Shown here: in pieces, positions 1 to 64,000 of the stretch
How positions within the stretch are numbered: position 1 is the first letter of the stretch
How the letters are laid out: each line of letters starts with the position of its first letter
Origin: Synechococcus sp. UW69
Lineage (GTDB): Bacteria; Cyanobacteriota; Cyanobacteriia; PCC-6307; Cyanobiaceae
Assembly: GCF_900474185.1 (NCBI RefSeq)
Contig: NZ_UCNW01000009.1
Location: 1 to 64,000 of the forward strand
Length of the DNA stretch: 64,000 bases
Reading direction: 5' to 3'
Position numbers and translations under genes: made by a program
Notes under the pieces: generated by a model
Seen by the model: only the letters and a program-made list of their open reading frames with translations
Database searches by the model: none
Told to the model about the DNA's origin: nothing

Positions 1-211
1 ACGTCGAACCATCCCCGCTGTGGCGCGCGTCCTACAGCGATCGTCATGAGAGGTGCTTCATGATCCGTTACATGAGCGAGCCTAGGGGGGGATCACCGAA
101 ATGGGGCGGCTCCCCGCACCTAATTGCAAGGGATGAGTAGAAATGCGCATTTCTGAACCGACGGGATGCCGCCCCCTCCGCGAAGATGACGCATCGATCT
201 TTTCCAACGCT
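1..211. other. Left edge, no assigned gene
   Basis: Upstream flank of the UPF0367 gene. A forward frame is open from the window edge to a TAG at 138-140, and another ends with TGA at 45-47. Either could be the last codons of a gene that begins outside the window, but I recognise neither and cannot choose between them. Confidence 0.3.
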
Positions 212-475
212 GTGTACGTCATCGAACTGGCCCTGCGCATGAGTCCTCTCCCTGTGTCTGTCCAGCGGAAAGAACTGGCTGATGCCGATGCGCTGTATCA
301 GCAGATCCGCCAAGCCATCGACCACAGCCAACCCCGTCTCCTGGAGCTCACCTGCGAGAAAGTGGAGGGAAAAAAAGTGACGCTGCTGGTTAGTGAGATT
401 CTCGCTGTTCAGCTTTATGAGAAGGCTTCGGCGACGGGTGGCAGCAAGCGACCCGGCTTTTCCTTTGATTCCTGA
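212..475 (+). CDS. UPF0367 family protein
   Basis: Small cyanobacterial protein of about 87 residues. It matches the UPF0367 pattern as I remember it: a YVIELAL start, then SVQRK, then the conserved block LLELTCEK, then SEILAVQL near the C-terminus. The function of the family is unknown. I place the start at the GTG at 212 because the family begins at the YVI strand; the frame stays open upstream to an ATG at 143, but those extra residues do not look conserved. The 3' end may overlap the following ABC ATPase gene, depending on that gene's start. Confidence 0.75.
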
Positions 476-1154
476 AACCGCCACCGCTCAACTGAGCGTT
501 GAGGCCGTCAGCCATCGTTGGCCGAACGGCCATCAGGCCCTCGATCGCTGCAACCTCGTGATCCCAGGCCCTGGCCTATGGATGCTGGTGGGAAGCAACG
601 GAAGCGGCAAAAGCACCCTGTTCCGCCTGATTTCAAGACTTTTGGAACCGCAGAGCGGACAAATTCACTGCCGAACCAAAACTGCTCTGGTCTTTCAAAA
701 CCCCGACCATCAACTGTTGCTTCCCAGTTGCGGCAGTGACCTGATGCTCGGGATGGACTCCCAAGGGCTGGGGAGGCAACGCCAAAGCGCAGTGCGTGAC
801 CTGCTGAAACAGTTCGGCCTCGCTGAGATGGAGAACCGACCCATTCACAGCCTCAGCGGCGGCCAGAAACAACGCCTGGCCATCGCTGGAGCCCTGGCGA
901 GTGACGCCGGCCTGCTGCTGCTAGACGAACCGACCGCCCTGCTAGACCCCGAGAGTCAGACCACGGTGCTGAATACCGTGCAACGCCTTTGCAGAGACGC
1001 CATCCAACCGATCACAGCCCTTTGGATCACCCACAGGCTGGGGGAGTTGAGCTTCGCTGACGGTGCAGCCCGCATGCGCGATGGTCGAATTGGCCCCTGG
1101 ACGAGTGGAAGGGAACTGCAACGACGCTTGCAGGGCGGCGCATTCGAGAGGTAA
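465..1154 (+). CDS. ECF/CbiO-type ABC transporter ATP-binding protein
   Basis: Nucleotide-binding subunit of an ABC transporter that hydrolyses ATP at the membrane. Walker A (GSNGSGKST), Q-loop (VFQNPDHQ), signature ([15 protein letters not shown]), Walker B ([12 protein letters not shown]) and the switch His (WITHR) are all present. The NPDHQ Q-loop and the overall shape resemble CbiO/EcfA ATPases of energy-coupling-factor importers for metals or vitamins; the substrate cannot be read from this subunit. No membrane partner is adjacent. The frame is open from an ATG at 393, but that would overlap the UPF0367 gene by 83 bases. The TTG at 465 overlaps by only 11 and is preferred, weakly. Confidence 0.8.
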
Positions 1155-1170
1155 GGTCTCCGGGAGCCAT

Positions 1171-1242
1171 TCCTCGGTAGCTCAGCGGTAGAGCGGTCGA
1201 CTGTTAATCGATTGGTCGCAGGTTCGAATCCCGCCCGGGGAG
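1171..1242 (+). tRNA. tRNA-Asn (GTT)
   Basis: A 72-base cloverleaf. The acceptor stem TCCTCGG pairs with CCGGGGA with one G-T wobble, the D arm is GCTC/GAGC, the anticodon arm is GTCGA-CTGTTAA-TCGAT giving anticodon GTT, and the T loop is TTCGAAT. Discriminator base is G and CCA is not encoded. The T stem GCAGG/CCCGC has one A-C mismatch. The gene is followed directly by a strong terminator. Confidence 0.95.
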
Positions 1243-1246
1243 CTTT

Positions 1247-1275
1247 AAAGCCACAGCAGATGCTGTGGCTTTTTT
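1247..1275 (+). terminator. Rho-independent terminator after tRNA-Asn
   Basis: Perfect 12-base-pair stem AAAGCCACAGCA / TGCTGTGGCTTT with a GA loop, followed by a T run. It begins 5 bases after the tRNA and ends its transcript. Confidence 0.9.
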
Positions 1276-1523
1276 ATTGACAAAAAAAGGAATTTCGTGA
1301 CGGGTGATTGCCCGAAGCGGAAGACTTCCTAAACAGCCGATCGAGAAACAAAACTAAAAAAGCCTTCACATCGCTGTCACTGCAGACGATTTCCTGCAAA
1401 CAAGCCCATCACTGACTCGCCAGCCAAAATCTGCAGACACTTGAAAAGCTTGAGAGAATCTGCGCAGCGTTAATCCCGACAGACAAGCGCTCCTTTTTCT
1501 CCAGCCGCATTGCCGCCGAACCA
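1276..1523. other. Leader region upstream of rpaA, no gene seen
   Basis: About 250 bases, relatively A-rich, between the tRNA terminator and rpaA. No convincing coding frame or structured RNA was found. It presumably holds the rpaA promoter and 5' leader, but no -35/-10 pair was clear enough to mark. Confidence 0.5.
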
Positions 1524-2312
1524 ATGAAGCCTTGCATCCTGCTAATCGAAGATGACCAGGACATGCGCGACCTGGTGAGCGGTCATCTGGAGCACAGTGG
1601 CTTCGACGTGCAGCGCGCCGACGACGGCATCAAAGGTCAGGCCCTTGCTCTCCAATACACCCCCGATCTGATCCTGCTGGATCTGATGCTGCCGAAGGTG
1701 GACGGTCTCACCCTTTGTCAGCGTCTGCGGCGAGATGAGCGCACAGCGGGAATACCGATCCTGATGCTTACAGCTCTGGGTGGCACCAAGGACAAAGTCA
1801 GCGGTTTCAATTCAGGTGCCGATGACTACCTGACCAAACCCTTCGATCTGGAGGAGCTTCAGGTCAGGGTCAAGGCCTTGCTGCGTCGCAGTGATCGTGC
1901 ACCCGTTGGATCGAGCAATCACAACGAAATCCTCAGCTACGGCCCCCTCACCCTGGTGCCCGAGCGCTTTGAAGCCATTTGGTTCGATCAACCCGTGAGG
2001 CTCACGCACCTGGAGTTCGAACTTCTCCACTGCCTGCTCCAGCGTCACGGACAGACCGTGGCTCCCTCTTTGATCCTCAAGGAAGTCTGGGGCTACGAGC
2101 CTGATGACGACATTGAGACCATCCGTGTGCATGTCAGGCACTTGCGGACCAAGTTGGAACCCGATCCCCGCAAGCCACGGTTCATCAAGACGGTGTATGG
2201 AGCGGGCTACTGCCTCGAACTCCCCACTAGCGCCCAGATGGATGGCCTTGAGGACGTCGTGGCGATGGCCCGCGAAGAACGCAAGCAGCAAGGGGATCGG
2301 GCCTCGGCCTGA
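1524..2312 (+). CDS. rpaA: Response regulator RpaA (OmpR family)
   Basis: Output regulator of the cyanobacterial circadian system, phosphorylated by SasA in model species and controlling class I circadian genes; also linked to phycobilisome-photosystem coupling. The receiver domain (about residues 4-118) has the acidic pair EDD, the phospho-acceptor Asp in [13 protein letters not shown], and the switch and Lys in MLTALG and LTKPF. A winged-helix OmpR DNA-binding domain follows (about 140-235) with [20 protein letters not shown] and GAGYCLELP. The stretches ILSYGPLTL and ERFEAIWF are RpaA-type and separate it from RpaB, which lies at 8300. Length 262 aa is normal, with a charged tail. Confidence 0.9.
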
Positions 2313-2329
2313 CCAGGTCAGACGGCCTG

Positions 2330-3271
2330 TTAAACGGATGGCGTGAGATCCAGAAGCGCCACCTCCCAGGCCAAACGAGGCTGGACAAAAGAGAGCAGCT
2401 GACCGCGCAGCATGTCCAGTCGCTTGAGCATCGCAGCGGAGCTACCGCAGTGCCAAAGCCGATGTTGCCACCAGCCGATCAGCCACAGCTGCTGCTCGCC
2501 ATCAAGGGCTTCGCACAGATCGCGCGCTAACGACAGCGCCTCCATCGGATTGGCAGGCAGCGCGTTGAAGCGCTGAACCAACTCCTCAGGGACACCCGCC
2601 AGGCTGCGGCGATGGTCGATCAAAGCGCCTGGAGAACCGGCAGCCAGCGCCAGCAATTCTGGCGCGTCTTGAGCCATGGCACCGGTGCGTTCGAGCACTT
2701 GTGCCATGGCCTCGGGATTGAGCCTGAGAAAACGGATCAACTGACAACGGGAGCGAATGGTGCTGAGCAGCCGCTCAGGGGCTGATGTCAACAGGATCAG
2801 CACCCCATGGCCTGGTTCCTCCAACGTTTTCAGCAGAGCGTTTGCCGCTGCCTCCGCCATCGCTTCGGCGGCTTCAATCACCACCATGCCTCGCTGGGCC
2901 TCCACGGGCTGCCGTGCCAAACAGCGGCCAATGTCTCGAATCTGCTCCAACCGCAACTGTGGCGGGGTGCGGCGACTGAGTCCCGCCTCCTCGGCTTCCG
3001 CACGGGTGAGCAAACGCCCCTGATGCTGATACGTGGGCTCCACCCAAAGCAGGTCAGGGTGATTGCGCTCCAGCAAGCGTCGCCGCTCCCGGGCAGAGGG
3101 CTGACCATCGGCCAGCAGACCCTCCAGAAAACGCACTGCCGTCAGTTGACGCCCGACCCCCTCAGGGCCGGCGAAGAGGTAGGCCGGTGCCACGCGCCCC
3201 TGGGCGAGGGCTGCCGACAGCAGATCAACGGCGAGGGGCTGGCCGATCAGATCCTCAAACAGCGCGCTCAA
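2330..3271 (-). CDS. holB: DNA polymerase III delta' subunit
   Basis: Clamp-loader subunit of the replicative polymerase. The N-terminus (FEDLIGQPLAVDLL, then APAYLFAGPEGVGR) is the AAA+ fold of DnaX/HolB proteins. NALLKTLEEPG and LLSTIRSRCQLIRF are the conserved sensor and SRC motifs. The P-loop GPEGVGRQ lacks the GKT sequence, as is common in delta' subunits, which do not hydrolyse ATP. 313 aa. It overlaps the stop of tmk by 4 bases, and the tmk-holB pair is a common bacterial arrangement. Transcribed with the upstream copper ATPase gene. Confidence 0.88.
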   Translation of the reverse strand: MSALFEDLIGQPLAVDLLSAALAQGRVAPAYLFAGPEGVGRQLTAVRFLEGLLADGQPSARERRRLLERNHPDLLWVEPTYQHQGRLLTRAEAEEAGLSRRTPPQLRLEQIRDIGRCLARQPVEAQRGMVVIEAAEAMAEAAANALLKTLEEPGHGVLILLTSAPERLLSTIRSRCQLIRFLRLNPEAMAQVLERTGAMAQDAPELLALAAGSPGALIDHRRSLAGVPEELVQRFNALPANPMEALSLARDLCEALDGEQQLWLIGWWQHRLWHCGSSAAMLKRLDMLRGQLLSFVQPRLAWEVALLDLTPSV

Positions 3272-3897
3272 GCCAGATGCTCCTGAAGCTGATGTTCCAG
3301 AGCAGCACTGACGGCACTCGCTGACTGGTCAGCAGCGACGGAGCACCAGGAGCGCTGCTGCGCCAACTGCGCAAAACCCTGCGAGACCCGTTCCAGGAAT
3401 GCAGCTCCCTCCGCTTCGATGCGGTCTTGCTTGTCGCCAAGGCGCCGCTCAAGACTGGCTTGAACAGGAAGGCTCAGCCAGAGGGTGAGATCGGGCTGCA
3501 AGCCAGTGGTGGCGATCTGTTCAAGCCGTTGAATCAAGTCTCGATCCAAGCCACGGCCATAGCCCTGATACGCCAGGGTTGATCCCGCGAAGCGATCACT
3601 GAGAACCCAGTCGCCACGTTCCAGGGCCGGACGGATCAACGTTTCAACGTGCTGAGCCCGATCAGCGGCATACAGCAGCAACTCGGCGGTGGGGGCTGGT
3701 GCCTCCTGATCGACTGTATGCAGCAGGAGTTCACGAATCGAGCGTCCGAGGGGGGTCCCTCCGGGCTCACGGGTACAAACCAAAGAAGCGCCCTTCGGCA
3801 TCAGACCGCTTGTGGGCAACCAATCGACCAGATGACGGATCTGCGTGGTCTTGCCGCAGCCATCAATGCCCTCCAAAACAATGAGACGTCCAGTCAT
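3268..3897 (-). CDS. tmk: Thymidylate kinase
   Basis: Phosphorylates dTMP to dTDP in DNA precursor synthesis. The P-loop is LEGIDGCGKTTQ at residues 8-19, the dTMP-binding block is CTREPGGTPLG, and the DRY-like motif is SDRFAGSTLAYQGYGRG. 209 aa, the usual length. Its start overlaps the stop of the copper ATPase gene (3894) by 4 bases, and its stop overlaps holB by 4, so the three genes form a tightly packed reverse-strand operon. Confidence 0.93.
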   Translation of the reverse strand: MTGRLIVLEGIDGCGKTTQIRHLVDWLPTSGLMPKGASLVCTREPGGTPLGRSIRELLLHTVDQEAPAPTAELLLYAADRAQHVETLIRPALERGDWVLSDRFAGSTLAYQGYGRGLDRDLIQRLEQIATTGLQPDLTLWLSLPVQASLERRLGDKQDRIEAEGAAFLERVSQGFAQLAQQRSWCSVAADQSASAVSAALEHQLQEHLA

Positions 3898-6203
3898 GGC
3901 AAGCGAAGAGCCAAGGCATTCATCACCACGGTGATGGAACTCAAGGCCATCAGCAGCGCCGCCAGCGGAGGCGACAACAGCACGCCGTGGCTGGGGAGCA
4001 GGGCTCCTGCAGCAACGGGGAGAACGATGAGGTTGTAACCGAAGGCCCAGAACAGGTTCTGCCGCACCTTCACCAAAGTCCTGCGGGCCAGGCTGAGGGC
4101 TTCGGGAAGGTTGTCGAGCCGATCGCCAAGCAGCACAAGACCAGCGGAGTCCTGCGCGATCTGCGTTCCAGTACCGATGGCGATCCCAAGATCAGCCGCG
4201 GCCAAAGCCGGCGCATCGTTAATGCCGTCGCCCACCATCGCCACCCGCTCGAGCTGACGCAGCTGCTCGAGGCGTTGCAGCTTCTGCTCCGGGAGCATCT
4301 GCCAGCCCAGATCATGAGCCGCGAAACCCAACTGCTGACCGAGGCGGCGGACGGCCGCCTCCCGGTCACCGCTGAAGACCGAAAGGGTCAGACCATGGCC
4401 CCGCAGGCGTTGCAGCGCAGGAGCGACATCCGGACGAATCTGATCCTCGATCTGAATCAGTCCCAATAGGCGATCACCCATAGCAACCGCCACCACCGAG
4501 CCTTCAGCCGCAGAGAGCCAGCCCTGAGCTGATGGGGAGATGTCCACACCCTGCGCCACCAACCAGTCGGGCTTTCCGACACGAAGCCTGGCCGACGCAC
4601 CATCCACATAACCTTCCAGCCCCTGACCGGACACAGTGCGCACGTCATCGCACTCCAGCAGTTGGAGCTCCCGGCCCTGGGCCTCCTGCAGCAGGGCATA
4701 GGCCAAAGGGTGACGGCTGGTTTGCTCCAAGCTGGCGGCGAGTTGCAACAAACGATCCGGGTCATCCCCATGCACATCGGTCACCAGAGGGCGACCCAAG
4801 GTGAGGGTGCCGGTTTTGTCGAAGACCACATGATCCAGACCCGCGGCGGTTTCGATCACATCGCCACCGCGGAACAGCCAACCGCGCCGCGCTGCCAAGC
4901 CGGTGGCCACCGTAATCACGGTTGGAGTTGCCAGACCGAGGGCGCAGGGGCAGGCGACAACAAGCACAGCGATCGACAGTTGCAAGGCCAGACCAATCGG
5001 GGTACTTGCTCCACGTCCCAACCCCCCGTGATGCATCTCATGAGGCATCGCATGGTCATGGGGCATCCCGGGCGCTGAAGCCTGCAGGACCTGGGGCCAA
5101 TGCTCCGCACCGAACAACCACCAGAACAGAAACGTTGCGAGAGCCAGGCCAATAACGCCATAGCAAAAGCGGCCCGCCACACGATCGGCAAGGCCCTGGA
5201 TGGGGGCCCGACGGGCCTGGGCCTGCTCCACCAAGCGAATGATCCGGGCAAGAGCGGTTTCGGCGCCAACTCGGGTGACCTTGAACACCAGGGTTGCCTC
5301 CAAATTGAGGCTGCCGGACGACAACTCGATGCCGGGCTCTGCCTGCAACGGCAAGGGCTCACCAGTAAGGCTCGACACATCAACGGCCGAAGCCCCCTCA
5401 AGCACCACTCCATCCACCGGCACGCGGTCACCCGCCAGCAACTGAACGGTTTCACCGGGTCGCAGAGCCCCGACGCGCACCTCACGAATCGCGCCGTCGG
5501 GCAACAACAGGCGAGCCGTGTCCGGCTGGAGCCGGGCCAGTTGCTGCAACGCCTGCCCGGTCCGAAAACGGGCCCGTTCCTCCAAGAAACGTCCAAGCAG
5601 GACGAAGCCCAGCAACATCACCGGTTCATTGAAAAAGCAGGGCCAACCCACCTGGGGCCAGACCAACGCCACCAGGCTCGCCACATAGGCACTGCTCACC
5701 CCCAGGCCCACGAGGGAGTCCATGCTGGGAGCCCCTGCACGGGCAGCGGCAACACCACCCACCAAGATCGGACGGCCTGGCCCGAGCAGAGCCACCGTTG
5801 CAAGCGTGGCGTGGAAGGAAAGGGTGCCGATCAGAGGCAGCGACAGCTGCCCTGCCTCACTGAGATGCCCAAGCACAGACAGCAGCAGCAGTAGTAGGGC
5901 AACCATCAGCTGTCGCCATTGCTGCCACCAGCCCGGCAATGCTTGGCTGGCAGCCGCCGCACCGATCGGGTCGTCCAAAGCGCGCTCTTTGGCTGGGAAG
6001 CCCCTGTCTGCAAGGGCTTTCAATACCCCAGCAACATCACTCTCACCCGCGGTGAGATCGAGCCAGGCCGAGCGGCTGACCAGATTCACATCGGCACGCT
6101 GGACACCAGGCTGGTCCAAGAGGGTGGTTTCAACAGCGCGAACGCAACCGCCGCATTTCATCCCTTCCACATCCAGGACGACGGTCTGAACCGCAGGGCT
6201 CAC
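3894..6203 (-). CDS. Copper-translocating P1B-type ATPase
   Basis: Heavy-metal P-type ATPase of 769 aa, probably moving Cu(I). One N-terminal metal-binding domain carries GMKCGGC (residues 14-20). The transmembrane metal site is the CPC motif in [11 protein letters not shown], the phosphorylated Asp lies in DKTGTL, the P1B-type His-Pro is in [10 protein letters not shown], and the hinge is [10 protein letters not shown]. It resembles cyanobacterial CtaA and PacS, which feed copper to plastocyanin and cytochrome oxidase; I cannot tell which of the two this is. The external loop just before the CPC helix is rich in His and Met ([15 protein letters not shown]), a possible metal-collecting segment. 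First gene of the reverse-strand run with tmk and holB. Confidence 0.9.
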
Positions 6204-6288
6204 AGGTGTTTACGCAACAGGGATCATTACGAGCAGGCTAGGTCGGGCTCTGATCCCGTCAGGATGGGGGCCAGTCCGCCGGAGCGCC

Positions 6289-6810
6289 GTGCCCCGCAGC
6301 AACCGCAACGACAACTTCATTGACAAGAGCTTCACGGTGATGGCGGACCTGATCGTCAAGCTGTTGCCGATCAATGCCCGCTCGAAGGAGGCCTACGTCT
6401 ATTACCGCGATGGCCTCTCCGCCCAGAACGATGGTGATTACGCCGAGGCGCTGGAGAACTATGAGGAGGCCCTGAAGCTTGAGGAGAACTCCACAGACCG
6501 GAGTGAAACCCTCAAGAACATGGCCATCATCTACATGTCCAACGGCGAGGAGGAGCGGGCCATCGAGACCTACCGCCAGGCTCTCGAAGAAAACCCAAAG
6601 CAACCCTCCTGCCTCAAGAACATGGGGCTGATCTACGAAAAGCGGGGGCGAATCGCCGAGGAAGGCGGTCGGCAGGACGAAGCCGATCGCTGGTTTGACC
6701 AGGCGGCCGATGTCTGGACCCAGGCCGTGCGCCTCAATCCCGGCGGTTATCTCGATATCGAGAACTGGTTGAAGTCAACAGGCCGCAGCAACGTCGACGT
6801 CTACTTCTGA
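6289..6810 (+). CDS. ycf3: Photosystem I assembly protein Ycf3
   Basis: TPR protein that acts as an assembly chaperone for photosystem I at the thylakoid. 173 aa, the family length. The N-terminus [19 protein letters not shown] is diagnostic, and three tetratricopeptide repeats cover about residues 35-150 ([39 protein letters not shown]). The start is a GTG at 6289. It lies between the copper ATPase (divergent) and radA (convergent; stop codons 2 bases apart). Confidence 0.95.
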
Positions 6811-6811
6811 A

Positions 6812-8209
6812 TTAGGTCGGATCGGGCTGCACAGCATCACCGAGCGCCAGCACCAAGGCCTCGGTGACGTTATCGGCCTCCAGAAGAGCTAGATCAAGGC
6901 CCGACGCCAAATCTCCGAGGCCACTGCCCCGTGGCACGACAGCCCGTCGAAACCCCAGCCGTGCCGCTTCCTGGAGCCGCAACTCCAGCTGGCCGACAGG
7001 ACGCAGCTGCCCCCCCAAACCGAGCTCTCCGATCAATACCGTGCCCGCGGGAAGGGTGAGGTCTCTGAAGCTGGCAACCACCGCAGCAGCAACCCCCAGA
7101 TCCGCCGCTGGCTCCTCCACCTCCAGACCACCCGCAACGGCGAGGTAGCAATCGAAGCGCGAGAGCGGCAGTCCCATGTGCTTCTCGAGCACCGCAAGGA
7201 TCTGGTGCAAACGATTCGTGCCGATCCCTGTGGCCGTGCGTCGCGGGCTGGCATAGCTGGTGACATTCACCAGAGCCTGCAGATCCACCACCAGCGAACG
7301 CGTGCCCTCACAGGCCACGATCGTCGCAACACCGGACGCACGGGCATCGCTGAGGAACAGCTCACTGGGGTTGCCCACCTCGGCTAAGCCACCGCTCTGC
7401 ATCTCGAACAAACCCAACTCATGGGTGGCGCCAAAGCGGTTCTTGACGGCACGCAGCAGGCGGTGACTGGCGAACCTGTCACCTTCGAAGGTGAGCACGG
7501 CATCCACAAGGTGTTCCAACACCTTCGGGCCGGCCAGCATGCCTTCCTTGGTGACATGGCCCACCAACAGCAGGGAAATGTTCTGGCGTTTGGCCAACCG
7601 TTGCAGGGCAGCCGCACATTCGCGCACCTGGCCAACCGACCCCGGAGCACTGGTGAGATTGGCGTCATGCAAAGCCTGAATGCTGTCGATGATCGCCACA
7701 GCGGGGCGAAGCGCTTCCAGCTCTTCCAACACCAGTTCCAGATCGGTTTCGGCCAGCAACTGCAGCTCCGATGCACCTCCAGCGAGCCGCTGCCAGCGCA
7801 GCTTCACCTGCTGCGCCGACTCCTCAGCACTCACGTACAGCACCGATGCACCGGCCGCCATCGCCGAGGCGCTCTGCAGCAGCAATGTGCTCTTACCGAT
7901 CCCCGGATCGCCTCCGACGAGCACCAGAGAACCGGGTACAAGGCCTCCACCCAAAACACGGTCAAATTCAGCGGAACCGGTCGCCAGGCGCTGCAGCGGT
8001 TGATCCTCCAGCGAGGCCATGGCGGTGGACCGTCGCGGCGCAGCGGCCACCTCTGGATCCGGGGCACTGCGGCGACGACGGCCATCGACTGGAGGCTGAG
8101 ATTGCTCCACCAAGGAATTCCAGCTGCCGCACTCGGGGCAACGGCCAAAAAACTGTCGGGCACGGGCTCCGCAGACCTGACAGATAAAAACAGAGGTGGA
8201 CTTGGGCAC
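6812..8209 (-). CDS. radA: DNA repair protein RadA/Sms
   Basis: RecA-related ATPase that promotes branch migration of recombination intermediates. The order is typical: a zinc finger (CQVCGARARQFFGRCPECG, residues 10-28), a P-loop (GGDPGIGKSTLLLQ, about 99-112), a Walker B region (VAIIDSIQAL), the RadA-specific KNRFG motif, and a Lon-protease-like C-terminal domain (GLEVEEPAADLGVAAAV). 465 aa. Reverse strand, starting about 90 bases from the preferred rpaB start, so the two are divergent with a short shared promoter region. Confidence 0.95.
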   Translation of the reverse strand: MPKSTSVFICQVCGARARQFFGRCPECGSWNSLVEQSQPPVDGRRRRSAPDPEVAAAPRRSTAMASLEDQPLQRLATGSAEFDRVLGGGLVPGSLVLVGGDPGIGKSTLLLQSASAMAAGASVLYVSAEESAQQVKLRWQRLAGGASELQLLAETDLELVLEELEALRPAVAIIDSIQALHDANLTSAPGSVGQVRECAAALQRLAKRQNISLLLVGHVTKEGMLAGPKVLEHLVDAVLTFEGDRFASHRLLRAVKNRFGATHELGLFEMQSGGLAEVGNPSELFLSDARASGVATIVACEGTRSLVVDLQALVNVTSYASPRRTATGIGTNRLHQILAVLEKHMGLPLSRFDCYLAVAGGLEVEEPAADLGVAAAVVASFRDLTLPAGTVLIGELGLGGQLRPVGQLELRLQEAARLGFRRAVVPRGSGLGDLASGLDLALLEADNVTEALVLALGDAVQPDPT

Positions 8210-8299
8210 TGCGAACTGTGAAGAAAGTTGCCGTTGAATGAACGAATCAGGGGGCTGCCCTTTTATTTGTGGCGAGAAGTGACTAACGCCTCGTTGCCC

Positions 8300-9046
8300 A
8301 TGACGGCCACGGCTCCCACCAAGGAAACGATCCTCGTGGTCGACGACGAGGCATCGATCCGACGGATCCTGGAAACCCGGTTATCCATGATCGGGTACAA
8401 CGTAGTGACCGCCTGCGACGGAACCGAAGCCCTGGAATTGTTCCCGACCTGCACTCCCGACCTCGTGGTGCTGGACGTGATGATGCCGAAGCTGGACGGC
8501 TACGGCGTCTGCCAAGAGCTGCGCAAGGAGTCGGACGTACCCATCGTGATGCTGACGGCCCTCGGCGACGTGGCCGACCGGATCACAGGGCTTGAGCTTG
8601 GGGCCGATGACTACGTGGTGAAGCCCTTCAGCCCCAAGGAGCTGGAAGCCCGCATCCGCTGCGTGCTGCGACGGGTTGAGAAGGAACAGGTGGCGGGCAT
8701 CCCTAACTCCGGGGTCATTCAGGTGCTCGACTTGCGAATCGACACCAACAAACGCCAGGTATTCCGTGGCGACGAAAGGATCCGGCTGACAGGCATGGAA
8801 TTCAGCCTGCTGGAACTGCTGGTGAGCCGTTCCGGTGAACCGTTCAACCGCGGCGAAATCCTCAAAGAGGTTTGGGGTTACACCCCGGAACGCCACGTGG
8901 ATACCCGGGTGGTGGATGTTCATATCTCCCGGCTGCGATCCAAACTGGAGGATGATCCGGCCAATCCCGAGTTGATCCTCACAGCTCGGGGCACCGGCTA
9001 CCTGTTCCAGCGCATCGTCGATTCCGTTGCCTCCGAAGGTCCCTGA
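8300..9046 (+). CDS. rpaB: Response regulator RpaB (OmpR family, Ycf27)
   Basis: Essential cyanobacterial regulator that binds HLR1 sites and controls high-light and photosystem genes, paired with the NblS kinase in model species. The receiver has VVDDEASIRR, the Asp in VVLDVMMPKLDGYG, MLTALG and VVKPF. The DNA-binding domain carries [36 protein letters not shown] and the end RGTGYLFQRI, typical of RpaB/Ycf27. The frame continues upstream to a TTG at 8228, but the family starts near the ATG at 8300. The 3' end overlaps the open frame of plsX by 20 bases. Confidence 0.92.
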   Translation: MTATAPTKETILVVDDEASIRRILETRLSMIGYNVVTACDGTEALELFPTCTPDLVVLDVMMPKLDGYGVCQELRKESDVPIVMLTALGDVADRITGLELGADDYVVKPFSPKELEARIRCVLRRVEKEQVAGIPNSGVIQVLDLRIDTNKRQVFRGDERIRLTGMEFSLLELLVSRSGEPFNRGEILKEVWGYTPERHVDTRVVDVHISRLRSKLEDDPANPELILTARGTGYLFQRIVDSVASEGP

Positions 9047-10346
9047 TCCCGCCCCGGCCCCTCAGCCGCGGAACAAGACCAACCGTCCTCGGGCGATCCG
9101 TCGCCTGGTGATCTGGTATCGGCGCAACGCCGCCGTCACAACCATCGTGGATGGTGCTGCCAACTCAGCAACGGCAGCGGGATCGATGGCGGGCAACGTG
9201 GCGGAAACCGTGGTCTCCGGAGCCGGCACGGTGGCCAGCAGCGTGCTCCAACCTCTGGTGTTCGACCCTCTCCGCTGGCTGCAGGGGGGCACCAACACCG
9301 ACGACATTGACGATGCGGAGCGTCTCTGGGTCGCCGTCGATGGCATGGGCGGTGACCATGCGCCGGGGCCGATTCTGGAGGGATGTCTGGACGCCATTGA
9401 CCGGCTGCCTCTGAAGATCCGCTTCGTGGGGGAAATCGAGCGGGTCATGGCCGCCGCCAACAGCCTCGGCCTGCGCGAATCCCTAGAAAGTGCAAGGGCA
9501 GCAGGGCATCTGGATCTGGTGGCCAGTGGCCCCTCCATCGGCATGGATGACGAGGCCACAGCGGTGCGGCGCAAACGGGACGCCAGCATCAATGTGGCCA
9601 TGAACCTCGTGAAGAAAGGGGATGCTCTCGCGGTTTACTCAGCCGGGAATTCCGGCGCGGTGATGGCTTCGGCGATTTTCCGGCTGGGACGGCTGAAGGG
9701 CATCGACCGACCAGCCATCGGTGCACTGTTCCCAACCAAAGATCCCGGTCAGCCGGTATTGGTGCTCGACGTCGGCGCCAACATGGACTGCAAACCCACC
9801 TATTTGCATCAGTTCGCCCTGCTGGGGAACATCTACAGCCGTGATGTTCTCCAGGTGAGTCAACCGCGGATCGGCCTGCTGAACATCGGCGAAGAGGAAT
9901 GCAAGGGGAACGATCTCTCCTTAAAGACCCATGAACTGCTGCGGGATGAATCCAGGCTGCATTTCGCCGGAAACTGCGAAGGCCGTGATGTGCTCTCGGG
10001 CGATTTCGACGTGGTGGTCTGTGATGGATTCACCGGCAATGTGTTGCTGAAGTTTTTGGAATCCGTCGGCAGTGTTCTGCTGGGGGTGCTGCGGGCGGAG
10101 TTGCCCCGGGGGCGGCGCGGCAAGGTGGGATCAGCGTTTCTGCGCAGCAACCTGAAACGCATTAAGAAGCGGTTGGACCATGCCGAGCACGGTGGGGCGC
10201 TGCTTCTGGGCGTCAACGGCATTTCCGTGATCGGCCATGGCAGCAGCCGGGCCCTCTCGGTGGTCAGTGCCCTGCGCATTGCCCACTCCGCTGCGAGCCA
10301 TGGCGTGATGGAGGATCTCGCAACACTGCATCAGGGTTGTGATTGA
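9027..10346 (+). CDS. plsX: Phosphate acyltransferase PlsX
   Basis: Makes acyl-phosphate from acyl-ACP, the first step of phosphatidic acid synthesis in most bacteria. The PlsX core starts near residue 96 (WVAVDGMGGDHAPG) and includes NSGAVMASA, LDVGANMDCKP, NIGEEECKGN and VCDGFTGNVLLK. Before it lies an extension of about 95 residues that is basic at first (NKTNRPRAIRRLVIWYRR) and then Ala/Gly/Val-rich, which could be an amphipathic membrane contact. The start is uncertain: the TTG at 9027 inside the end of rpaB is the first possible one, and a later start would shorten the extension. First gene of plsX-fabH-fabD-plsC. Confidence 0.9.
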   Translation: MPPKVPDPAPAPQPRNKTNRPRAIRRLVIWYRRNAAVTTIVDGAANSATAAGSMAGNVAETVVSGAGTVASSVLQPLVFDPLRWLQGGTNTDDIDDAERLWVAVDGMGGDHAPGPILEGCLDAIDRLPLKIRFVGEIERVMAAANSLGLRESLESARAAGHLDLVASGPSIGMDDEATAVRRKRDASINVAMNLVKKGDALAVYSAGNSGAVMASAIFRLGRLKGIDRPAIGALFPTKDPGQPVLVLDVGANMDCKPTYLHQFALLGNIYSRDVLQVSQPRIGLLNIGEEECKGNDLSLKTHELLRDESRLHFAGNCEGRDVLSGDFDVVVCDGFTGNVLLKFLESVGSVLLGVLRAELPRGRRGKVGSAFLRSNLKRIKKRLDHAEHGGALLLGVNGISVIGHGSSRALSVVSALRIAHSAASHGVMEDLATLHQGCD

Positions 10347-10373
10347 CTGACGCGACGTCCTTCAACCTCCGCT

Positions 10374-11393
10374 TTGGTCGAGCCGCTCAGCACAACCAGA
10401 GGGGTGTTGTTCCGAGGGTCTGGCAGCGCGACGCCCAGCCGCTCCATCAGCAACGAAGAGCTCGGCCAGCGGGTTGAAACCAGTGATTCCTGGATTCGGA
10501 GTCGTACCGGGATTGCCGCACGACGTGTGATCGATGCGGATGAATCCCTCAACGAACTGAGTGGATTAGCAGCGGAACGGGCTCTGGCCATGGCTGGTTG
10601 GTCTGCCGACAGCCTCGATCTGATTGTGTTGGCGACCTCCACCCCAGACGACCTGTTCGGCTCGGCGCCACGCCTGCAGGCTCGTCTCGGTGCCACCAAT
10701 GCCGTGGCCTTTGATCTCACCGCCGCTTGCAGTGGCTTTCTTTTCGCCGTTGTCACCGCTGCCCAGTACCTGCGCAGTGGGGCGATGCGCCGCATCCTCG
10801 TGGTGGGAGCCGATCAACTGAGCCGCTGGGTGAACTGGGACGACCGACGCTCCTGTGTTCTGTTCGGTGATGCGGCCGGCGCCGTGGTGCTGGAGGCATC
10901 AGACAACGGCCAAGACAATCTGGAGGGATTCCTGCTGCGCTCTGATGGCAGCCGAGGCGAGGTGCTCCAGCTTCCCCAGGTCAGCGAGCGCAAGTCCCTT
11001 GTGGGGAACGCCAGCCATCAGTGCGGCGGCTTCGAACCCATTCAGATGAACGGGCAGGAGGTCTACAAATTCGCGGTGCGCGAAGTGCCAGCCATTCTCG
11101 CGCAACTGCTCGAACAGAAAAGCGTCGCCGCAGATGCCGTGGACTGGCTGCTACTGCATCAGGCCAACCAACGCATCCTTGATGCAGTGGCAGATCGCTT
11201 CTCTGTCCCATCCGAAAAAGTGCTCAGCAACCTGGCGCACTACGGCAACACATCGGCGGCCACCATTCCCTTGATGCTTGACGAAGCCGTGCGCGATGGA
11301 CGCATCCAACCCGGGCACCGCATCGCCAGCAGTGGCTTCGGAGCGGGATTGAGCTGGGGTGCAGCACTCTTCCGCTGGAGCGGGCCCGCCTAA
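10374..11393 (+). CDS. fabH: 3-oxoacyl-ACP synthase III (FabH)
   Basis: Condenses acetyl-CoA with malonyl-ACP to start fatty acid synthesis. The catalytic Cys is in DLTAACSGFLF (C119 from the TTG start), the His in LLLHQANQRILDAV and the Asn in YGNTSAATIP, completing the triad. GIAARRVI and the C-terminal SGFGAGLSWGAALF also fit. The start is the TTG at 10374 or the GTG at 10404, which would begin right at the first conserved strand. About 27 bases after plsX and 28 before the fabD start. Confidence 0.93.
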   Translation: MVEPLSTTRGVLFRGSGSATPSRSISNEELGQRVETSDSWIRSRTGIAARRVIDADESLNELSGLAAERALAMAGWSADSLDLIVLATSTPDDLFGSAPRLQARLGATNAVAFDLTAACSGFLFAVVTAAQYLRSGAMRRILVVGADQLSRWVNWDDRRSCVLFGDAAGAVVLEASDNGQDNLEGFLLRSDGSRGEVLQLPQVSERKSLVGNASHQCGGFEPIQMNGQEVYKFAVREVPAILAQLLEQKSVAADAVDWLLLHQANQRILDAVADRFSVPSEKVLSNLAHYGNTSAATIPLMLDEAVRDGRIQPGHRIASSGFGAGLSWGAALFRWSGPA

Positions 11394-11421
11394 TCTCCGG
11401 CACGGTCAGCAGAACACAGCA

Positions 11422-12318
11422 ATGGCGATCGCCTGGGTCTTTCCCGGTCAGGGCTCTCAAAAGGTGGGCATGGCAGAAGCGCTGCTCAGCATCGATGGCA
11501 GCCGCGAACGTTTCGCCACAGCCTCCGAACTGCTGGGGCGCGACCTCTTGGCGATCTGCCAGGGCGAAAGCGGCGGCGGTGATGGACCGGATGATCTCAA
11601 CGACACCCGCAACACCCAGCCCGCCCTGTTCGTGATCGAATCGCTGCTGGCCGACAACCTGCAGCAGCAGGGCCGCGAGCCTGCACTGGTGGCCGGCCAC
11701 AGCCTGGGCGAGCTGGTCGCCCTCTATAGCGCTGGTGTGTTTGGGCTGGACACCGGCCTGCAGCTGATGAAAACCCGCTCAGAACTGATGGCGAGCGCTG
11801 GGGGCGGTGCCATGACGGCCGTGATCGGCTTCGATCGCGGTCAGCTGGACGACCTGGTGGCTGCCACGGAGGGCGTCAGCATCGCCAACGACAACAGCGA
11901 TGCCCAAGTGGTGATCTCCGGCGCTCCAGAGGCCGTGCAGAGCGTGAGTGAAGCCCTGAAATGCAAGCGCGCGATCCCTCTGGTCGTTTCCGGGGCTTTC
12001 CACTCTCCTTTCATGGCAGAGGCTGCTGAGCGCTTTGCCGCTGCACTGGACCAGGTGCCATTCCAAGATGCCCGCGTTCCGGTGCTCAGCAACAGCGCTG
12101 CCAGCGCCAGCACCAGCGCTGACGAGCTCAAACAACGCCTGAAGCAACAGATGACAACAGGGGTGCGCTGGCGAGAAACCATGGCGGCCATGACCGACAG
12201 CGGCGTCGACACCCTGGTGGAAATCGGACCGGGGAACGTGCTCAGTGGCCTGGCGAAACGCAGCATGAGTGGCGTGACCACCGCCCAAATCGCCGGGGCG
12301 GGAGACCTCGGACAGTGA
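11422..12318 (+). CDS. fabD: Malonyl-CoA:ACP transacylase (FabD)
   Basis: Loads malonyl groups onto acyl carrier protein for fatty acid synthesis. The N-terminus AWVFPGQGSQKVGM and the nucleophile elbow AGHSLGELVAL (Ser94) are classic; SGAFHSPFM holds the catalytic His, and VEIGPGNVLSGL is near the end. 298 aa from the ATG at 11422; the frame is open to 11359, but that would overlap fabH. Its stop overlaps the plsC start by 4 bases. Confidence 0.95.
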   Translation: MAIAWVFPGQGSQKVGMAEALLSIDGSRERFATASELLGRDLLAICQGESGGGDGPDDLNDTRNTQPALFVIESLLADNLQQQGREPALVAGHSLGELVALYSAGVFGLDTGLQLMKTRSELMASAGGGAMTAVIGFDRGQLDDLVAATEGVSIANDNSDAQVVISGAPEAVQSVSEALKCKRAIPLVVSGAFHSPFMAEAAERFAAALDQVPFQDARVPVLSNSAASASTSADELKQRLKQQMTTGVRWRETMAAMTDSGVDTLVEIGPGNVLSGLAKRSMSGVTTAQIAGAGDLGQ

Positions 12319-12968
12319 GTCAATCCAGCCTCGTCCCCACACCCAAGCCGAGCTTGACCTACAGGCTGGTCAGCAACCTTCTGGTCTTCCCTGTCTTTCG
12401 CTTGCTGTTCCGCGGCTCGACCGCAGGCAATAACCGAGTACCCATGCAAGGGCCTCTCGTGGTGGTGGCCAACCACGGCTCCCATCTGGACCCCCCCTTG
12501 CTGGGCCATGCCCTGGGGCGCCCTGTTGCTTTCATGGCGAAGGCAGAACTATTCAGCATCCCGCTGCTGGGACGCGTGATCCGGGCCTGTGGTGCCTACC
12601 CCGTCCGGCGGGGTGCCAGCGATCGCGAAGCGATTCGAACCGCGACGGCACGGCTCGAGGAGGGCTGGGCCACCGGCGTTTTCCTGGACGGCACGCGACA
12701 AAGCGACGGCCGGATCAACAACCCACTCCCCGGAGCGGCCCTTCTGGCGGCGCGTACAGGCGCCCCACTGCTGCCGGTGGCCATCCATAACAGCCACCGC
12801 GCCTTGGGAACGGGGCGCAGCTGGCCGCGGCTGGTGCCCATCCAGCTGCGTATCGGTGACCCCATCCCGGCACCGGCCAGTCGCCGCAGGCCCGATCTGG
12901 ATGCCACCACCGCCCTGCTGCAGGAACGCATCAATGCTCTGCTGGATCAGGGTCCGCAGCATCCCTGA
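12315..12968 (+). CDS. plsC: 1-acyl-sn-glycerol-3-phosphate acyltransferase
   Basis: Adds the second acyl chain to lysophosphatidic acid at the membrane. The acyltransferase motif I NHGSHLDPPLLG gives the HX4D catalytic pair. Motif III reads FLDGTRQSDGRI where FPEGTRS is usual, a mild variation. PLLPVAIHNS matches motif IV. 217 aa with a hydrophobic N-terminal stretch. It overlaps fabD by 4 bases and closes the four-gene lipid operon. Its last 38 bases overlap the convergent YdcF-like gene. Confidence 0.9.
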   Translation: MSQSSLVPTPKPSLTYRLVSNLLVFPVFRLLFRGSTAGNNRVPMQGPLVVVANHGSHLDPPLLGHALGRPVAFMAKAELFSIPLLGRVIRACGAYPVRRGASDREAIRTATARLEEGWATGVFLDGTRQSDGRINNPLPGAALLAARTGAPLLPVAIHNSHRALGTGRSWPRLVPIQLRIGDPIPAPASRRRPDLDATTALLQERINALLDQGPQHP

Positions 12969-13506
12969 GGTCTCGACCCGTCATCACCCAAGCCACAGCG
13001 CGCAGCCAGTCACTCCATTTCTTCAAGCGACCCTCCTGCATGCAATCCGTACGGCACTCCACGGGAACTCCGGTGAGCTGAATTCCACGGCTGCCAGCCA
13101 CCACCTGGCCCACCGCCATCGAGCGGGGCAAGTGGTCTTCGCTGGTCACCAGCAAGACATGGCGAACGCCATCCGCCTGCAGCTCGTCCACGACAGAGGT
13201 GAAGTTGCTGAGGGTGTCACGGGCCCTGTAATCGAGGGTGACGCGGTCTGGATTGAAGCGCTCTTCACTGAGCATCCATTCGGCGTACTCAGGATTGCTG
13301 CCACCGCTCACCAGCAGCGGCAGATCAAGCTGACGCGCCAAGCGGGCACCCATGCGTTCCCGATCCACATCACCTCCAAGCACAAGAACGAGTTGCGGTG
13401 GGCTGCGATCCAACAGAGCCTGGCGATAGGGAGACAGCGGTCCGGGCCCCAGCAGCCAGGCCATGAGGCCGGCACCCAGCAGCAGCCCTGTGCGCACTCC
13501 CGCCAT
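12931..13506 (-). CDS. YdcF/ElyC-like DUF218 protein
   Basis: 191 aa, with a single N-terminal membrane segment or uncleaved signal (GLLLGAGLMAWLLG). The DUF218 core has LVLVLGGDVDRERMGARLA, LLVSGGSN, ARDTLSN and VLLVTSEDHLPRS. Members such as SanA and ElyC act in envelope integrity, but the reaction is not established. Its start touches the tsaB stop by one base, so it is probably co-transcribed with ycf34 and tsaB. Confidence 0.75.
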   Translation of the reverse strand: MAGVRTGLLLGAGLMAWLLGPGPLSPYRQALLDRSPPQLVLVLGGDVDRERMGARLARQLDLPLLVSGGSNPEYAEWMLSEERFNPDRVTLDYRARDTLSNFTSVVDELQADGVRHVLLVTSEDHLPRSMAVGQVVAGSRGIQLTGVPVECRTDCMQEGRLKKWSDWLRAVAWVMTGRDLRDAADPDPAEH

Positions 13507-14129
13507 CAGACCTGTCCAACAGGAGAGGTGGGATAGATCGGCAAGACCTTGGCCCAGGGCAGCGCAGCGCCAGCGGCATGACTGCGTTTCAACAGCTGCA
13601 ACAGGCGCGCCACATCCTCAGCCACATCGAGTTGAGCCCCAAGGGCTGGCTTGGGAGAGCATCCCTCCGGCAACAACGTCGGCAGGCTGAGTTCGTGGAC
13701 CTGCCCCGCGGTGACCTGGTACTGACCACCAACCACCCCCCTGCGGGGCAACTCCTGAGTGATCCAGAACGGTTGCCCATGATTCGATCCGAGCAGTTGC
13801 GACTCCAGGCGTGGCGCCATCAAGGCGTAACTGCTTACTCCGAGCAGAGGGCAATCCAGCTGTTGCGCCAGGGTGCGCGCCATCACCACCGTCAGGCGGG
13901 TGCCGGTGAAGCCGCCGGGCCCCGTCGCCACGGCAAGGCCCTGCAATTGAGGCCAACGCTCAGGGGGGAGGAGCGCCTGAACGCGCGAAATCAAACTGTT
14001 AGACAGCCCCCGTCCATCCGGATGAACCTGCACGAGCGGTCCTGCTCCAGGCTGCTCAGGATCCAGCAGCGCCATGCCAAAACGATCCGAACAGCTGTGC
14101 AAGGCGAGCAGCAGCGGCAAGGCCGTCAT
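13506..14129 (-). CDS. tsaB: tRNA threonylcarbamoyladenosine protein TsaB
   Basis: Non-catalytic scaffold that pairs with TsaD to make the t6A modification on ANN-decoding tRNAs. The ASKHA fold is visible in LLLALHSCSDRFGMAL, LAVATGPGGFTGTRLTVVMA and LLGVSSYALMAP. 207 aa from the internal ATG at 14129; a longer frame reaches 14165 but would overlap ycf34 heavily. It overlaps ycf34 by 4 bases and the YdcF-like gene by 1. Confidence 0.88.
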   Translation of the reverse strand: MTALPLLLALHSCSDRFGMALLDPEQPGAGPLVQVHPDGRGLSNSLISRVQALLPPERWPQLQGLAVATGPGGFTGTRLTVVMARTLAQQLDCPLLGVSSYALMAPRLESQLLGSNHGQPFWITQELPRRGVVGGQYQVTAGQVHELSLPTLLPEGCSPKPALGAQLDVAEDVARLLQLLKRSHAAGAALPWAKVLPIYPTSPVGQV

Positions 14130-14377
14130 CGGGGCAACTCCTGTCCTGGACAGCAACGCCGCCATCGACCGGGATCTGCCTTAAAGCTTGAGCAGGACCG
14201 AACATCCCACTCAACCCCGGCCTGACCATTGGGGAGATCGATCACCGACACGTGAATTCTCGGCGCATCTGGCTCAAAATCCGGGGTCTCAGCAAGATGC
14301 GGAACGCCATGCTGACGCTCAACTGCGTGATAGGCCTGACAACGGTCGACCCAGCTGCAGTCCACGCAGATGCACAT
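14126..14377 (-). CDS. ycf34: Ycf34 family protein
   Basis: Small protein of 83 residues matching Ycf34: MCICVDC at the start, VDRCQAYHAVE, then HLAETPDFEP, EWDVRSC and GRW near the end. The four Cys (CxCxxC, C15 or nearby, and the later Cys) match the pattern reported to bind an iron-sulfur cluster in Synechocystis Ycf34, where it supports photosynthetic electron transport. I take the ATG at 14377, directly before CICVDC, instead of the one three codons upstream. First gene of ycf34-tsaB-ydcF-like. Its start overlaps the divergent CCA-adding enzyme frame by 8 bases. Confidence 0.88.
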   Translation of the reverse strand: MCICVDCSWVDRCQAYHAVERQHGVPHLAETPDFEPDAPRIHVSVIDLPNGQAGVEWDVRSCSSFKADPGRWRRCCPGQELPR

Positions 14378-15602
14378 GCCTCCCAAGGCCGTTCACTCCC
14401 CCATTCTGATGGTCCAAGGCTCTGGCGACGCACTGCTTGAACAGTTGCGAGCGCGACTGGCTCCAGCGCAATGGCCGCTACCCCTGAAACGGCTCCCCAA
14501 AGGCACAGCGCTGGTGGGCGGGGCAGTTCGCGATGGATTGCTCGACCGTCTCCAGGATCAACCCGATCTAGACCTCGTGGTCCCGACCGACGCCATCGCT
14601 CTGACCCAGGCCCTAGCCCAGGAGCTCCATGGCACCTGTGTGGTGCTGGACACGGAACGGAGCATTGCTCGGCTGGTGCTCGGAGGCTGGACGGTGGACA
14701 TCGCCCGACAGGACGGTGCCTGCATCGAAGACGATCTCTGGCGCCGCGACTACCGACTCAATGCCATCGCTGTTTCGCTCCAACCCTGGGGGCAGTTGTG
14801 GGACCCCACCGGTGGGCTGAACGATCTCCAACAGGGTTGCCTGACGGCTGTGTCGGAAACCAACCTCACCGACGATCCCTTGCGGCTGCTGCGGGGCTTG
14901 CGGCTAGCGGCTGAGATCCCACTCACAATCTGCAGCCAAACCATGGGCTGGATTGAGCGTCATGCCTCACGGCTGCCTGAGGCGGCACCGGAGCGGATCC
15001 TCGCGGAACTGCAGCGCCTGGTGCGGGGCGAGCACGCCGATGCGGCGATCGCAACCTTAAAGAGCGTGCCGTTGCTGCGCCCCTGGGCCGCCGAGGGGCA
15101 ACCTCCAGCGCCCTCTGACACGGAAGGGATGAGCAAGGAGGAAATAGCTGTCGCTCTGCCCTTGGCGCGGCTAACAGCCCTCATCAGTGATGACGGCATG
15201 ATCCAACTCCGAGCCAGTCGAGCCCTACGCCAACGCTGCGAACGCCTGCGGTTCTGGCAGCAGCGCACCGGCCTGGCACCGGAGTGTCTGCCGGAAACCG
15301 ATCGACTGAGATTGCATGACGAGCTTGAACGGGATCTTCCCGCCCTTGCCCTGCAACTGCCAATGCCCGAGAAAGAGATCTGGCTGCGGCGATGGCGGGA
15401 CTCTGACGACCCCCTGTTCCACCCCAGAGCACCCATCGACGGCAACAGCCTGGTCAAGGCTCTGGAGATCCAACCCGGCCCCCTTCTCGGACGTCTGCTG
15501 CATCATCTGAAGCTTGAACGCGCCTTCAAGAGGATCCAGACCACGACTGAGGCCATTGAGGAAGCCAAACATTTCTTGACCCGTGAAAGCGAGGCTCTGT
15601 GA
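14370..15602 (+). CDS. CCA tRNA nucleotidyltransferase / poly(A) polymerase family
   Basis: Class II nucleotidyltransferase that adds or repairs the CCA end of tRNAs. Visible motifs are LVGGAVRDGLLDR, the metal-binding DLDLVV, the RRDYRLNAIA block and DDPLRLLRGLRLAAE of the neck domain. 410 aa. The tRNA-Asn in this window lacks an encoded CCA, in line with the need for such an enzyme. Some cyanobacteria split CCA activity between two proteins, so the exact specificity is open. The start could be the ATG at 14370 or an in-frame ATG at 14376 or 14409; the last avoids overlap with ycf34. Confidence 0.87.
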   Translation: MHMPPKAVHSPILMVQGSGDALLEQLRARLAPAQWPLPLKRLPKGTALVGGAVRDGLLDRLQDQPDLDLVVPTDAIALTQALAQELHGTCVVLDTERSIARLVLGGWTVDIARQDGACIEDDLWRRDYRLNAIAVSLQPWGQLWDPTGGLNDLQQGCLTAVSETNLTDDPLRLLRGLRLAAEIPLTICSQTMGWIERHASRLPEAAPERILAELQRLVRGEHADAAIATLKSVPLLRPWAAEGQPPAPSDTEGMSKEEIAVALPLARLTALISDDGMIQLRASRALRQRCERLRFWQQRTGLAPECLPETDRLRLHDELERDLPALALQLPMPEKEIWLRRWRDSDDPLFHPRAPIDGNSLVKALEIQPGPLLGRLLHHLKLERAFKRIQTTTEAIEEAKHFLTRESEAL

Positions 15603-15663
15603 TTAACTTTGCAGGTTTCAATGATGACGGTCAGACACCGACAGATCGCATTTTCTTTCCTTC

Positions 15664-16095
15664 ATGAGCATCCGCCTGTACATCGGCAACCTGCCGCAGA
15701 CCTTTGAAGAACAGGAGCTGGTGGCTCTGCTCAAGTCAGTGGGAGAGGGGATTCGGTTCAAGTCGGTTCTCGACCGCGAAACCGGCAGCTGCCGTGGATT
15801 CGGCTTTGCCAATGTCGACGACGCCAAGGTCGCCGATGCAGTGATTGAACAGCTGAACGGCAAAGAGTTCGGTGGCAGCACCCTGCGGATCGAGCGTTCC
15901 GAACGACGGGACAACAACGCCGGTGGCAACCGTCGTGGAGCCCCCAATGCTGCAGGACAGCCTCAAGTGGCCCGCAAAGCGGTGAACAAGGTGGTTCACA
16001 GTGACGAGAAGAGCGAAGGCGCTCCCGACCCCCGCTGGGCCGGTGAGCTGTCCAAGCTCAAGGACCTGCTGGCCGACCAGAAGACGGCAGTCTGA
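15664..16095 (+). CDS. RRM-domain RNA-binding protein
   Basis: 143 aa with a single RNA-recognition motif at residues 2-80: RNP2 is LYIGNL and RNP1 is CRGFGFANV. The C-terminal tail is Asn/Gly/Arg-rich and then polar. Cyanobacterial Rbp proteins of this type are often cold-induced or help localise thylakoid mRNAs; which role applies here is unknown. It is followed by a strong terminator. Confidence 0.9.
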   Translation: MSIRLYIGNLPQTFEEQELVALLKSVGEGIRFKSVLDRETGSCRGFGFANVDDAKVADAVIEQLNGKEFGGSTLRIERSERRDNNAGGNRRGAPNAAGQPQVARKAVNKVVHSDEKSEGAPDPRWAGELSKLKDLLADQKTAV

Positions 16096-16135
16096 ATCCG
16101 TCACCGATCTGGTTGAGCAAAACGCAATTCATCAG

Positions 16136-16166
16136 CCCCTGCCGATAAAACCGGCAGGGGTTTTTT
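16136..16166 (+). terminator. Rho-independent terminator after the RRM gene
   Basis: CCCCTGCCG / CGGCAGGGG stem around an ATAAAAC loop, followed by six T. It sits 41 bases after the RRM gene stop and 14 bases before the convergent crtB stop. Confidence 0.9.
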
Positions 16167-16179
16167 GCTGACTCGAACC

Positions 16180-17088
16180 TCAGCGTGCCTGGGCCAGGAG
16201 GAACGAACGCGGCAGATCGAGCAGTTTGTTGACCTTGGCCACGTAGGCACGGTGATTGAACACGTCGTAATCGACCCGTTCAATCTCATCCAAGATTCCC
16301 CGATAGAGCCGTAACGACGTCCACACCGGCCAGCGCGCATCGGCGGAGAGCCAGCGCACCCCGGCTTCAGAACGCGCAAACCAGTCGCGGGCCCGCTCCA
16401 ACTGGAATCGCATCAAGGCACGCCAGGAACTGTTGAGTGTTCCTGCCATCAACTCATCTTCTGAATATCCGAAGCGCTCGAGGTCTTCTTGCGGCAGATA
16501 GATACGACCGCGGCCCCGATCTTCACCCACATCCCGAAGGATGTTGGTGAGCTGGTTGGCGATCCCCAAAGCGACGGCAGCATCGGATGTGTCTGGGCAG
16601 TCACTCCAGGGAGCTGAGGTGTAGGCCTGATCGACACCCATCACTCCCTGGGTCATCAGGCCAACGGTGCCAGCAACGCGGTAGCAGTAGAGCTTGAGGT
16701 CCTCGAAGCGGGGATAGCGGGTCCAGGTGAGGTCCATCCGCTGTCCCTCAATCATGTCGAGATAAGGCTGGATGCCCTGGGGAAACCGCTCCAGGGTGTC
16801 CACCATCACCGCATCCAGATCGTCCTCCACCCGTCCGGCGAACAAGGCCCGGGTTTTCTCCTCCCAGCGGTCGAGCCGCTCAGCAAGCTCCTCCACAGGA
16901 CGCGCCTGAGCCTCAGCGCTATCCATCAACTCATCCGTACGACGGCACCAGACATAAATCGCCCAGATGGCACGCCGCTTTTCTGGGGGCAGAAGCAAGG
17001 TGCCGATATAGAACGTCTTGGCCCACTCAGCAGTCTCCCGACGGCAGGCCTCGAAGGCTGCGTCGAGATCCAGGGAGGCGAGTGGCAT
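16180..17088 (-). CDS. crtB: Phytoene synthase
   Basis: Joins two geranylgeranyl diphosphates to give 15-cis-phytoene, the entry to carotenoids. The two Asp-rich substrate sites are RRTDELMD (about residues 49-56) and DVGEDRGRGRIYLPQEDL; YCYRVAGTVGLM lies between them. 302 aa. Its start is 3 bases after the crtP stop, forming the conserved cyanobacterial crtP-crtB operon on the reverse strand. Confidence 0.95.
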   Translation of the reverse strand: MPLASLDLDAAFEACRRETAEWAKTFYIGTLLLPPEKRRAIWAIYVWCRRTDELMDSAEAQARPVEELAERLDRWEEKTRALFAGRVEDDLDAVMVDTLERFPQGIQPYLDMIEGQRMDLTWTRYPRFEDLKLYCYRVAGTVGLMTQGVMGVDQAYTSAPWSDCPDTSDAAVALGIANQLTNILRDVGEDRGRGRIYLPQEDLERFGYSEDELMAGTLNSSWRALMRFQLERARDWFARSEAGVRWLSADARWPVWTSLRLYRGILDEIERVDYDVFNHRAYVAKVNKLLDLPRSFLLAQAR

Positions 17089-17091
17089 GGC

Positions 17092-18519
<1,428 letters not shown>

Positions 18520-18598
18520 TCAAAAGTGAAACCAACCTTAAAAGGGCTTGACCCCCGTTCGCTTCTTAAAGTCGTGACAGCTTTCCCGTGAGCGCGTC

Positions 18599-18946
18599 TT
18601 GGCTGACACCCTTCTGAAGTGCACCACCCGCCACGTGCGCCTGTACACAGCGGCCCTCCAGGATGAAGATCTCGTCCCTTCGGACGACCAACTCACCTTG
18701 GATCTGGATCCCGACAATGAATTCCTGTGGGACGACGCCAGCCTCACCAAGGTGCAAGGACGCTTCAAGGAACTGGTGGATGCCGCGGCCGGCGGCGAAC
18801 TGAGTGACTACACCCTGCGCCGCATCGGCACCGACCTGGAGGGATTCATCCGGCAGCTGCTGCAGGCAGGAGAACTGAGCTACAACACCGATGGCCGTGT
18901 GCAGAACTTCTCCATGGGCCTGCCCCGCACCCCTGAACTGTTGTGA
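18599..18946 (+). CDS. ndhM: NDH-1 subunit M
   Basis: Peripheral subunit found only in the cyanobacterial and chloroplast NDH-1 complex, which does cyclic electron flow and respiration at the thylakoid. 115 aa. The start [14 protein letters not shown], the [11 protein letters not shown] stretch and the end [21 protein letters not shown]-type tail fit the family. The start codon is TTG at 18599. It overlaps the DUF3172 gene by 4 bases. Confidence 0.92.
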
Positions 18947-19575
18947 CCCGCTCGCGGTACGACCGAGGTAGTCGCGGGCCACGGGACAGCCGTTACGACC
19001 GGTCTGAGCGGGATCGTTACGACCCCCCGCAGCGTGGTGGATACGGGCGACCACCAGGTCCCCCACCGGGAGGTGGATCTCAGGGCCCCTTCCAATTCAG
19101 CACCCTCACCGTGGCCGTTTTGGCTGGCGTTCTTGTGGTGGGAATCGGCATCGGCAGTGCTGTCACCAGCACGACTCAAGGTGACCAGGGCAACATCGCC
19201 AGTTCCCAGCAACTGGATATGGCTGTGCCAGACCCGGAATTCTGCCGGCAGTGGGGGGCGAGCGCCTTCGTCATGGACATCGAGATGTACACAACGCTCA
19301 ACCCTTCCAGCAGCTTCGTGACCCAGCCAACGCTGCAACCGGGTTGCGTCATCCGCCGGGAAAACTGGTCGGTGCTGCGCAAGGAGGGGGCCATCAGCTC
19401 CGAGCAGGAGCGTGAATGCAAGCAACGGATGAACACCTTTGCCTACATCGGCTCTGTGCGGGACAAACCTGTGGTGCGCTGCGTTTACCAAACCGACATC
19501 ACTCAGAACAAATTCCTGACCCGGGGCGTGGCTGACGACTCGGTCGGTTTGACCCCAGAAGCAGATCAGTTCTGA
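18943..19575 (+). CDS. DUF3172 membrane-anchored protein
   Basis: 210 aa. The N-terminal 48 residues are Arg/Gly/Pro/Tyr-rich and disordered. One transmembrane helix follows (about 53-73, [20 protein letters not shown]) and then a conserved domain with [28 protein letters not shown] and [10 protein letters not shown], whose four Cys may form disulfides on the far side of the membrane. I match it to the cyanobacterial DUF3172 family; the function is unknown. Translationally coupled to ndhM. Convergent with rbcR, overlapping it by 10 bases. Confidence 0.8.
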
Positions 19576-20555
19576 ATCAGCGGCTCCCCCCTCACTTCAG
19601 GCACAGCTTTTGGTGCCTGGCGTATGGGGCTGTCGGCACTGGCAAAGACAGGTAAGACGTCATTGCGAAAGGCCACCGAGGCCCGTGAGCAGTAGCGGGC
19701 GGGATGGGTGATCAGCTTGAGCTGGCGCCGCACCTGCAGATCGGCCACTTGAGGGCGGTGAATCGTTCCCGCCGATAACTCCCGCTCAATCGACACCACG
19801 GGAACAAAGGCGGCACCAAGGCCCGCCTGAACTGCATTCTTGATCGCTTCCAGCGAATTCAGTTCCATGTCGATGCGCAGGCGCTGCACATCCAGGCCGG
19901 AGCGGGCCAGGAGCTGATCGACCATCTTCCGGGTGGTCGATTGCGCATCCAGGCAGACGAAGCCCAGGCGATAGAGGTCTTCCTTGGTGAGTTCAGCCAG
20001 TCGGGCCAACGGGTGTTTCACCGGCAGCACAAGCGCGAGCTCGTCACTGGCGTAGGGAACCACCTGCAGCAGTTCATTGAGTTCCGCCGGCAATTCACCG
20101 CCAATAATGGCCAGATCGATCTGGCCATTGGCCACACTCCAACCGGTTCTCCGGGTGCTGTGGACCTGGAGCTGCACCGACACCTCCGGGTATTTCTGGC
20201 GGAACAAGCCGATCATCCGAGGCATCAAGTAAGTGCCGGTGGTCTGACTCGCACCGACAATCAGGGACCCACCTTTGAGGTTGTGGAGATCATCCAAAGC
20301 CCGACAGGCTTCATGGCACTGGCTGAGGATGCGGTCGCAGTAACTCAGCAGCAAATGGCCGGCTTCCGTTAGCTGTGCCTTGCGCCCGCCGCGATCGAAC
20401 AGCGACACCTCCAGTTGCTTCTCCAGGTTCTGGATCTGAAGGCTGACGGCGGGCTGGGTGACGTAAAGACTGTCGGCGGCTTTCTTGAAGCTGCCCTCGC
20501 TAACAATCGCGCGAAGGATCCGCAGTTGGTCGAGGGTGAACGGCAGATCGGCCAC
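19566..20555 (-). CDS. rbcR: LysR-type regulator RbcR (Ycf30)
   Basis: LysR transcription factor related to the regulators of Rubisco and carbon-fixation genes in cyanobacteria and red plastids. The helix-turn-helix is at about residues 8-65 ([38 protein letters not shown]). The effector domain shows [25 protein letters not shown] and [10 protein letters not shown]. 329 aa. A close paralogue, the CO2-responsive NdhR/CcmR, is an alternative reading, relevant because ndhF and ndhD lie just downstream on the other strand. Confidence 0.85.
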
Positions 20556-20636
20556 CGCGGAACACCCGGGGGAACGTTTGAAATTTAGGACTGCCGGGGC
20601 CGCCAGCCAGAATCACGCCCTTCCCAGGCAGCCCCT

Positions 20637-21368
20637 ATGGCCTCCACCCACCACAGCAGCATCGTGATGTTGGTGCTGCTGATCCTGTTTGCGGTGATTC
20701 ACAGCGGTGGGGCAGCACTGCGCACCCGAGCTGAGGCCGTGATCGGAGCACGGGCCTGGAGACTGATTTTCGCCGCGGCAAGCATTCCCTCGGCCGTGGT
20801 GGTGATCGGATGGTTCCTGGCCCATCGCTACGACGGGGTGCGGCTGTGGAATCTTCAAGGCGTCCCCGGGATGGTGCCTGTGGTGTGGATCGGAACAGCC
20901 GTCAGCTTTTTCTTTCTCTACCCAGCCACCTACAACCTGCTGGAGATCCCGGCGGTGCTGAAACCGCAGGTGCGTCTTTACGCCACAGGGATCATCCGCA
21001 TCAGCCGGCATCCGCAGGCCATCGGTCAAATTCTCTGGTGCCTCACCCACGGCCTCTGGATCGGCAGCAGCTTCATGCTGGTGACCTGCGTGGGCTTAAT
21101 CGGTCATCACATATTCGCCGTCTGGCATGGCGACCGGCGGTCGAAAACTCGCTTCGGTGAAGCCTTTGATGAACTCAAGGCCAACACCTCCATCGTGCCC
21201 TTCGCCGCGGTTCTGGATGGACGCCAGCAGCTCCAGTGGCAGGAATTCGTCCGACCCGCGCAACTCGGCATCGCCATCGCCGTCGGCATCTTTTGGTGGG
21301 CCCATCGCTTCATTCCGACCGCTGCAGGGTTGATGCGCAATTCAGCACTCCAGAACCTCCTGGGCTGA
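20637..21368 (+). CDS. 15-cis-zeta-carotene isomerase (Z-ISO, NnrU domain)
   Basis: Integral membrane protein of 243 aa. It closely resembles plant Z-ISO, the haem enzyme that isomerises the 15-cis bond of zeta-carotene made by phytoene desaturase. The shared run includes GIIRISRHPQAIGQILWCLTH, LIGHHIFAVWHGDRR, RFGEAFDEL, TSIVPFAAVLDGRQQL and the EFVRP turn; His residues in RHPQ and GHH are likely haem ligands by analogy. About six hydrophobic segments. It is 2.1 kb from crtP, the preceding step of the pathway, with rbcR and the ndhM pair between. Followed 34 bases later by ndhF. Confidence 0.83.
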   Translation: MASTHHSSIVMLVLLILFAVIHSGGAALRTRAEAVIGARAWRLIFAAASIPSAVVVIGWFLAHRYDGVRLWNLQGVPGMVPVVWIGTAVSFFFLYPATYNLLEIPAVLKPQVRLYATGIIRISRHPQAIGQILWCLTHGLWIGSSFMLVTCVGLIGHHIFAVWHGDRRSKTRFGEAFDELKANTSIVPFAAVLDGRQQLQWQEFVRPAQLGIAIAVGIFWWAHRFIPTAAGLMRNSALQNLLG

Positions 21369-21402
21369 GCTGCCTACACTCGCTTCAACCTGCTGCTTGC
21401 GG

Positions 21403-23412
21403 ATGCCCTCGGCCGAGGAACTCGCCTGGCTCATTCCCGTTTTGCCCCTGTTCGGCGCCGTGCTGACCGGGTTGGGATTGATCAGCTTCAACCGCACGAT
21501 CAACCGATTGCGCAAACCCGTTGCGCTGCTGTTGATTTCCTGTGTCGGTGCAGCTGCGGTGCTGAGCTACAGCATCCTGTTCAACCAGCTCAATGGGGCC
21601 CCACCGGTCGAGCATCTATTCGTCTGGGCCAGTGCGGGCAGCTTCGTTTTGCCGATGGGCTACGTGGTTGATCCGCTTGGGGCCGTGATGCTCGCGCTGG
21701 TCACCACCATCGCCCTGCTGGTGCTGGTGTATTCCCATGGCTACATGGCTCACGACAAGGGCTATGTGCGCTTCTTCACCTACCTGGCTCTGTTCAGCAG
21801 CTCCATGCTGGGGCTGATCATCAGTCCCAATCTTCTGGAGATCTACGTCTTCTGGGAGCTGGTGGGCATGTGCTCTTACCTGCTAGTGGGCTTCTGGTAC
21901 GACCGCGATGGTGCCGCCCATGCAGCCCAGAAAGCTTTTGTGGTGAACCGAGTCGGTGACTTCGGCCTGCTACTGGGAATTCTTGGCCTGTTCTGGGCCA
22001 CCGGCAGTTTTGATTTCCAGGGCATCGCCGATGGTCTGCAGAACGGCCTGGCCAATGGAACGGTGGCCCCATGGGCAGCACTGCTGCTCTGCTTGCTGGT
22101 GTTCATGGGTCCGATGGCCAAGTCGGCTCAGTTCCCCCTACATGTCTGGCTGCCCGATGCCATGGAGGGTCCGACACCCATTTCAGCCCTAATTCACGCC
22201 GCCACGATGGTGGCTGCAGGGGTGTTCCTGGTGGCCCGCCTCGATCCGCTGTACGCCCAATTCCCCGTCATTCAAACGGTGATTGCCGTCGTCGGCACGA
22301 TCACCTGCTTCCTGGGGGCCTCCATCGCCCTCACCCAGATGGACCTCAAGAAGGGGCTGGCTTACAGCACCGTCTCCCAGCTCGGCTACATGATGCTGGC
22401 CATGGGTTGTGGAGCCCCGGTTGCTGGCATCTTTCACCTGGTGACTCATGCCTTCTTCAAGGCCATGCTGTTCCTGGGTTCTGGCTCCGTGATCCACGCC
22501 ATGGAAGAGGTGGTGGGTCACGAGCCCGTGCTCGCCCAAGACATGCGGCTGATGGGTGGCTTACGCAAAAAGATGCCAGTCACCTCGATCACCTTCTTCA
22601 TCGGTTGCATCGCCATCAGCGGCATTCCTCCCCTGGCTGGCTTCTGGAGCAAAGACGAAATCCTTGGTCAAGCCTTCAACAGTTACCCCCTGCTGTGGGT
22701 GGTGGGCTTCATGACTGCGGGAATGACGGCCTTTTACATGTTCCGCCTGTACTTCCTCACCTTTGAAGGGGAGTTCCGCGGCAACGACACCGCCATGCAG
22801 ACCCAACTGCTCACGGCAGCTGGCAAGGATCCTGCGGAACATCATCCCCATGGCGGCAGCGTGCACGAGTCCGCCTGGCCCATGGCAGCACCCTTGGCGG
22901 TGTTGGCGGTGCCTTCGGTGCTCATTGGTCTTCTCGGAACACCCTGGAACAGCCGCTTTGCAGGGCTGCTGAATCCTGAGGAAGCTCTCGAGATGGCAGA
23001 ACATTTCAGCTGGGGGGAATTCCTGCCACTGGCGGGGGCTTCAGTGGCTATCTCCGTCGCCGGCATCACCCTGGCTGTTTTGGCCTATGCCCTGCATCGG
23101 ATCGATCTGGGTGAAATGGTGGCCGGCCGCTTCCCCACGGTGAATGCCTTCTTCGCCAATAAGTGGTATCTCGATGTGGTCAACGAGAAGTTGTTTGTGC
23201 GAGGCAGCCGCAAACTGGCCCGAGAGGTTCTCGAAGTGGACGCGAAGGTGGTTGATGGTGTCGTCAACCTCACCGGACTTCTCACCCTTGGGAGCGGCGA
23301 GGGTCTGAAGTATTTCGAGACCGGACGCGCTCAGTTCTATGCCCTGATCGTGTTCGCTGGCGTGATTGCTCTGGTGGTGCTGTTCGGCGTCATCGGCGGA
23401 CCGATCTCTTAA
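21403..23412 (+). CDS. ndhF: NDH-1 subunit 5 (NdhF1 type)
   Basis: Proton-pumping antiporter-like subunit of NDH-1 in the thylakoid membrane. 669 aa with about 16 transmembrane helices. Signatures include YSHGYMAHDKGYVRFFTYL, FWELVGMCSYLLVGFW, MEGPTPISALIHAATMVAAGVFLVAR and the Lys-bearing KKGLAYSTVSQLGYMM. I prefer the ATG at 21403 to the TTG two codons upstream. Pairing with the downstream ndhD in this order is typical of the respiratory/cyclic NDH-1L (D1/F1) set, not the CO2-uptake D3/F3 set. Confidence 0.93.
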   Translation: MPSAEELAWLIPVLPLFGAVLTGLGLISFNRTINRLRKPVALLLISCVGAAAVLSYSILFNQLNGAPPVEHLFVWASAGSFVLPMGYVVDPLGAVMLALVTTIALLVLVYSHGYMAHDKGYVRFFTYLALFSSSMLGLIISPNLLEIYVFWELVGMCSYLLVGFWYDRDGAAHAAQKAFVVNRVGDFGLLLGILGLFWATGSFDFQGIADGLQNGLANGTVAPWAALLLCLLVFMGPMAKSAQFPLHVWLPDAMEGPTPISALIHAATMVAAGVFLVARLDPLYAQFPVIQTVIAVVGTITCFLGASIALTQMDLKKGLAYSTVSQLGYMMLAMGCGAPVAGIFHLVTHAFFKAMLFLGSGSVIHAMEEVVGHEPVLAQDMRLMGGLRKKMPVTSITFFIGCIAISGIPPLAGFWSKDEILGQAFNSYPLLWVVGFMTAGMTAFYMFRLYFLTFEGEFRGNDTAMQTQLLTAAGKDPAEHHPHGGSVHESAWPMAAPLAVLAVPSVLIGLLGTPWNSRFAGLLNPEEALEMAEHFSWGEFLPLAGASVAISVAGITLAVLAYALHRIDLGEMVAGRFPTVNAFFANKWYLDVVNEKLFVRGSRKLAREVLEVDAKVVDGVVNLTGLLTLGSGEGLKYFETGRAQFYALIVFAGVIALVVLFGVIGGPIS

Positions 23413-23428
23413 GTCTCAATTGCACATG

Positions 23429-23458
23429 TGTGTCATCGCCTATCGAGGTGATGACACA
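23429..23458 (+). other. Hairpin between ndhF and ndhD
   Basis: TGTGTCATCGCC and GGTGATGACACA pair over 12 positions (11 Watson-Crick and one G-T) around a TATCGA loop. No T run follows, so it does not look like a complete terminator. It may be an mRNA processing or stability element between the two NDH-1 genes. Confidence 0.7.
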
Positions 23459-23505
23459 GCGCCCATGATTTCTACGATCCAACCAGTAAGGGTCGGATTC
23501 AGAGC

Positions 23506-25143
23506 GTGTTCGAATTCGCAGTCGCCGGACTTGGCGACCCGGTGCAGGCCACAGTGCCATGGCTGAGCCTATCGATCCTGGTTCCGATCGTGGGTGCACT
23601 GCTGGTTCCTCTCGTTCCCGATGAAGGGGACGGCAAAAAGGTGCGCTGGTATGCCCTGATCGTGACGCTGATCACCTTTCTGATCACCGTTGCGGCGTAC
23701 CTGACCGGCTATGACCCCAGCCTGAGTGGCCTGCAGCTGTCCGAACGGGTGAGCTGGCTGCCCGATCTGGGGCTCACTTGGGCGGTTGGAGCGGATGGGC
23801 TCTCGATGCCGCTGATTCTGCTCACCAGCTTCATCACAACCCTGGCTTGCCTGGCTGCTTGGCCGGTGAGTTTCAAACCGCGCTTGTTTTATTTCCTGCT
23901 GCTGGCCATGGACGGCGGCCAGATCGCCGTCTTCGCGGTGCAAGACATGCTGCTGTTCTTCCTGGCCTGGGAGCTGGAGCTGATCCCGGTGTATCTACTT
24001 CTGGCCATCTGGGGCGGCAAGAAACGCCAGTACGCAGCTACAAAATTCATTCTCTACACCGCTGGCAGCTCCCTGTTCATTCTTTTGGCCGCCTTGGCCA
24101 TGGGATTCTTCGGCGGTGGCACCCCAAGCTTTGAGTACACCGCTCTTGCCGCCAAGGACTTCGGCACGGGCTTTCAACTGCTCTGCTACGCCGGGCTGCT
24201 GATCGCCTTCGGCGTGAAACTGCCGATCGTGCCGCTGCACACCTGGCTCCCGGATGCCCATGGCGAAGCCACCGCACCGGTGCACATGCTTCTGGCCGGC
24301 ATCCTGCTGAAGATGGGGGGCTATGCCCTGCTGCGGTTTAACTGCGAACTGCTGCCAGCGGCCCACGCTCAGTTCGCACCGCTGCTGATTGTGCTCGGGG
24401 TGGTCAACATTATTTACGCCGCCCTCACCTCTTTCGCCCAGCGCAACCTGAAGCGAAAGATCGCCTACAGCTCGATCAGCCACATGGGTTTCGTGCTGAT
24501 CGGCGTGGGCAGCTTCAGTGCCCTCGGCACCAGTGGCGCCATGCTCCAGATGATCAGCCACGGGTTGATCGGGGCCAGCCTGTTCTTCCTCGTGGGTGCC
24601 ACCTACGACCGCACCCACACCCTTCAGCTCGATGAGATGGGGGGCATTGGCCAGAAGATGCGGATCATGTTCGCGCTGTGGACCGTTTGTGCCCTCGCAT
24701 CCCTAGCTCTGCCAGGCATGAGTGGATTCGTCAGTGAATTGATGGTGTTCGCAGGTTTCGCAACCGATGAGGCCTACACCCTGCCTTTCCGCGTGGTGAT
24801 CTGCGCACTGGCCGCTGTTGGCGTGATTCTCACGCCGATCTATCTGCTCTCGATGCTGCGGGAGATCTTCTTCGGCAAAGAGAAGGAGGAGCTCGTGTCC
24901 CACACCAACCTGGTGGATGCGGAGCCGCGTGAGGTGTACATCATCGGTTGCCTGCTGGTGCCGATCATCGGAATTGGGCTCTATCCCAAGCTGATGACCG
25001 ACAGCTACCGCAGCTCAATTGAAGCCCTGGTGAACCGAAACCTGGGCGCCATGGAGCAGGTGATGTCACCAACGGCCCCCTTGATTCGAGGCCAAGCAAC
25101 GGTTCCGGCAGTGATCCAGGCCCCCATGGTGGGCACTTCATAA
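23506..25143 (+). CDS. ndhD: NDH-1 subunit 4 (NdhD1 type)
   Basis: Second large antiporter-like subunit in this cluster, at the distal membrane arm of NDH-1. 545 aa. The start is GTG at 23506. Signatures are [57 protein letters not shown] and [16 protein letters not shown]. It is 93 bases after ndhF, with a hairpin in the gap. Confidence 0.93.
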
Positions 25144-25210
25144 AACACGTATCGATTCTTGTTCGGGAGCTGCCAACTGTCCGTAAGTTGAATTATCGCT
25201 CCTCCAGAAC

Positions 25211-25594
25211 ATGCGCCAGATCAACTTCGGCCTGATCTTCTCCTTTGGATTGATCACCGTGTTTTTCACGCTGGCGAACACCAACGCAACCACCGTGCAT
25301 GTGTTGCCAGGCATGGAATACACCCTGCCTCTAGCCGGGTTATTGCTTCTGGTGGCTGGATTCGGTGCAGTAGCGGCGTGGTTTTTTGCCGCCTGGACGG
25401 GAATGCTCAACAACGTGGATCAATTCTCCAAAGCCAACGAATTTGAAGCGCAGCAGGTGCGCATCCAAGAGCTGGAAACCGACCTCAACCGCTATCGCTC
25501 CACCGTTGAAACCCAGTTGGGTCTCCTCCCCGCCGCCACCTTGACCACCAGCGCTGCCGAAGGTGATGAATCCGACGACAACTCGGCCGACTGA
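25211..25594 (+). CDS. LapA/DUF1049-like membrane protein
   Basis: 127 aa with two transmembrane helices (about residues 5-23 and 37-58) separated by a short loop, then a coiled-coil-like polar tail (FEAQQVRIQELETDLNRYRSTVE). This matches the LapA-type architecture; E. coli LapA works in LPS assembly control, but the cyanobacterial role is unknown. It ends with an acidic tail. 67 bases after ndhD; co-transcription is possible. Confidence 0.65.
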   Translation: MRQINFGLIFSFGLITVFFTLANTNATTVHVLPGMEYTLPLAGLLLLVAGFGAVAAWFFAAWTGMLNNVDQFSKANEFEAQQVRIQELETDLNRYRSTVETQLGLLPAATLTTSAAEGDESDDNSAD

Positions 25595-25681
25595 GGCCTG
25601 ATCGCGCTGATGAATCGCTGAAACAACCCCCTGGCAGCAACCGTTTGCGCCCGATACCTTGCCGGGAGAGGGTGAATTGAC

Positions 25682-26584
25682 TTGCTCCAGGTGGCTCCCA
25701 ACGACGGCGCTGATGCTGGAGCCCGTCTCGCGATCCGGCTGTTGCAGGACGCAGCGGAGAGTGGAGAACTCGATCCGTGGGATGTCGATGTGATCGCTGT
25801 CATCGACGGATTTCTGGATCAACTCAGACAACGCATCGAGGTTCCCGGTCAGGTGGCTGCCGTCTTGGCCGGACGGGGCGGCAGTTATGAACGGGACCTA
25901 GCCGAAAGCAGCGAAGCCTTCCTGGCCGCCTCTGTACTGGTGGGGCTCAAAGCAGAAATGCTCGAGGCCAGCATGCTGCCCCCCGCCCCGGAGGTCGAAG
26001 ACCACTTCGACGCAGACTTTGATGGGCAGGGCTGGCTTGATCCCGCCTTCGATCTGCCCCGACGGCCGGAGAAGCACCTGCTGCGGCGGCCCGTAGCTCC
26101 ACCGCCATTAAGACGCCCCGTCACCCTTGGGGAGCTGATCGAACAACTGGAATCGATCGCAGAGCAACTGGAATCGGACGAACTGGAGGCGCGACGGCGG
26201 AAACGGCAGAAGCGCTACAGCAACCGTGAAGCCATCGCCCAGGTCGCTGGACTGGCCCACCGCGAAAAACTCCCGGAAACCACCGCAGCGCTTGGGGTGT
26301 TTCTCAACGGTTGGGAGACTGCCCTCGACTGGGTGGGCTTCGATCAGCTCGTGGAGCGTTGGGAGGTCGCCGCAGCCGCTGACCTTGACCGTGACCGAGT
26401 CGGGGTGTTCTGGGCTCTGCTGTTTCTCTCCTCCCAAGGCCGGGTTGAACTCGAGCAGGAGGGCTGGCTTCACGGCCCATTGCGACTGAAATTCATCCCT
26501 GCCAGTGGCACCGCGACACAACTACCGATCCGCAGCCTTCAGGTGCCAGATCCGTCGCCGACCCGGACAGTCGTAGCGGCTTAA
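25682..26584 (+). CDS. scpA: Segregation and condensation protein ScpA
   Basis: Kleisin subunit that bridges SMC heads in bacterial chromosome condensation. N-terminal ARLAIRLLQDAAESGELDPWDVDVIAVIDGFL, the central DLAESSEAFLAASVLVGLKAEML and the C-terminal winged helix (RVGVFWALLFLSSQGRVELEQ) follow the family plan. 300 aa. Start by TTG at 25682 or GTG at 25691, uncertain. No scpB is adjacent. Confidence 0.85.
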   Translation: MLQVAPNDGADAGARLAIRLLQDAAESGELDPWDVDVIAVIDGFLDQLRQRIEVPGQVAAVLAGRGGSYERDLAESSEAFLAASVLVGLKAEMLEASMLPPAPEVEDHFDADFDGQGWLDPAFDLPRRPEKHLLRRPVAPPPLRRPVTLGELIEQLESIAEQLESDELEARRRKRQKRYSNREAIAQVAGLAHREKLPETTAALGVFLNGWETALDWVGFDQLVERWEVAAAADLDRDRVGVFWALLFLSSQGRVELEQEGWLHGPLRLKFIPASGTATQLPIRSLQVPDPSPTRTVVAA

Positions 26585-26631
26585 GACCGGGTCTATGGTC
26601 ACTACCTTGTACTGACCCCCGTGAAACGCCA

Positions 26632-27810
26632 ATGAAGGCGATGATTCTGGCGGCTGGCAAGGGGACGCGGGTTCAACCGATCACGCATGTGATCCCCAAG
26701 CCGATGATTCCAATCCTGCAGAAGCCGGTGATGGAATTCTTGCTGGAACTGCTCAAGGAGCACGGTTTCACCGAAGTGATGGTGAACGTCTCCCACCTCG
26801 CCGAAGAGATTGAAAATTACTTCCGGGATGGCCAGCGTTTTGGCGTTGAAATTGCGTACAGCTTCGAAGGACGGATTGAAGACGGAGAACTGATCGGCAA
26901 CGCGCTGGGATCCGCCGGCGGACTCAAAAAAATCCAGGACTTCCAGCACTTCTTCGACGACACCTTCGTGGTGCTCTGCGGTGATGCACTGATCGATCTT
27001 GATCTCAGCGAAGCCTTGCGTCTGCACCGTGAGAAGGGTGCCATCGCCAGCCTTGTCACCAAGCGGGTCCCCAAGGATCAGGTGAGCAGCTACGGCGTTG
27101 TGGTCACGGATGACCAGAACAGAATTTCAAGCTTTCAGGAAAAACCCAGCGTTGAGGAAGCCCTCAGCGACACCATCAACACCGGCATCTACATTTTCGA
27201 GCCGGAAATCTTCGAGCACATCCCCTCGGGCCAGCCCTTCGACATCGGCTCTGATCTGTTCCCGAAACTGGCCGAGCTCGGGGCACCCTTCTATGCCATT
27301 CCGATGGATTTCGAATGGGTGGATATCGGAAAGGTTCCCGACTACTGGCAAGCCATCCGCAGTGTGTTGATGGGCGATGTGCGTCAGGTCGGAATCCCCG
27401 GCAAGGAGGTGCGCCCCGGGGTTTACACCGGCCTGAATGTTGCCGCCAACTGGGACAAAATCAACGTCTCCGGACCCGTTTACGTGGGCGGAATGACCAA
27501 AATCGAAGACGGTGCAACGATCATCGGACCCACCATGATCGGCCCGAGCTGCCACATCTGTGAGGGTGCCACGGTGGACAATTCGATCATCTTTGACTAT
27601 TCGCGCATCGGCGCCGGCGTCCAGCTTCTAGAGAAGCTGGTGTTCGGCCGCTATTGCGTGGGCAAGGACGGCGATCACTTCGACCTGCAGGAAGCATCCC
27701 TCGACTGGTTGATCACCGACGCACGGCGTCAGGATTTAGTGGAACCGTCCCCCCAGCAGAAAGCCATGGCTGAGCTGCTGGGTACGGATCTCACCCAGGC
27801 AGCGAGCTGA
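26632..27810 (+). CDS. Sugar-phosphate nucleotidyltransferase with left-handed beta-helix domain
   Basis: 392 aa. The N-terminal nucleotidyltransferase domain has AMILAAGKGTRVQPITHVIPKPMIPI, VVLCGDALIDLDL for the metal site and FEWVDIGKVPDYWQAI. The C-terminal part has hexapeptide-like repeats (ATIIGPTMIGPSCHI, ATVDNSIIFDYSRIGAGVQL). It resembles ManC/GlmU/RfbA-like enzymes that make NDP-sugars for polysaccharide; the substrate cannot be decided here. Convergent with metF, overlapping it by 20 bases. Confidence 0.85.
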   Translation: MKAMILAAGKGTRVQPITHVIPKPMIPILQKPVMEFLLELLKEHGFTEVMVNVSHLAEEIENYFRDGQRFGVEIAYSFEGRIEDGELIGNALGSAGGLKKIQDFQHFFDDTFVVLCGDALIDLDLSEALRLHREKGAIASLVTKRVPKDQVSSYGVVVTDDQNRISSFQEKPSVEEALSDTINTGIYIFEPEIFEHIPSGQPFDIGSDLFPKLAELGAPFYAIPMDFEWVDIGKVPDYWQAIRSVLMGDVRQVGIPGKEVRPGVYTGLNVAANWDKINVSGPVYVGGMTKIEDGATIIGPTMIGPSCHICEGATVDNSIIFDYSRIGAGVQLLEKLVFGRYCVGKDGDHFDLQEASLDWLITDARRQDLVEPSPQQKAMAELLGTDLTQAAS

Positions 27811-28696
27811 GTCCGGCTCGATCCAGGATCATCGGGATACGCTCCTCCGCCTTGATCGCCATCAAGTGCACACCACTGACGATGCCGAGATAACGCTTCA
27901 CCTGCTCAGCGGCGATGGCCACCCCCTCCATTGCGGGATGCTCCGAACACTCAAGCCGATGGATCAATTCATCGGGGATGCATGCCCCGGGCACAACACG
28001 GTTAATGAACCGGGCATTCTTGGCTGACTTCAGCAGAAATACACCGGCCAGCACCGGCAGACCCAGGGGCGCAGCCAGCTCATGCTGAAAGCGCTCAAGA
28101 GCTGAAGGATCCATCACCATCTGGGTTTGAACGAAGCGGGCTCCCGCGGCCTGCTTGCGATGCAACCGGCGCTGTAAACCGCTCCAGCTCCTGGATTGCG
28201 GATCGGCGGCACACCCGGCGAACAGCGTGGTCTCCCCGTCCGGCAGGGTGCCCTGAACGGGATCGACACCGCTGTTGAGAGCCTGCACCTGCTGCAACAG
28301 CTTCACAGACTCGAATTCATTGACCGGACGCGCATCCGCCTGGTCTCCCGCGCGCACCGGATCTCCGGTGAGACACAACAGATTGTGGATCCCCAACGCG
28401 TGGGCCCCAAGGAGATCAGCCTGCAGGGCGATGCGGTTGCGATCCCGACAGGCCATCTGCAAGACGGGCTCCAGACCGGCCTCAAGCAGCAACTTGCAGG
28501 ACGCCAGGCTGCTCATGCGCATCACGGCCCGGCTGCCATCGGTCACGTTCAGCGCATGAACGCGGCCCCGCAGCGATTCAGCCATGGACAACATATGCGT
28601 CGGATCTCCACCACGAGGCGGCATCACCTCGGCAGTGAGGACCTGATTGCCGGCCTCAATCGCGCGCTGAAGCGCCGTCCTCAAATCCCGTTCCAT
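27791..28696 (-). CDS. metF: 5,10-methylenetetrahydrofolate reductase
   Basis: Flavoprotein reducing methylene-THF to methyl-THF for methionine synthesis. The N-terminal TAEVMPPRGGDPTHM and NVTDGSRAVMRMSSLASC fit MTHFR, as do NLLCLTGDPVRAGD and FVQTQMVMDPSALERF. 301 aa, the bacterial catalytic-domain length. Divergent from pedR with a 67-base gap. Confidence 0.9.
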   Translation of the reverse strand: MERDLRTALQRAIEAGNQVLTAEVMPPRGGDPTHMLSMAESLRGRVHALNVTDGSRAVMRMSSLASCKLLLEAGLEPVLQMACRDRNRIALQADLLGAHALGIHNLLCLTGDPVRAGDQADARPVNEFESVKLLQQVQALNSGVDPVQGTLPDGETTLFAGCAADPQSRSWSGLQRRLHRKQAAGARFVQTQMVMDPSALERFQHELAAPLGLPVLAGVFLLKSAKNARFINRVVPGACIPDELIHRLECSEHPAMEGVAIAAEQVKRYLGIVSGVHLMAIKAEERIPMILDRAGLSSLPG

Positions 28697-28763
28697 TTCA
28701 CCGGCCCACTATGCAGGATCGGAGCAACGGTCCGGACTAGCATGAAACCATCGGTGGTCACTC

Positions 28764-29042
28764 ATGTCCTCCCTCGACGGAATTGATCCCCTTGGTATCT
28801 CCCTCTCAGCCAGGGAGGTCGAGATCATTGAACTCGTGGCAGAAGGACTGACCAACCAGGAAATCGCCGACCGTCTCACCATCAGCAAACGAACGGTCGA
28901 CAACCACGTGAGCAACGTGTTCACCAAAACCGGTTCCAAGAACAGGGTTGCTCTACTCAACTGGGCGATGGACAACGGCAAGATCTGCCGGGACGGCTTC
29001 AATTGTTGCGTCCTTCCAGAAAACGATCCCCCCTCACCCTGA
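28764..29042 (+). CDS. pedR: Small LuxR-type regulator PedR
   Basis: 92 aa, consisting almost only of a LuxR helix-turn-helix (about residues 12-70: LSAREVEIIELVAEGLTNQEIADRLTISKRTVDNHVSNV) and a short tail with ICRDGFNCCVLP. The size and the Cys tail match PedR of Synechocystis, a regulator whose activity follows photosynthetic electron flow through thioredoxin. The Cys residues here (C75, C80, C81 approximately) would be the redox sensors by analogy. Confidence 0.78.
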   Translation: MSSLDGIDPLGISLSAREVEIIELVAEGLTNQEIADRLTISKRTVDNHVSNVFTKTGSKNRVALLNWAMDNGKICRDGFNCCVLPENDPPSP

Positions 29043-29250
29043 TGGTGGAGATGACAGGTTCAGGAAGACTTTGCAAAGAGCTTGGACCGACAGGAATCCG
29101 AAACAAGGTGGCGTATTCGAGGCAAGCCTCAACACTTGATCCCGCAAAACGGAGCATTCCAGTTGTGTCGTAAAGACCCACCACTGGAAACGATCACCGG
29201 TCAGAACCCCTAAAACCTAAAGGAAATCTGAAGATAAATCCAGTCCGGCC

Positions 29251-29757
29251 TTAAATCCAGCCAAAACGGCATCGATCCTCCAGCGGCCAATCCTGAATCG
29301 GGTGCTGCGACAGCACCGCATTGCTCCAACGGGACTCCCCTGTGATCTCCTGACCGCACCAGGGCGGAATCACCAGGTCAACCTGAGCCGATGCAAGCTC
29401 CACCTCCGCCAGCACCAGGGGCGCATTCTCCCCCTGAAAACAATCCACAACCCAGTCTCCACCAGGGCAATCCAGCTGATGACGGACTTTTTCCAGACGG
29501 TGCGGAGCCAGATCCCAGAGGGCTTCGGCATCCGCCACCGGAATTGGATATTCGAACTCGTGGCGTACCAGACCAACGGCATCAGCAGCAGCTTTAAGGG
29601 TGAGCCAGGCCTCATCCATCCCGCGCAGTCGCATCCGGACCGTCACACCCTCAGCACTAGCGGCCAGGTACCCCTGTCGTAGGGCCTGTCCGGGGCCGGC
29701 ACTGCTGCGCCAGGCGTCAGAACGCACCAGAAAACGCCGTTCGATCTCCAGAGCCAT
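29251..29757 (-). CDS. CYTH-domain protein
   Basis: 168 aa, a CYTH/triphosphate-tunnel-metalloenzyme domain. The usual ExExK start appears here as LEIERRFLV with Arg in place of Lys; further features are RMRLRG, AWLTLKAA and LVLAEVEL. Small bacterial members hydrolyse inorganic triphosphate, but adenylate-cyclase-like roles are also known. Last gene of the long reverse-strand run, 3 bases after nadK. Confidence 0.82.
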   Translation of the reverse strand: MALEIERRFLVRSDAWRSSAGPGQALRQGYLAASAEGVTVRMRLRGMDEAWLTLKAAADAVGLVRHEFEYPIPVADAEALWDLAPHRLEKVRHQLDCPGGDWVVDCFQGENAPLVLAEVELASAQVDLVIPPWCGQEITGESRWSNAVLSQHPIQDWPLEDRCRFGWI

Positions 29758-29760
29758 GGA

Positions 29761-30711
29761 TCAATTCTGGGACGGCTGCGCCGCCTGCAGGCTTCCCGCC
29801 CAGTGAAGCTTGTGCGACAGCGTTCTGTAATAGGAGGGACTTTGATTCAGCAGCACCATCAGGGCATGGTGACGCGCCTGCTGAACGACACAGCACTCGC
29901 CTGGTTCCAGAACTGTGCAGCCCACACCGTCCTTCCAGAGCTTGATGCGGTGATCGCCGGCACCCAAGGGCCAGATCGCCAACCTTGCCCGGGGTGGCAC
30001 CACCAGCGTTCGGCTGGAAAGACTCATCGGGCAGATCGGGGCGACGATGATGGCATCAATGCCGGGATGCAGGATCGGCCCTCCCGCCGCCAGGGCGTAA
30101 CCGGTGGATCCGGTCGGCGTGGACAGGATCAGGCCATCTCCACGCACCTGGTCAACCACTTCTCCATCGATCTCCAACTCCAGGGTGCAAGTGGGCGAAA
30201 TCTCATCGCGATAGGCCCTCAGATAGAAGTCGTTGAAGGCCCAGTGGTGCTCTTCGTCATCTTCCAGATCCGGCTGTTGCAACAGGCCAGGGGACGCCGT
30301 TCGTTCTTCAGCGGAGCGGCGATCGACCATGGCCTGAAGCATCATGCGCCGTTCGATCGCGAACTGATCGTCCTGAAGTCGCTGCCAGATCTGATCGCCA
30401 CGCAACACCCGGCGATCGTGGGTGAGAAAGCCCAGATGGCCTCCCACATTGATGCTCAGGATCGGAATGTCATGCACCGCAAGATGGCGGGCAGCCCCAA
30501 GAACCGTGCCATCCCCGCCCAGCACCAGAGCGAGGTCGGGCAAGGCATCTTCAACAGCCAGCAAGCCAGGGAAAGGGTTCACCCTCGGCCCTGACATCGC
30601 GGTCACAACATGTGTTCCAAGGGCTTTCAGCTCCTTGGCGCATTGGCGAGCTTCCCTCTGAGCCGGCTGACTATCGGCCCGATAGATCACCCAGACCCGA
30701 TCGAGACGCAT
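29761..30711 (-). CDS. nadK: NAD kinase
   Basis: Makes NADP+ from NAD+ and ATP or polyphosphate. The family motifs are [36 protein letters not shown] (substrate site) and [26 protein letters not shown]. 316 aa. 18 bases downstream of ndhE, so probably co-transcribed with the NDH-1 genes. Cyanobacteria usually have two NAD kinases; I cannot tell which this one is. Confidence 0.93.
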
Positions 30712-30729
30712 GATCCAGGTGTGCGGGAA

Positions 30730-31059
30730 TTACCAGCGCAGCAGGTTGAACTGCTCCATGTCGACGGTAACGCGATTGCGATAAAGCGACAGGAGGATCG
30801 CGAGACCGACCGCAGCTTCAGCGGCAGCCACCGTGATCACAAACACAGCGAACACCTGACCTCGGATCAGATCGCCATCCACAAAGGATGAGAAGGCCAT
30901 CAGATTGATGTTCACGCCATTAAGCATCAGCTCGATGCTCATCAACACCCGAACGGCGTTGCGGCTATTGATCAGTCCCCAGACACCGATGCAGAACAAC
31001 ATTGCGGCCACCAGGAGGTAAGCCTGCAGGGAAGGAAGCGTTGAAAGGAAATCGCTCAT
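30730..31059 (-). CDS. ndhE: NDH-1 subunit 4L
   Basis: NuoK homologue, a small proton-channel subunit of NDH-1. 109 aa with three transmembrane helices. [29 protein letters not shown] carries the conserved membrane Glu, and a second Glu lies in [11 protein letters not shown]. It overlaps ndhG by one base in the order ndhA-ndhI-ndhG-ndhE. Confidence 0.95.
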
Positions 31060-31658
31060 CAGTCCGCTCGGTTCATCAGCAAGGGGGTACGGGCCTTCTC
31101 GATCAGGCCCTGGTCAGCAACTTCACCGGTGACCACATCGGTAGCCAACACATCGCGGCGGGCCAAAACGATCGCTCCGATCATGGCCATTAGCAGCAGC
31201 ACTGAAGCCACCTCAAACGGCAAGAGGTAATCAGTGAAGAGGTGTTCACCGATGCGCGCGGTGGCCTCTTCGCCCACGGCGGCGGGGCCTGGAAGCGACC
31301 AAGGCGTGGTCACTACAACGCGGACCAGCAGAGCCAGCAGACCGGCGCAGACGCCAGCTGACACCACCCGTCGGGTGGTGAGGTTGGCGATGGCCTTCAA
31401 ATCCTCCCGTTTGTTCACGAGCATGATCGCGAACAGGATCAGCACATTGATTGCCCCGACATAAACCAGGATCTGGGCAGCGGCCACGAAGCTCGCATTG
31501 AGCAGCAGATAGAGCCCTGCAACAGCTGTGAACACACCGCCAAGCAGAAAGGCGGAATAGACGATGTTGCTGAGCAGCACCACACCCAGGGCACCAACCA
31601 CCACAACGGCAGACAGCACCAGGAAACAGATCAGCTCGGTGGTGGTCGCGATGGTCAT
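31059..31658 (-). CDS. ndhG: NDH-1 subunit 6
   Basis: NuoJ homologue in the NDH-1 membrane arm. 199 aa with five hydrophobic segments. The conserved region is [55 protein letters not shown]. Overlaps ndhI by 4 bases and ndhE by 1, showing tight translational coupling. Confidence 0.95.
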
Positions 31659-32302
31659 GCGTCGCCCTCCTTGTCCTCACTGGAGGATTGTCCCTCATCC
31701 TTGGCGGCTGGCTTCTGCGGCGGCGTGAGGGTCTCCAGAACCTGGGAGGGAAGTTGGCCGGCCCGCGGGCGATCTGCAGGCACGGTGTGTGGATCCAACT
31801 CACCTGCGGGGAGATACGCCAGCTCGCGCAATGGAATCACCGAAGGATCCGTGGTGACGCTGGTGGGTAGCCGCCCTAAAGCAACGTTGTCGTAATTGAG
31901 GCTGTGGCGATCAAACGCAGCCAGCTCATATTCCTCGGTCATCGAGAGGCAGTTGGTGGGGCAGTACTCCACGCAGTTACCGCAAAAAATACAGACGCCG
32001 AAGTCAATGGAGTAATTGCGAAGCTCCTTCTTCTTCGTGGCCTTGTTCATCACCCAATCCACCACCGGAAGGTTGATCGGACAGACCCTGACGCAAACCT
32101 CGCAAGCGATGCACTTATCGAATTCATAGTGAATTCGACCCCGATAACGCTCGGAGGGAATGAGCTTCTCGTAGGGGTACTGCACCGTGACCGGACGGCG
32201 CTGCATGTGGTCAAACGTGACCGAAAATCCTTGGGCCAGATTCCGGGCTGCATCGACCGCATCCCGGGTGTAATCACCGACCTGTTTGAGGAAGCCGAAC
32301 AT
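31655..32302 (-). CDS. ndhI: NDH-1 subunit I (2x[4Fe-4S])
   Basis: Electron-carrying subunit of NDH-1. Two [4Fe-4S] motifs are present: [12 protein letters not shown] and [13 protein letters not shown] take the ATG at 32302 ([11 protein letters not shown]) because the upstream frame to 32341 is not family-like. 215 aa. The C-terminus is a Pro- and Lys/Glu-rich tail longer than in NuoI, as in other cyanobacteria. Confidence 0.95.
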
Positions 32303-32361
32303 GGTCTGAAGGGGAGAGAACGAAGCTGAGCCGGAGTGCAATGAATGCTAGGTAGTAAAAC

Positions 32362-33483
32362 CTAGCCACCGAACGCAACAGGGAAGGCGAGCTTGAGGGC
32401 CGCAGTCACCAGGAGATTGACCAAGGACAGGGGCAGCAGGAACTTCCAGCCCAGGTCCAGCAGCTGGTCAATGCGCACGCGGGGCGTTGTCCAGCGCAGC
32501 AGGATGGCCACAAACACCAGCAGATAGGCCTTCAGCACAGTCATCACAATGCCGACAGCACCAGTAATGACCTGCACCACTGGGGCGTCAATGGGCTGAT
32601 GAAGCCAGTCGGCCAGCCACTCGACGGGAATTGGGAAACCCCAACCACCCAGATAGAGGACGCTGACCAGAATGGCGGAGAGCACCAAATTGATGTACCC
32701 GGCCAGATAGAAGAGGGCAAACTTCATGCCCGCGTATTCGGTCTGGTAACCGGCAACCAACTCTTCTTCGGCTTCAGGGAGGTCGAACGGAAGCCGCTCG
32801 CACTCAGCCAGGGCACAAATCCAGAAGATCAGGAAACCCACCGGCTGACGCCAAATGTTCCAGCTGAGGATGCCTGCTCCGGTCTGCTGATCAACGATGT
32901 CGACGGTGCTCAGCGAGTTGGTCATCATCACCACGGCCAGCACAGCTAAAGCCAGGGGGATCTCGTAGCTGATCGACTGCGCTGCGGCCCTTAGACCGCC
33001 GAGAAGGGAATACTTGTTATTCGAGGCATAACCGCTCATCAGCAGACCGATGGGCTGAATGCTGCTGAAGGCAATCCAAAGGAAAATGCCCACGCCCACG
33101 TTGCTGATCAGCAGGTTCTGGCCGAAGGGGATGATCAACCAGGAGATGATCACCGGCACCACCACCAGAATCGGGCCAAGGGTGAACAGCAGGCTGTCGG
33201 CCCGCGCCGGAATGATGTCTTCCTTGACCAGAAGCTTGAGGCCATCGGCCAGAGGCTGAAGCACGCCGAGGGCACCGGCGTACTGAGGTCCGATCCGTTG
33301 CTGAACGGCGGCCGAAATCTTGCGTTCCAACCAAACCGACACGAGCACACCCACCACTGCAGCCACCAGGACCAGCAGCATGGGCAGTGGCAGCCAGAGC
33401 AGTCTCGCCACCTCTGGAGAGAGGCCTAAACCTTGCAGCGCCTGGCTAAAGCTCAATTCCAGGTCAAGTCCCGGACTCACCAT
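32362..33483 (-). CDS. ndhA: NDH-1 subunit 1
   Basis: NuoH homologue at the quinone-binding junction of NDH-1. 373 aa with about eight transmembrane helices. Signatures are [38 protein letters not shown] and [25 protein letters not shown]. First of ndhAIGE; it starts 24 bases after the gltA stop. Confidence 0.95.
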
Positions 33484-33507
33484 GGTGTCGACGGAAGTGG
33501 GTGCAAC

Positions 33508-34701
33508 TTAGGCGGCCGGAGCCGAAACTCGCTCCTCGATGGGCATCCAGGAGCGTGGCTGTGAGCCGGAATAGATCTGCGAGGGCCGAAAAATCCGGTT
33601 CGCCCCCAGCTGCTCACGCCAATGGGCCAGCCAGCCGGCGACCCTGGCGATCGCGAAGACTGGCGTGAACAGATCCCTGGGAATACCGAGCTTGCGGTAA
33701 ACGAGCCCGGAATAGAAATCCACGTTGGGATAGATGCCTTTCGGGCCGAGCCGGGATTCCGCTTCCTGCTCAATCGCCCGGGCCACGTCGTAGAGGTCGT
33801 CATGGCCAAAGCTGTCAAACATCTCCTCAACCAGCGACTGAAGGATCACAGCGCGGGGATCTTTGACCTTGTACTCACGGTGGCCGAAACCCATCACCTT
33901 CCGCTTCGACGCGACGGCATCGTCGAGGAAGGCGCCGGCGTTTGCAGGGCTTCCAACTTGCTCCAGCATGGCGAGAACATCTTCATTGGCCCCGCCGTGA
34001 AGCGGTCCCGCCAGGGTGCCGACTGCAGAGGCCACCACGGCATAGGGATCCGTCAGGGTGCTGGCGGTGACACGGGCACTGAAGGTGCTCGCATTGAGGC
34101 TGTGCTCGGCATGAAGCATCAAACAGCGATCAAAAATCCGCGCCGCCAGGGGATCAGGCTCCCGCTCCGTGAGCATGTACAGGAAATTGGCGGAATAGGC
34201 CAGATCATCCCGAGGCTGAATCGGATCCTGGCCTTTGCGAATCAACTGAAACGCCGCCACCATCGTCGGGATCTTGGCAATCAGACGCACCACCGCGTCA
34301 TAGATGTATTGCGGGTCGTCAATGGCCCGCCGGGAATAAAACAGGCCGAGGGATGCTGCACTCGATTGCAGGGCATCCATCGGATGGCCGCTGGCCGGGA
34401 AGCACTTCATCATGTCCCGCACCCGGAAGCTGACACGCCGGTGCATCTGCACCGCGTGCTCAAACTTCGCCAACTGATCGCGGCTCGGCAGCTCTCCCCA
34501 GATCAGCAGGTAGGCCGTCTCCAGAAAGCTGCTGTTGGCTGCCAGATCCTGCATCGGGTAGCCGCGATAGGTGAGCAGCCCCTGGTCTCCATCGATATCG
34601 CAGATGGCCGACTGGGTCGCCGGAACACCGTCGAGGCCTGGCCGCAGTTCGATCCCGGTCCGCGCATGGCGCAGGTCTCCTGTCTGCTGCTGGGCCAACA
34701 C
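33508..34701 (-). CDS. gltA: Citrate synthase
   Basis: Condenses acetyl-CoA and oxaloacetate to citrate, the entry to the incomplete or branched cyanobacterial TCA route to 2-oxoglutarate. Catalytic motifs are AEHSLNASTFSARV (His), GPLHGGANEDVL (His) and GFGHREYKVKDPRA, with the catalytic Asp in YPNVDFYSG. 397 aa, the short dimeric type. It sits between sixA (13 bases upstream) and ndhA. Confidence 0.93.
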   Translation of the reverse strand: MLAQQQTGDLRHARTGIELRPGLDGVPATQSAICDIDGDQGLLTYRGYPMQDLAANSSFLETAYLLIWGELPSRDQLAKFEHAVQMHRRVSFRVRDMMKCFPASGHPMDALQSSAASLGLFYSRRAIDDPQYIYDAVVRLIAKIPTMVAAFQLIRKGQDPIQPRDDLAYSANFLYMLTEREPDPLAARIFDRCLMLHAEHSLNASTFSARVTASTLTDPYAVVASAVGTLAGPLHGGANEDVLAMLEQVGSPANAGAFLDDAVASKRKVMGFGHREYKVKDPRAVILQSLVEEMFDSFGHDDLYDVARAIEQEAESRLGPKGIYPNVDFYSGLVYRKLGIPRDLFTPVFAIARVAGWLAHWREQLGANRIFRPSQIYSGSQPRSWMPIEERVSAPAA

Positions 34702-34714
34702 CTGAATGCCTCTA

Positions 34715-35200
34715 TCAGCAACCTAAATCGTCAATCAACAGTGCCGGGCGAAGCAAGGTCTGCAACTGCCACTGGCCCGCCGAACAATGCAGCTGGATCA
34801 CGCCGGCTTTCTTCAATAGCAGGCCACCAGGGGGACACCCCAGAAGCATGCAGGCCAGATCTCCAAGATCCGGCTCATGGCCCACCAGGCCGAGCCGTCC
34901 ATCGACCGAGCTCAGCAGCGTTTCAAGGGCCCCTCCTGGTTTGAGGCGTTCATCCACCGCAAGGCCTGAGGCGAGCCCTGCCTCTAGGGCCAGTTCCGCC
35001 GTTTGCCGTGCCCTGCGGTAGGGACTGGACAACAGGCGATCCAGCCTCAGCCCCCGTCGCACCAAGGCTGCCATCACCATTTGCGTGCGCTGACGCCCAG
35101 CTGCGGTGAGGGGGCGATCCGGATGATCCCGCCCCGCCTGGCGGGGTTCTGCGATGCCATGCCGCAGCAGAACCAGTTCAGCCGAGTTCGAGGCGGGCAT
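34715..35200 (-). CDS. sixA: Phosphohistidine phosphatase SixA family
   Basis: Histidine-phosphatase superfamily member, 161 aa. The N-terminal LVLLRHGIAEP holds the RHG catalytic His, SPYRRARQTAELA the second Arg region, and LVGHEPDLGDLA the distal His. SixA dephosphorylates phospho-His on signalling or PTS phosphocarriers in E. coli; the cyanobacterial partner is unknown. It overlaps the DUF3352 gene by 23 bases. Confidence 0.85.
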   Translation of the reverse strand: MPASNSAELVLLRHGIAEPRQAGRDHPDRPLTAAGRQRTQMVMAALVRRGLRLDRLLSSPYRRARQTAELALEAGLASGLAVDERLKPGGALETLLSSVDGRLGLVGHEPDLGDLACMLLGCPPGGLLLKKAGVIQLHCSAGQWQLQTLLRPALLIDDLGC

Positions 35201-36758
35201 GCAAAGGAATCTCGGTGCCGCTCTGCTCCAGACGATCAGCGTCGACGGCGAACGCCAGACCCCGGACCTGGTCCTGCAAGGGCCGACCGGCCATCACCTG
35301 CAGCAGCCCCCACGGCCGCCATTGCCCCAAAAGTGATCGAGCCGGGGCATCCGCCAAAAGAAGAGCCTGCACGGGTTGGGAGGCCGATGCGAGCTCCTGC
35401 CACTGGTTCACGCGAGGCTGAAGGGCACGGCCGTTCTGGCGCTGCGCCAGAGCCATCAACGACTCACCCCACCAGTTCAGAGAGGACGAGCTGACCTGAG
35501 CCACGGCCAGCTGGGCATCCACTCCAGGCTGGCGTCCCCGCTGGCGAACAAGACGCGTCCACACACTCAAGACCTCACCATCTCCGTCCAGCTCAGACCG
35601 GGTCAGGCCTTGCTCCTGCAGACGTGCATCCACCGCATCCCTGGCGGGACTTTGAGAGCGCGTGGCCAAGAGCCAGCCCTCGGACTGGTCTTGCCAGAGG
35701 AGAGGGCCGTCATCGGACTGAACAACAGCATCTGCAGCCGGCTGGTCCCGCAACTGCTGCGCGAGAACCGGGCCGAACCACTGGGCCAGCGGATGGCTTT
35801 CGCCCGGATCCAACAGACGTGCTGGACTTTGCAGCTGCGCCAGCCAACGGCCATGTCCACCAGCCGAGGCGGTCAGATCCGTCAGGTCAGGCCATGGGGC
35901 GGAAGCAATAGTTTGCTGGAACCCGAGTCGCCCATCCACCGCCAGGGTCGAACCCTCCGGCCGAAGCGAAGCCACAAGGCCGTTCAGATCCTCGCGTTGG
36001 GCCACCACCTCAGGAAACTGCAACCAATGCTGAAGGGCGTGTGGCGATGCCGTCAGCAGCGCCACACCCTCACCGAGATCAGCGACCTGACGCTGCAGAC
36101 GTTCATCCCCCAGCTGATGCTGATCCGGAAGCTGGGAGACATCGAGGGCCTGCTCCAGCACGCCCCGGCCTGAGGCCACCAAGAGCAGATCGTCATCGAT
36201 CAAGGCCGTGGCCAGAGGTTGGGGGTCATGCCCCACCAAGGCCCCCTGGCCGCTGATCACACCGATGCCGCGGTAACTGCTGATCTGCAGATCGGTGCCC
36301 GCCAGGCTGCGGGTCTGCCAGAACCGTTGCAAGAAGCGCCTGGCGCCATCGTCATCCCGACTGGTCAAGGCCAGAACCCAGCCGGCGCTGGAGGCCCCAT
36401 CGGTGAGGGTGAGACTGACTTCCTCGCCAAGCCAGGGCTCCAGCTCAAGACCGAACTGCAGGCCCGCCAAGGCGAAGACCCCCTCACGCCACTGCCGTGC
36501 ACCATCGCGGGCATCGCGGCGTTCCGAGGCGGGGGCGACGGCCTGGGCATAGGCAGGCAGACGCCTGGGATCAGCCAGCCAGTGCAGGGATAAATCGGCA
36601 TCCCTCGGCACAAAGCGAGCCGCCCGGGGCAGACGCAAAGGCTGCTCAGCCAGGTGAAGGGGGCTCTGGCGATCCATGGTCCAAAGCAGACCAGCAGCCA
36701 GAAGAAGCAGCGACAGCAGCACAGCGCCGGCAGCGCTGAGGAAGGGGCGGGCCTTCAT
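35178..36758 (-). CDS. DUF3352 exported or membrane-anchored protein
   Basis: 526 aa from the ATG at 36758 (MKARPFLSAAGAVLLSLLLLAAGLLW), which gives an N-terminal membrane anchor or signal. The frame continues upstream to an ATG at 36794 and beyond, but those residues look unconserved. The body resembles cyanobacterial DUF3352 proteins: ARFVPRDADLSLHW near the start and long alternating strand/helix segments such as LLLVASGRGVLEQAL. The function is unknown. First gene of the reverse-strand run into sixA and gltA; divergent from the rhodanese gene. Confidence 0.7.
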   Translation of the reverse strand: MKARPFLSAAGAVLLSLLLLAAGLLWTMDRQSPLHLAEQPLRLPRAARFVPRDADLSLHWLADPRRLPAYAQAVAPASERRDARDGARQWREGVFALAGLQFGLELEPWLGEEVSLTLTDGASSAGWVLALTSRDDDGARRFLQRFWQTRSLAGTDLQISSYRGIGVISGQGALVGHDPQPLATALIDDDLLLVASGRGVLEQALDVSQLPDQHQLGDERLQRQVADLGEGVALLTASPHALQHWLQFPEVVAQREDLNGLVASLRPEGSTLAVDGRLGFQQTIASAPWPDLTDLTASAGGHGRWLAQLQSPARLLDPGESHPLAQWFGPVLAQQLRDQPAADAVVQSDDGPLLWQDQSEGWLLATRSQSPARDAVDARLQEQGLTRSELDGDGEVLSVWTRLVRQRGRQPGVDAQLAVAQVSSSSLNWWGESLMALAQRQNGRALQPRVNQWQELASASQPVQALLLADAPARSLLGQWRPWGLLQVMAGRPLQDQVRGLAFAVDADRLEQSGTEIPLHARLELG

Positions 36759-36811
36759 GGGCCGGCGTTCTCGGATCCCTTCATCTTTGTCCATCAACGC
36801 AGAATGGCGCC

Positions 36812-37165
36812 ATGGGCCAATCCCAACCACAACCAATCCAAGCCTCCGAATTGCAGAAGTGGCTGCAAAGTGAGCAGCCTTCACCCCAGCTGGTGGATGT
36901 GCGTGAGGCGGCTGAGCTCGCGATCGCACCTTTCCCCGGCGCAGTTCTGCACCGACCCCTAAGCCAATCCAATGAATGGCTCACGACGCTGCAAGCTGAC
37001 CTCAAACCCGATCAAGCGGTGGTGGTGGTTTGCCATGCAGGCGTTCGCAGCTACCACTTCGGCCTGTGGCTGCTGGACCAGCCCTGGGGCCTCGAGGTAT
37101 GGAACCTTGAGGGAGGAATTGATGCCTGGAGCCTGCAGGTGGATCCCAGCGTTCCCCGCTACTGA
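36812..37165 (+). CDS. Rhodanese-domain protein
   Basis: 117 aa, a single rhodanese domain. LVDVREAAELAIAPFPGA is the N-terminal strand, and the active loop VVCHAGVRSYHFGLWL provides the catalytic Cys; the end WNLEGGIDAW is typical. It could carry persulfide sulfur. The stop overlaps the hrcA start by one base (TGATG), suggesting co-translation. Confidence 0.88.
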   Translation: MGQSQPQPIQASELQKWLQSEQPSPQLVDVREAAELAIAPFPGAVLHRPLSQSNEWLTTLQADLKPDQAVVVVCHAGVRSYHFGLWLLDQPWGLEVWNLEGGIDAWSLQVDPSVPRY

Positions 37166-38142
37166 TGAGCAAGCCCCTGTCCCTTCGGCAAGAACAGGTG
37201 CTTCAGGCGACGGTGCACCATTACGTCGACACCATGGAGCCGGTGGGAAGCCGCACCCTGGTGCAACGCTTCGGCATCCCCGCCAGCTCAGCCACCGTTC
37301 GCTCCGCCATGGGAGCTCTGGAACGTCGTGGTCTGCTGCATCAACCACACACCTCAGCCGGACGCATTCCCAGTCCGATGGGATACCGGCACTACGTGAA
37401 TGCTTTGCTGCCGGAACCCGGCGTTGCCGTTCAGCACCTGGAACGGGAGCTCACGGGCCTGAGCCTGCGCTGGGCGGGTCTCGATGACCTGCTGATGCAT
37501 CTGGCACGGCGACTGACGGATTTCACCGGTCTGATGAGCCTGATCACCCAACCTCAGCAGGAGAACCGCCAACTGGAGACGATCCGTCTGGTGCCGAGTG
37601 GTGATCGACTGCTGGTGATGCTGGTAGAAGCCAATGGCAGCGCAAGCCATCTCAACCTGCGCCTGCCGCACGGCGCCGAAGCCGAGCTCACAGCGATGGA
37701 ACGCTGGGCGTCGGCGCAGCTCGAAGAGGGCGACCTGAACTGGGAGGCACTACCCAGGCAGTTGCAACGCAGCGGCGCTGTGCTGCGCAGCGCCCTCGAC
37801 CAGCCCACCCCCACCATCAACCCCACGTCTGTTGTGGTGCATGGCCTCTCCAGGCTGGTGAGCGAACCGGAATTTGAAAGCACGGCAAGCCTTCGACCGC
37901 TGCTGGAACTGATCGACGAAGAACCCTGCACCTTGATCAGTCGCGGTGCATCCGCACGGGTGTGGATCGGCGACGAGCATCCGCAGCCTGCGTTGGAGGC
38001 GTGTGCGGTGGTTCAAGCCCCCTATCGCTGCAACGAGGGGCTCGGGCACGTGGCCCTCGTGGGTCCCATGCGCATGGCCTACGCCACGGCACGCGCTGCG
38101 GTGCAGCGCGTAGCCCGACATCTTGAGTTGCTGCTGGCTTGA
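37165..38142 (+). CDS. hrcA: Heat-inducible transcription repressor HrcA
   Basis: Repressor of groESL through CIRCE operators in cyanobacteria. 325 aa. The winged-helix start LSLRQEQVLQATVHHYVDTMEPVGSRTL and the block SSATVRSAMGALERRGLLHQPHTSAGRIPSPMGYRHYV are diagnostic. I saw no CIRCE inverted repeat in this window. Convergent with trpB, with a 10-base gap. Confidence 0.93.
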   Translation: MSKPLSLRQEQVLQATVHHYVDTMEPVGSRTLVQRFGIPASSATVRSAMGALERRGLLHQPHTSAGRIPSPMGYRHYVNALLPEPGVAVQHLERELTGLSLRWAGLDDLLMHLARRLTDFTGLMSLITQPQQENRQLETIRLVPSGDRLLVMLVEANGSASHLNLRLPHGAEAELTAMERWASAQLEEGDLNWEALPRQLQRSGAVLRSALDQPTPTINPTSVVVHGLSRLVSEPEFESTASLRPLLELIDEEPCTLISRGASARVWIGDEHPQPALEACAVVQAPYRCNEGLGHVALVGPMRMAYATARAAVQRVARHLELLLA

Positions 38143-38152
38143 TACCTGAGCT

Positions 38153-39409
38153 TTAAAGCTGATCCCCCAGCTTCTCGGCCACGGTGTTGACGTCCTTGTC
38201 GCCTCGGCCGGAGCAGTTGATCACCACTTCGGTGCCCTCGGCCAGGGTTGGGCAGAGCTGCTCCAGCCAAGCGAAGGCATGAGCGGTTTCCAGGGCCGGA
38301 ATGATTCCCTCCAGCTCACTAACCAACCGCAGGGCATCCAGGGCCTGCAGATCGGTGACGGCCGCATATTCCGCCCGGCCGATTTCACGCAGGTAGCTGT
38401 GCTCAGGGCCAACACCGGGATAATCGAGACCAGCGGAGATGGAGTGAGCCTCCATCACCTGGCCGTCGCCGTCCTGCAACAACAGGCTCATGGCGCCATG
38501 AAGGACGCCGGCACGGCCTTCGGTGATCGTTGCGGCGTGGCGGCCTGTCGCCACGCCATCGCCGGCGGCCTCAACGCCGATCAGACGAACAGAGGTGTCC
38601 TGAACGAAGGGATGGAACAGGCCCATGGCATTGGAGCCACCACCCACACAGGCCATCAACACATCCGGCAGCCGTCCGAAGGCCTCCTGACACTGCTGCT
38701 TGGACTCTTCACCAATCACCGCGTGGAAATCCCTCACCAACATTGGATAGGGATGCGGGCCAGCGACGGAGCCAAGGATGTAGTGGGTGGACTCGACGTT
38801 GGTCACCCAGTCGCGGATGGCTTCACTAGTGGCGTCCTTAAGGGTGGCGGTGCCCGCCGTCACCGGTTGCACCGTGGCGCCCAGCAAGCGCATGCGAAAC
38901 ACGTTGAGGGCCTGGCGGCGCATGTCTTCGGCGCCCATATAGATCACGCACTCGAGACCGAAGCGCGCGCAGACCGTGGCCGTAGCGACGCCGTGCTGGC
39001 CCGCACCGGTCTCAGCAATGATCCGCTTCTTGCCCATGCGCAGCGCCAGCAGGGCCTGCCCCAGAGCGTTGTTGATCTTGTGCGCCCCGGTGTGGTTGAG
39101 ATCTTCTCGCTTGAGCCAAATGCGGGGACCACCGTCGGAGCGGCGGTAATGGGCGGTGAGACGCTCAGCCTCGTAGAGCGGTGTCGCCCGACCGACGTAG
39201 TTCTTCAGCAGGCGGTTGAGCTCAGCCGTGAAGGCCGGATCATTCCAGGCCTGGGCGGCCGCCTGCTCCAACTCCGCCAAAGCCGGCATCAGGGTTTCAG
39301 GCACGTACTGCCCACCGAATCGGCCAAAGCGCCCATGGGCGCCGGGACGAACCGCCGGCTGCAAGCTGGAGGGATCCGGAGTGCTGGCGTTGGGCAAAGT
39401 GCTGGTCAC
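38153..39409 (-). CDS. trpB: Tryptophan synthase beta chain
   Basis: PLP enzyme joining indole and serine. The PLP Lys is in [50 protein letters not shown] and the phosphate-binding [10 protein letters not shown] are also present. 418 aa, the trpB1 type. It stands alone, with trpA not adjacent. Confidence 0.96.
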
Positions 39410-39431
39410 GGATCGACGTTGGAGCGTCGGC

Positions 39432-40406
39432 TCAGCGTAAGCAGGCGATCACACGGTGCCGTGGGTCGCAGGCACGGATGCTGGGATTCCGGAACCCGGC
39501 CTCCTGCAACGCTGCGGGCAGATCCAGGGCGAAGTACTGCTCAATGAAGGGCTCTGTGCTCTTGAGCAGCGTGGCCACCGGCGCCGGCAAGCGCTGCAGC
39601 ACCGAGGAGCCGGGGTCCTGGTCCACCATCAGCAAAACACCACCGGGCCGCAGCAGTCGGGCCGCTTCGGCCAGGACCGCAAGGGTCGCCCCCTGGGGGA
39701 GCTCATGGCAGACGAACTGCAGGCTGACCAGATCAACGGAACCCGAGGCCAGCCCAGTGGCTTCGGCGGCGGCATGGCGCCAGTCGTGCACAAGGCCCTG
39801 GGGGTCACGCACGCGGGCCACCGACAGCATCTCTGGCGACAAATCCAGGCCGATCAGCGTCGGAGGGTGCGCAGAGCTGGCTGCGGAACGGGCGTTCAGC
39901 CAGCGGGCCAGGGCCTGGGTGCTCACCCCGACGGAACAGCCCAGATCCACGACACGGTCGATCGAGGCGGGGAGCAACGGTTCCGCCACAGCATGAATGG
40001 CATCGCGGAGCCGTGCCTGAGCCTCGGCAGGCATCAGCTGCTCCTCCGGCCACACCCGCAGAGCCATGGCATCGGTGGCCTGCTCGGCTTCAGCGGCAGC
40101 CTGCCAGCAGAGGTTGCCCTGCTCATAGGCATGGAATCGAGACAGGTAATAGGCCGGCGGGGTGAGGCCTGCCGTAGTGCTGGCAGCGAGCAACGGTTCT
40201 GCCGCCTGCTGCAGCTCCTTGCGTCGGGCCCGCCAAGGAATGCCGTTACTCTCAGCCGTGCGAATGATCAGCTGCCGCGCCTGGAAGAACAGGGGACGAC
40301 GCAGCAGGCCGATACCGATCAAAGCCTCGATCAGACGGCCGAGGCCGCGGCTGGAATCGGCCCAGCGAGGTGTTGTTGTGAGCGCAGCATGGGTGGTCAT
40401 CGACAA
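39432..40406 (-). CDS. Class I SAM-dependent methyltransferase
   Basis: 324 aa. A helical N-terminal extension of about 140 residues precedes a Rossmann methyltransferase domain with [18 protein letters not shown] (motif I), [11 protein letters not shown] and a motif resembling [32 protein letters not shown] is motif VI-like. Substrate unknown. Its start overlaps the SUI1 frame of the other strand only if the most upstream SUI1 start is used. Confidence 0.78.
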
Positions 40407-40429
40407 TGCATCTCGATTGCGACGGGTGG

Positions 40430-40756
40430 ATGCCGAAGGGCGGCTGGCAGGAATTCAGCAGCGCGGACAGTCTGCAGCGACCGAGCGGGGCGACGACGGA
40501 GCCCACAGCAAAGTCTCAGCAAATGGTGCGGGTGCAGCCCACCCGCGGCGGCAAAGGCGGCAAAACCGTAACGGTGATCCGTGGCTTGGAGCTTGATGCT
40601 GCGGGCTTCAAGGCTCTGCTGAAGAAGCTCAAAACACGCATCGGCAGTGGCGGCACCGCCAAAGACGGGGTGATCGAACTTCAAGGGGATCAGGTGGACC
40701 TGACTCTCGAGCTGCTCAGCAAGGAGGGATACCGGCCGAAACGGGCTGGTGGGTAA
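40430..40756 (+). CDS. SUI1/YciH-type translation factor
   Basis: About 108 aa. The C-terminal half is an eIF1/SUI1 domain: VRVQPTRGGKGGKTVTVIRGLEL, LLKKLKTRIGSGGTAKDGVIELQGDQ. Bacterial YciH-like members may influence start-site choice or stress translation. I use the ATG at 40430 (MPKGGWQEFSS), a common start in this family; an in-frame ATG at 40406 also exists. Confidence 0.87.
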   Translation: MPKGGWQEFSSADSLQRPSGATTEPTAKSQQMVRVQPTRGGKGGKTVTVIRGLELDAAGFKALLKKLKTRIGSGGTAKDGVIELQGDQVDLTLELLSKEGYRPKRAGG

Positions 40757-40787
40757 GTGAGAATGGCCGCCACTTCATGCCTTGGCC

Positions 40788-41432
40788 ATGACTGCCAGCC
40801 CCACCTACGGAGAACTCACCAATAAGGGTGCGTCCACCAACATCGCCTGGCATGAAGCCTCCGTTGGCCGAGACGAGCGCTCGAAGCAGCGCGGACACCG
40901 CAGTGCCATCCTCTGGTTCACCGGACTTTCGGGTTCCGGCAAAAGCACCCTGGCCAATGCCGTCAACGCGGCTCTGTTTGAGCGGGGGCTCGCCACCTAC
41001 GTGCTTGACGGGGACAACATCCGCCATGGCCTTTGCAAGGACCTGGGCTTCTCCGATGCCGACCGTGAGGAGAACATCCGCCGCATCGGTGAAGTGGCCA
41101 AGCTGTTCCTGGATGCAGGCGTGATCGTGCTGACCGCCTTCGTCTCCCCGTTCCGCGCTGATCGAGACAAGGCCCGTGGCCTGGTGGAGGACGGTGACTT
41201 TCTCGAGGTGTTCTGCGCTGCCGATCTCGATGTCTGCGAATCCCGCGATCCCAAAGGCCTTTACGCCAAGGCACGGGCTGGGCAGATCAAAGAATTCACC
41301 GGCATCTCCAGCCCCTACGAAGCACCGGAGACGCCCGAGCTGAAGATCGACACCGGCAAGCAGGATCTAGCCGACTCCGTGGAGCTGGTGATCAAGGCAC
41401 TCCAGGAGCGGGGGGTGATTCCGGCGGCCTGA
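40788..41432 (+). CDS. cysC: Adenylylsulfate kinase
   Basis: Phosphorylates APS to PAPS in sulfate assimilation. The P-loop is WFTGLSGSGKSTLANAV, DGDNIRHGL binds APS, and SPFRADRDKAR and GLYAKARAGQIKEFTGISSPYEAPETPEL are typical. 214 aa from the ATG at 40788. Its end overlaps the convergent permease gene by 41 bases. Confidence 0.94.
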   Translation: MTASPTYGELTNKGASTNIAWHEASVGRDERSKQRGHRSAILWFTGLSGSGKSTLANAVNAALFERGLATYVLDGDNIRHGLCKDLGFSDADREENIRRIGEVAKLFLDAGVIVLTAFVSPFRADRDKARGLVEDGDFLEVFCAADLDVCESRDPKGLYAKARAGQIKEFTGISSPYEAPETPELKIDTGKQDLADSVELVIKALQERGVIPAA

Positions 41433-42471
41433 TATCGCCGGCCCTGGCGGCATCGGCCAGGGTCTTGATGCAACTGGCCACCGGAACCGCCAACAGCAGT
41501 CCCAGGAGATCACCCACGCCGTAGAGGGCACCCACCCGGGCACCGATCGGCAAAGCGATCAGCAACCAGGCCGGTTGCAGCCCGACGATGCTGCCCATCA
41601 GCCGCGGCTGGATGACCTGATCCACGATCTGACCAACGACGATCGCCGCGGCGAGCAGCTCGAAGCCTGTGCGGGGATCCTGTACTGCCAAAACTGCACT
41701 CACCGAGACAATCGACACAGCGCTGGCGTAAGGCACCAGGGTGGTGAATCCGATCAGCACAGCGAACAACACCCCGTAGGGGATTTTCAGGGCGGTGAAG
41801 ACCAGAAGCTGGCCGCCACTGAGGATCAACGCCAGCACCACCTGCCCGGCGAAGTAGCCCCGAAAAGTGCGCTCGAGGGTCGTCTGCACCAGCTCCCGCC
41901 AGCGATCCGGCAGCCAACGGGCCAGGCCTTCGACGATGGGATCAGCCCCAAGCAGCAGAAAAACCGCCAGCACCAGCACGATCACCACATTGATCGTGGT
42001 GCCGACCGTTGCCCCCAGAAGTCCCAACAAGCGCTGACTCAGCTGCGTGGCCAGACGACTGAACTGGGACACCAGATCGCTGCTGAGATCAGCGAAATCG
42101 GCGGGCAAGCCATGGTCCACCGCCCAAAGCTGACCCCGGTCGATCCACTGCTCTGCTGCCGTCAACAGGGACGGCGAAGCAGTGATCAATTGGCTGAGCT
42201 GTTCAATCAGCAGCGGCACCAAGGCCACGGCCGCCCAAACCAAGAGCCCCACGGTCACCAGAACAACGCTCACGATGGCCCAGGCGCGGGGCAGACCCCG
42301 TTGCGAGAGCCAGCGGCAGGGCAGATCCAACAGAAAGGCAATCAAGGCCGCGGTCAGAAACAGCCCAGGAAACGGCGCGAACTGAACCAGCAGGCGCTTC
42401 AACACAAAGGCGTTCAAACCCAGCACGGGGAGCAAGAGACCGAGTCGCAACCAAGCGGGCCAGGGCGTCAT
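41392..42471 (-). CDS. AI-2E family transporter (PerM-like)
   Basis: 359 aa with eight or so transmembrane helices in the AI-2E exporter/permease pattern: an N-terminal pair of helices, a soluble middle (LLTAAEQWIDRGQLWAVDHG), then TTLVPYASAVSIVS and a C-terminal QPRLMGSIVGLQPAWLLIALPIGARVGALYGVGDLLGLLLAVPVA. Family members export small molecules or ions, so the name does not fix the substrate. Followed by a short Pro-rich tail. Confidence 0.8.
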   Translation of the reverse strand: MTPWPAWLRLGLLLPVLGLNAFVLKRLLVQFAPFPGLFLTAALIAFLLDLPCRWLSQRGLPRAWAIVSVVLVTVGLLVWAAVALVPLLIEQLSQLITASPSLLTAAEQWIDRGQLWAVDHGLPADFADLSSDLVSQFSRLATQLSQRLLGLLGATVGTTINVVIVLVLAVFLLLGADPIVEGLARWLPDRWRELVQTTLERTFRGYFAGQVVLALILSGGQLLVFTALKIPYGVLFAVLIGFTTLVPYASAVSIVSVSAVLAVQDPRTGFELLAAAIVVGQIVDQVIQPRLMGSIVGLQPAWLLIALPIGARVGALYGVGDLLGLLLAVPVASCIKTLADAARAGDIRPPESPPAPGVP

Positions 42472-42492
42472 CGAGAGGATGACGCGTGTCGA

Positions 42493-43122
42493 TCAGTGCT
42501 GCTCAAGAGAAGAAGGATTGGAAGCGGAACTGACGTAATGGCACCAAAAACTGAGCCAGGCGGCAATCCCGAGAAACTTGAATCCCTCTTCAAAAATCTG
42601 CACCGTCTCGTAGGAATTCGGCCAAAGCCCTTGAAGAGCATCGGTCAGAACCGACAGGCCCAACAGCACAACGGAAACCAAAAAAGTGTCGCCACCAAAG
42701 TGCCGAAGTGGTCCACGGAACCGGAACAACAGCAGCCCGGTGAAGAAGGCGTAGGTGATGTAGAGGAACGCCTCACCGAGGTAGCGGTCGTGCACCAGGA
42801 ACATGTCGTCGAGGCAGAGCCACAGCGAGAAACCACCCCCACAGAAGGCAAATTGGCGGTTCAAAACGGAGCCTTTGATTTGCCGGGTGGACGCCGCAAA
42901 CAAGGCAATGGCAGCGGCCGCCATCCAGAGCAAGTAGCCGACGCTTGAAAGAAAGCCCTCCCCCAGAGGTGCCTTGCAGGACTGGGCCAAATCCTTCAAC
43001 ACCATTTTGGCGCTGATGCCCTCTGAAGCACTCCAGCCCAGCGCAATCGCATAGACGATGGCCGCCGGCACCACAGCCCAAAGCAGCGTGGAACGAAGCG
43101 TGGAACGAACGGGAACACTCAT
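42493..43122 (-). CDS. Uncharacterised multi-pass membrane protein
   Basis: 209 aa with about six hydrophobic segments. I do not recognise the family. Notable are acidic and His residues inside or at the edges of helices: LCLDDMFLVHDRYLGE, a TDALQG turn and FEEGFKFLGIAAWLSFWCHYV. Such a pattern could form a metal or proton site, but this is only inference. Its start overlaps the purE stop by 4 bases, so the two are probably co-transcribed. Confidence 0.6.
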   Translation of the reverse strand: MSVPVRSTLRSTLLWAVVPAAIVYAIALGWSASEGISAKMVLKDLAQSCKAPLGEGFLSSVGYLLWMAAAAIALFAASTRQIKGSVLNRQFAFCGGGFSLWLCLDDMFLVHDRYLGEAFLYITYAFFTGLLLFRFRGPLRHFGGDTFLVSVVLLGLSVLTDALQGLWPNSYETVQIFEEGFKFLGIAAWLSFWCHYVSSASNPSSLEQH

Positions 43123-43673
43123 GAATCCATCTGGGAGAGGTAATCCGTGCTGCCCAGATCAACCAGGCGCGCATCCTTGGCCACCACAGCATCGTGGAGG
43201 CTGCTGCGGTAAGCCTCAAGTTTCCTGGCCAAGCCAGCATCCGCCACCGCCAGAATCTGAGCCGCCAGCAAGCCGGCATTGAGGCCCCCACCGATGGCAA
43301 CGGTGGCAACAGGTATCCCACCCGGCATCTGCACAATCGAATGGAGGGAGTCGACCCCCGAAAGCGCCCGGCTTTTCACCGGCACGCCAATCACGGGCAG
43401 CGTGGTGAGGGCAGCCACCATGCCAGGGAGATGGGCAGCCCCGCCGGCACCGGCGACGATCACACCGAAGCCCTGATCCCGGGAGGCCTTGGCGAAGCTC
43501 ACCATCTCCAACGGTGTGCGATGGGCCGAGAGCACCCGAACCTCAACCTCCACCCCCAGCTCACGCAGGATGGCGGCGGCGGGTTCCATGGTGGGCAAGT
43601 CAGAGTCACTTCCCATCACAACGGCAACTCGGGGGAGCACTGGCGGCACAACGCAGAGGGGCAAGACTGCCAT
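43119..43673 (-). CDS. purE: N5-CAIR mutase PurE
   Basis: Class I PurE of purine synthesis. [23 protein letters not shown] (catalytic His) and [14 protein letters not shown] are diagnostic. 184 aa from 43673; a GTG at 43652 would remove the first seven residues, which are not family-like. The divergent nagA starts only 11 bases away from the longer form, so promoters must lie within coding DNA. Confidence 0.93.
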
Positions 43674-43684
43674 CGTCTCCCCCC

Positions 43685-44860
43685 ATGGCTGCCGAGGCCA
43701 GTGTTGCGTTGATGCACCGGATCACCAACGTTCGTCTGCCTGCGCCTCAGCCTGGCGATGGAGACCAGCGCTATGCCGTCTGTTTGGACTCCCAGGGGCT
43801 GATCTGCCGCATCAAAGCAATGGGCACTGAGGACCAACAGGCTGAGGAGAATTGGAACGGCGACTGGCTCAGCCCCCGGGGGGTCGATCTGCAGATCAAC
43901 GGCGGATTGGGGCTGGCCTTCCCGGAACTGACAGCAGCAGATCTGCCCCGTCTGGAGGAGCTCCTGGATCTGTTGTGGCGCGATGGTGTCGAGGCGATCG
44001 CACCGACCTTGGTGACCTGCGGCATCGCACCACTGCGCCAGGCCCTGGCCGTGCTGCGGGAGGCGCGGCAACAGCACCGTCCCGGCCGTTGCGAGCTGCT
44101 GGGGGCCCATCTGGAGGGTCCCTTTCTGGCGGAGGCCCGCCGCGGTGCCCATCCCAGGGAACACCTGGCCCGCCCCAGCCTGGAAGCGCTGGACGAACGC
44201 ATCGGGGGATTCGAAACGGAGATTGCCCTGGTGACCCTGGCCCCCGAACTGGAGGGGGCTGCTGCGGTGATCAAAAGGCTGCGGGAGCTGGGCATCAGGG
44301 TGGCCCTCGGCCACAGCGCCGCCAATGCCGACCAGGCCAGCGCCGGTTTCGATCAGGGAGTGGGCATGCTCACCCACGCCTTCAATGCCATGCCGGGCTT
44401 GTATCACCGGGCACCGGGCCCGCTTGGGGAGGCCTGCCGGCGCAGGGGGATCGCCCTGGGGCTGATCGCCGATGGGGTGCACGTGCACCCCACGATGGCG
44501 GTGCTGCTGCAACGGCTGGCTCCTGAGCAGACGGTGCTGGTGAGCGATGCGCTGGCCCCCTACGGCCTGGCCGATGGCGAACACCACTGGGATGAGCGGG
44601 TGCTGCTGGTGGAGAACGGCACCTGCCGCCTCGAGGACGGCACCCTGGCGGGGGTAACCCTGCCGCAACTGGAGGGGGTGAAACGGCTGGCCCGCTGGAG
44701 TGAGGCTCCCAGTGCTGCGATCTGGAGCGCCACGGTGGCCCCGAGGCAGGTGATTGGCGATGCAACGGGGGTCCTGGACGCCCTGATGGGACGACCACTG
44801 ACGCAGCTGCTGCGCTGGCGCGACGAGGAGGGTGATCTGCACTGGGCCTGCGCTGCTTAG
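43685..44860 (+). CDS. nagA: N-acetylglucosamine-6-phosphate deacetylase
   Basis: Amidohydrolase that releases acetate from GlcNAc-6-P, the first intracellular committed step after GlcNAc uptake in chitin or wall-sugar use. GVDLQINGGLGLAF, LLGAHLEGPFLAEARRGAHP, VALGHSAANADQASAGFDQGV, THAFNAMPGLYHR and GLIADGVHVHP match NagA; the catalytic Asp should be in LVSDALAPYG. I use the ATG at 43685 since the upstream frame to 43514 is antisense to purE. 391 aa. The chitinase gene is 0.8 kb away, beyond chlM. Confidence 0.88.
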   Translation: MAAEASVALMHRITNVRLPAPQPGDGDQRYAVCLDSQGLICRIKAMGTEDQQAEENWNGDWLSPRGVDLQINGGLGLAFPELTAADLPRLEELLDLLWRDGVEAIAPTLVTCGIAPLRQALAVLREARQQHRPGRCELLGAHLEGPFLAEARRGAHPREHLARPSLEALDERIGGFETEIALVTLAPELEGAAAVIKRLRELGIRVALGHSAANADQASAGFDQGVGMLTHAFNAMPGLYHRAPGPLGEACRRRGIALGLIADGVHVHPTMAVLLQRLAPEQTVLVSDALAPYGLADGEHHWDERVLLVENGTCRLEDGTLAGVTLPQLEGVKRLARWSEAPSAAIWSATVAPRQVIGDATGVLDALMGRPLTQLLRWRDEEGDLHWACAA

Positions 44861-44887
44861 GATCCCGCCGACGCAAACCCTTCCGCC

Positions 44888-45601
44888 ATGGCCCCCGATC
44901 AGCTGCTGGAGCAGAAACAGGCCGAGAAGAAGGAGGTGAAGGGCTACTTCGAAACCACGGGTTTCGACCGCTGGAACCGCATCTACAGCGACAGCGATGA
45001 CGTGAACAAGGTGCAGCGCAACATCCGCATCGGTCACCAGAAAACCGTGGATGAAGTTCTGGCCTGGATCAAGGAGAGCGATGAACTCAGCCAGGCGAGC
45101 TTCTGCGATGCCGGCTGCGGGGTGGGAAGCCTGAGCCTGCCGCTGGCGGCGATGGGGGCGGGTTCGATCAACGCCAGCGACATCTCCGAGGCCATGGCCC
45201 AGGAGGCGGAGCGCCGGGCCCGCGAGGCCGGCCTCGACATGGCCAAGCTGAATTTCTTCGCCAGCGACCTGGAAAGCCTGAGCGGCTCCTTCCACACGGT
45301 GTGCTGCCTGGATGTGTTCATCCACTACCCCCAGCAGCCGGCGGAGGAGATGGTGAAGCACCTCTGCAGCCTCACCGAAGAGCGCCTGATCGTGAGCTTT
45401 GCGCCCTACACCCCGCTGCTGGCGCTGCTCAAAGGCATCGGCCAGTTGTTCCCCGGCCCCAGCAAAACCACTCGGGCCTACACCCTCAAGGAAGACGGCA
45501 TCGTGAAAGCAGCGGAAGCCTGCGGTTTCAAGCTGGTGCGCCGCAGCCTGAACAAAGCCCCCTTCTACTTCTCACGCTTGATCGAGTTCCGCAAGGCCTG
45601 A
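44888..45601 (+). CDS. chlM: Mg-protoporphyrin IX methyltransferase
   Basis: Methylates Mg-protoporphyrin IX in chlorophyll synthesis. 237 aa. The N-terminal KEVKGYFETTGFDRWNRIYSD is characteristic; motif I is FCDAGCGVGSLSLPLA, ASDISEAM the second strand, and the C-terminus KAPFYFSRLIEFRKA is typical. Stop at 45601, close to a pair of palindromes shared with the convergent chitinase. Confidence 0.94.
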   Translation: MAPDQLLEQKQAEKKEVKGYFETTGFDRWNRIYSDSDDVNKVQRNIRIGHQKTVDEVLAWIKESDELSQASFCDAGCGVGSLSLPLAAMGAGSINASDISEAMAQEAERRAREAGLDMAKLNFFASDLESLSGSFHTVCCLDVFIHYPQQPAEEMVKHLCSLTEERLIVSFAPYTPLLALLKGIGQLFPGPSKTTRAYTLKEDGIVKAAEACGFKLVRRSLNKAPFYFSRLIEFRKA

Positions 45602-45630
45602 TCAGGTCTGAGTCTCCCTCTTCAGAACAA

Positions 45631-45656
45631 AACCCTCCCTCAATTGAGGGAGGGTT
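45631..45656 (-). terminator. Perfect 26-base palindrome, probable chitinase terminator
   Basis: AACCCTCCCTCAA and its exact complement, with no loop bases. Read on the reverse strand, it is followed by TTGTTCTG, giving a short T-rich tail; on the forward strand (chlM side) no T run follows. It therefore probably ends the chitinase transcript and may also insulate chlM. Confidence 0.6.
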
Positions 45657-45669
45657 CAACACCCATGAC

Positions 45670-45687
45670 CTCCCTCAACTGAGGGAG
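45670..45687 (-). repeat. Inverted repeat CTCCCTCA-AC-TGAGGGAG
   Basis: 8-base-pair stem with a two-base loop, 7 bases after the chitinase stop. A second member of the palindrome family found at 45631, 49033, 53024 and 53061. Confidence 0.65.
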
Positions 45688-45694
45688 ATTCGGA

Positions 45695-48600
45695 TCAAAC
45701 CAGGCCGGTGAAATCCGTCAGGCTGAAATCGCCGTTGCCGCCAATGATCGCGTCGAACTCAGGAGCTCGACCGATCACCTCGGCATAGCTCGCCCCCTGG
45801 CGGAGCAGATCATCGGCAGCCTCCACCAGGCTGGCCTCACCTTCAGCATCGTTGCTGAGGGCCCAGAACATCATTCCGCCCAAACCCTTCTCCTCCACGT
45901 AGGCCGCTTTACCGGCAATGGTGGCGGTGGTTTCCATGGAGCTCCACTCGTCTCCGTCGTACAGGAATGCCGCCTTGTTGTCGTCATCCCAGTAGAGGTT
46001 GCGCGTCCCCGTGATGACATCGTTGAGGACATCTTTGTAGTCGTAGACGCCCGCCTCAAACGAACCGGTGGCATCACGGCCGGAACCAGGCTGTTGGTAG
46101 CCGAAGGTTCCGCCATCAGCAACGTTGCCCCAGGCGCGGGTGTAGGCAGGGGCCCCCATCACAACCTTGCTCAGCTCGATCCCCGCGTTCTCGAAGACAT
46201 CGACCGCTCCAGTGACGTCGTAGTTGTTGGCGTCACCGGTCATGGCGGCCTGATGCCCAGTGACGTTCTCCCATCCACCGTGGAAGTCGTAGGTCATCAC
46301 GTTGTAGAAATCGACGTAGGGGTCAATGCCTGAAAGGTTGAGGTTGACCAGCTTCTCTTGGCCACCAGCCGTGGCAATCGACACCTCAAAGTCACGCCCG
46401 GTGCGGGCCGAAAGATCATCGAGGGCGGTGCGCAGATCACGCAACACCAGCTCGAAGTTGCCCCCATCACTGGCGGAGACGGCATTGCCCGCCTTGCCAC
46501 CACCACCCGGGTATTCCCAGTCGAAATCGACAACGTTGAAGAAGTCGTAGGTCTCGAAAATGCGTACGGTCTCGCTGACGAACTTGTCGCGACCCTCCTG
46601 CGTGGCATAGGCGGTGCTGAACTCATCCGACAACGTCCAACCACCGAGGGCAAAGCCAAGATTGACCTCCGGGTTGAGTTCCTTGAAGCGACGCAGCTGT
46701 TCAAAGTTGCCGGCATCGTTGGTGCCAACGCCGTTCCAACCCACTGGAACCGATGTCACGGTGATGGCGTCACCGGTTTGAGTAACGGTGTAGCGCCCTG
46801 AGTTTTCGTAGATGTCGAGCAGCTCCGGGTCCATTGCGGCGTAATCGCCGCTGCTGAAGGTGCGGCTGACCTGATCGGCCTCAGGGAAGCGCTTCTGGAG
46901 GGCAGCAAATTCGTCGAACAGAGTGATCGACCCATCCGCCTTCACGTCAAAGAAGCTGTAGTTCATGTGGGTCATCGACTGGCCGTCGACATCCGACAGA
47001 TTCAGATCACGGCTGTAGATGCCCCACTCCTCGAAGTAGGTCACCACCCGCTTATCGGTTGTGCCGTTGGGACGCTCGTAGTCGATAGTGACGGTGCCGC
47101 CCTCGGTCACAGGGCTGTCTTCGCTGACTGGGCTGTCTTCGATGACTGTGGCCTCACCGTCGGGGGTTTCAACAACGTCACTGGCATCTGGCTGCTGAGG
47201 AGATTCAGACTGCTCAACCACTGACGAATCCGGCTGAGGCACCTCGGCGCTCGTGGAGGCGAGATCGAACACCTGATTCGGATCAACAAAGTCTCCGGAA
47301 CCCTGGTAGTAGGAGCTCTGGGCGGAGCCCGCAGCCAGTGGAGCTGACCAAGACTTGGGACTCAGGGTGACGACATAACGGCCATCGTCACGGAGCGTGT
47401 TGGTGAACTCGAAGTTGCTGACGCTCTTCAACGGTGCATCGGAAACAAAACTCACCGTCCAGTCCTGACCGACTGAAGCACCGGTGGTGTTCTTCACCGT
47501 GACATTGCCAGCGAAGGTTCCCGACCAGCCACCCGTGATCGTGGCGGACACCACCAGACCTGAAGCACTGGGTTCAGGCTCCACCGTCGGCTCGGGTGCA
47601 CTGGGCATGGGGGACTCGATATCGATCTCTGGATCCATGTCCATCTCTGGATCCATCTCCATCTCTGGCTCCATGTCCATGGAGCCGTCATCGCCCATGG
47701 AATGGCTGTCGTGGGGAGGCTGCTCATTCACGGCCGGATCGCCGGCCTGGGTCTGAAAACCATCCGTCAGCTCACCGGCAGGAGCGGCGGGGGTAAGCAG
47801 AGCGGTGCGGTCCTTGAGGGTCAACGAGTCAACTGAGCGACCGAAAGGGATCTCGAGGTTGTCTTCGACGATCTGATCGAAGTGGAATTCCAGGCTGGCC
47901 CCAGGAATATCAGCCAGGTTGGTGTTCTGGAAGATGAAGGTCTGCCCGGTGGGCTCAGTCGAAATAACCAAGTCAGCCCCGTCCTGCGTCACCGAAAGAC
48001 GCTCGCGAGTGCCGTAATAGAGAAAGCTGATCTTGTCGGTGGTCGGATCAAAGTCGGTGATCGTCTCGACCCTGCCGTACTCGTGCGAGCGGATGTAGGT
48101 GGTGTTGGGGTCCTTCTCGCCGATGCCCAACTCCCACGACACAACGCCTCCCAGGTCTTGGCGAAGGTGTTCGTTGCCGACCACGCCGTAGTCCTCAAGG
48201 GCCAGCTGGTCGTAGGTCACCCCCACGAGGGTCATCTTCTGGGCGTCATTCCAGGGGCTCAAGAAGGTGACGTAGCCCTCTTCGGTTTTGCCAAGAATCA
48301 GGTTATGGACCGACTGACCACCGAAATCCAAACGATCAATGCCGGGGCGAAAGTCGGTGACCTCCCCTGAATAGACATCAACCTCGAAGACGCGTGTTGG
48401 GGCATCGGTCGTCGATGCTTCAACCTCAGGCTGGGCCTCGGGTTCGGGTTCGGGTTCGGGTTGAGGATCCGGAACAGGTTCGAGCTCAGACTCTGGCTTC
48501 GGCTCGAGAGAAGGCTCTTGTTGAGAGCTCAAATCATCAACAGACGAATCAACAAAGAACATCTCCTCCGTCAATGTTCCGCTGTGGGGAAGATCGACGC

Positions 48601-48886
48601 TGACGGCATTGAAACTCAGGCTCAGAGAGCCACCGGCAGGAATAGACGCACCCCACTCGGGCGGCCGAACAGTCACCTCATAGGTGCCATCCCCCAGATC
48701 AACAACGTCATAGGTGGACGACCAAACCTGAACATCTTTTTGCGTGGTGCGAAAGGTATACGACCAATCCGTCAGAGGGGTATCGCCGGAGTTGGTGAGG
48801 GTCAACTGACCTGACATACCCCCCCAATAAAGATTGCCAGAAACAGATGCTTGTAGCGCCAAAACAACAATGCTCAACTCGTTCAA
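45695..48886 (-). CDS. Modular family 18 chitinase with two CBM2-like domains
   Basis: 1063 aa. Order: CBM2-like module (about residues 7-112, SGNLYWGGMSGQLTLTN), Pro/Glu linker, two segments with DFRPGIDRLDF and DFDPTTDKISF like those of type I secreted proteins, an acidic Met/Asp/Glu repeat linker (about 400-440), a second CBM2-like module (about 440-535), an acidic linker, then a GH18 catalytic domain (about 605-1035). Catalytic DxDxE is VDFDWEYP with D787, D789 and E791; NVMTYDFHGG and MMFWALSND also fit GH18. No Sec signal is present, and a type I route is likely but unproven. The start is unclear: the frame begins after a stop with TTG at 48886 or 48877 and has no ATG. Confidence 0.87.
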   Translation of the reverse strand: MNELSIVVLALQASVSGNLYWGGMSGQLTLTNSGDTPLTDWSYTFRTTQKDVQVWSSTYDVVDLGDGTYEVTVRPPEWGASIPAGGSLSLSFNAVSVDLPHSGTLTEEMFFVDSSVDDLSSQQEPSLEPKPESELEPVPDPQPEPEPEPEAQPEVEASTTDAPTRVFEVDVYSGEVTDFRPGIDRLDFGGQSVHNLILGKTEEGYVTFLSPWNDAQKMTLVGVTYDQLALEDYGVVGNEHLRQDLGGVVSWELGIGEKDPNTTYIRSHEYGRVETITDFDPTTDKISFLYYGTRERLSVTQDGADLVISTEPTGQTFIFQNTNLADIPGASLEFHFDQIVEDNLEIPFGRSVDSLTLKDRTALLTPAAPAGELTDGFQTQAGDPAVNEQPPHDSHSMGDDGSMDMEPEMEMDPEMDMDPEIDIESPMPSAPEPTVEPEPSASGLVVSATITGGWSGTFAGNVTVKNTTGASVGQDWTVSFVSDAPLKSVSNFEFTNTLRDDGRYVVTLSPKSWSAPLAAGSAQSSYYQGSGDFVDPNQVFDLASTSAEVPQPDSSVVEQSESPQQPDASDVVETPDGEATVIEDSPVSEDSPVTEGGTVTIDYERPNGTTDKRVVTYFEEWGIYSRDLNLSDVDGQSMTHMNYSFFDVKADGSITLFDEFAALQKRFPEADQVSRTFSSGDYAAMDPELLDIYENSGRYTVTQTGDAITVTSVPVGWNGVGTNDAGNFEQLRRFKELNPEVNLGFALGGWTLSDEFSTAYATQEGRDKFVSETVRIFETYDFFNVVDFDWEYPGGGGKAGNAVSASDGGNFELVLRDLRTALDDLSARTGRDFEVSIATAGGQEKLVNLNLSGIDPYVDFYNVMTYDFHGGWENVTGHQAAMTGDANNYDVTGAVDVFENAGIELSKVVMGAPAYTRAWGNVADGGTFGYQQPGSGRDATGSFEAGVYDYKDVLNDVITGTRNLYWDDDNKAAFLYDGDEWSSMETTATIAGKAAYVEEKGLGGMMFWALSNDAEGEASLVEAADDLLRQGASYAEVIGRAPEFDAIIGGNGDFSLTDFTGLV
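47625..47678 (-). repeat. Three 18-base tandem repeats in the chitinase linker
   Basis: Units ATCTCTGGATCCATGTCC at 47625, 47643 and 47661 with one or two changes each. They encode an alternating Met/Asp/Glu/Pro linker between the secretion-like segment and the second CBM2-like domain. Confidence 0.85.
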
Positions 48887-49059
48887 ACCCTAAAAACTCA
48901 AGCCGCATTGTTTCTGAAAAGCCCATGAGAATGACTAGTAAATTTGATACAGTTATGACCAAATATGAGCCGAGTAACATATTAATTAGAGCCAAACATC
49001 CCTTGGAAGAGGGAGAACAACAAGGGCTTCCCTCCCCCAAATGGGGGATCAGGCATGCA
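48887..49059. other. Chitinase promoter region and autotransporter 3' flank
   Basis: A+T-rich gap of 173 bases. The half next to the chitinase should hold its promoter and leader. The other half holds the CCCCC palindrome at 49033-49048 downstream of the first autotransporter gene. No gene was seen. Confidence 0.5.
49033..49048 (-). repeat. Inverted repeat TCCCCCA-AA-TGGGGGA
   Basis: 7-base-pair stem, two-base loop, 11 bases beyond the stop codon of the 1240-aa autotransporter. The right arm continues as TGGGGGATCAG, a word shared with the palindrome at 53061. Neither side has a long T run. Confidence 0.6.
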
Positions 49060-49230
49060 TCAGAACTGGAAGGTCACACCGCCGCTCGCGCGCCAGGTCG
49101 TGCCACGGTCGCTGGCCCAAAACTCCATGCCGCCACGGCCATACAGCTTCACGGAGACGCCGTTGAAGTTCTGCACCGTGTAGTCCAATCCCGCCTCAAG
49201 CAAGGCGCCGTTCTCGGTGCCCAGCTGTGA
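49059..49230 (-). repeat. Barrel 3'-end copy A (near-identical to 53088-53259)
   Basis: The last 172 bases around the stop of autotransporter 1 differ at one position (49200 G versus 53229 T) from the same stretch of autotransporter 2, offset 4029. Upstream barrel DNA remains similar but less so. Confidence 0.85.
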
Positions 49231-52200
49231 ATCAAACCTGGCTGTTTTCTTGCTGAACTTGTAGCCAATCTCCTGGCCCGCATTCGCCTGGTTCCAATCC
49301 GCCAGCCACGCTGCCCGAAGGCTCGGCACCAACAGCCCCCGCTCGCCGGTGCGAATCGGCACCGACAGCTTCATCCCCAGTTCCGTCTCAGCAAAGTTCG
49401 TCGTGCGGCTCTTGTACTTCAGCCGCAGGTTCTTCTCCGTTCCGCCGGTTTCGGAGAATCCCTGTTCATGGTTCCTTGTCCACACCACCTGGCCTTGGGG
49501 TTCGAGCACCACACCACCGGACTTGAACGGGGCACCAATCCGCAGTGCTCCCAGATAGCTGGTGACGCTCTTGTCACCCCGGGCCGTGTTGCCGCCCAGA
49601 TCATCATTAATCCGCAGGATGTTGCGGGACTGTTCGCCGCTGAATTCACTGGCCCCCAGCAGGCCCTGCACATAGAAATGGCGGGTGGAGTACTGGGCTG
49701 TTAATCCGCCGCCCCAGCCCTCGGGGTTCCAGCTACCACCACCAGTCTCACCCCTGCGGTGGTTCACATTCAGATCGCCGTAGTTGGCATAAGCACCGAT
49801 CTGGAAGCTTTCGCTCAACGCCACATCCACACCAAAACTGGTGCCATAGGCGCTCAAGTCGTAGTCGTTGTACAAAATCGACGACTCATCAGCGCGGCTG
49901 TTGCCGCCGAATCCCTTCACCCAAGCGCTGACGCCATCACGCTTGGCCAGATCCAGCTCATCGTCCTGCTGATCGACAAGGCTCACCCCATCCAGCTCAA
50001 TCGCAACTTCTTCTTCCTCAACCTCGATTGCAACCTCGCCATTCACACCTACATCGGCGACCTCAACCTCTGCGACCGCTCCTTCCACATACTCAGCCGC
50101 TTCTCCATCACTGAGCTCCTCACCCTTCAGCCACAACGGTTGGACAGGGGCCGCCTCCTCAATCACGGCCTCCTCTTCCACAACGCTCTCCTCTACAACC
50201 TCTTCACTCACCAACAGCTCCTCGAACTGACGCAGCGGCTGCCGTTCAAACACCGCATCCACCAGCAAGTTGTTATGAAGCGCCAATCCACGACCCGCTG
50301 CATCCACATTCCGTGGGGCCAAGCCACTACCCACCAACTTTGCCAATTCGCCGTAATCAAAGCTCAGGGGCAAAACAATTCGATCATTATGCAAGCCATC
50401 CAACAGGGCATCGATGATTTCGATAGCGGCGTTTTCTTCTGCATCCCACGCCTCATCTTTAAAATCAGCTACATCACTGATCACATCACATAAAGGATCA
50501 CCATCTTCACAACCTGGGATTGGGTCAGGTTTTGGGGGATTAGGTTTTGGGGGATTAGGTTTTGGGGGATTAGGTTTTGGGGGATTAGGCTTTGGGGGAT
50601 TAGGATCATTTTTACACTTTTCAATATCAGGATATAAATCGCAGATCGGCGGATCAGGTTTCGGATCCGGCTTATTCGGGTCATCCTTGCACTTATCAGA
50701 GTCAGGATGCAAGTCGCAAAATATCTCGCCTGGCTTCTTAGACTCAACGACAAGATTCAAAGAACCTTCGGACAAGAAAACCTTGTGGACGGCCGGCTGA
50801 TGGGCGGCGTTCTCTTCACCAAGACCATTAAAGGAATACGCCTGATCTTGATCAACCACAAGATATGTATTTTCAGCAAGATCATCAATATTTTTGACTC
50901 GACCATCAATGATCTTCCAAACACCTTTCGGATTGCCAGGCATTTCAGCACTAACGACCAAGCTGCCACTCTCATAATCGAATGAGTCACTCACACGCAA
51001 AGGCGGATTATTCTTTCCATCCAAAGAGGTGATAATTCCACCTGGACTTGAATCCTTTAAAGAGTCAGCATCCAGCGTGATTGTTTCAGAAACCAACGGC
51101 TGAGCAGGTGAAACAAAAACTCGGCCACCTTCTTGAATACTCAGCCGATCAATCTTGAATTCACCCTGGTTCGTGGGCTCGGATCGCAAATCGAGCTGGC
51201 CAGTTCCAGTCACGAATGTATGCGATTCACGAGGAATCGCATACAGATTGGCGATCGATAGAACACCTTCATCAATCGTCGTCTCGCCCCGATAGGTGTT
51301 ATCTCCTGAAAACGTGGTTGCACCTTCGCCAACCTTCTTAAATCCACCTTCACCGGAGATCTCTCCAGACACAGTGGTATCTGTATCCAATCCACCAGCA
51401 GTCAGCGTCTGGTCTTCAGCAATAACAATCTCGCCAGCACCTTCAATCGATCCAATCTCATCACTGTTAGCAACTTCATAGGTGGCACCCTCAGCAACAG
51501 AGACGGCCGTACCGTCACTGAGTGAACCCGTGACCTTCAATGTTCCCGCCTTGATCTCGGTGGCACCTCCATAGGTGTTATCTCCTGAAAACGTGGTTGC
51601 ACCTTCGCCAACCTTCTTAAATCCACCTTCACCGGAGATCTCTCCAGACACAGTGGTATCTGTATCCAATCCACCAGCAGTCAGCGTCTGGTCTTCAGCA
51701 ATAACAATCTCGCCAGCACCTTCAATCGATCCAATCTCATCGCTATTAGCAACTTCATAAGCAGCACCCTCAGCAACAGAAACAGCAGTACCATCGCTGA
51801 GAGTTCCAGTGACTCGGAGAGTTCCTTCAAGAATATTGGTATCACCAACATAAGCATTATCGGCGGCCAAAATTGTTACGCCCTCACCCTCAAAATCAAG
51901 AGACCCTGCACCCGAAGATCTTGCCAACAAAATATCCGAAAATTTCCCATTAAAGATGGTGGAAATTCCATTGTTATCGATCGTCCCGCCTTCATGGCCG
52001 ATCCAAAATGGTGGCGTGATGTCTGCAGCACCTGGATCTGTTACGAGGATCCCTCCTTGGAACACTGGAGCGTAGGTATCCTCCCTGACCTTTTCACCAT
52101 CAAACTCGCAAGGATCAACGGCGCTTACAACCAAATCATTCGTGCCTGGCGCCTCTCCAGATGAAATTGTATTGACGGCGCATCCGCCAAAGGCTTGAAT

Positions 52201-52782
52201 TCGATTATTACTTCCATTTCTTGTAATGTACTCGATTGAGTTCCATTCATAGATCAATCCTGTTTTCCCATTTGTACTGCCCATGGGCCTTTGATCAACA
52301 CCTTCTGGCGGAGGGACCTTTGGATCGGCATGGTTTCTCATATCCCAGTTGCCAAAAATAAAGCCACCACCATTGTCGTAACCGTTAAGAGCCAAGTTCC
52401 CATCATCATCGAGCAGACTAGCTTCTCTTGCAAAATCCTCATATCCGCCCGACAGTTCCTCGGCCAGTGCCTCGTCATCTCCCCAGGGAAAGAACATACT
52501 GATCTGCGGATCATCCCACCAGCTTCCGACCGAAATTCCTGGAATAGGATCAGAACCATCCGATTCTTCCGGATTAACCCAGGTGTAGTAGTTAATTGCA
52601 TAATATTTACCATCATCACCCTCAAGAACTGTTTGTAGATACTGGGGCAATGTGTAAATCTTGACCACGCCACTTTCCGTGACCTTTGTACCACCCTGCG
52701 GAGGCTCAACCTGTGCATGCACAGGAGAAACAGAAAATGCAACACCTACGAAGAGGCCTGAGAGTACTTTTTTAACCACCAT
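49060..52782 (-). CDS. Autotransporter-like surface protein 1 (PATR passenger, beta-barrel)
   Basis: 1240 aa. A Sec signal peptide at 1-24 ends VSPVHA. The passenger starts with a unique acidic domain with a few Cys, then beta-helical PATR repeats (TFSGDNTYGGATEIKAGTL type) in which a 93-residue unit is tandemly duplicated. Next come Cys pairs (CDLHPD, CDLYPD), a KPNPP repeat linker, a conserved helical linker (APRNVDAAGRGLALHNNLL), a Glu-rich stretch, and a C-terminal autotransporter barrel from about residue 960 (SAWVKGFGG to GGVTFQF) ending in Phe. This is the type Va secretion plan, rarely described in picocyanobacteria. Cargo function unknown. Located 278 bases downstream of its larger paralogue's stop palindromes. 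Confidence 0.85.
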   Translation of the reverse strand: MVVKKVLSGLFVGVAFSVSPVHAQVEPPQGGTKVTESGVVKIYTLPQYLQTVLEGDDGKYYAINYYTWVNPEESDGSDPIPGISVGSWWDDPQISMFFPWGDDEALAEELSGGYEDFAREASLLDDDGNLALNGYDNGGGFIFGNWDMRNHADPKVPPPEGVDQRPMGSTNGKTGLIYEWNSIEYITRNGSNNRIQAFGGCAVNTISSGEAPGTNDLVVSAVDPCEFDGEKVREDTYAPVFQGGILVTDPGAADITPPFWIGHEGGTIDNNGISTIFNGKFSDILLARSSGAGSLDFEGEGVTILAADNAYVGDTNILEGTLRVTGTLSDGTAVSVAEGAAYEVANSDEIGSIEGAGEIVIAEDQTLTAGGLDTDTTVSGEISGEGGFKKVGEGATTFSGDNTYGGATEIKAGTLKVTGSLSDGTAVSVAEGATYEVANSDEIGSIEGAGEIVIAEDQTLTAGGLDTDTTVSGEISGEGGFKKVGEGATTFSGDNTYRGETTIDEGVLSIANLYAIPRESHTFVTGTGQLDLRSEPTNQGEFKIDRLSIQEGGRVFVSPAQPLVSETITLDADSLKDSSPGGIITSLDGKNNPPLRVSDSFDYESGSLVVSAEMPGNPKGVWKIIDGRVKNIDDLAENTYLVVDQDQAYSFNGLGEENAAHQPAVHKVFLSEGSLNLVVESKKPGEIFCDLHPDSDKCKDDPNKPDPKPDPPICDLYPDIEKCKNDPNPPKPNPPKPNPPKPNPPKPNPPKPDPIPGCEDGDPLCDVISDVADFKDEAWDAEENAAIEIIDALLDGLHNDRIVLPLSFDYGELAKLVGSGLAPRNVDAAGRGLALHNNLLVDAVFERQPLRQFEELLVSEEVVEESVVEEEAVIEEAAPVQPLWLKGEELSDGEAAEYVEGAVAEVEVADVGVNGEVAIEVEEEEVAIELDGVSLVDQQDDELDLAKRDGVSAWVKGFGGNSRADESSILYNDYDLSAYGTSFGVDVALSESFQIGAYANYGDLNVNHRRGETGGGSWNPEGWGGGLTAQYSTRHFYVQGLLGASEFSGEQSRNILRINDDLGGNTARGDKSVTSYLGALRIGAPFKSGGVVLEPQGQVVWTRNHEQGFSETGGTEKNLRLKYKSRTTNFAETELGMKLSVPIRTGERGLLVPSLRAAWLADWNQANAGQEIGYKFSKKTARFDSQLGTENGALLEAGLDYTVQNFNGVSVKLYGRGGMEFWASDRGTTWRASGGVTFQF
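50528..50602 (-). repeat. Five 15-base tandem repeats (KPNPP linker)
   Basis: Unit GGTTTTGGGGGATTA at 50528, 50543, 50558, 50573 and (one change) 50588. On the coding strand it gives Pro-Lys-Pro-Asn-Pro, a rigid extended linker. Four exact copies suggest recent slippage and likely length variation between strains. Confidence 0.95.
51292..51849 (-). repeat. Two 279-base tandem repeats in the passenger
   Basis: Two direct copies of a 93-codon unit; 51292-51462 is identical to 51571-51741 over 171 bases, then a few changes appear. Each unit carries one PATR-like repeat and a stretch with DGTAVSVAEGA and IAEDQTLTAGG. Confidence 0.92.
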
Positions 52783-53088
52783 CTACGAATGGATTCTTAT
52801 AGTTTTCTAGCGGAATGAGTCGGACATGTCAGACAGAGATCATTTATTTTTTCAAAACAAGGGCCTGCAAAGCGCGCAAGCGAAATGGCGCAATTCGAGT
52901 CTCAATAGACCTAAAGGGTAACTCTCGCTGTTGGTCAAAGTTTGACCGGTGAAGACAGGATTGGACAAGATCCAGCGATTCGATCTGACACACAACCCAT
53001 CTGCAGCGGTTGAGCAAACTGAACATCCCCAAAAATGGGGGATGGATTGATATTCAGTACTCCCTCAACTGGGGGATCAGTTGTGCAA
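52783..53088. other. Gap between the two autotransporter genes
   Basis: 306 bases. The right end carries two palindromes downstream of autotransporter 2 (53024 and 53061). The left end should hold the promoter of autotransporter 1: on the reverse strand a TATAAG-like box lies about 20 bases before its start codon region, but no clear -35 was found. No gene seen. Confidence 0.5.
53024..53076 (-). repeat. Two inverted repeats downstream of autotransporter 2
   Basis: CATCCCC / GGGGATG with an AAAAATG loop at 53024-53044, and TCCCTCA-AC-TGGGGGA at 53061-53076, which has one imperfect pair. Both belong to the family at 45631-45687 and 49033. They lie 12-65 bases beyond the autotransporter 2 stop. 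Confidence 0.6.
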
Positions 53089-53259
53089 TCAGAACTGGAA
53101 GGTCACACCGCCGCTCGCGCGCCAGGTCGTGCCACGGTCGCTGGCCCAAAACTCCATGCCGCCACGGCCATACAGCTTCACGGAGACGCCGTTGAAGTTC
53201 TGCACCGTGTAGTCCAATCCCGCCTCAATCAAGGCGCCGTTCTCGGTGCCCAGCTGTGA
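53088..53259 (-). repeat. Barrel 3'-end copy B (near-identical to 49059-49230)
   Basis: Partner of the copy at 49059-49230, with one mismatch in 172 bases. The identity includes the stop codon and fades after 53259, while the encoded barrel protein stays highly similar for about 280 residues. Confidence 0.85.
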
Positions 53260-56200
53260 CTCGAAATCCACCGTCTTGTTGGTGAACTTGTAGCCGATCT
53301 CCTGGCCTTCGTTCGCCTGGTTCCAATCCGCCAGCCATGCAGCACGCAGACTTGGCACCAACAGCGCACGCTCACCCGTGCGGATCGGCACCGACAGCTT
53401 CATGCCCAACTCCGTCTCCGCAAAATTCGTTGTGCGGCTCTTGTACTTCAGCCGCAGGTTCTGCTCTGTTCCACTGGTTTCGGAGAAGCCTTGTTCGTGG
53501 TTGCGGGTCCACACCACTTGGCCCTGCGGTTCCAGCACAACTCCACCGGTCTTGAACGGTGCACCAATCCGCAGTGCTCCCAGATAACTGGTCACGCTCT
53601 TGTCGCCCTTGGCCGTGTTGCCACCCAGATCGTTGTTGATCTGCAGGATGTTGCGCGACTGCTCGCCGCTGAATTCACTGGCCCCCAGCAGGCCCTGCAC
53701 ATAGAAATGGCGGGTGGAGTACTGGGCGGTGATGCCGCCGCCCCAGCCCTCGGGGTTCCAGCTGCCGCCACCGGTGTCACCGCTGTGCTGGTGCACATTC
53801 ACATCGCCGTAGTTGGCGTAAGCGCCGATCTGGAAGCTCTCGCTCAGCGCCACATCCACACCAAAGCTGGTGCCGTAGGCATCCAAGCTGTAGTCGTTGT
53901 AGAGAATCGACGACTCATCAGCACGGCTGTTGCCGCCGAATCCCTTCACCCAGGCGCTCACCCCATCGCGCATAGCCAGATCCAATTCGTCGTCCTGCTG
54001 ATCGACAAAACGGAGAGCTTCAGCATCAGCAGTTTCGGCATCGGCATCGGCCTGCGCAACGGCACCCTCCACATACTGCGCAGCCTCAGCATCAGCGAGT
54101 TCATCAGTCTTCAGCCACAGCGGTTGCACTGGAGCCGCCTCCTCAATCACCGCCTCTTCCTCAACAACGCTCTCCTCAACAACCTCTTCACTCACCAGCA
54201 GTTCCTCGAACTGACGTAGTGGCTGGCGATCAAACAACGTATCCACCAGCAGGTTGTTGTGCAGCGCTAAACCGCGGCCTGCTGCATCCACATTCCGAGG
54301 CGCCAAGCCGCTGGCCACCAACCGCGCCAATTGGCCGTAATCAAAGCTGAGTGGCAAATCAATTTCTTCCTCTGCCAAGCCATCGAGCAACGCATCAATC
54401 ACCTCCCCAGCATCCTCTTCTTCCTCTCCCCAAGCCTCATCTTCATCGCCGGGGATATCACTAATCACATCACACAAATCATCTCCCACCTCACAACCGG
54501 GGAGCTGATCCAATTCACCGTCTCCGTCATCGTCCGGATCTTTGTCATCCGGAATGCCATCGTTGTCGTCATCCTCATCGATTAGATCAGGCATTCCGTC
54601 ATCATCAGTATCAGGCAAATTGTTACTAACTAAGCAATCATCGCCTTCACAAGGCTTATTCGGGTGGGGATCAATATAGTCAGGCAGGCCATCATCATCC
54701 TCATCTGGGAGATCTTCAACATCAGGATCTTCACCTAATTGGCAATAATCTTCGTCGTCGCAAGGAACAATTGGAAGCAGGCTATCCGCCTCAAGCTCAG
54801 GTCTTTGATCGTTGAAATCCAAATCATCACAATCAGGATCACCAGGATGCAAACTACAGAAAAGCTCTTCCTGTATCTTCGGTTCGATCTCAAGGTTGAG
54901 TGATCCCTTTGACAGATAGCCTTTGTAAAGGGCAGGGCCCATTACAACATTCTCATCTCCATCCCTGAGTCCATTAAAAGGATATGCACGAGAGGCATCG
55001 CCATCCGATCCTGCGACGACCAAATAAGTTTCTTCCGCAAGTTCCTCTACGTTTTCAACATTGCCTTCAATAATGGGCCAAGTGCCTTCAGGATCATCTG
55101 TTGCAGAAGCTGCAACAACGAGAGTTCCACTTTCATAGGCGAAAGAATCATTCACCTTGATGGGCGACTTGCCTTCTTTGCTGTCGAGATGAACAACGAC
55201 ACCGCCAGGCTTAAAGGAATGCTTCGAACCTGCACGGAGATTGATGTAATCAGCCTCAAGAGGATTGGCCTGATCAACATACAACCGCCCACCCTCGAAA
55301 ATATCTAACTGACTGATGTATTGCTTATAACCCATCAAATCCAAGATCCCACGATCTGTGGCCGTGGTCCAAATGTTGGGGCTGAAACTGAAGTGATTGG
55401 CTCCCTTGGCTACGCCTCCAACAACATTCAACTCGCCCCGAAAATTATTACGCCCAGAGAAGACAGTCACACCAGACTGGATCCGAAGTTCATCAAGCGA
55501 ACCACTTCCAGAAGGAATGCGTCCTTTACCCAAATCTTTGATAACACCACCCGTCGAAGTGATTTTTTGAGCATTCAATACACCACCATTGCCATCAATC
55601 GAACCCCCTTTCAATTCAATTGATTGGACGATCTGATCTGTCCCATTCAAATCCAAGGTGCCAAGCTGGTTAATCGTTATGACCTCAGACTCTGGGCTCA
55701 ATGCATCGTCAACCCCGGCTTTCAGGGTGGCTCCCTTATCAATCCTTGTATTACCTGTGTAGTCGTTTTTCCCACTAAGGGTTGTCAAACCATTTGCCGC
55801 GATCAAGCCACCTTGGCCAGTGAGATTGGCACTGATTGTGCCACCTTTGGAAAGCAAATCATCGTTTGGATTTTCTCCCCACGTCAACGAACCCTTTTCA
55901 ATAGAGCCACCATCAAGAACCAACTCATTCACATGTTGCGCTACACCACCCAAATCCAGAGTTCCAGCAATCGTGTGCTCAGATGCAGCATTTAAAACAA
56001 GCTCAGCTCCGGCCCGGAGAGTTGCCTCTGACTTCACAGTCGTGTCACCGGAATAGTCACTTTCTTGGCCATAAATGATCGTCACACCATCTTCAGCAAT
56101 CAAACCACCCTCACCACTGAGCTGCGCATACACAGTCCCGCCAGAAGAAATCAAGCCATTCGCTGTCGACAAAACACCTTCCGAGATCTCACCCCCCTCA

Positions 56201-59200
56201 AGATTCAGCTGTTTAACGTTTTGGTTAATACTATCTCCACCCAAGTTCAAGGTTCCGGAGACAGTATGCACAGACTCTTTACTGAGGACATCTTCGCCAC
56301 CAGCCTGCAAAGTTGCACCTTCTTTGATTTCGGTATGGCCGGAATAGTCACTCTTATCACTATGAAGGGTTGTTGTGCCAGCAGTTACAACCAATCCACC
56401 ATCTTTTTCATCACCTGTTGTGAGCTTGGCGTAAATCTGGCCGCCTGTTGAGAAGACACCTTTCTTAGTCGACAAAATACCATCGTAAATTGAACCACCC
56501 TCAAGATTCAGCCTGTTGACCCGCTGATTGATGCCCGCACCACCCAATTCCAAGACTCCATGAATTTCATGATCTGATGACTCACTCAGCGCCTTAGCAT
56601 TCAGTGCAACTAAAGTTCCCCCTTTTTCAACAATAGTATTTCCGCTGTAATTACTGGAGCCACCCAACTTGGTCGTTGCACCGGAGGTGGTACGCAATGA
56701 CGCCTTGGCGGTAACGCCATCATTTCTTCGAATGCCATCCGTAACCGTCAGCTCACCTTTATTAGTAATTTCGCTCAGGACAGAACTCTCCACCTCAATG
56801 GAGGAGAACGTGGCCTCGCCAGTACCTTCACCACTCACAGCGGTAGTGCTATCGATAATCACATCACCTGCATTCACCTGCAGCGCCAAGGGCTCATCGC
56901 CAAACCCATAAGCCTTGATGTCGTAAGTCCAGGTGCCGCCTTGCTGCGTTATGCGATCAATGCCTGAAAGCATTTGAACAGACAAGGCACCTGATCCAGC
57001 CTTATCGGTACCGGAACCAAGCAAGAACTGATCATCAACATCAGAACGCCCCTCAACGGCAACCGCAGAAAGATTGCCCTCATGAAGACGAATGACATTA
57101 TTTTTGCTCGTGGAATCATCTCCATCGACATCAAAGCTGATCACACCCGCGCGGAACGTGGCAGCATTATCAATCGTCAGTGTGTTGCCTTTGGGTAATT
57201 CTGTTTCCAGCAGAAGGCATGTTTTATCGGAAGAAACTGAGAAATTTCCATCATCATCAAAATCGCAGCCCGTTAACCCCTTGGGGGTTTCCCAATCTCC
57301 GTCGTAATTGATCAGGGCAAAATTGCGAAGCGACGACTTCTCAAAACCAGGCGATTGATCAGGTGTGAGATTTTGGTAGACATTGATTTCCCCTTGCCAC
57401 TCGCCATCGCTGATCGAACCGATATCACCACCGTCAATTACGGATCCAGTAGGAATCGAAACCGTGGCTTGCTTGGTGAGCAAAAGATCATTGCCCTGAT
57501 CAAGATGGATCGCAGCAGAGCAACCATCACCGCTGCATTCACCCTGGTTGGTGAACATCCCAGAGGACAGTGTTAACTCCGAGCCCTGATCCAAAGTGAT
57601 GTCATCTGCACCTTCGCTCCCCTCTAAAACCACTGCCTTAGCGATGCCATGTAGCTCCATAAAGCCACCTGAGGTATTGCCTTTCTCAAAGAGATCAATA
57701 TGTCCTTTCTTTACATCCAATGTGGAACCCGATTGAATGGTGATGCTGTGGGACAACACATCACCTTCGTTCAAGGTCAGGCTCGATTTGGAGGAAGAAT
57801 CTTGGTGGCCAATCTCAATCGAGTTGGAAGTTAGATTGCCATCGCTGATTGTGAAGGTACTGGTACCTGATTGAGTTTTCTCAGCACCTACCATCAGACC
57901 CCCAAGATCAGCTGATGTTTGTTCAGCAACTCCCGTGATCGTGGTTCTTGAATTTCCACGCGTTAGCACAGAGTCCTCTGTTTCAAGAGAGCCCTTAATC
58001 GTGAGGAAGGCGGAATTTTCAATCGAATGGTTCGAACCTGACTGGTCAACTTTCAGATCTTCAAAAGTCGCATAAGCGCTATTGACCAAGGATTCGACTT
58101 CCGCCGATTCTTTGACATCGAGAGTGTCTGAGTTGGTGACGCGCGTGGCCTGCAGGCTTCCCGAGCCCAAGTTGATCTCACCTGCATTGACGATCGATCC
58201 CTGGGATTGGCTTAAGCCTGTGAGATTAATTTGACCCTCATTGATCAAATTGCGGTTCACCAACGTACCGTTTTCAACCTTTGATTTCCCCCCCTTTACG
58301 GTGAGTGTGTTGATGGTCTGGGTCTCTCCACCCAAATCGAGGGTGGCACCACCCTCGACGGTGGTGTCTGACGAGGCGCTGAAGGCGTTGGCCGCTGCTG
58401 CTTTTAATGTTCCCTCACGAACACTTGTTGACCCTGAATAGGAGCTGTTCGAAACAATCGTCGTTCCAGCGCCCTTTTTCACGACATCAGTGGAGCCGTT
58501 GATGGAATCAATCGTTCCAGCCTGAGCATCAATAGATTTCGATGATCCACTTTTTACAGATCCCGCCAGAAGATTCACAGTGACATCGGAATGTGCACGG
58601 CTGTTCAAATCCAGTTCAGACGTCCCTGCATGCAACGTGAATTCACCCGACGATCCACTGATGTAGCGAACAGGAGCGTATACGTCGATATCACCGTCGA
58701 CATCCTCTAAAAGAGAAACGGAATTACCCGCACTAGCATCAACTTTAATCTTCGCATTTGCATTTTTTACATCCTGAATCTTGCCACCATCAGAAACAAT
58801 CAGATCAGCAGCATCAAGATGACAGTCGGCATTCAGCGTTGAACCACTGCCTGAAACACTGATGGTCAGGCTTTCAAATTTATTTTTGGCAGCAGAGCAG
58901 CGAGTACTCGCCCCATTCACCGTGCCACCACCACGAATGGTGAGGGTGTTGTTTCCAGCGCCGGTGGGATCCAGGACATCCAGCCAGCCGCCATCAACTG
59001 TTTTGTCGAAGTTAATCGACTCGGAATAAATCAGCTTGGCATCACCAGAATTAATGTTGCCTGAATGGTGACGAGCAAACGGGTTGGTGCCGGCTTCAAA
59101 AGTAAATTCAGTGACTGCTGTACGTTTTTTACTTTTAGCACTATCTTTTGTCCAATCTGTCAAGATATTATTGGAAACGACGACCCCCAAGTTTTCCTGC

Positions 59201-59739
59201 CAGCTTTTTAGTTGAGCAAGCTGAGAGGAACCCCAAATAACGGGTGTTGTTCCATAGTAACCAGAGCCTTTATGAAGATGATTACTTGAGTTCTTATCCC
59301 ACCAACCCACATCGTGAAAACTATTGTTCCCCGTCTTCCGGCGTATAACCACCCCCAACTGAAAACCATTGCGCAGGTCGCTATCACCACGCATTTTTAG
59401 CGCTGCATCATCAATCCAATCACTCAGATCAAGCCGATCAATTTTCCACTTACCAGATTCTGTATACATATCGGGGCAGTTATAGTAATGATCGCAGCCG
59501 TATTTAAAACGCTTGTCGATGCCCTTCCCCCATTTGACAGACGTATAACCACCAGAAAAATCGGCTGTTGGCTCAGAACGGAAAATCGGCAAGGAAGAAT
59601 ACTTGCCGCCGCCAGGCGCATGAGGCGAATCACTGGCCCGTGCCGGCATCTCACTGAACCAGGCCAGCTGAGCGAGGGCCGCAAAAAAGATCAGAAATTT
59701 GTAGCTCTGAGCTCTTGACTTGTGGCGATCTTTTTTCAC
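53089..59739 (-). CDS. Giant autotransporter-like surface protein 2 (PATR passenger, Asp-rich linker, beta-barrel)
   Basis: About 2216 aa from the GTG at 59739, which yields a Sec signal (KFLIFFAALAQLAWFSEMPARA then SDS). The frame is open upstream to a TTG at 59820, but that would put a charged extension before the signal. After a unique N-terminal domain with GYDHYYNCPD-like Cys, a long beta-helical passenger follows with many PATR units (GTTTLHSDKSDYSGHTEI, GVTIIYGQESDYSGDT, GLTTLSGKNDYTGNT). Then come a calcium-type Asp-rich region (about 1630-1758, DDDGLPDYIDP and DTDDDGMPDLIDEDDD), the linker shared with autotransporter 1, and a barrel from about 1920 ending GGVTFQF. Among the largest proteins a picocyanobacterium makes. 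Function unknown; adhesion or cell-surface layer are possibilities. Confidence 0.85.
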   Translation of the reverse strand: MKKDRHKSRAQSYKFLIFFAALAQLAWFSEMPARASDSPHAPGGGKYSSLPIFRSEPTADFSGGYTSVKWGKGIDKRFKYGCDHYYNCPDMYTESGKWKIDRLDLSDWIDDAALKMRGDSDLRNGFQLGVVIRRKTGNNSFHDVGWWDKNSSNHLHKGSGYYGTTPVIWGSSQLAQLKSWQENLGVVVSNNILTDWTKDSAKSKKRTAVTEFTFEAGTNPFARHHSGNINSGDAKLIYSESINFDKTVDGGWLDVLDPTGAGNNTLTIRGGGTVNGASTRCSAAKNKFESLTISVSGSGSTLNADCHLDAADLIVSDGGKIQDVKNANAKIKVDASAGNSVSLLEDVDGDIDVYAPVRYISGSSGEFTLHAGTSELDLNSRAHSDVTVNLLAGSVKSGSSKSIDAQAGTIDSINGSTDVVKKGAGTTIVSNSSYSGSTSVREGTLKAAAANAFSASSDTTVEGGATLDLGGETQTINTLTVKGGKSKVENGTLVNRNLINEGQINLTGLSQSQGSIVNAGEINLGSGSLQATRVTNSDTLDVKESAEVESLVNSAYATFEDLKVDQSGSNHSIENSAFLTIKGSLETEDSVLTRGNSRTTITGVAEQTSADLGGLMVGAEKTQSGTSTFTISDGNLTSNSIEIGHQDSSSKSSLTLNEGDVLSHSITIQSGSTLDVKKGHIDLFEKGNTSGGFMELHGIAKAVVLEGSEGADDITLDQGSELTLSSGMFTNQGECSGDGCSAAIHLDQGNDLLLTKQATVSIPTGSVIDGGDIGSISDGEWQGEINVYQNLTPDQSPGFEKSSLRNFALINYDGDWETPKGLTGCDFDDDGNFSVSSDKTCLLLETELPKGNTLTIDNAATFRAGVISFDVDGDDSTSKNNVIRLHEGNLSAVAVEGRSDVDDQFLLGSGTDKAGSGALSVQMLSGIDRITQQGGTWTYDIKAYGFGDEPLALQVNAGDVIIDSTTAVSGEGTGEATFSSIEVESSVLSEITNKGELTVTDGIRRNDGVTAKASLRTTSGATTKLGGSSNYSGNTIVEKGGTLVALNAKALSESSDHEIHGVLELGGAGINQRVNRLNLEGGSIYDGILSTKKGVFSTGGQIYAKLTTGDEKDGGLVVTAGTTTLHSDKSDYSGHTEIKEGATLQAGGEDVLSKESVHTVSGTLNLGGDSINQNVKQLNLEGGEISEGVLSTANGLISSGGTVYAQLSGEGGLIAEDGVTIIYGQESDYSGDTTVKSEATLRAGAELVLNAASEHTIAGTLDLGGVAQHVNELVLDGGSIEKGSLTWGENPNDDLLSKGGTISANLTGQGGLIAANGLTTLSGKNDYTGNTRIDKGATLKAGVDDALSPESEVITINQLGTLDLNGTDQIVQSIELKGGSIDGNGGVLNAQKITSTGGVIKDLGKGRIPSGSGSLDELRIQSGVTVFSGRNNFRGELNVVGGVAKGANHFSFSPNIWTTATDRGILDLMGYKQYISQLDIFEGGRLYVDQANPLEADYINLRAGSKHSFKPGGVVVHLDSKEGKSPIKVNDSFAYESGTLVVAASATDDPEGTWPIIEGNVENVEELAEETYLVVAGSDGDASRAYPFNGLRDGDENVVMGPALYKGYLSKGSLNLEIEPKIQEELFCSLHPGDPDCDDLDFNDQRPELEADSLLPIVPCDDEDYCQLGEDPDVEDLPDEDDDGLPDYIDPHPNKPCEGDDCLVSNNLPDTDDDGMPDLIDEDDDNDGIPDDKDPDDDGDGELDQLPGCEVGDDLCDVISDIPGDEDEAWGEEEEDAGEVIDALLDGLAEEEIDLPLSFDYGQLARLVASGLAPRNVDAAGRGLALHNNLLVDTLFDRQPLRQFEELLVSEEVVEESVVEEEAVIEEAAPVQPLWLKTDELADAEAAQYVEGAVAQADADAETADAEALRFVDQQDDELDLAMRDGVSAWVKGFGGNSRADESSILYNDYSLDAYGTSFGVDVALSESFQIGAYANYGDVNVHQHSGDTGGGSWNPEGWGGGITAQYSTRHFYVQGLLGASEFSGEQSRNILQINNDLGGNTAKGDKSVTSYLGALRIGAPFKTGGVVLEPQGQVVWTRNHEQGFSETSGTEQNLRLKYKSRTTNFAETELGMKLSVPIRTGERALLVPSLRAAWLADWNQANEGQEIGYKFTNKTVDFESQLGTENGALIEAGLDYTVQNFNGVSVKLYGRGGMEFWASDRGTTWRASGGVTFQF
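54466..54850 (-). other. Segment encoding Asp-rich, calcium-binding-like repeats
   Basis: Within autotransporter 2. Repeated D-x-D-D-D-G-x-P-D words resemble thrombospondin type 3 repeats, which bind calcium. Paired Cys words (CEGDDC, CDDEDYC) flank them. Autotransporter 1 has the KPNPP linker at the same place. Confidence 0.8.
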
Positions 59740-59841
59740 TCTTCTGTAGAGGTTCTCTTCAAAAGCTAGAGATTTCCAGGTCGCACGCAACCCAACCCGA
59801 AAACAAACGATTGCGACCAACGCGACTGAGAATAATTCCCG

Positions 59842-60729
59842 CTATTGATCACATTGGAAGCGACGGCCAGGGCCCTCCAGCCGCCAGGCATGCAATCGAT
59901 AGCCCCCATCCCCGGGGGTTGCGGTGGCTGAAATCTCGCGATTCAGCAGGTACAGCGGATCCCCCAGCAGCGGACTGCCCAGCTGCGCCAGATGAATGCG
60001 GATCTGATGCGGCCGCCCCGTCGTGATCGTCACCTGCAAGCGATCACCCTCAGCCGTGCGCTCCAACAGCTCCAGCTCGGAGTGGGCTGAGAGCCGTTTG
60101 CGAATCGGCGCATCGTCGAGCGGTTCCGGCCCCCAGATCCAACCGAGCAGCGGATGCGGCCGTTCCACCACATCACTGCTCACCGTCAACGACTGCCCCA
60201 GCTCCAACCCCGGCACCCGCTGGCTCCAGGCCTGATACACCTTGCGGCAACCACCATCAGGCCGGAACTGCTTCGACCAGAGCGCGCGGGTTTGCTGCGA
60301 ACGGGCACACACCTGCAAGCCAGAGGTGAACCGCCCCAAGCGGTGCACCGGCCGCGCCCCGGCGGGTTCGAGCAAGGCGGTGAGGGTGTGGCGCAAAAAG
60401 CCACCACCGGGCATCACCGGCAAGCCCGAGGGCTTGTTGATCACCAACAGGTCGCCGTCATCGTGGATTGTCTCCCACTGATCGGGAATCGCCTCCTCCA
60501 GCCATGGCGGACGCCGCCAACAGAGAGTCTCTCCGCCCTGCAGCGCTCGATCCTCTGAGAGAAGCGTTCCGTTCAAATCCAGCTCACCAGCGGCGATTCT
60601 GTGCTGCCACACTGCCCTATCGGAGTGGCGGTAGCGGTCCGCCAGCCAACCGCTCACCAAGGTGCCAGCATCAGCCCGTGGCACCCGGTCGCGGTAGCTC
60701 CAGCCGTCGTTAAGCGCGGCCGCCTTCAA
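59842..60729 (-). CDS. RluA-family pseudouridine synthase homologue
   Basis: 295 aa. An S4-like N-terminal region (AGELDLNGTLLSED, LCWRRPPW) precedes the RluA fold: HDDGDLLVINKPSGLPVMPGG, the motif II region PVHRLGRFTSGLQVCARS, and the C-terminal TGRPHQIRIHLAQLGSPLLGDPLY. In RluA enzymes the motif reads HRLDRxTSG and its Asp is the catalytic nucleophile; here the codon at 60336-60334 is GGG (Gly). Some plant and cyanobacterial homologues may share this change, as I remember, so it may be a distinct subfamily. Downstream the autotransporter 2 frame begins 21 bases away. Confidence 0.82.
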   Translation of the reverse strand: MKAAALNDGWSYRDRVPRADAGTLVSGWLADRYRHSDRAVWQHRIAAGELDLNGTLLSEDRALQGGETLCWRRPPWLEEAIPDQWETIHDDGDLLVINKPSGLPVMPGGGFLRHTLTALLEPAGARPVHRLGRFTSGLQVCARSQQTRALWSKQFRPDGGCRKVYQAWSQRVPGLELGQSLTVSSDVVERPHPLLGWIWGPEPLDDAPIRKRLSAHSELELLERTAEGDRLQVTITTGRPHQIRIHLAQLGSPLLGDPLYLLNREISATATPGDGGYRLHAWRLEGPGRRFQCDQ

Positions 60730-61463
60730 GTCACCAGACGGTGCTCCAACGCATAACGCACCAGTTCCGTGCGACTGGAGGTGCCCGTCTTGTTGAAAAG
60801 CCGGCTCACGTACTTCTCGACGTTGCGGATCGAGGTCTCCAGCTGACGGGCGATCTCCTTGTTCATCAAGCCTTCTGCCACCAGCTGCAGCACACTCGCC
60901 TCCCGCGGCGTGAAACTGTGCACCACCGGCTCGGTGGAGGGCAGCGCTTCCGCCTGGGCCAGCAGTGAGCGGATCTCGGTGATCTGCTTGGCCATCTGGC
61001 CCATGTCGGTGTCGGCAAAGCGAGCCGCTTCCTGCAGCAGCCGTTGCTGACGCTGGGCGACGTTGCGCACCCGCGCCACCAGCTCATCAGGATCGAAAGG
61101 CTTGGGGATGTAGTCATCCACCCCGGCGAGATAGCCCTGGGTGCGGTCTGCCGTCATGCCCTTGGCGGTGAGGAAGATCACCGGGGTACCGCCGAGCCGT
61201 TCATCCGCCCGCAGCTTCTGCAGCAAGCCATAGCCATCGAGCCGCGGCATCATCACGTCGCTGATCACCACATCCGGCAGCATCTGCTGGGCCTTGGCGA
61301 ACCCTTCTTCCCCATCCACCGCGGTGGTCACATCGAAACCTTCGTCTTCCAGGTAGGCCTGCACCGCCGTGCGCAGGCCCGGCTCGTCATCCACCAGCAA
61401 CAGCCTTGGCGTGGGCGCCGCGGCCTCTACAGATTCATCGGTGGGGGTGGGCGCGTCGCTCAT
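60726..61463 (-). CDS. ycf29: NarL-type response regulator Ycf29
   Basis: 245 aa. Receiver domain with LLLVDDEPGLRTAVQAYLEDEGF, the phospho-acceptor Asp in VVISDVMMPRLDGYG, FLTAKGMTADRTQGYLAG and YIPKPFDPDEL. LuxR-type DNA-binding domain with FTPREASVLQLVAEGLMNKEIARQLETSIRNVEKYVSRLFNKTGTSSRTELVRYALEH. The long conserved C-terminus matches the Ycf29/TctD-like protein of red algal plastids. Targets are not defined. It overlaps the start of the pseudouridine synthase homologue by 4 bases. Confidence 0.85.
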   Translation of the reverse strand: MSDAPTPTDESVEAAAPTPRLLLVDDEPGLRTAVQAYLEDEGFDVTTAVDGEEGFAKAQQMLPDVVISDVMMPRLDGYGLLQKLRADERLGGTPVIFLTAKGMTADRTQGYLAGVDDYIPKPFDPDELVARVRNVAQRQQRLLQEAARFADTDMGQMAKQITEIRSLLAQAEALPSTEPVVHSFTPREASVLQLVAEGLMNKEIARQLETSIRNVEKYVSRLFNKTGTSSRTELVRYALEHRLVT

Positions 61464-61502
61464 GGCCGGAATCGCTCTGGTCGCAATGTATGGAGGCCAA
61501 GC

Positions 61503-62015
61503 TCATCGAGCTAGTGCGGGTAACTGCTCCTGCTGTTCGGGAATCAGGGTCGAATAGCCCAGATCCAGAGCTTTTTGACGCAACGTGGCGGGGTCGGTTC
61601 CCGCGACCTCCGGCACGCAGGCTGCCCACCACACCAGGTGATCCTCCCGGTTGAAATCGGTGATCGGGCCGCCGGGATTCAGGGTGCGCACGTACACCAC
61701 CAGCGGCGTGCGTTTCACCCGCACAGGCTTGGTGGTGGAGCAGTTGACGCTCTCGACATAGACGTTCAGATCCGACGCCGACTCCTCCCACAAGCTGTAG
61801 CTGCGGGTATCGGGATTCGAAGGCGCTGGCGTCACCCCATAGATCCCGATCGACAAAGTGCCGACGGGGGCCGGTCGTTCGATCAACACCTTGAGATCGG
61901 CCGGCCGGGATTGGCGCATTTGCTCCAGCACCTGCTCACGATCGAAGCCACTGACAGGCTGCGCGCAAACCAACCAGCCCAAGCCCAGCAGAGCCATCGG
62001 CAATCGCAGACCCAT
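61503..62015 (-). CDS. Small exported protein of unknown function
   Basis: 170 aa from the ATG at 62015 (MGLRLPMALLGLGWLVCAQPVSG), which gives a clear signal peptide. The mature part is mixed polar with two Cys (VNCSTTK and AACVPE) that may pair, plus the words VGTLSIGIYGVTPAP and VWWAACVPEVAG. I do not recognise the family. The frame is open to 62054, but that adds residues ahead of the signal. Next to ycf29 on the same strand, 39 bases apart. Confidence 0.65.
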   Translation of the reverse strand: MGLRLPMALLGLGWLVCAQPVSGFDREQVLEQMRQSRPADLKVLIERPAPVGTLSIGIYGVTPAPSNPDTRSYSLWEESASDLNVYVESVNCSTTKPVRVKRTPLVVYVRTLNPGGPITDFNREDHLVWWAACVPEVAGTDPATLRQKALDLGYSTLIPEQQEQLPALAR

Positions 62016-62068
62016 GCCAGTGCTGTTCGCAATGCAGCACCATGATCGCAACATCTGCCTGATTCGTC

Positions 62069-63202
62069 CTGAGCGGTTCCGCTCTCGCCTTTGACTTCCA
62101 GGCCACCACCCCCTGTGCGGCCGAGGTGGTGGAGGCGATGGCGCCCTTCTGGAGTGCGGAATGGGGCAATCCCTCCAGCCGTCAGCATCGGCTCGGCCTC
62201 AGCGCCTCTGCAGCGGTGAAGCTGGCGCGACGTCAGCTGGCGGAGGCTCTGGAGGTGACCCCGGAACGGCTGGTGTTCACCAGTGGTGCGACGGAGGCCA
62301 ACAATCTGGCGCTGCTGGGCCATGCCCGCGCCCTAGGCAAGGCCCATCTGATCAGCGTGGCCAGCGAACACCACGCCGTGCTCGATCCCCTCAAGCAGCT
62401 GCAGCGGGAAGGCTTCAGCGTGACCCTGCTGCCCCCAGGCCCCGATGGACTGATCACTCCGGAACAGCTGGAGGAGGCGATCACCCCCGACACCCGGCTG
62501 GTGAGCGTGATGGCAGCCAACAACGAAATCGGTGTGCTCCAGCCGCTGGAGCAGCTGGGTGCCCTCTGCCAGGCCCATGGCATCACCCTGCACAGCGACG
62601 GGGCCCAGGCCTTCGGGACGCTGCCGCTGAACCCCGACGCCCTGGGGGTTGATCTACTGAGCCTCAGTGCCCACAAGCTGTATGGGCCCAAAGGCATCGG
62701 CGCCCTGGTGCTGCGGGAGGGCATCGCCATCGAACCGCTGCAGTGGGGGGGCGGCCAGGAAGCAGGGCTCCGGGCCGGCACCCTGCCCACCGCCTTGATC
62801 GTGGGCTTTGCCGCGGCAGCCCGCCTCGCGCTTGAAGAGCGGGATGAGCGCAACAGCCGGTTGCAACGCCTGCGCGATCAGCTCTGGGAAGGCCTGCAGC
62901 AGCGCCTTCCCGGCGTGCTGCTCAATGGAGCGCTGCAGCCGCGCCTGCCCCACAACCTCAACATCAGCCTGCCTGGGGTGAACGGCAGCCGCCTACATCG
63001 GGCCCTGCGCCCCCACCTGGCCTGCAGCAGTGGCTCCGCCTGCAGCAATGGCGCTCCATCCCATGTACTGCAAGCGATCGGTCGCTCACGCGCTGAAGCC
63101 GAAGCCTCGCTGCGCCTGAGCCTGGGGCGCGACACCACAGCAGCCGAGGTGGAACAGGCCATCGCCGTGATCCACGACGCCGTCGCTGCCGCCCAGCTCT
63201 GA
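62069..63202 (+). CDS. Cysteine desulfurase (IscS/NifS type)
   Basis: PLP enzyme that takes sulfur from cysteine for Fe-S clusters. The PLP Lys is in LSLSAHKLYGPKG, SEHHAVLDPL holds the catalytic His, AANNEIGVLQPLE the Asn/Glu pair, HSDGAQAFG the Asp, and the persulfide Cys is in ACSSGSACSNG. Coding homology begins upstream of the first usual start (GTG 62126): FDFQATTPCAAEVVEAM matches the normal NATTP opening. The frame is open only back to a TGA at 62060-62062 and holds no ATG, GTG or TTG there, so a CTG at 62069 is the best guess for the start. Confidence 0.85.
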   Translation: MSGSALAFDFQATTPCAAEVVEAMAPFWSAEWGNPSSRQHRLGLSASAAVKLARRQLAEALEVTPERLVFTSGATEANNLALLGHARALGKAHLISVASEHHAVLDPLKQLQREGFSVTLLPPGPDGLITPEQLEEAITPDTRLVSVMAANNEIGVLQPLEQLGALCQAHGITLHSDGAQAFGTLPLNPDALGVDLLSLSAHKLYGPKGIGALVLREGIAIEPLQWGGGQEAGLRAGTLPTALIVGFAAAARLALEERDERNSRLQRLRDQLWEGLQQRLPGVLLNGALQPRLPHNLNISLPGVNGSRLHRALRPHLACSSGSACSNGAPSHVLQAIGRSRAEAEASLRLSLGRDTTAAEVEQAIAVIHDAVAAAQL

Positions 63203-63235
63203 TCCCCCTACGTTCCAGTCGACTGAGCTAGATCC

Positions 63236-64000
63236 ATGAGCAGCAGGGCCGAACTCTCCGTCGGGACCGCCATCCAGGAAGGCTGGCGTGCCTTTCGCCT
63301 GGCCCCCTGGGTCTTTGTCGGTTTTGTGCTGCTCAGCGCGCTGCTCGCCCAATTGGCCAATCTCATTCCCGTCCTGGGCGCGCTGGTGGCGACTCTGGTG
63401 AACCTTTGGGGCGGCGTCGGCCTGATCCGCGGCTCCTGGATCGCCCTGGAAGGCACCGCCCCCAGCTTCGAAGACTTCACCCGCTGGAACGGCTCTGCCG
63501 TCTGGCGCCTATTCAGCCGACAGTTGGTGCTGACTCTGCTGCTGCTGCCCATCGCCCTGCTGGTGATCGTCGTGGCCCTCAATGCCGCAGATGCCTGGAC
63601 CGTGTTTCGACCGCTGATGAACCTGGCGTTAACGGTGGACCCCAACGATCCGCAACTAGCAGACGCAGGCAGTGTGGCCGCCCTGGAGCTGGCGCTCAAC
63701 GTCAGCAGCAGCCCCCTGGCGTTGCTGACCCTGGCCGTCGGCTGGTTGTTCGCCACTTACATGCAGGTGAACCAAAGTTTCCTTGGCTTCATTGCGCTGC
63801 TGGAGGACCGGAACCCGATCGCCACCATCCAACGGGGCATCTCCGTGGTGCAGGGCCAGTGGTGGCAAGTGCTGGGCCTGCTGATCCTGCAGGTGCTGAT
63901 CCTGCTGCTGGGGGTTCTGGCCTGTGTGGTGGGTCTGGTGGCCGCCGCTCCGGTCTGCATTTGCATCACCGGCGCTGCCTACCGACAGCTGTTTGGCCAA
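63236..64000 (+). CDS. Multi-pass membrane protein, cut by the window end
   Basis: 255 codons from the ATG at 63236 run open to the last base, so the 3' end is missing. The start is SSRAELSVGTAIQEGWRAFRLAPW, followed by several long hydrophobic helices and a GGVGLIRGSWIALEG loop. The shape (an amphipathic start, then helices with Arg/Trp at the ends and LALLTLAVGWLFATYMQVNQSFLGFIALLEDRN) resembles bacterial glycerophosphoryl-diester-like or YciC/DUF975-type membrane proteins, but I cannot assign it. 33 bases after the cysteine desulfurase gene. Confidence 0.7.
   Translation, partial: MSSRAELSVGTAIQEGWRAFRLAPWVFVGFVLLSALLAQLANLIPVLGALVATLVNLWGGVGLIRGSWIALEGTAPSFEDFTRWNGSAVWRLFSRQLVLTLLLLPIALLVIVVALNAADAWTVFRPLMNLALTVDPNDPQLADAGSVAALELALNVSSSPLALLTLAVGWLFATYMQVNQSFLGFIALLEDRNPIATIQRGISVVQGQWWQVLGLLILQVLILLLGVLACVVGLVAAAPVCICITGAAYRQLFGQ

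Follow-up and report, generated by a model that had tools for sequence, protein, structure and literature searches.

Type Va autotransporters of the classical kind (PF03797/PF12951, AIDA-I/Ag43-like) combine a signal peptide, a PATR passenger, and a barrel ending in Phe within one polypeptide. In the Antigen 43 variants, one monophyletic translocator is combined with shuffled passenger subdomains, and several copies occur per genome (PMC10058404). According to the accessible part of a 2015 survey by Simm et al. (PMC4365693), autotransporter-domain proteins were specific to Synechococcus among the cyanobacteria examined; these proteins share barrel class and lineage with the genes described here, and in that part of the survey they are covered by a domain listing, with no architecture, recombination, or slot analysis described. 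Marine Synechococcus also carry giant surface proteins such as SwmB, which the excerpts available from the literature (PMC4949707) describe as very large, strain-specific, exported, and tied to interaction or grazing evasion.

The DNA stretch analyzed here (the window, 64,000 nucleotides) carries two adjacent reverse-strand open reading frames, AT1 and AT2, which share the classical plan. The initial annotation had described two reverse-strand genes of 1240 and about 2216 aa with a signal peptide, PATR passenger, linker, and barrel; its coordinates hold, and all four parts are present. The pair differs from classical type Va proteins in that its barrel subfamily has no PDB match by profile, its host is a cyanobacterium, and acidic/TSP3-like or poly-Pro linkers lie between stem and barrel. 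In contrast to Antigen 43, the head is replaced by unrelated sequence, the anchors recombine across genera, and the genes occupy fixed slots that are either empty or occupied; neither AT1 nor AT2 has a Pfam/NCBIfam match to ESPR or an Ag43-type family. Very large size is also common to the pair and the SwmB-type proteins, but the excerpts on SwmB do not describe a PF03797 barrel. The parts of the two genes are as follows.

49060..52782, reverse strand: AT1, autotransporter gene, 1240 aa from ATG (open reading frame and profile matches)
52714..52782, reverse strand: AT1 signal peptide, residues 1-23, ...SPVHA before Q (by eye from sequence)
51913..52713, reverse strand: AT1 head, residues 24-290, without a Pfam match; family in 11/400 picocyanobacterial genomes
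50713..51912, reverse strand: AT1 PATR stem, residues 291-690, predicted beta-helix (PATR/TIGR02601 and PDB 8e7f_A match)
51287..51844, reverse strand: two 279-nt tandem units, 89% identical, within the AT1 stem
50503..50712, reverse strand: AT1 linker with paired-Cys loops and a (PNPPK)n run (sequence, alignment)
49063..50502, reverse strand: AT1 conserved anchor module, residues 761-1240, acidic region and PF03797 barrel
52783..53088, reverse strand: AT2-AT1 intergenic region, with a terminator-like hairpin at 53044-53024
53089..59739, reverse strand: AT2, autotransporter gene, 2216 aa from GTG (open reading frame and profile matches)
59635..59739, reverse strand: AT2 signal peptide, residues 1-35, ...MPARA before S (by eye from sequence)
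58567..59634, reverse strand: AT2 head, residues 36-391; does not align with the head of its slot-B counterpart in genome G131
54850..58566, reverse strand: AT2 stem, residues 392-1630; parts of the G131 slot-B gene align with it at 52-54% identity
54487..54849, reverse strand: AT2 linker, DxDxDG-type (thrombospondin-3-like) acidic repeats and paired Cys (sequence)
53092..54486, reverse strand: AT2 conserved anchor module, residues 1752-2216 (profile and alignments)

AT2 has an alternative start, an upstream TTG at 59820, which would extend the protein to 2243 aa. The signal peptides were read by eye as MVVKKVLSGLFVGVAFSVSPVHA followed by Q in AT1 and a sequence ending in KFLIFFAALAQLAWFSEMPARA followed by S in AT2, and n-, h-, and c-regions with an A-x-A-like site are visible at both N-termini. 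The Pfam search gave no TSP_3 hit in the AT2 linker, and a search for consensus promoters returned scores below the shuffled mean.

The C-terminal barrel, which had been proposed to belong to the autotransporter beta-domain family, matches PF03797 in both proteins at E-values of about 1e-32 (AT1 residues 953-1204, E 1.8e-32; AT2 residues 1956-2207 as read from 59820, E 9.5e-32), and the matches cover profile positions 1-245 of 255. PATR (PF12951) matches three stretches in AT1 and two in AT2, in agreement with TIGR02601, and accounts for only a small part of either passenger. Both proteins end in WRASGGVTFQF, so that the GGVTFQF ending reported initially is read at both C-termini, and the C-terminal Phe is invariant in 18 relatives. 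The host genome encodes one Omp85/BamA and one TamB. No PDB chain matched the barrel profile, and AlphaFold2 gave an unusable model of linker and barrel from a two-row alignment (pLDDT 28) and a poor one of the AT1 passenger from a single sequence (pLDDT 37), so that the case for the barrel rests on profiles. A crude periodicity count found 13 strand-like segments in the barrel, compared with 7.5 +/- 1.9 in shuffles (shuffle maximum 13). The 12-strand transmembrane fold is thus predicted from the profile matches, the invariant C-terminal Phe, and this crude count. No YadA-type anchor of the trimeric (type Vc) autotransporters was found, as Pfam returned only PF03797 and PATR.

The cyanobacterial host, a picocyanobacterium of marine type, is borne out by genes for phytoene desaturase, NdhF, and NdhD in the window, and the nearest named relative of the barrel comes from a Synechococcus metagenome-assembled genome (MAG). 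The type Va reading of the initial annotation stands as far as the plan is concerned, given the profiles, the C-terminal aromatic signature, and the Omp85/BamA and TamB genes; the rarity in cyanobacteria that it implied does not. PF03797 occurs in 109 of the 400 sampled genomes of the host family, at up to nine places per genome, and the accessible part of the 2015 survey already places autotransporters in Synechococcus (PMC4365693); the broad outline of type Va secretion in this group was thus known beforehand. Elsewhere in the phylum, PF03797 is scattered over 31 of 194 genomes. A scan of a genome collection with the barrel retrieved one Synechococcus MAG only, on a contig where the barrel adjoins a GH57 gene, and a scan of IMG/VR retrieved no relative, which at that sensitivity gives no sign of phage carriage.

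Several further proteins with PF03797 or head-like matches were encountered in these searches. Candidate giant autotransporter-related proteins lie at G259:C1:2328438-2329262, G193:C1:261569-262393, and G181:C1 about 877000-910000; they comprise open frames of 7,000-10,770 aa in which the PF03797 match is split and, in G181, one of 20,437 aa with weak matches resembling the AT1 head. Genome G009, of another genus, encodes three short autotransporters of 583-625 aa (C1:2197095, 2199755, and 2395820) whose PF03797 scores are equal; the two that were read have the same C-terminus, again pointing to multi-copy anchors. In G529 and G535, of a distant small-genome family of the same phylum (f28), as many as eight proteins per genome match PF03797 at near-equal scores, which may be a parallel instance of anchor sharing.

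The protein class itself is already known; the less ordinary part is the combination of a recombining anchor, head replacement, and slot polymorphism. The host genome contains four copies over the cut-off, P1 to P4: the window pair, P3 (contig C2, 1655 aa), and P4 (C11, 1353 aa). Their last ~470 residues are 82-92% identical, their PATR-repeat stems are roughly 30-48% identical, and their heads (the first ~290 residues) have no significant mutual similarity, apart from a weak match between P1 and P3 where head meets stem. At one and the same position the linker comes in two kinds: that of AT1 is Pro-rich, (PNPPK)n, and those of AT2, P3, and P4 consist of acidic DxDxDG repeats. GC is about 0.60 in the barrels and falls to 0.44-0.48 in the passengers, which accounts for the dip in GC that the window shows at 50-60 kb. 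In total, 18 genes were examined in detail.

The AT1 head family scores strongly in 11 of 400 genomes from two genera, every time within a long open frame, and forms the N-terminus of an autotransporter in all cases examined. The conservation of Cys, Trp, and polar positions across seven of these proteins would fit a reading in which the heads are unrecognized hydrolases carried on a beta-helix, making the products secreted or cell-bound enzymes as in the SPATEs, and other autotransporters do carry N-terminal catalytic domains. Against such a role, the Pfam search matched no family, including the SPATE peptidase S6 domain, in the head of either AT1 or AT2, and the autotransporter protease in the PDB (8e7f_A) is matched by the AT1 repeat region only; an enzymatic function of the heads is therefore considered unlikely.

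The contrast between uniform anchors and unlike heads could arise by ordinary vertical inheritance of paralogues, with the anchor under strong purifying selection and the passengers diverging quickly, so that neither recombination nor exchange would be needed. A conserved anchor with a variable passenger is usual for autotransporters, and the anchor is the functional translocator, with a low dN (0.02-0.05). However, purifying selection on the protein does not lower dS. Barrel dS is 0.33-0.56 among the four paralogues of the host, and 0.43-0.59 to the sister species G186, whose core flank stands at 0.45. To G141, which belongs to another genus, it is 0.45-0.56 although the core flank has reached 1.87; the barrel thus stays at about 0.5 across genera. 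AT1 and its G141 counterpart, 74% identical over 1233 residues, form a dS mosaic in which the head is near 2 or saturated, the stem 0.4-1.05 (0.4-0.7 in most of it), the linker 2.0, and the anchor/barrel 0.4-0.7.

Tract and tree comparisons bear on the same question. AT1 and AT2 share an exact tract of 140 nt that ends at the stop codon, and P3 and P4 share one of 278 nt, lengths that were each reached in 0/2000 shuffles.

49060..49199, reverse strand: 140-nt 3' tract identical in AT1 and AT2, AT1 copy
53089..53228, reverse strand: 140-nt 3' tract identical in AT1 and AT2, AT2 copy

The PHI test was significant for the seven closest barrels (0/1000 permutations) and gave only p=0.06 once the G131 barrel was added. 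For seven proteins of the AT1 head family, the AU test rejected the tree of the anchors when applied to head data (p=1e-4) and that of the heads when applied to anchor data (p=3e-49). The barrel tree is also independent of genomic position, slot A (described below) needing seven changes for seven rows. The exact tracts, the PHI and AU results, and the slot-independent barrel tree all speak against vertically inherited paralogues, which are contradicted by the dS and AU results and appear very improbable. Because the host genome is a 15-contig assembly, the exact tracts may partly be assembly chimeras between near-identical repeats. This doubt applies less to the complete genomes G259, G204, and G141, which at the sequence level support the pattern independently. 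In G259, which belongs to another genus, a tandem pair in slot D is 92-100% identical in DNA over most of the last ~1200 nt and then about 30% identical, and in these terms it repeats the pattern of the window.

The genes occupy recurrent genomic positions. In the window (slot B), the pair lies between a chitinase gene and an rluA gene.

59842..60729, reverse strand: rluA-type pseudouridine synthase, fixed flank of slot B
45695..48886, reverse strand: GH18 chitinase with two CBM2 domains, the other flank of slot B

Slot B is occupied in two genomes, the second being G131, which has a single 3707-aa autotransporter beside its chitinase; AT2 and this gene have the signal-peptide sequence and the stem in common, but not the head. 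It is empty in three (G216, G249, and G174), where chitinase and rluA are directly adjacent at about 185 nt. Slot A, flanked by genes for a GH57 branching enzyme and lycopene cyclase, holds an autotransporter of 1.1-3.5 kilo-residues in 4 of the 34 genomes of the genus and in several of another genus, and is empty in 26 of the 34, where the flanking genes are <=121 nt apart or overlap. Judging from gene order in these genomes, the slots are fixed and empty in most relatives. The slot-A autotransporter of G186 is broken by an in-frame stop (L038:10401-10405), the upstream frame carrying the head family, and is possibly a pseudogene or a sequencing error. In one empty-slot relative, the 3' end of rluA contains a 10-base sequence, TGCATGCCTG, that also occurs downstream of AT1; it is too short to build on.

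The flank of slot B raises the question of a chitin-attachment locus, in which the pair and the neighboring CBM2/GH18 chitinase would together keep cells attached to chitin particles. The immediate neighbor is a GH18 chitinase with two CBM2 domains, the same-slot autotransporter of G131 also lies next to a chitinase, and marine Synechococcus are known to attach to chitin (PMC12329445). However, chitinase and rluA adjoin each other directly in the three genomes with an empty slot, and the relatives of the pair that occupy slots A, C, and D adjoin genes for branching enzyme/lycopene cyclase, an amidase, and GH116. With slot B often empty and different neighbors at the other slots, a role specific to chitin is quite unlikely, and the chitinase neighborhood, suggestive as it is, is probably incidental.

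The explanation that best accommodates these observations, with a probability of about 0.72, is a modular, horizontally exchanged family of type Va autotransporters, read as long, rod-like beta-helical display proteins, in which the anchor recombines and the heads and stems are replaced, giving a variable surface. By analogy with the family, Sec would export the chain, BamA/TamB would insert the C-terminal barrel, and the passenger would cross the outer membrane and fold as a PATR beta-helix, with the N-terminal head as the outermost tip. Cells carry one to several copies in the fixed genomic slots. The sequences show that recombination, both inside a genome and across genomes of the same or different genera, keeps the anchor module uniform, while the heads, and to a lesser degree the stems, are replaced. 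The anchor is probably the shared homology region that lets new heads enter and move between slots, and the outcome would be a variable surface. As tips, rods, anchors, and genome positions are traded among relatives, the family seems to be a modular means of surface variation. The selective cause would most likely be recognition, through attachment to cells or particles or through evasion of phages and grazers.

A stronger version of this modular exchange is an active cassette system, in which the anchor would serve as a homology arm and heads and stems taken up as DNA would replace those in the fixed slots, with rapid turnover of tips in the population; this extension is tentative and rather doubtful at present. 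The literature searched, which covered few subscription journals, yielded no description of a recombining anchor, head replacement, and slot polymorphism across picocyanobacterial genera.

To our knowledge, little is known of the receptors and the surface variation that underlie resistance to phages and grazers in marine picocyanobacteria. A conserved, recombining anchor with swappable heads in defined slots provides a concrete list of surface proteins to test, and slot occupancy together with head type offers an easy genomic read-out for natural populations. If the cassette system were real, free-living phototrophs under pressure from phages and grazers would have a counterpart to the antigenic variation of pathogens.
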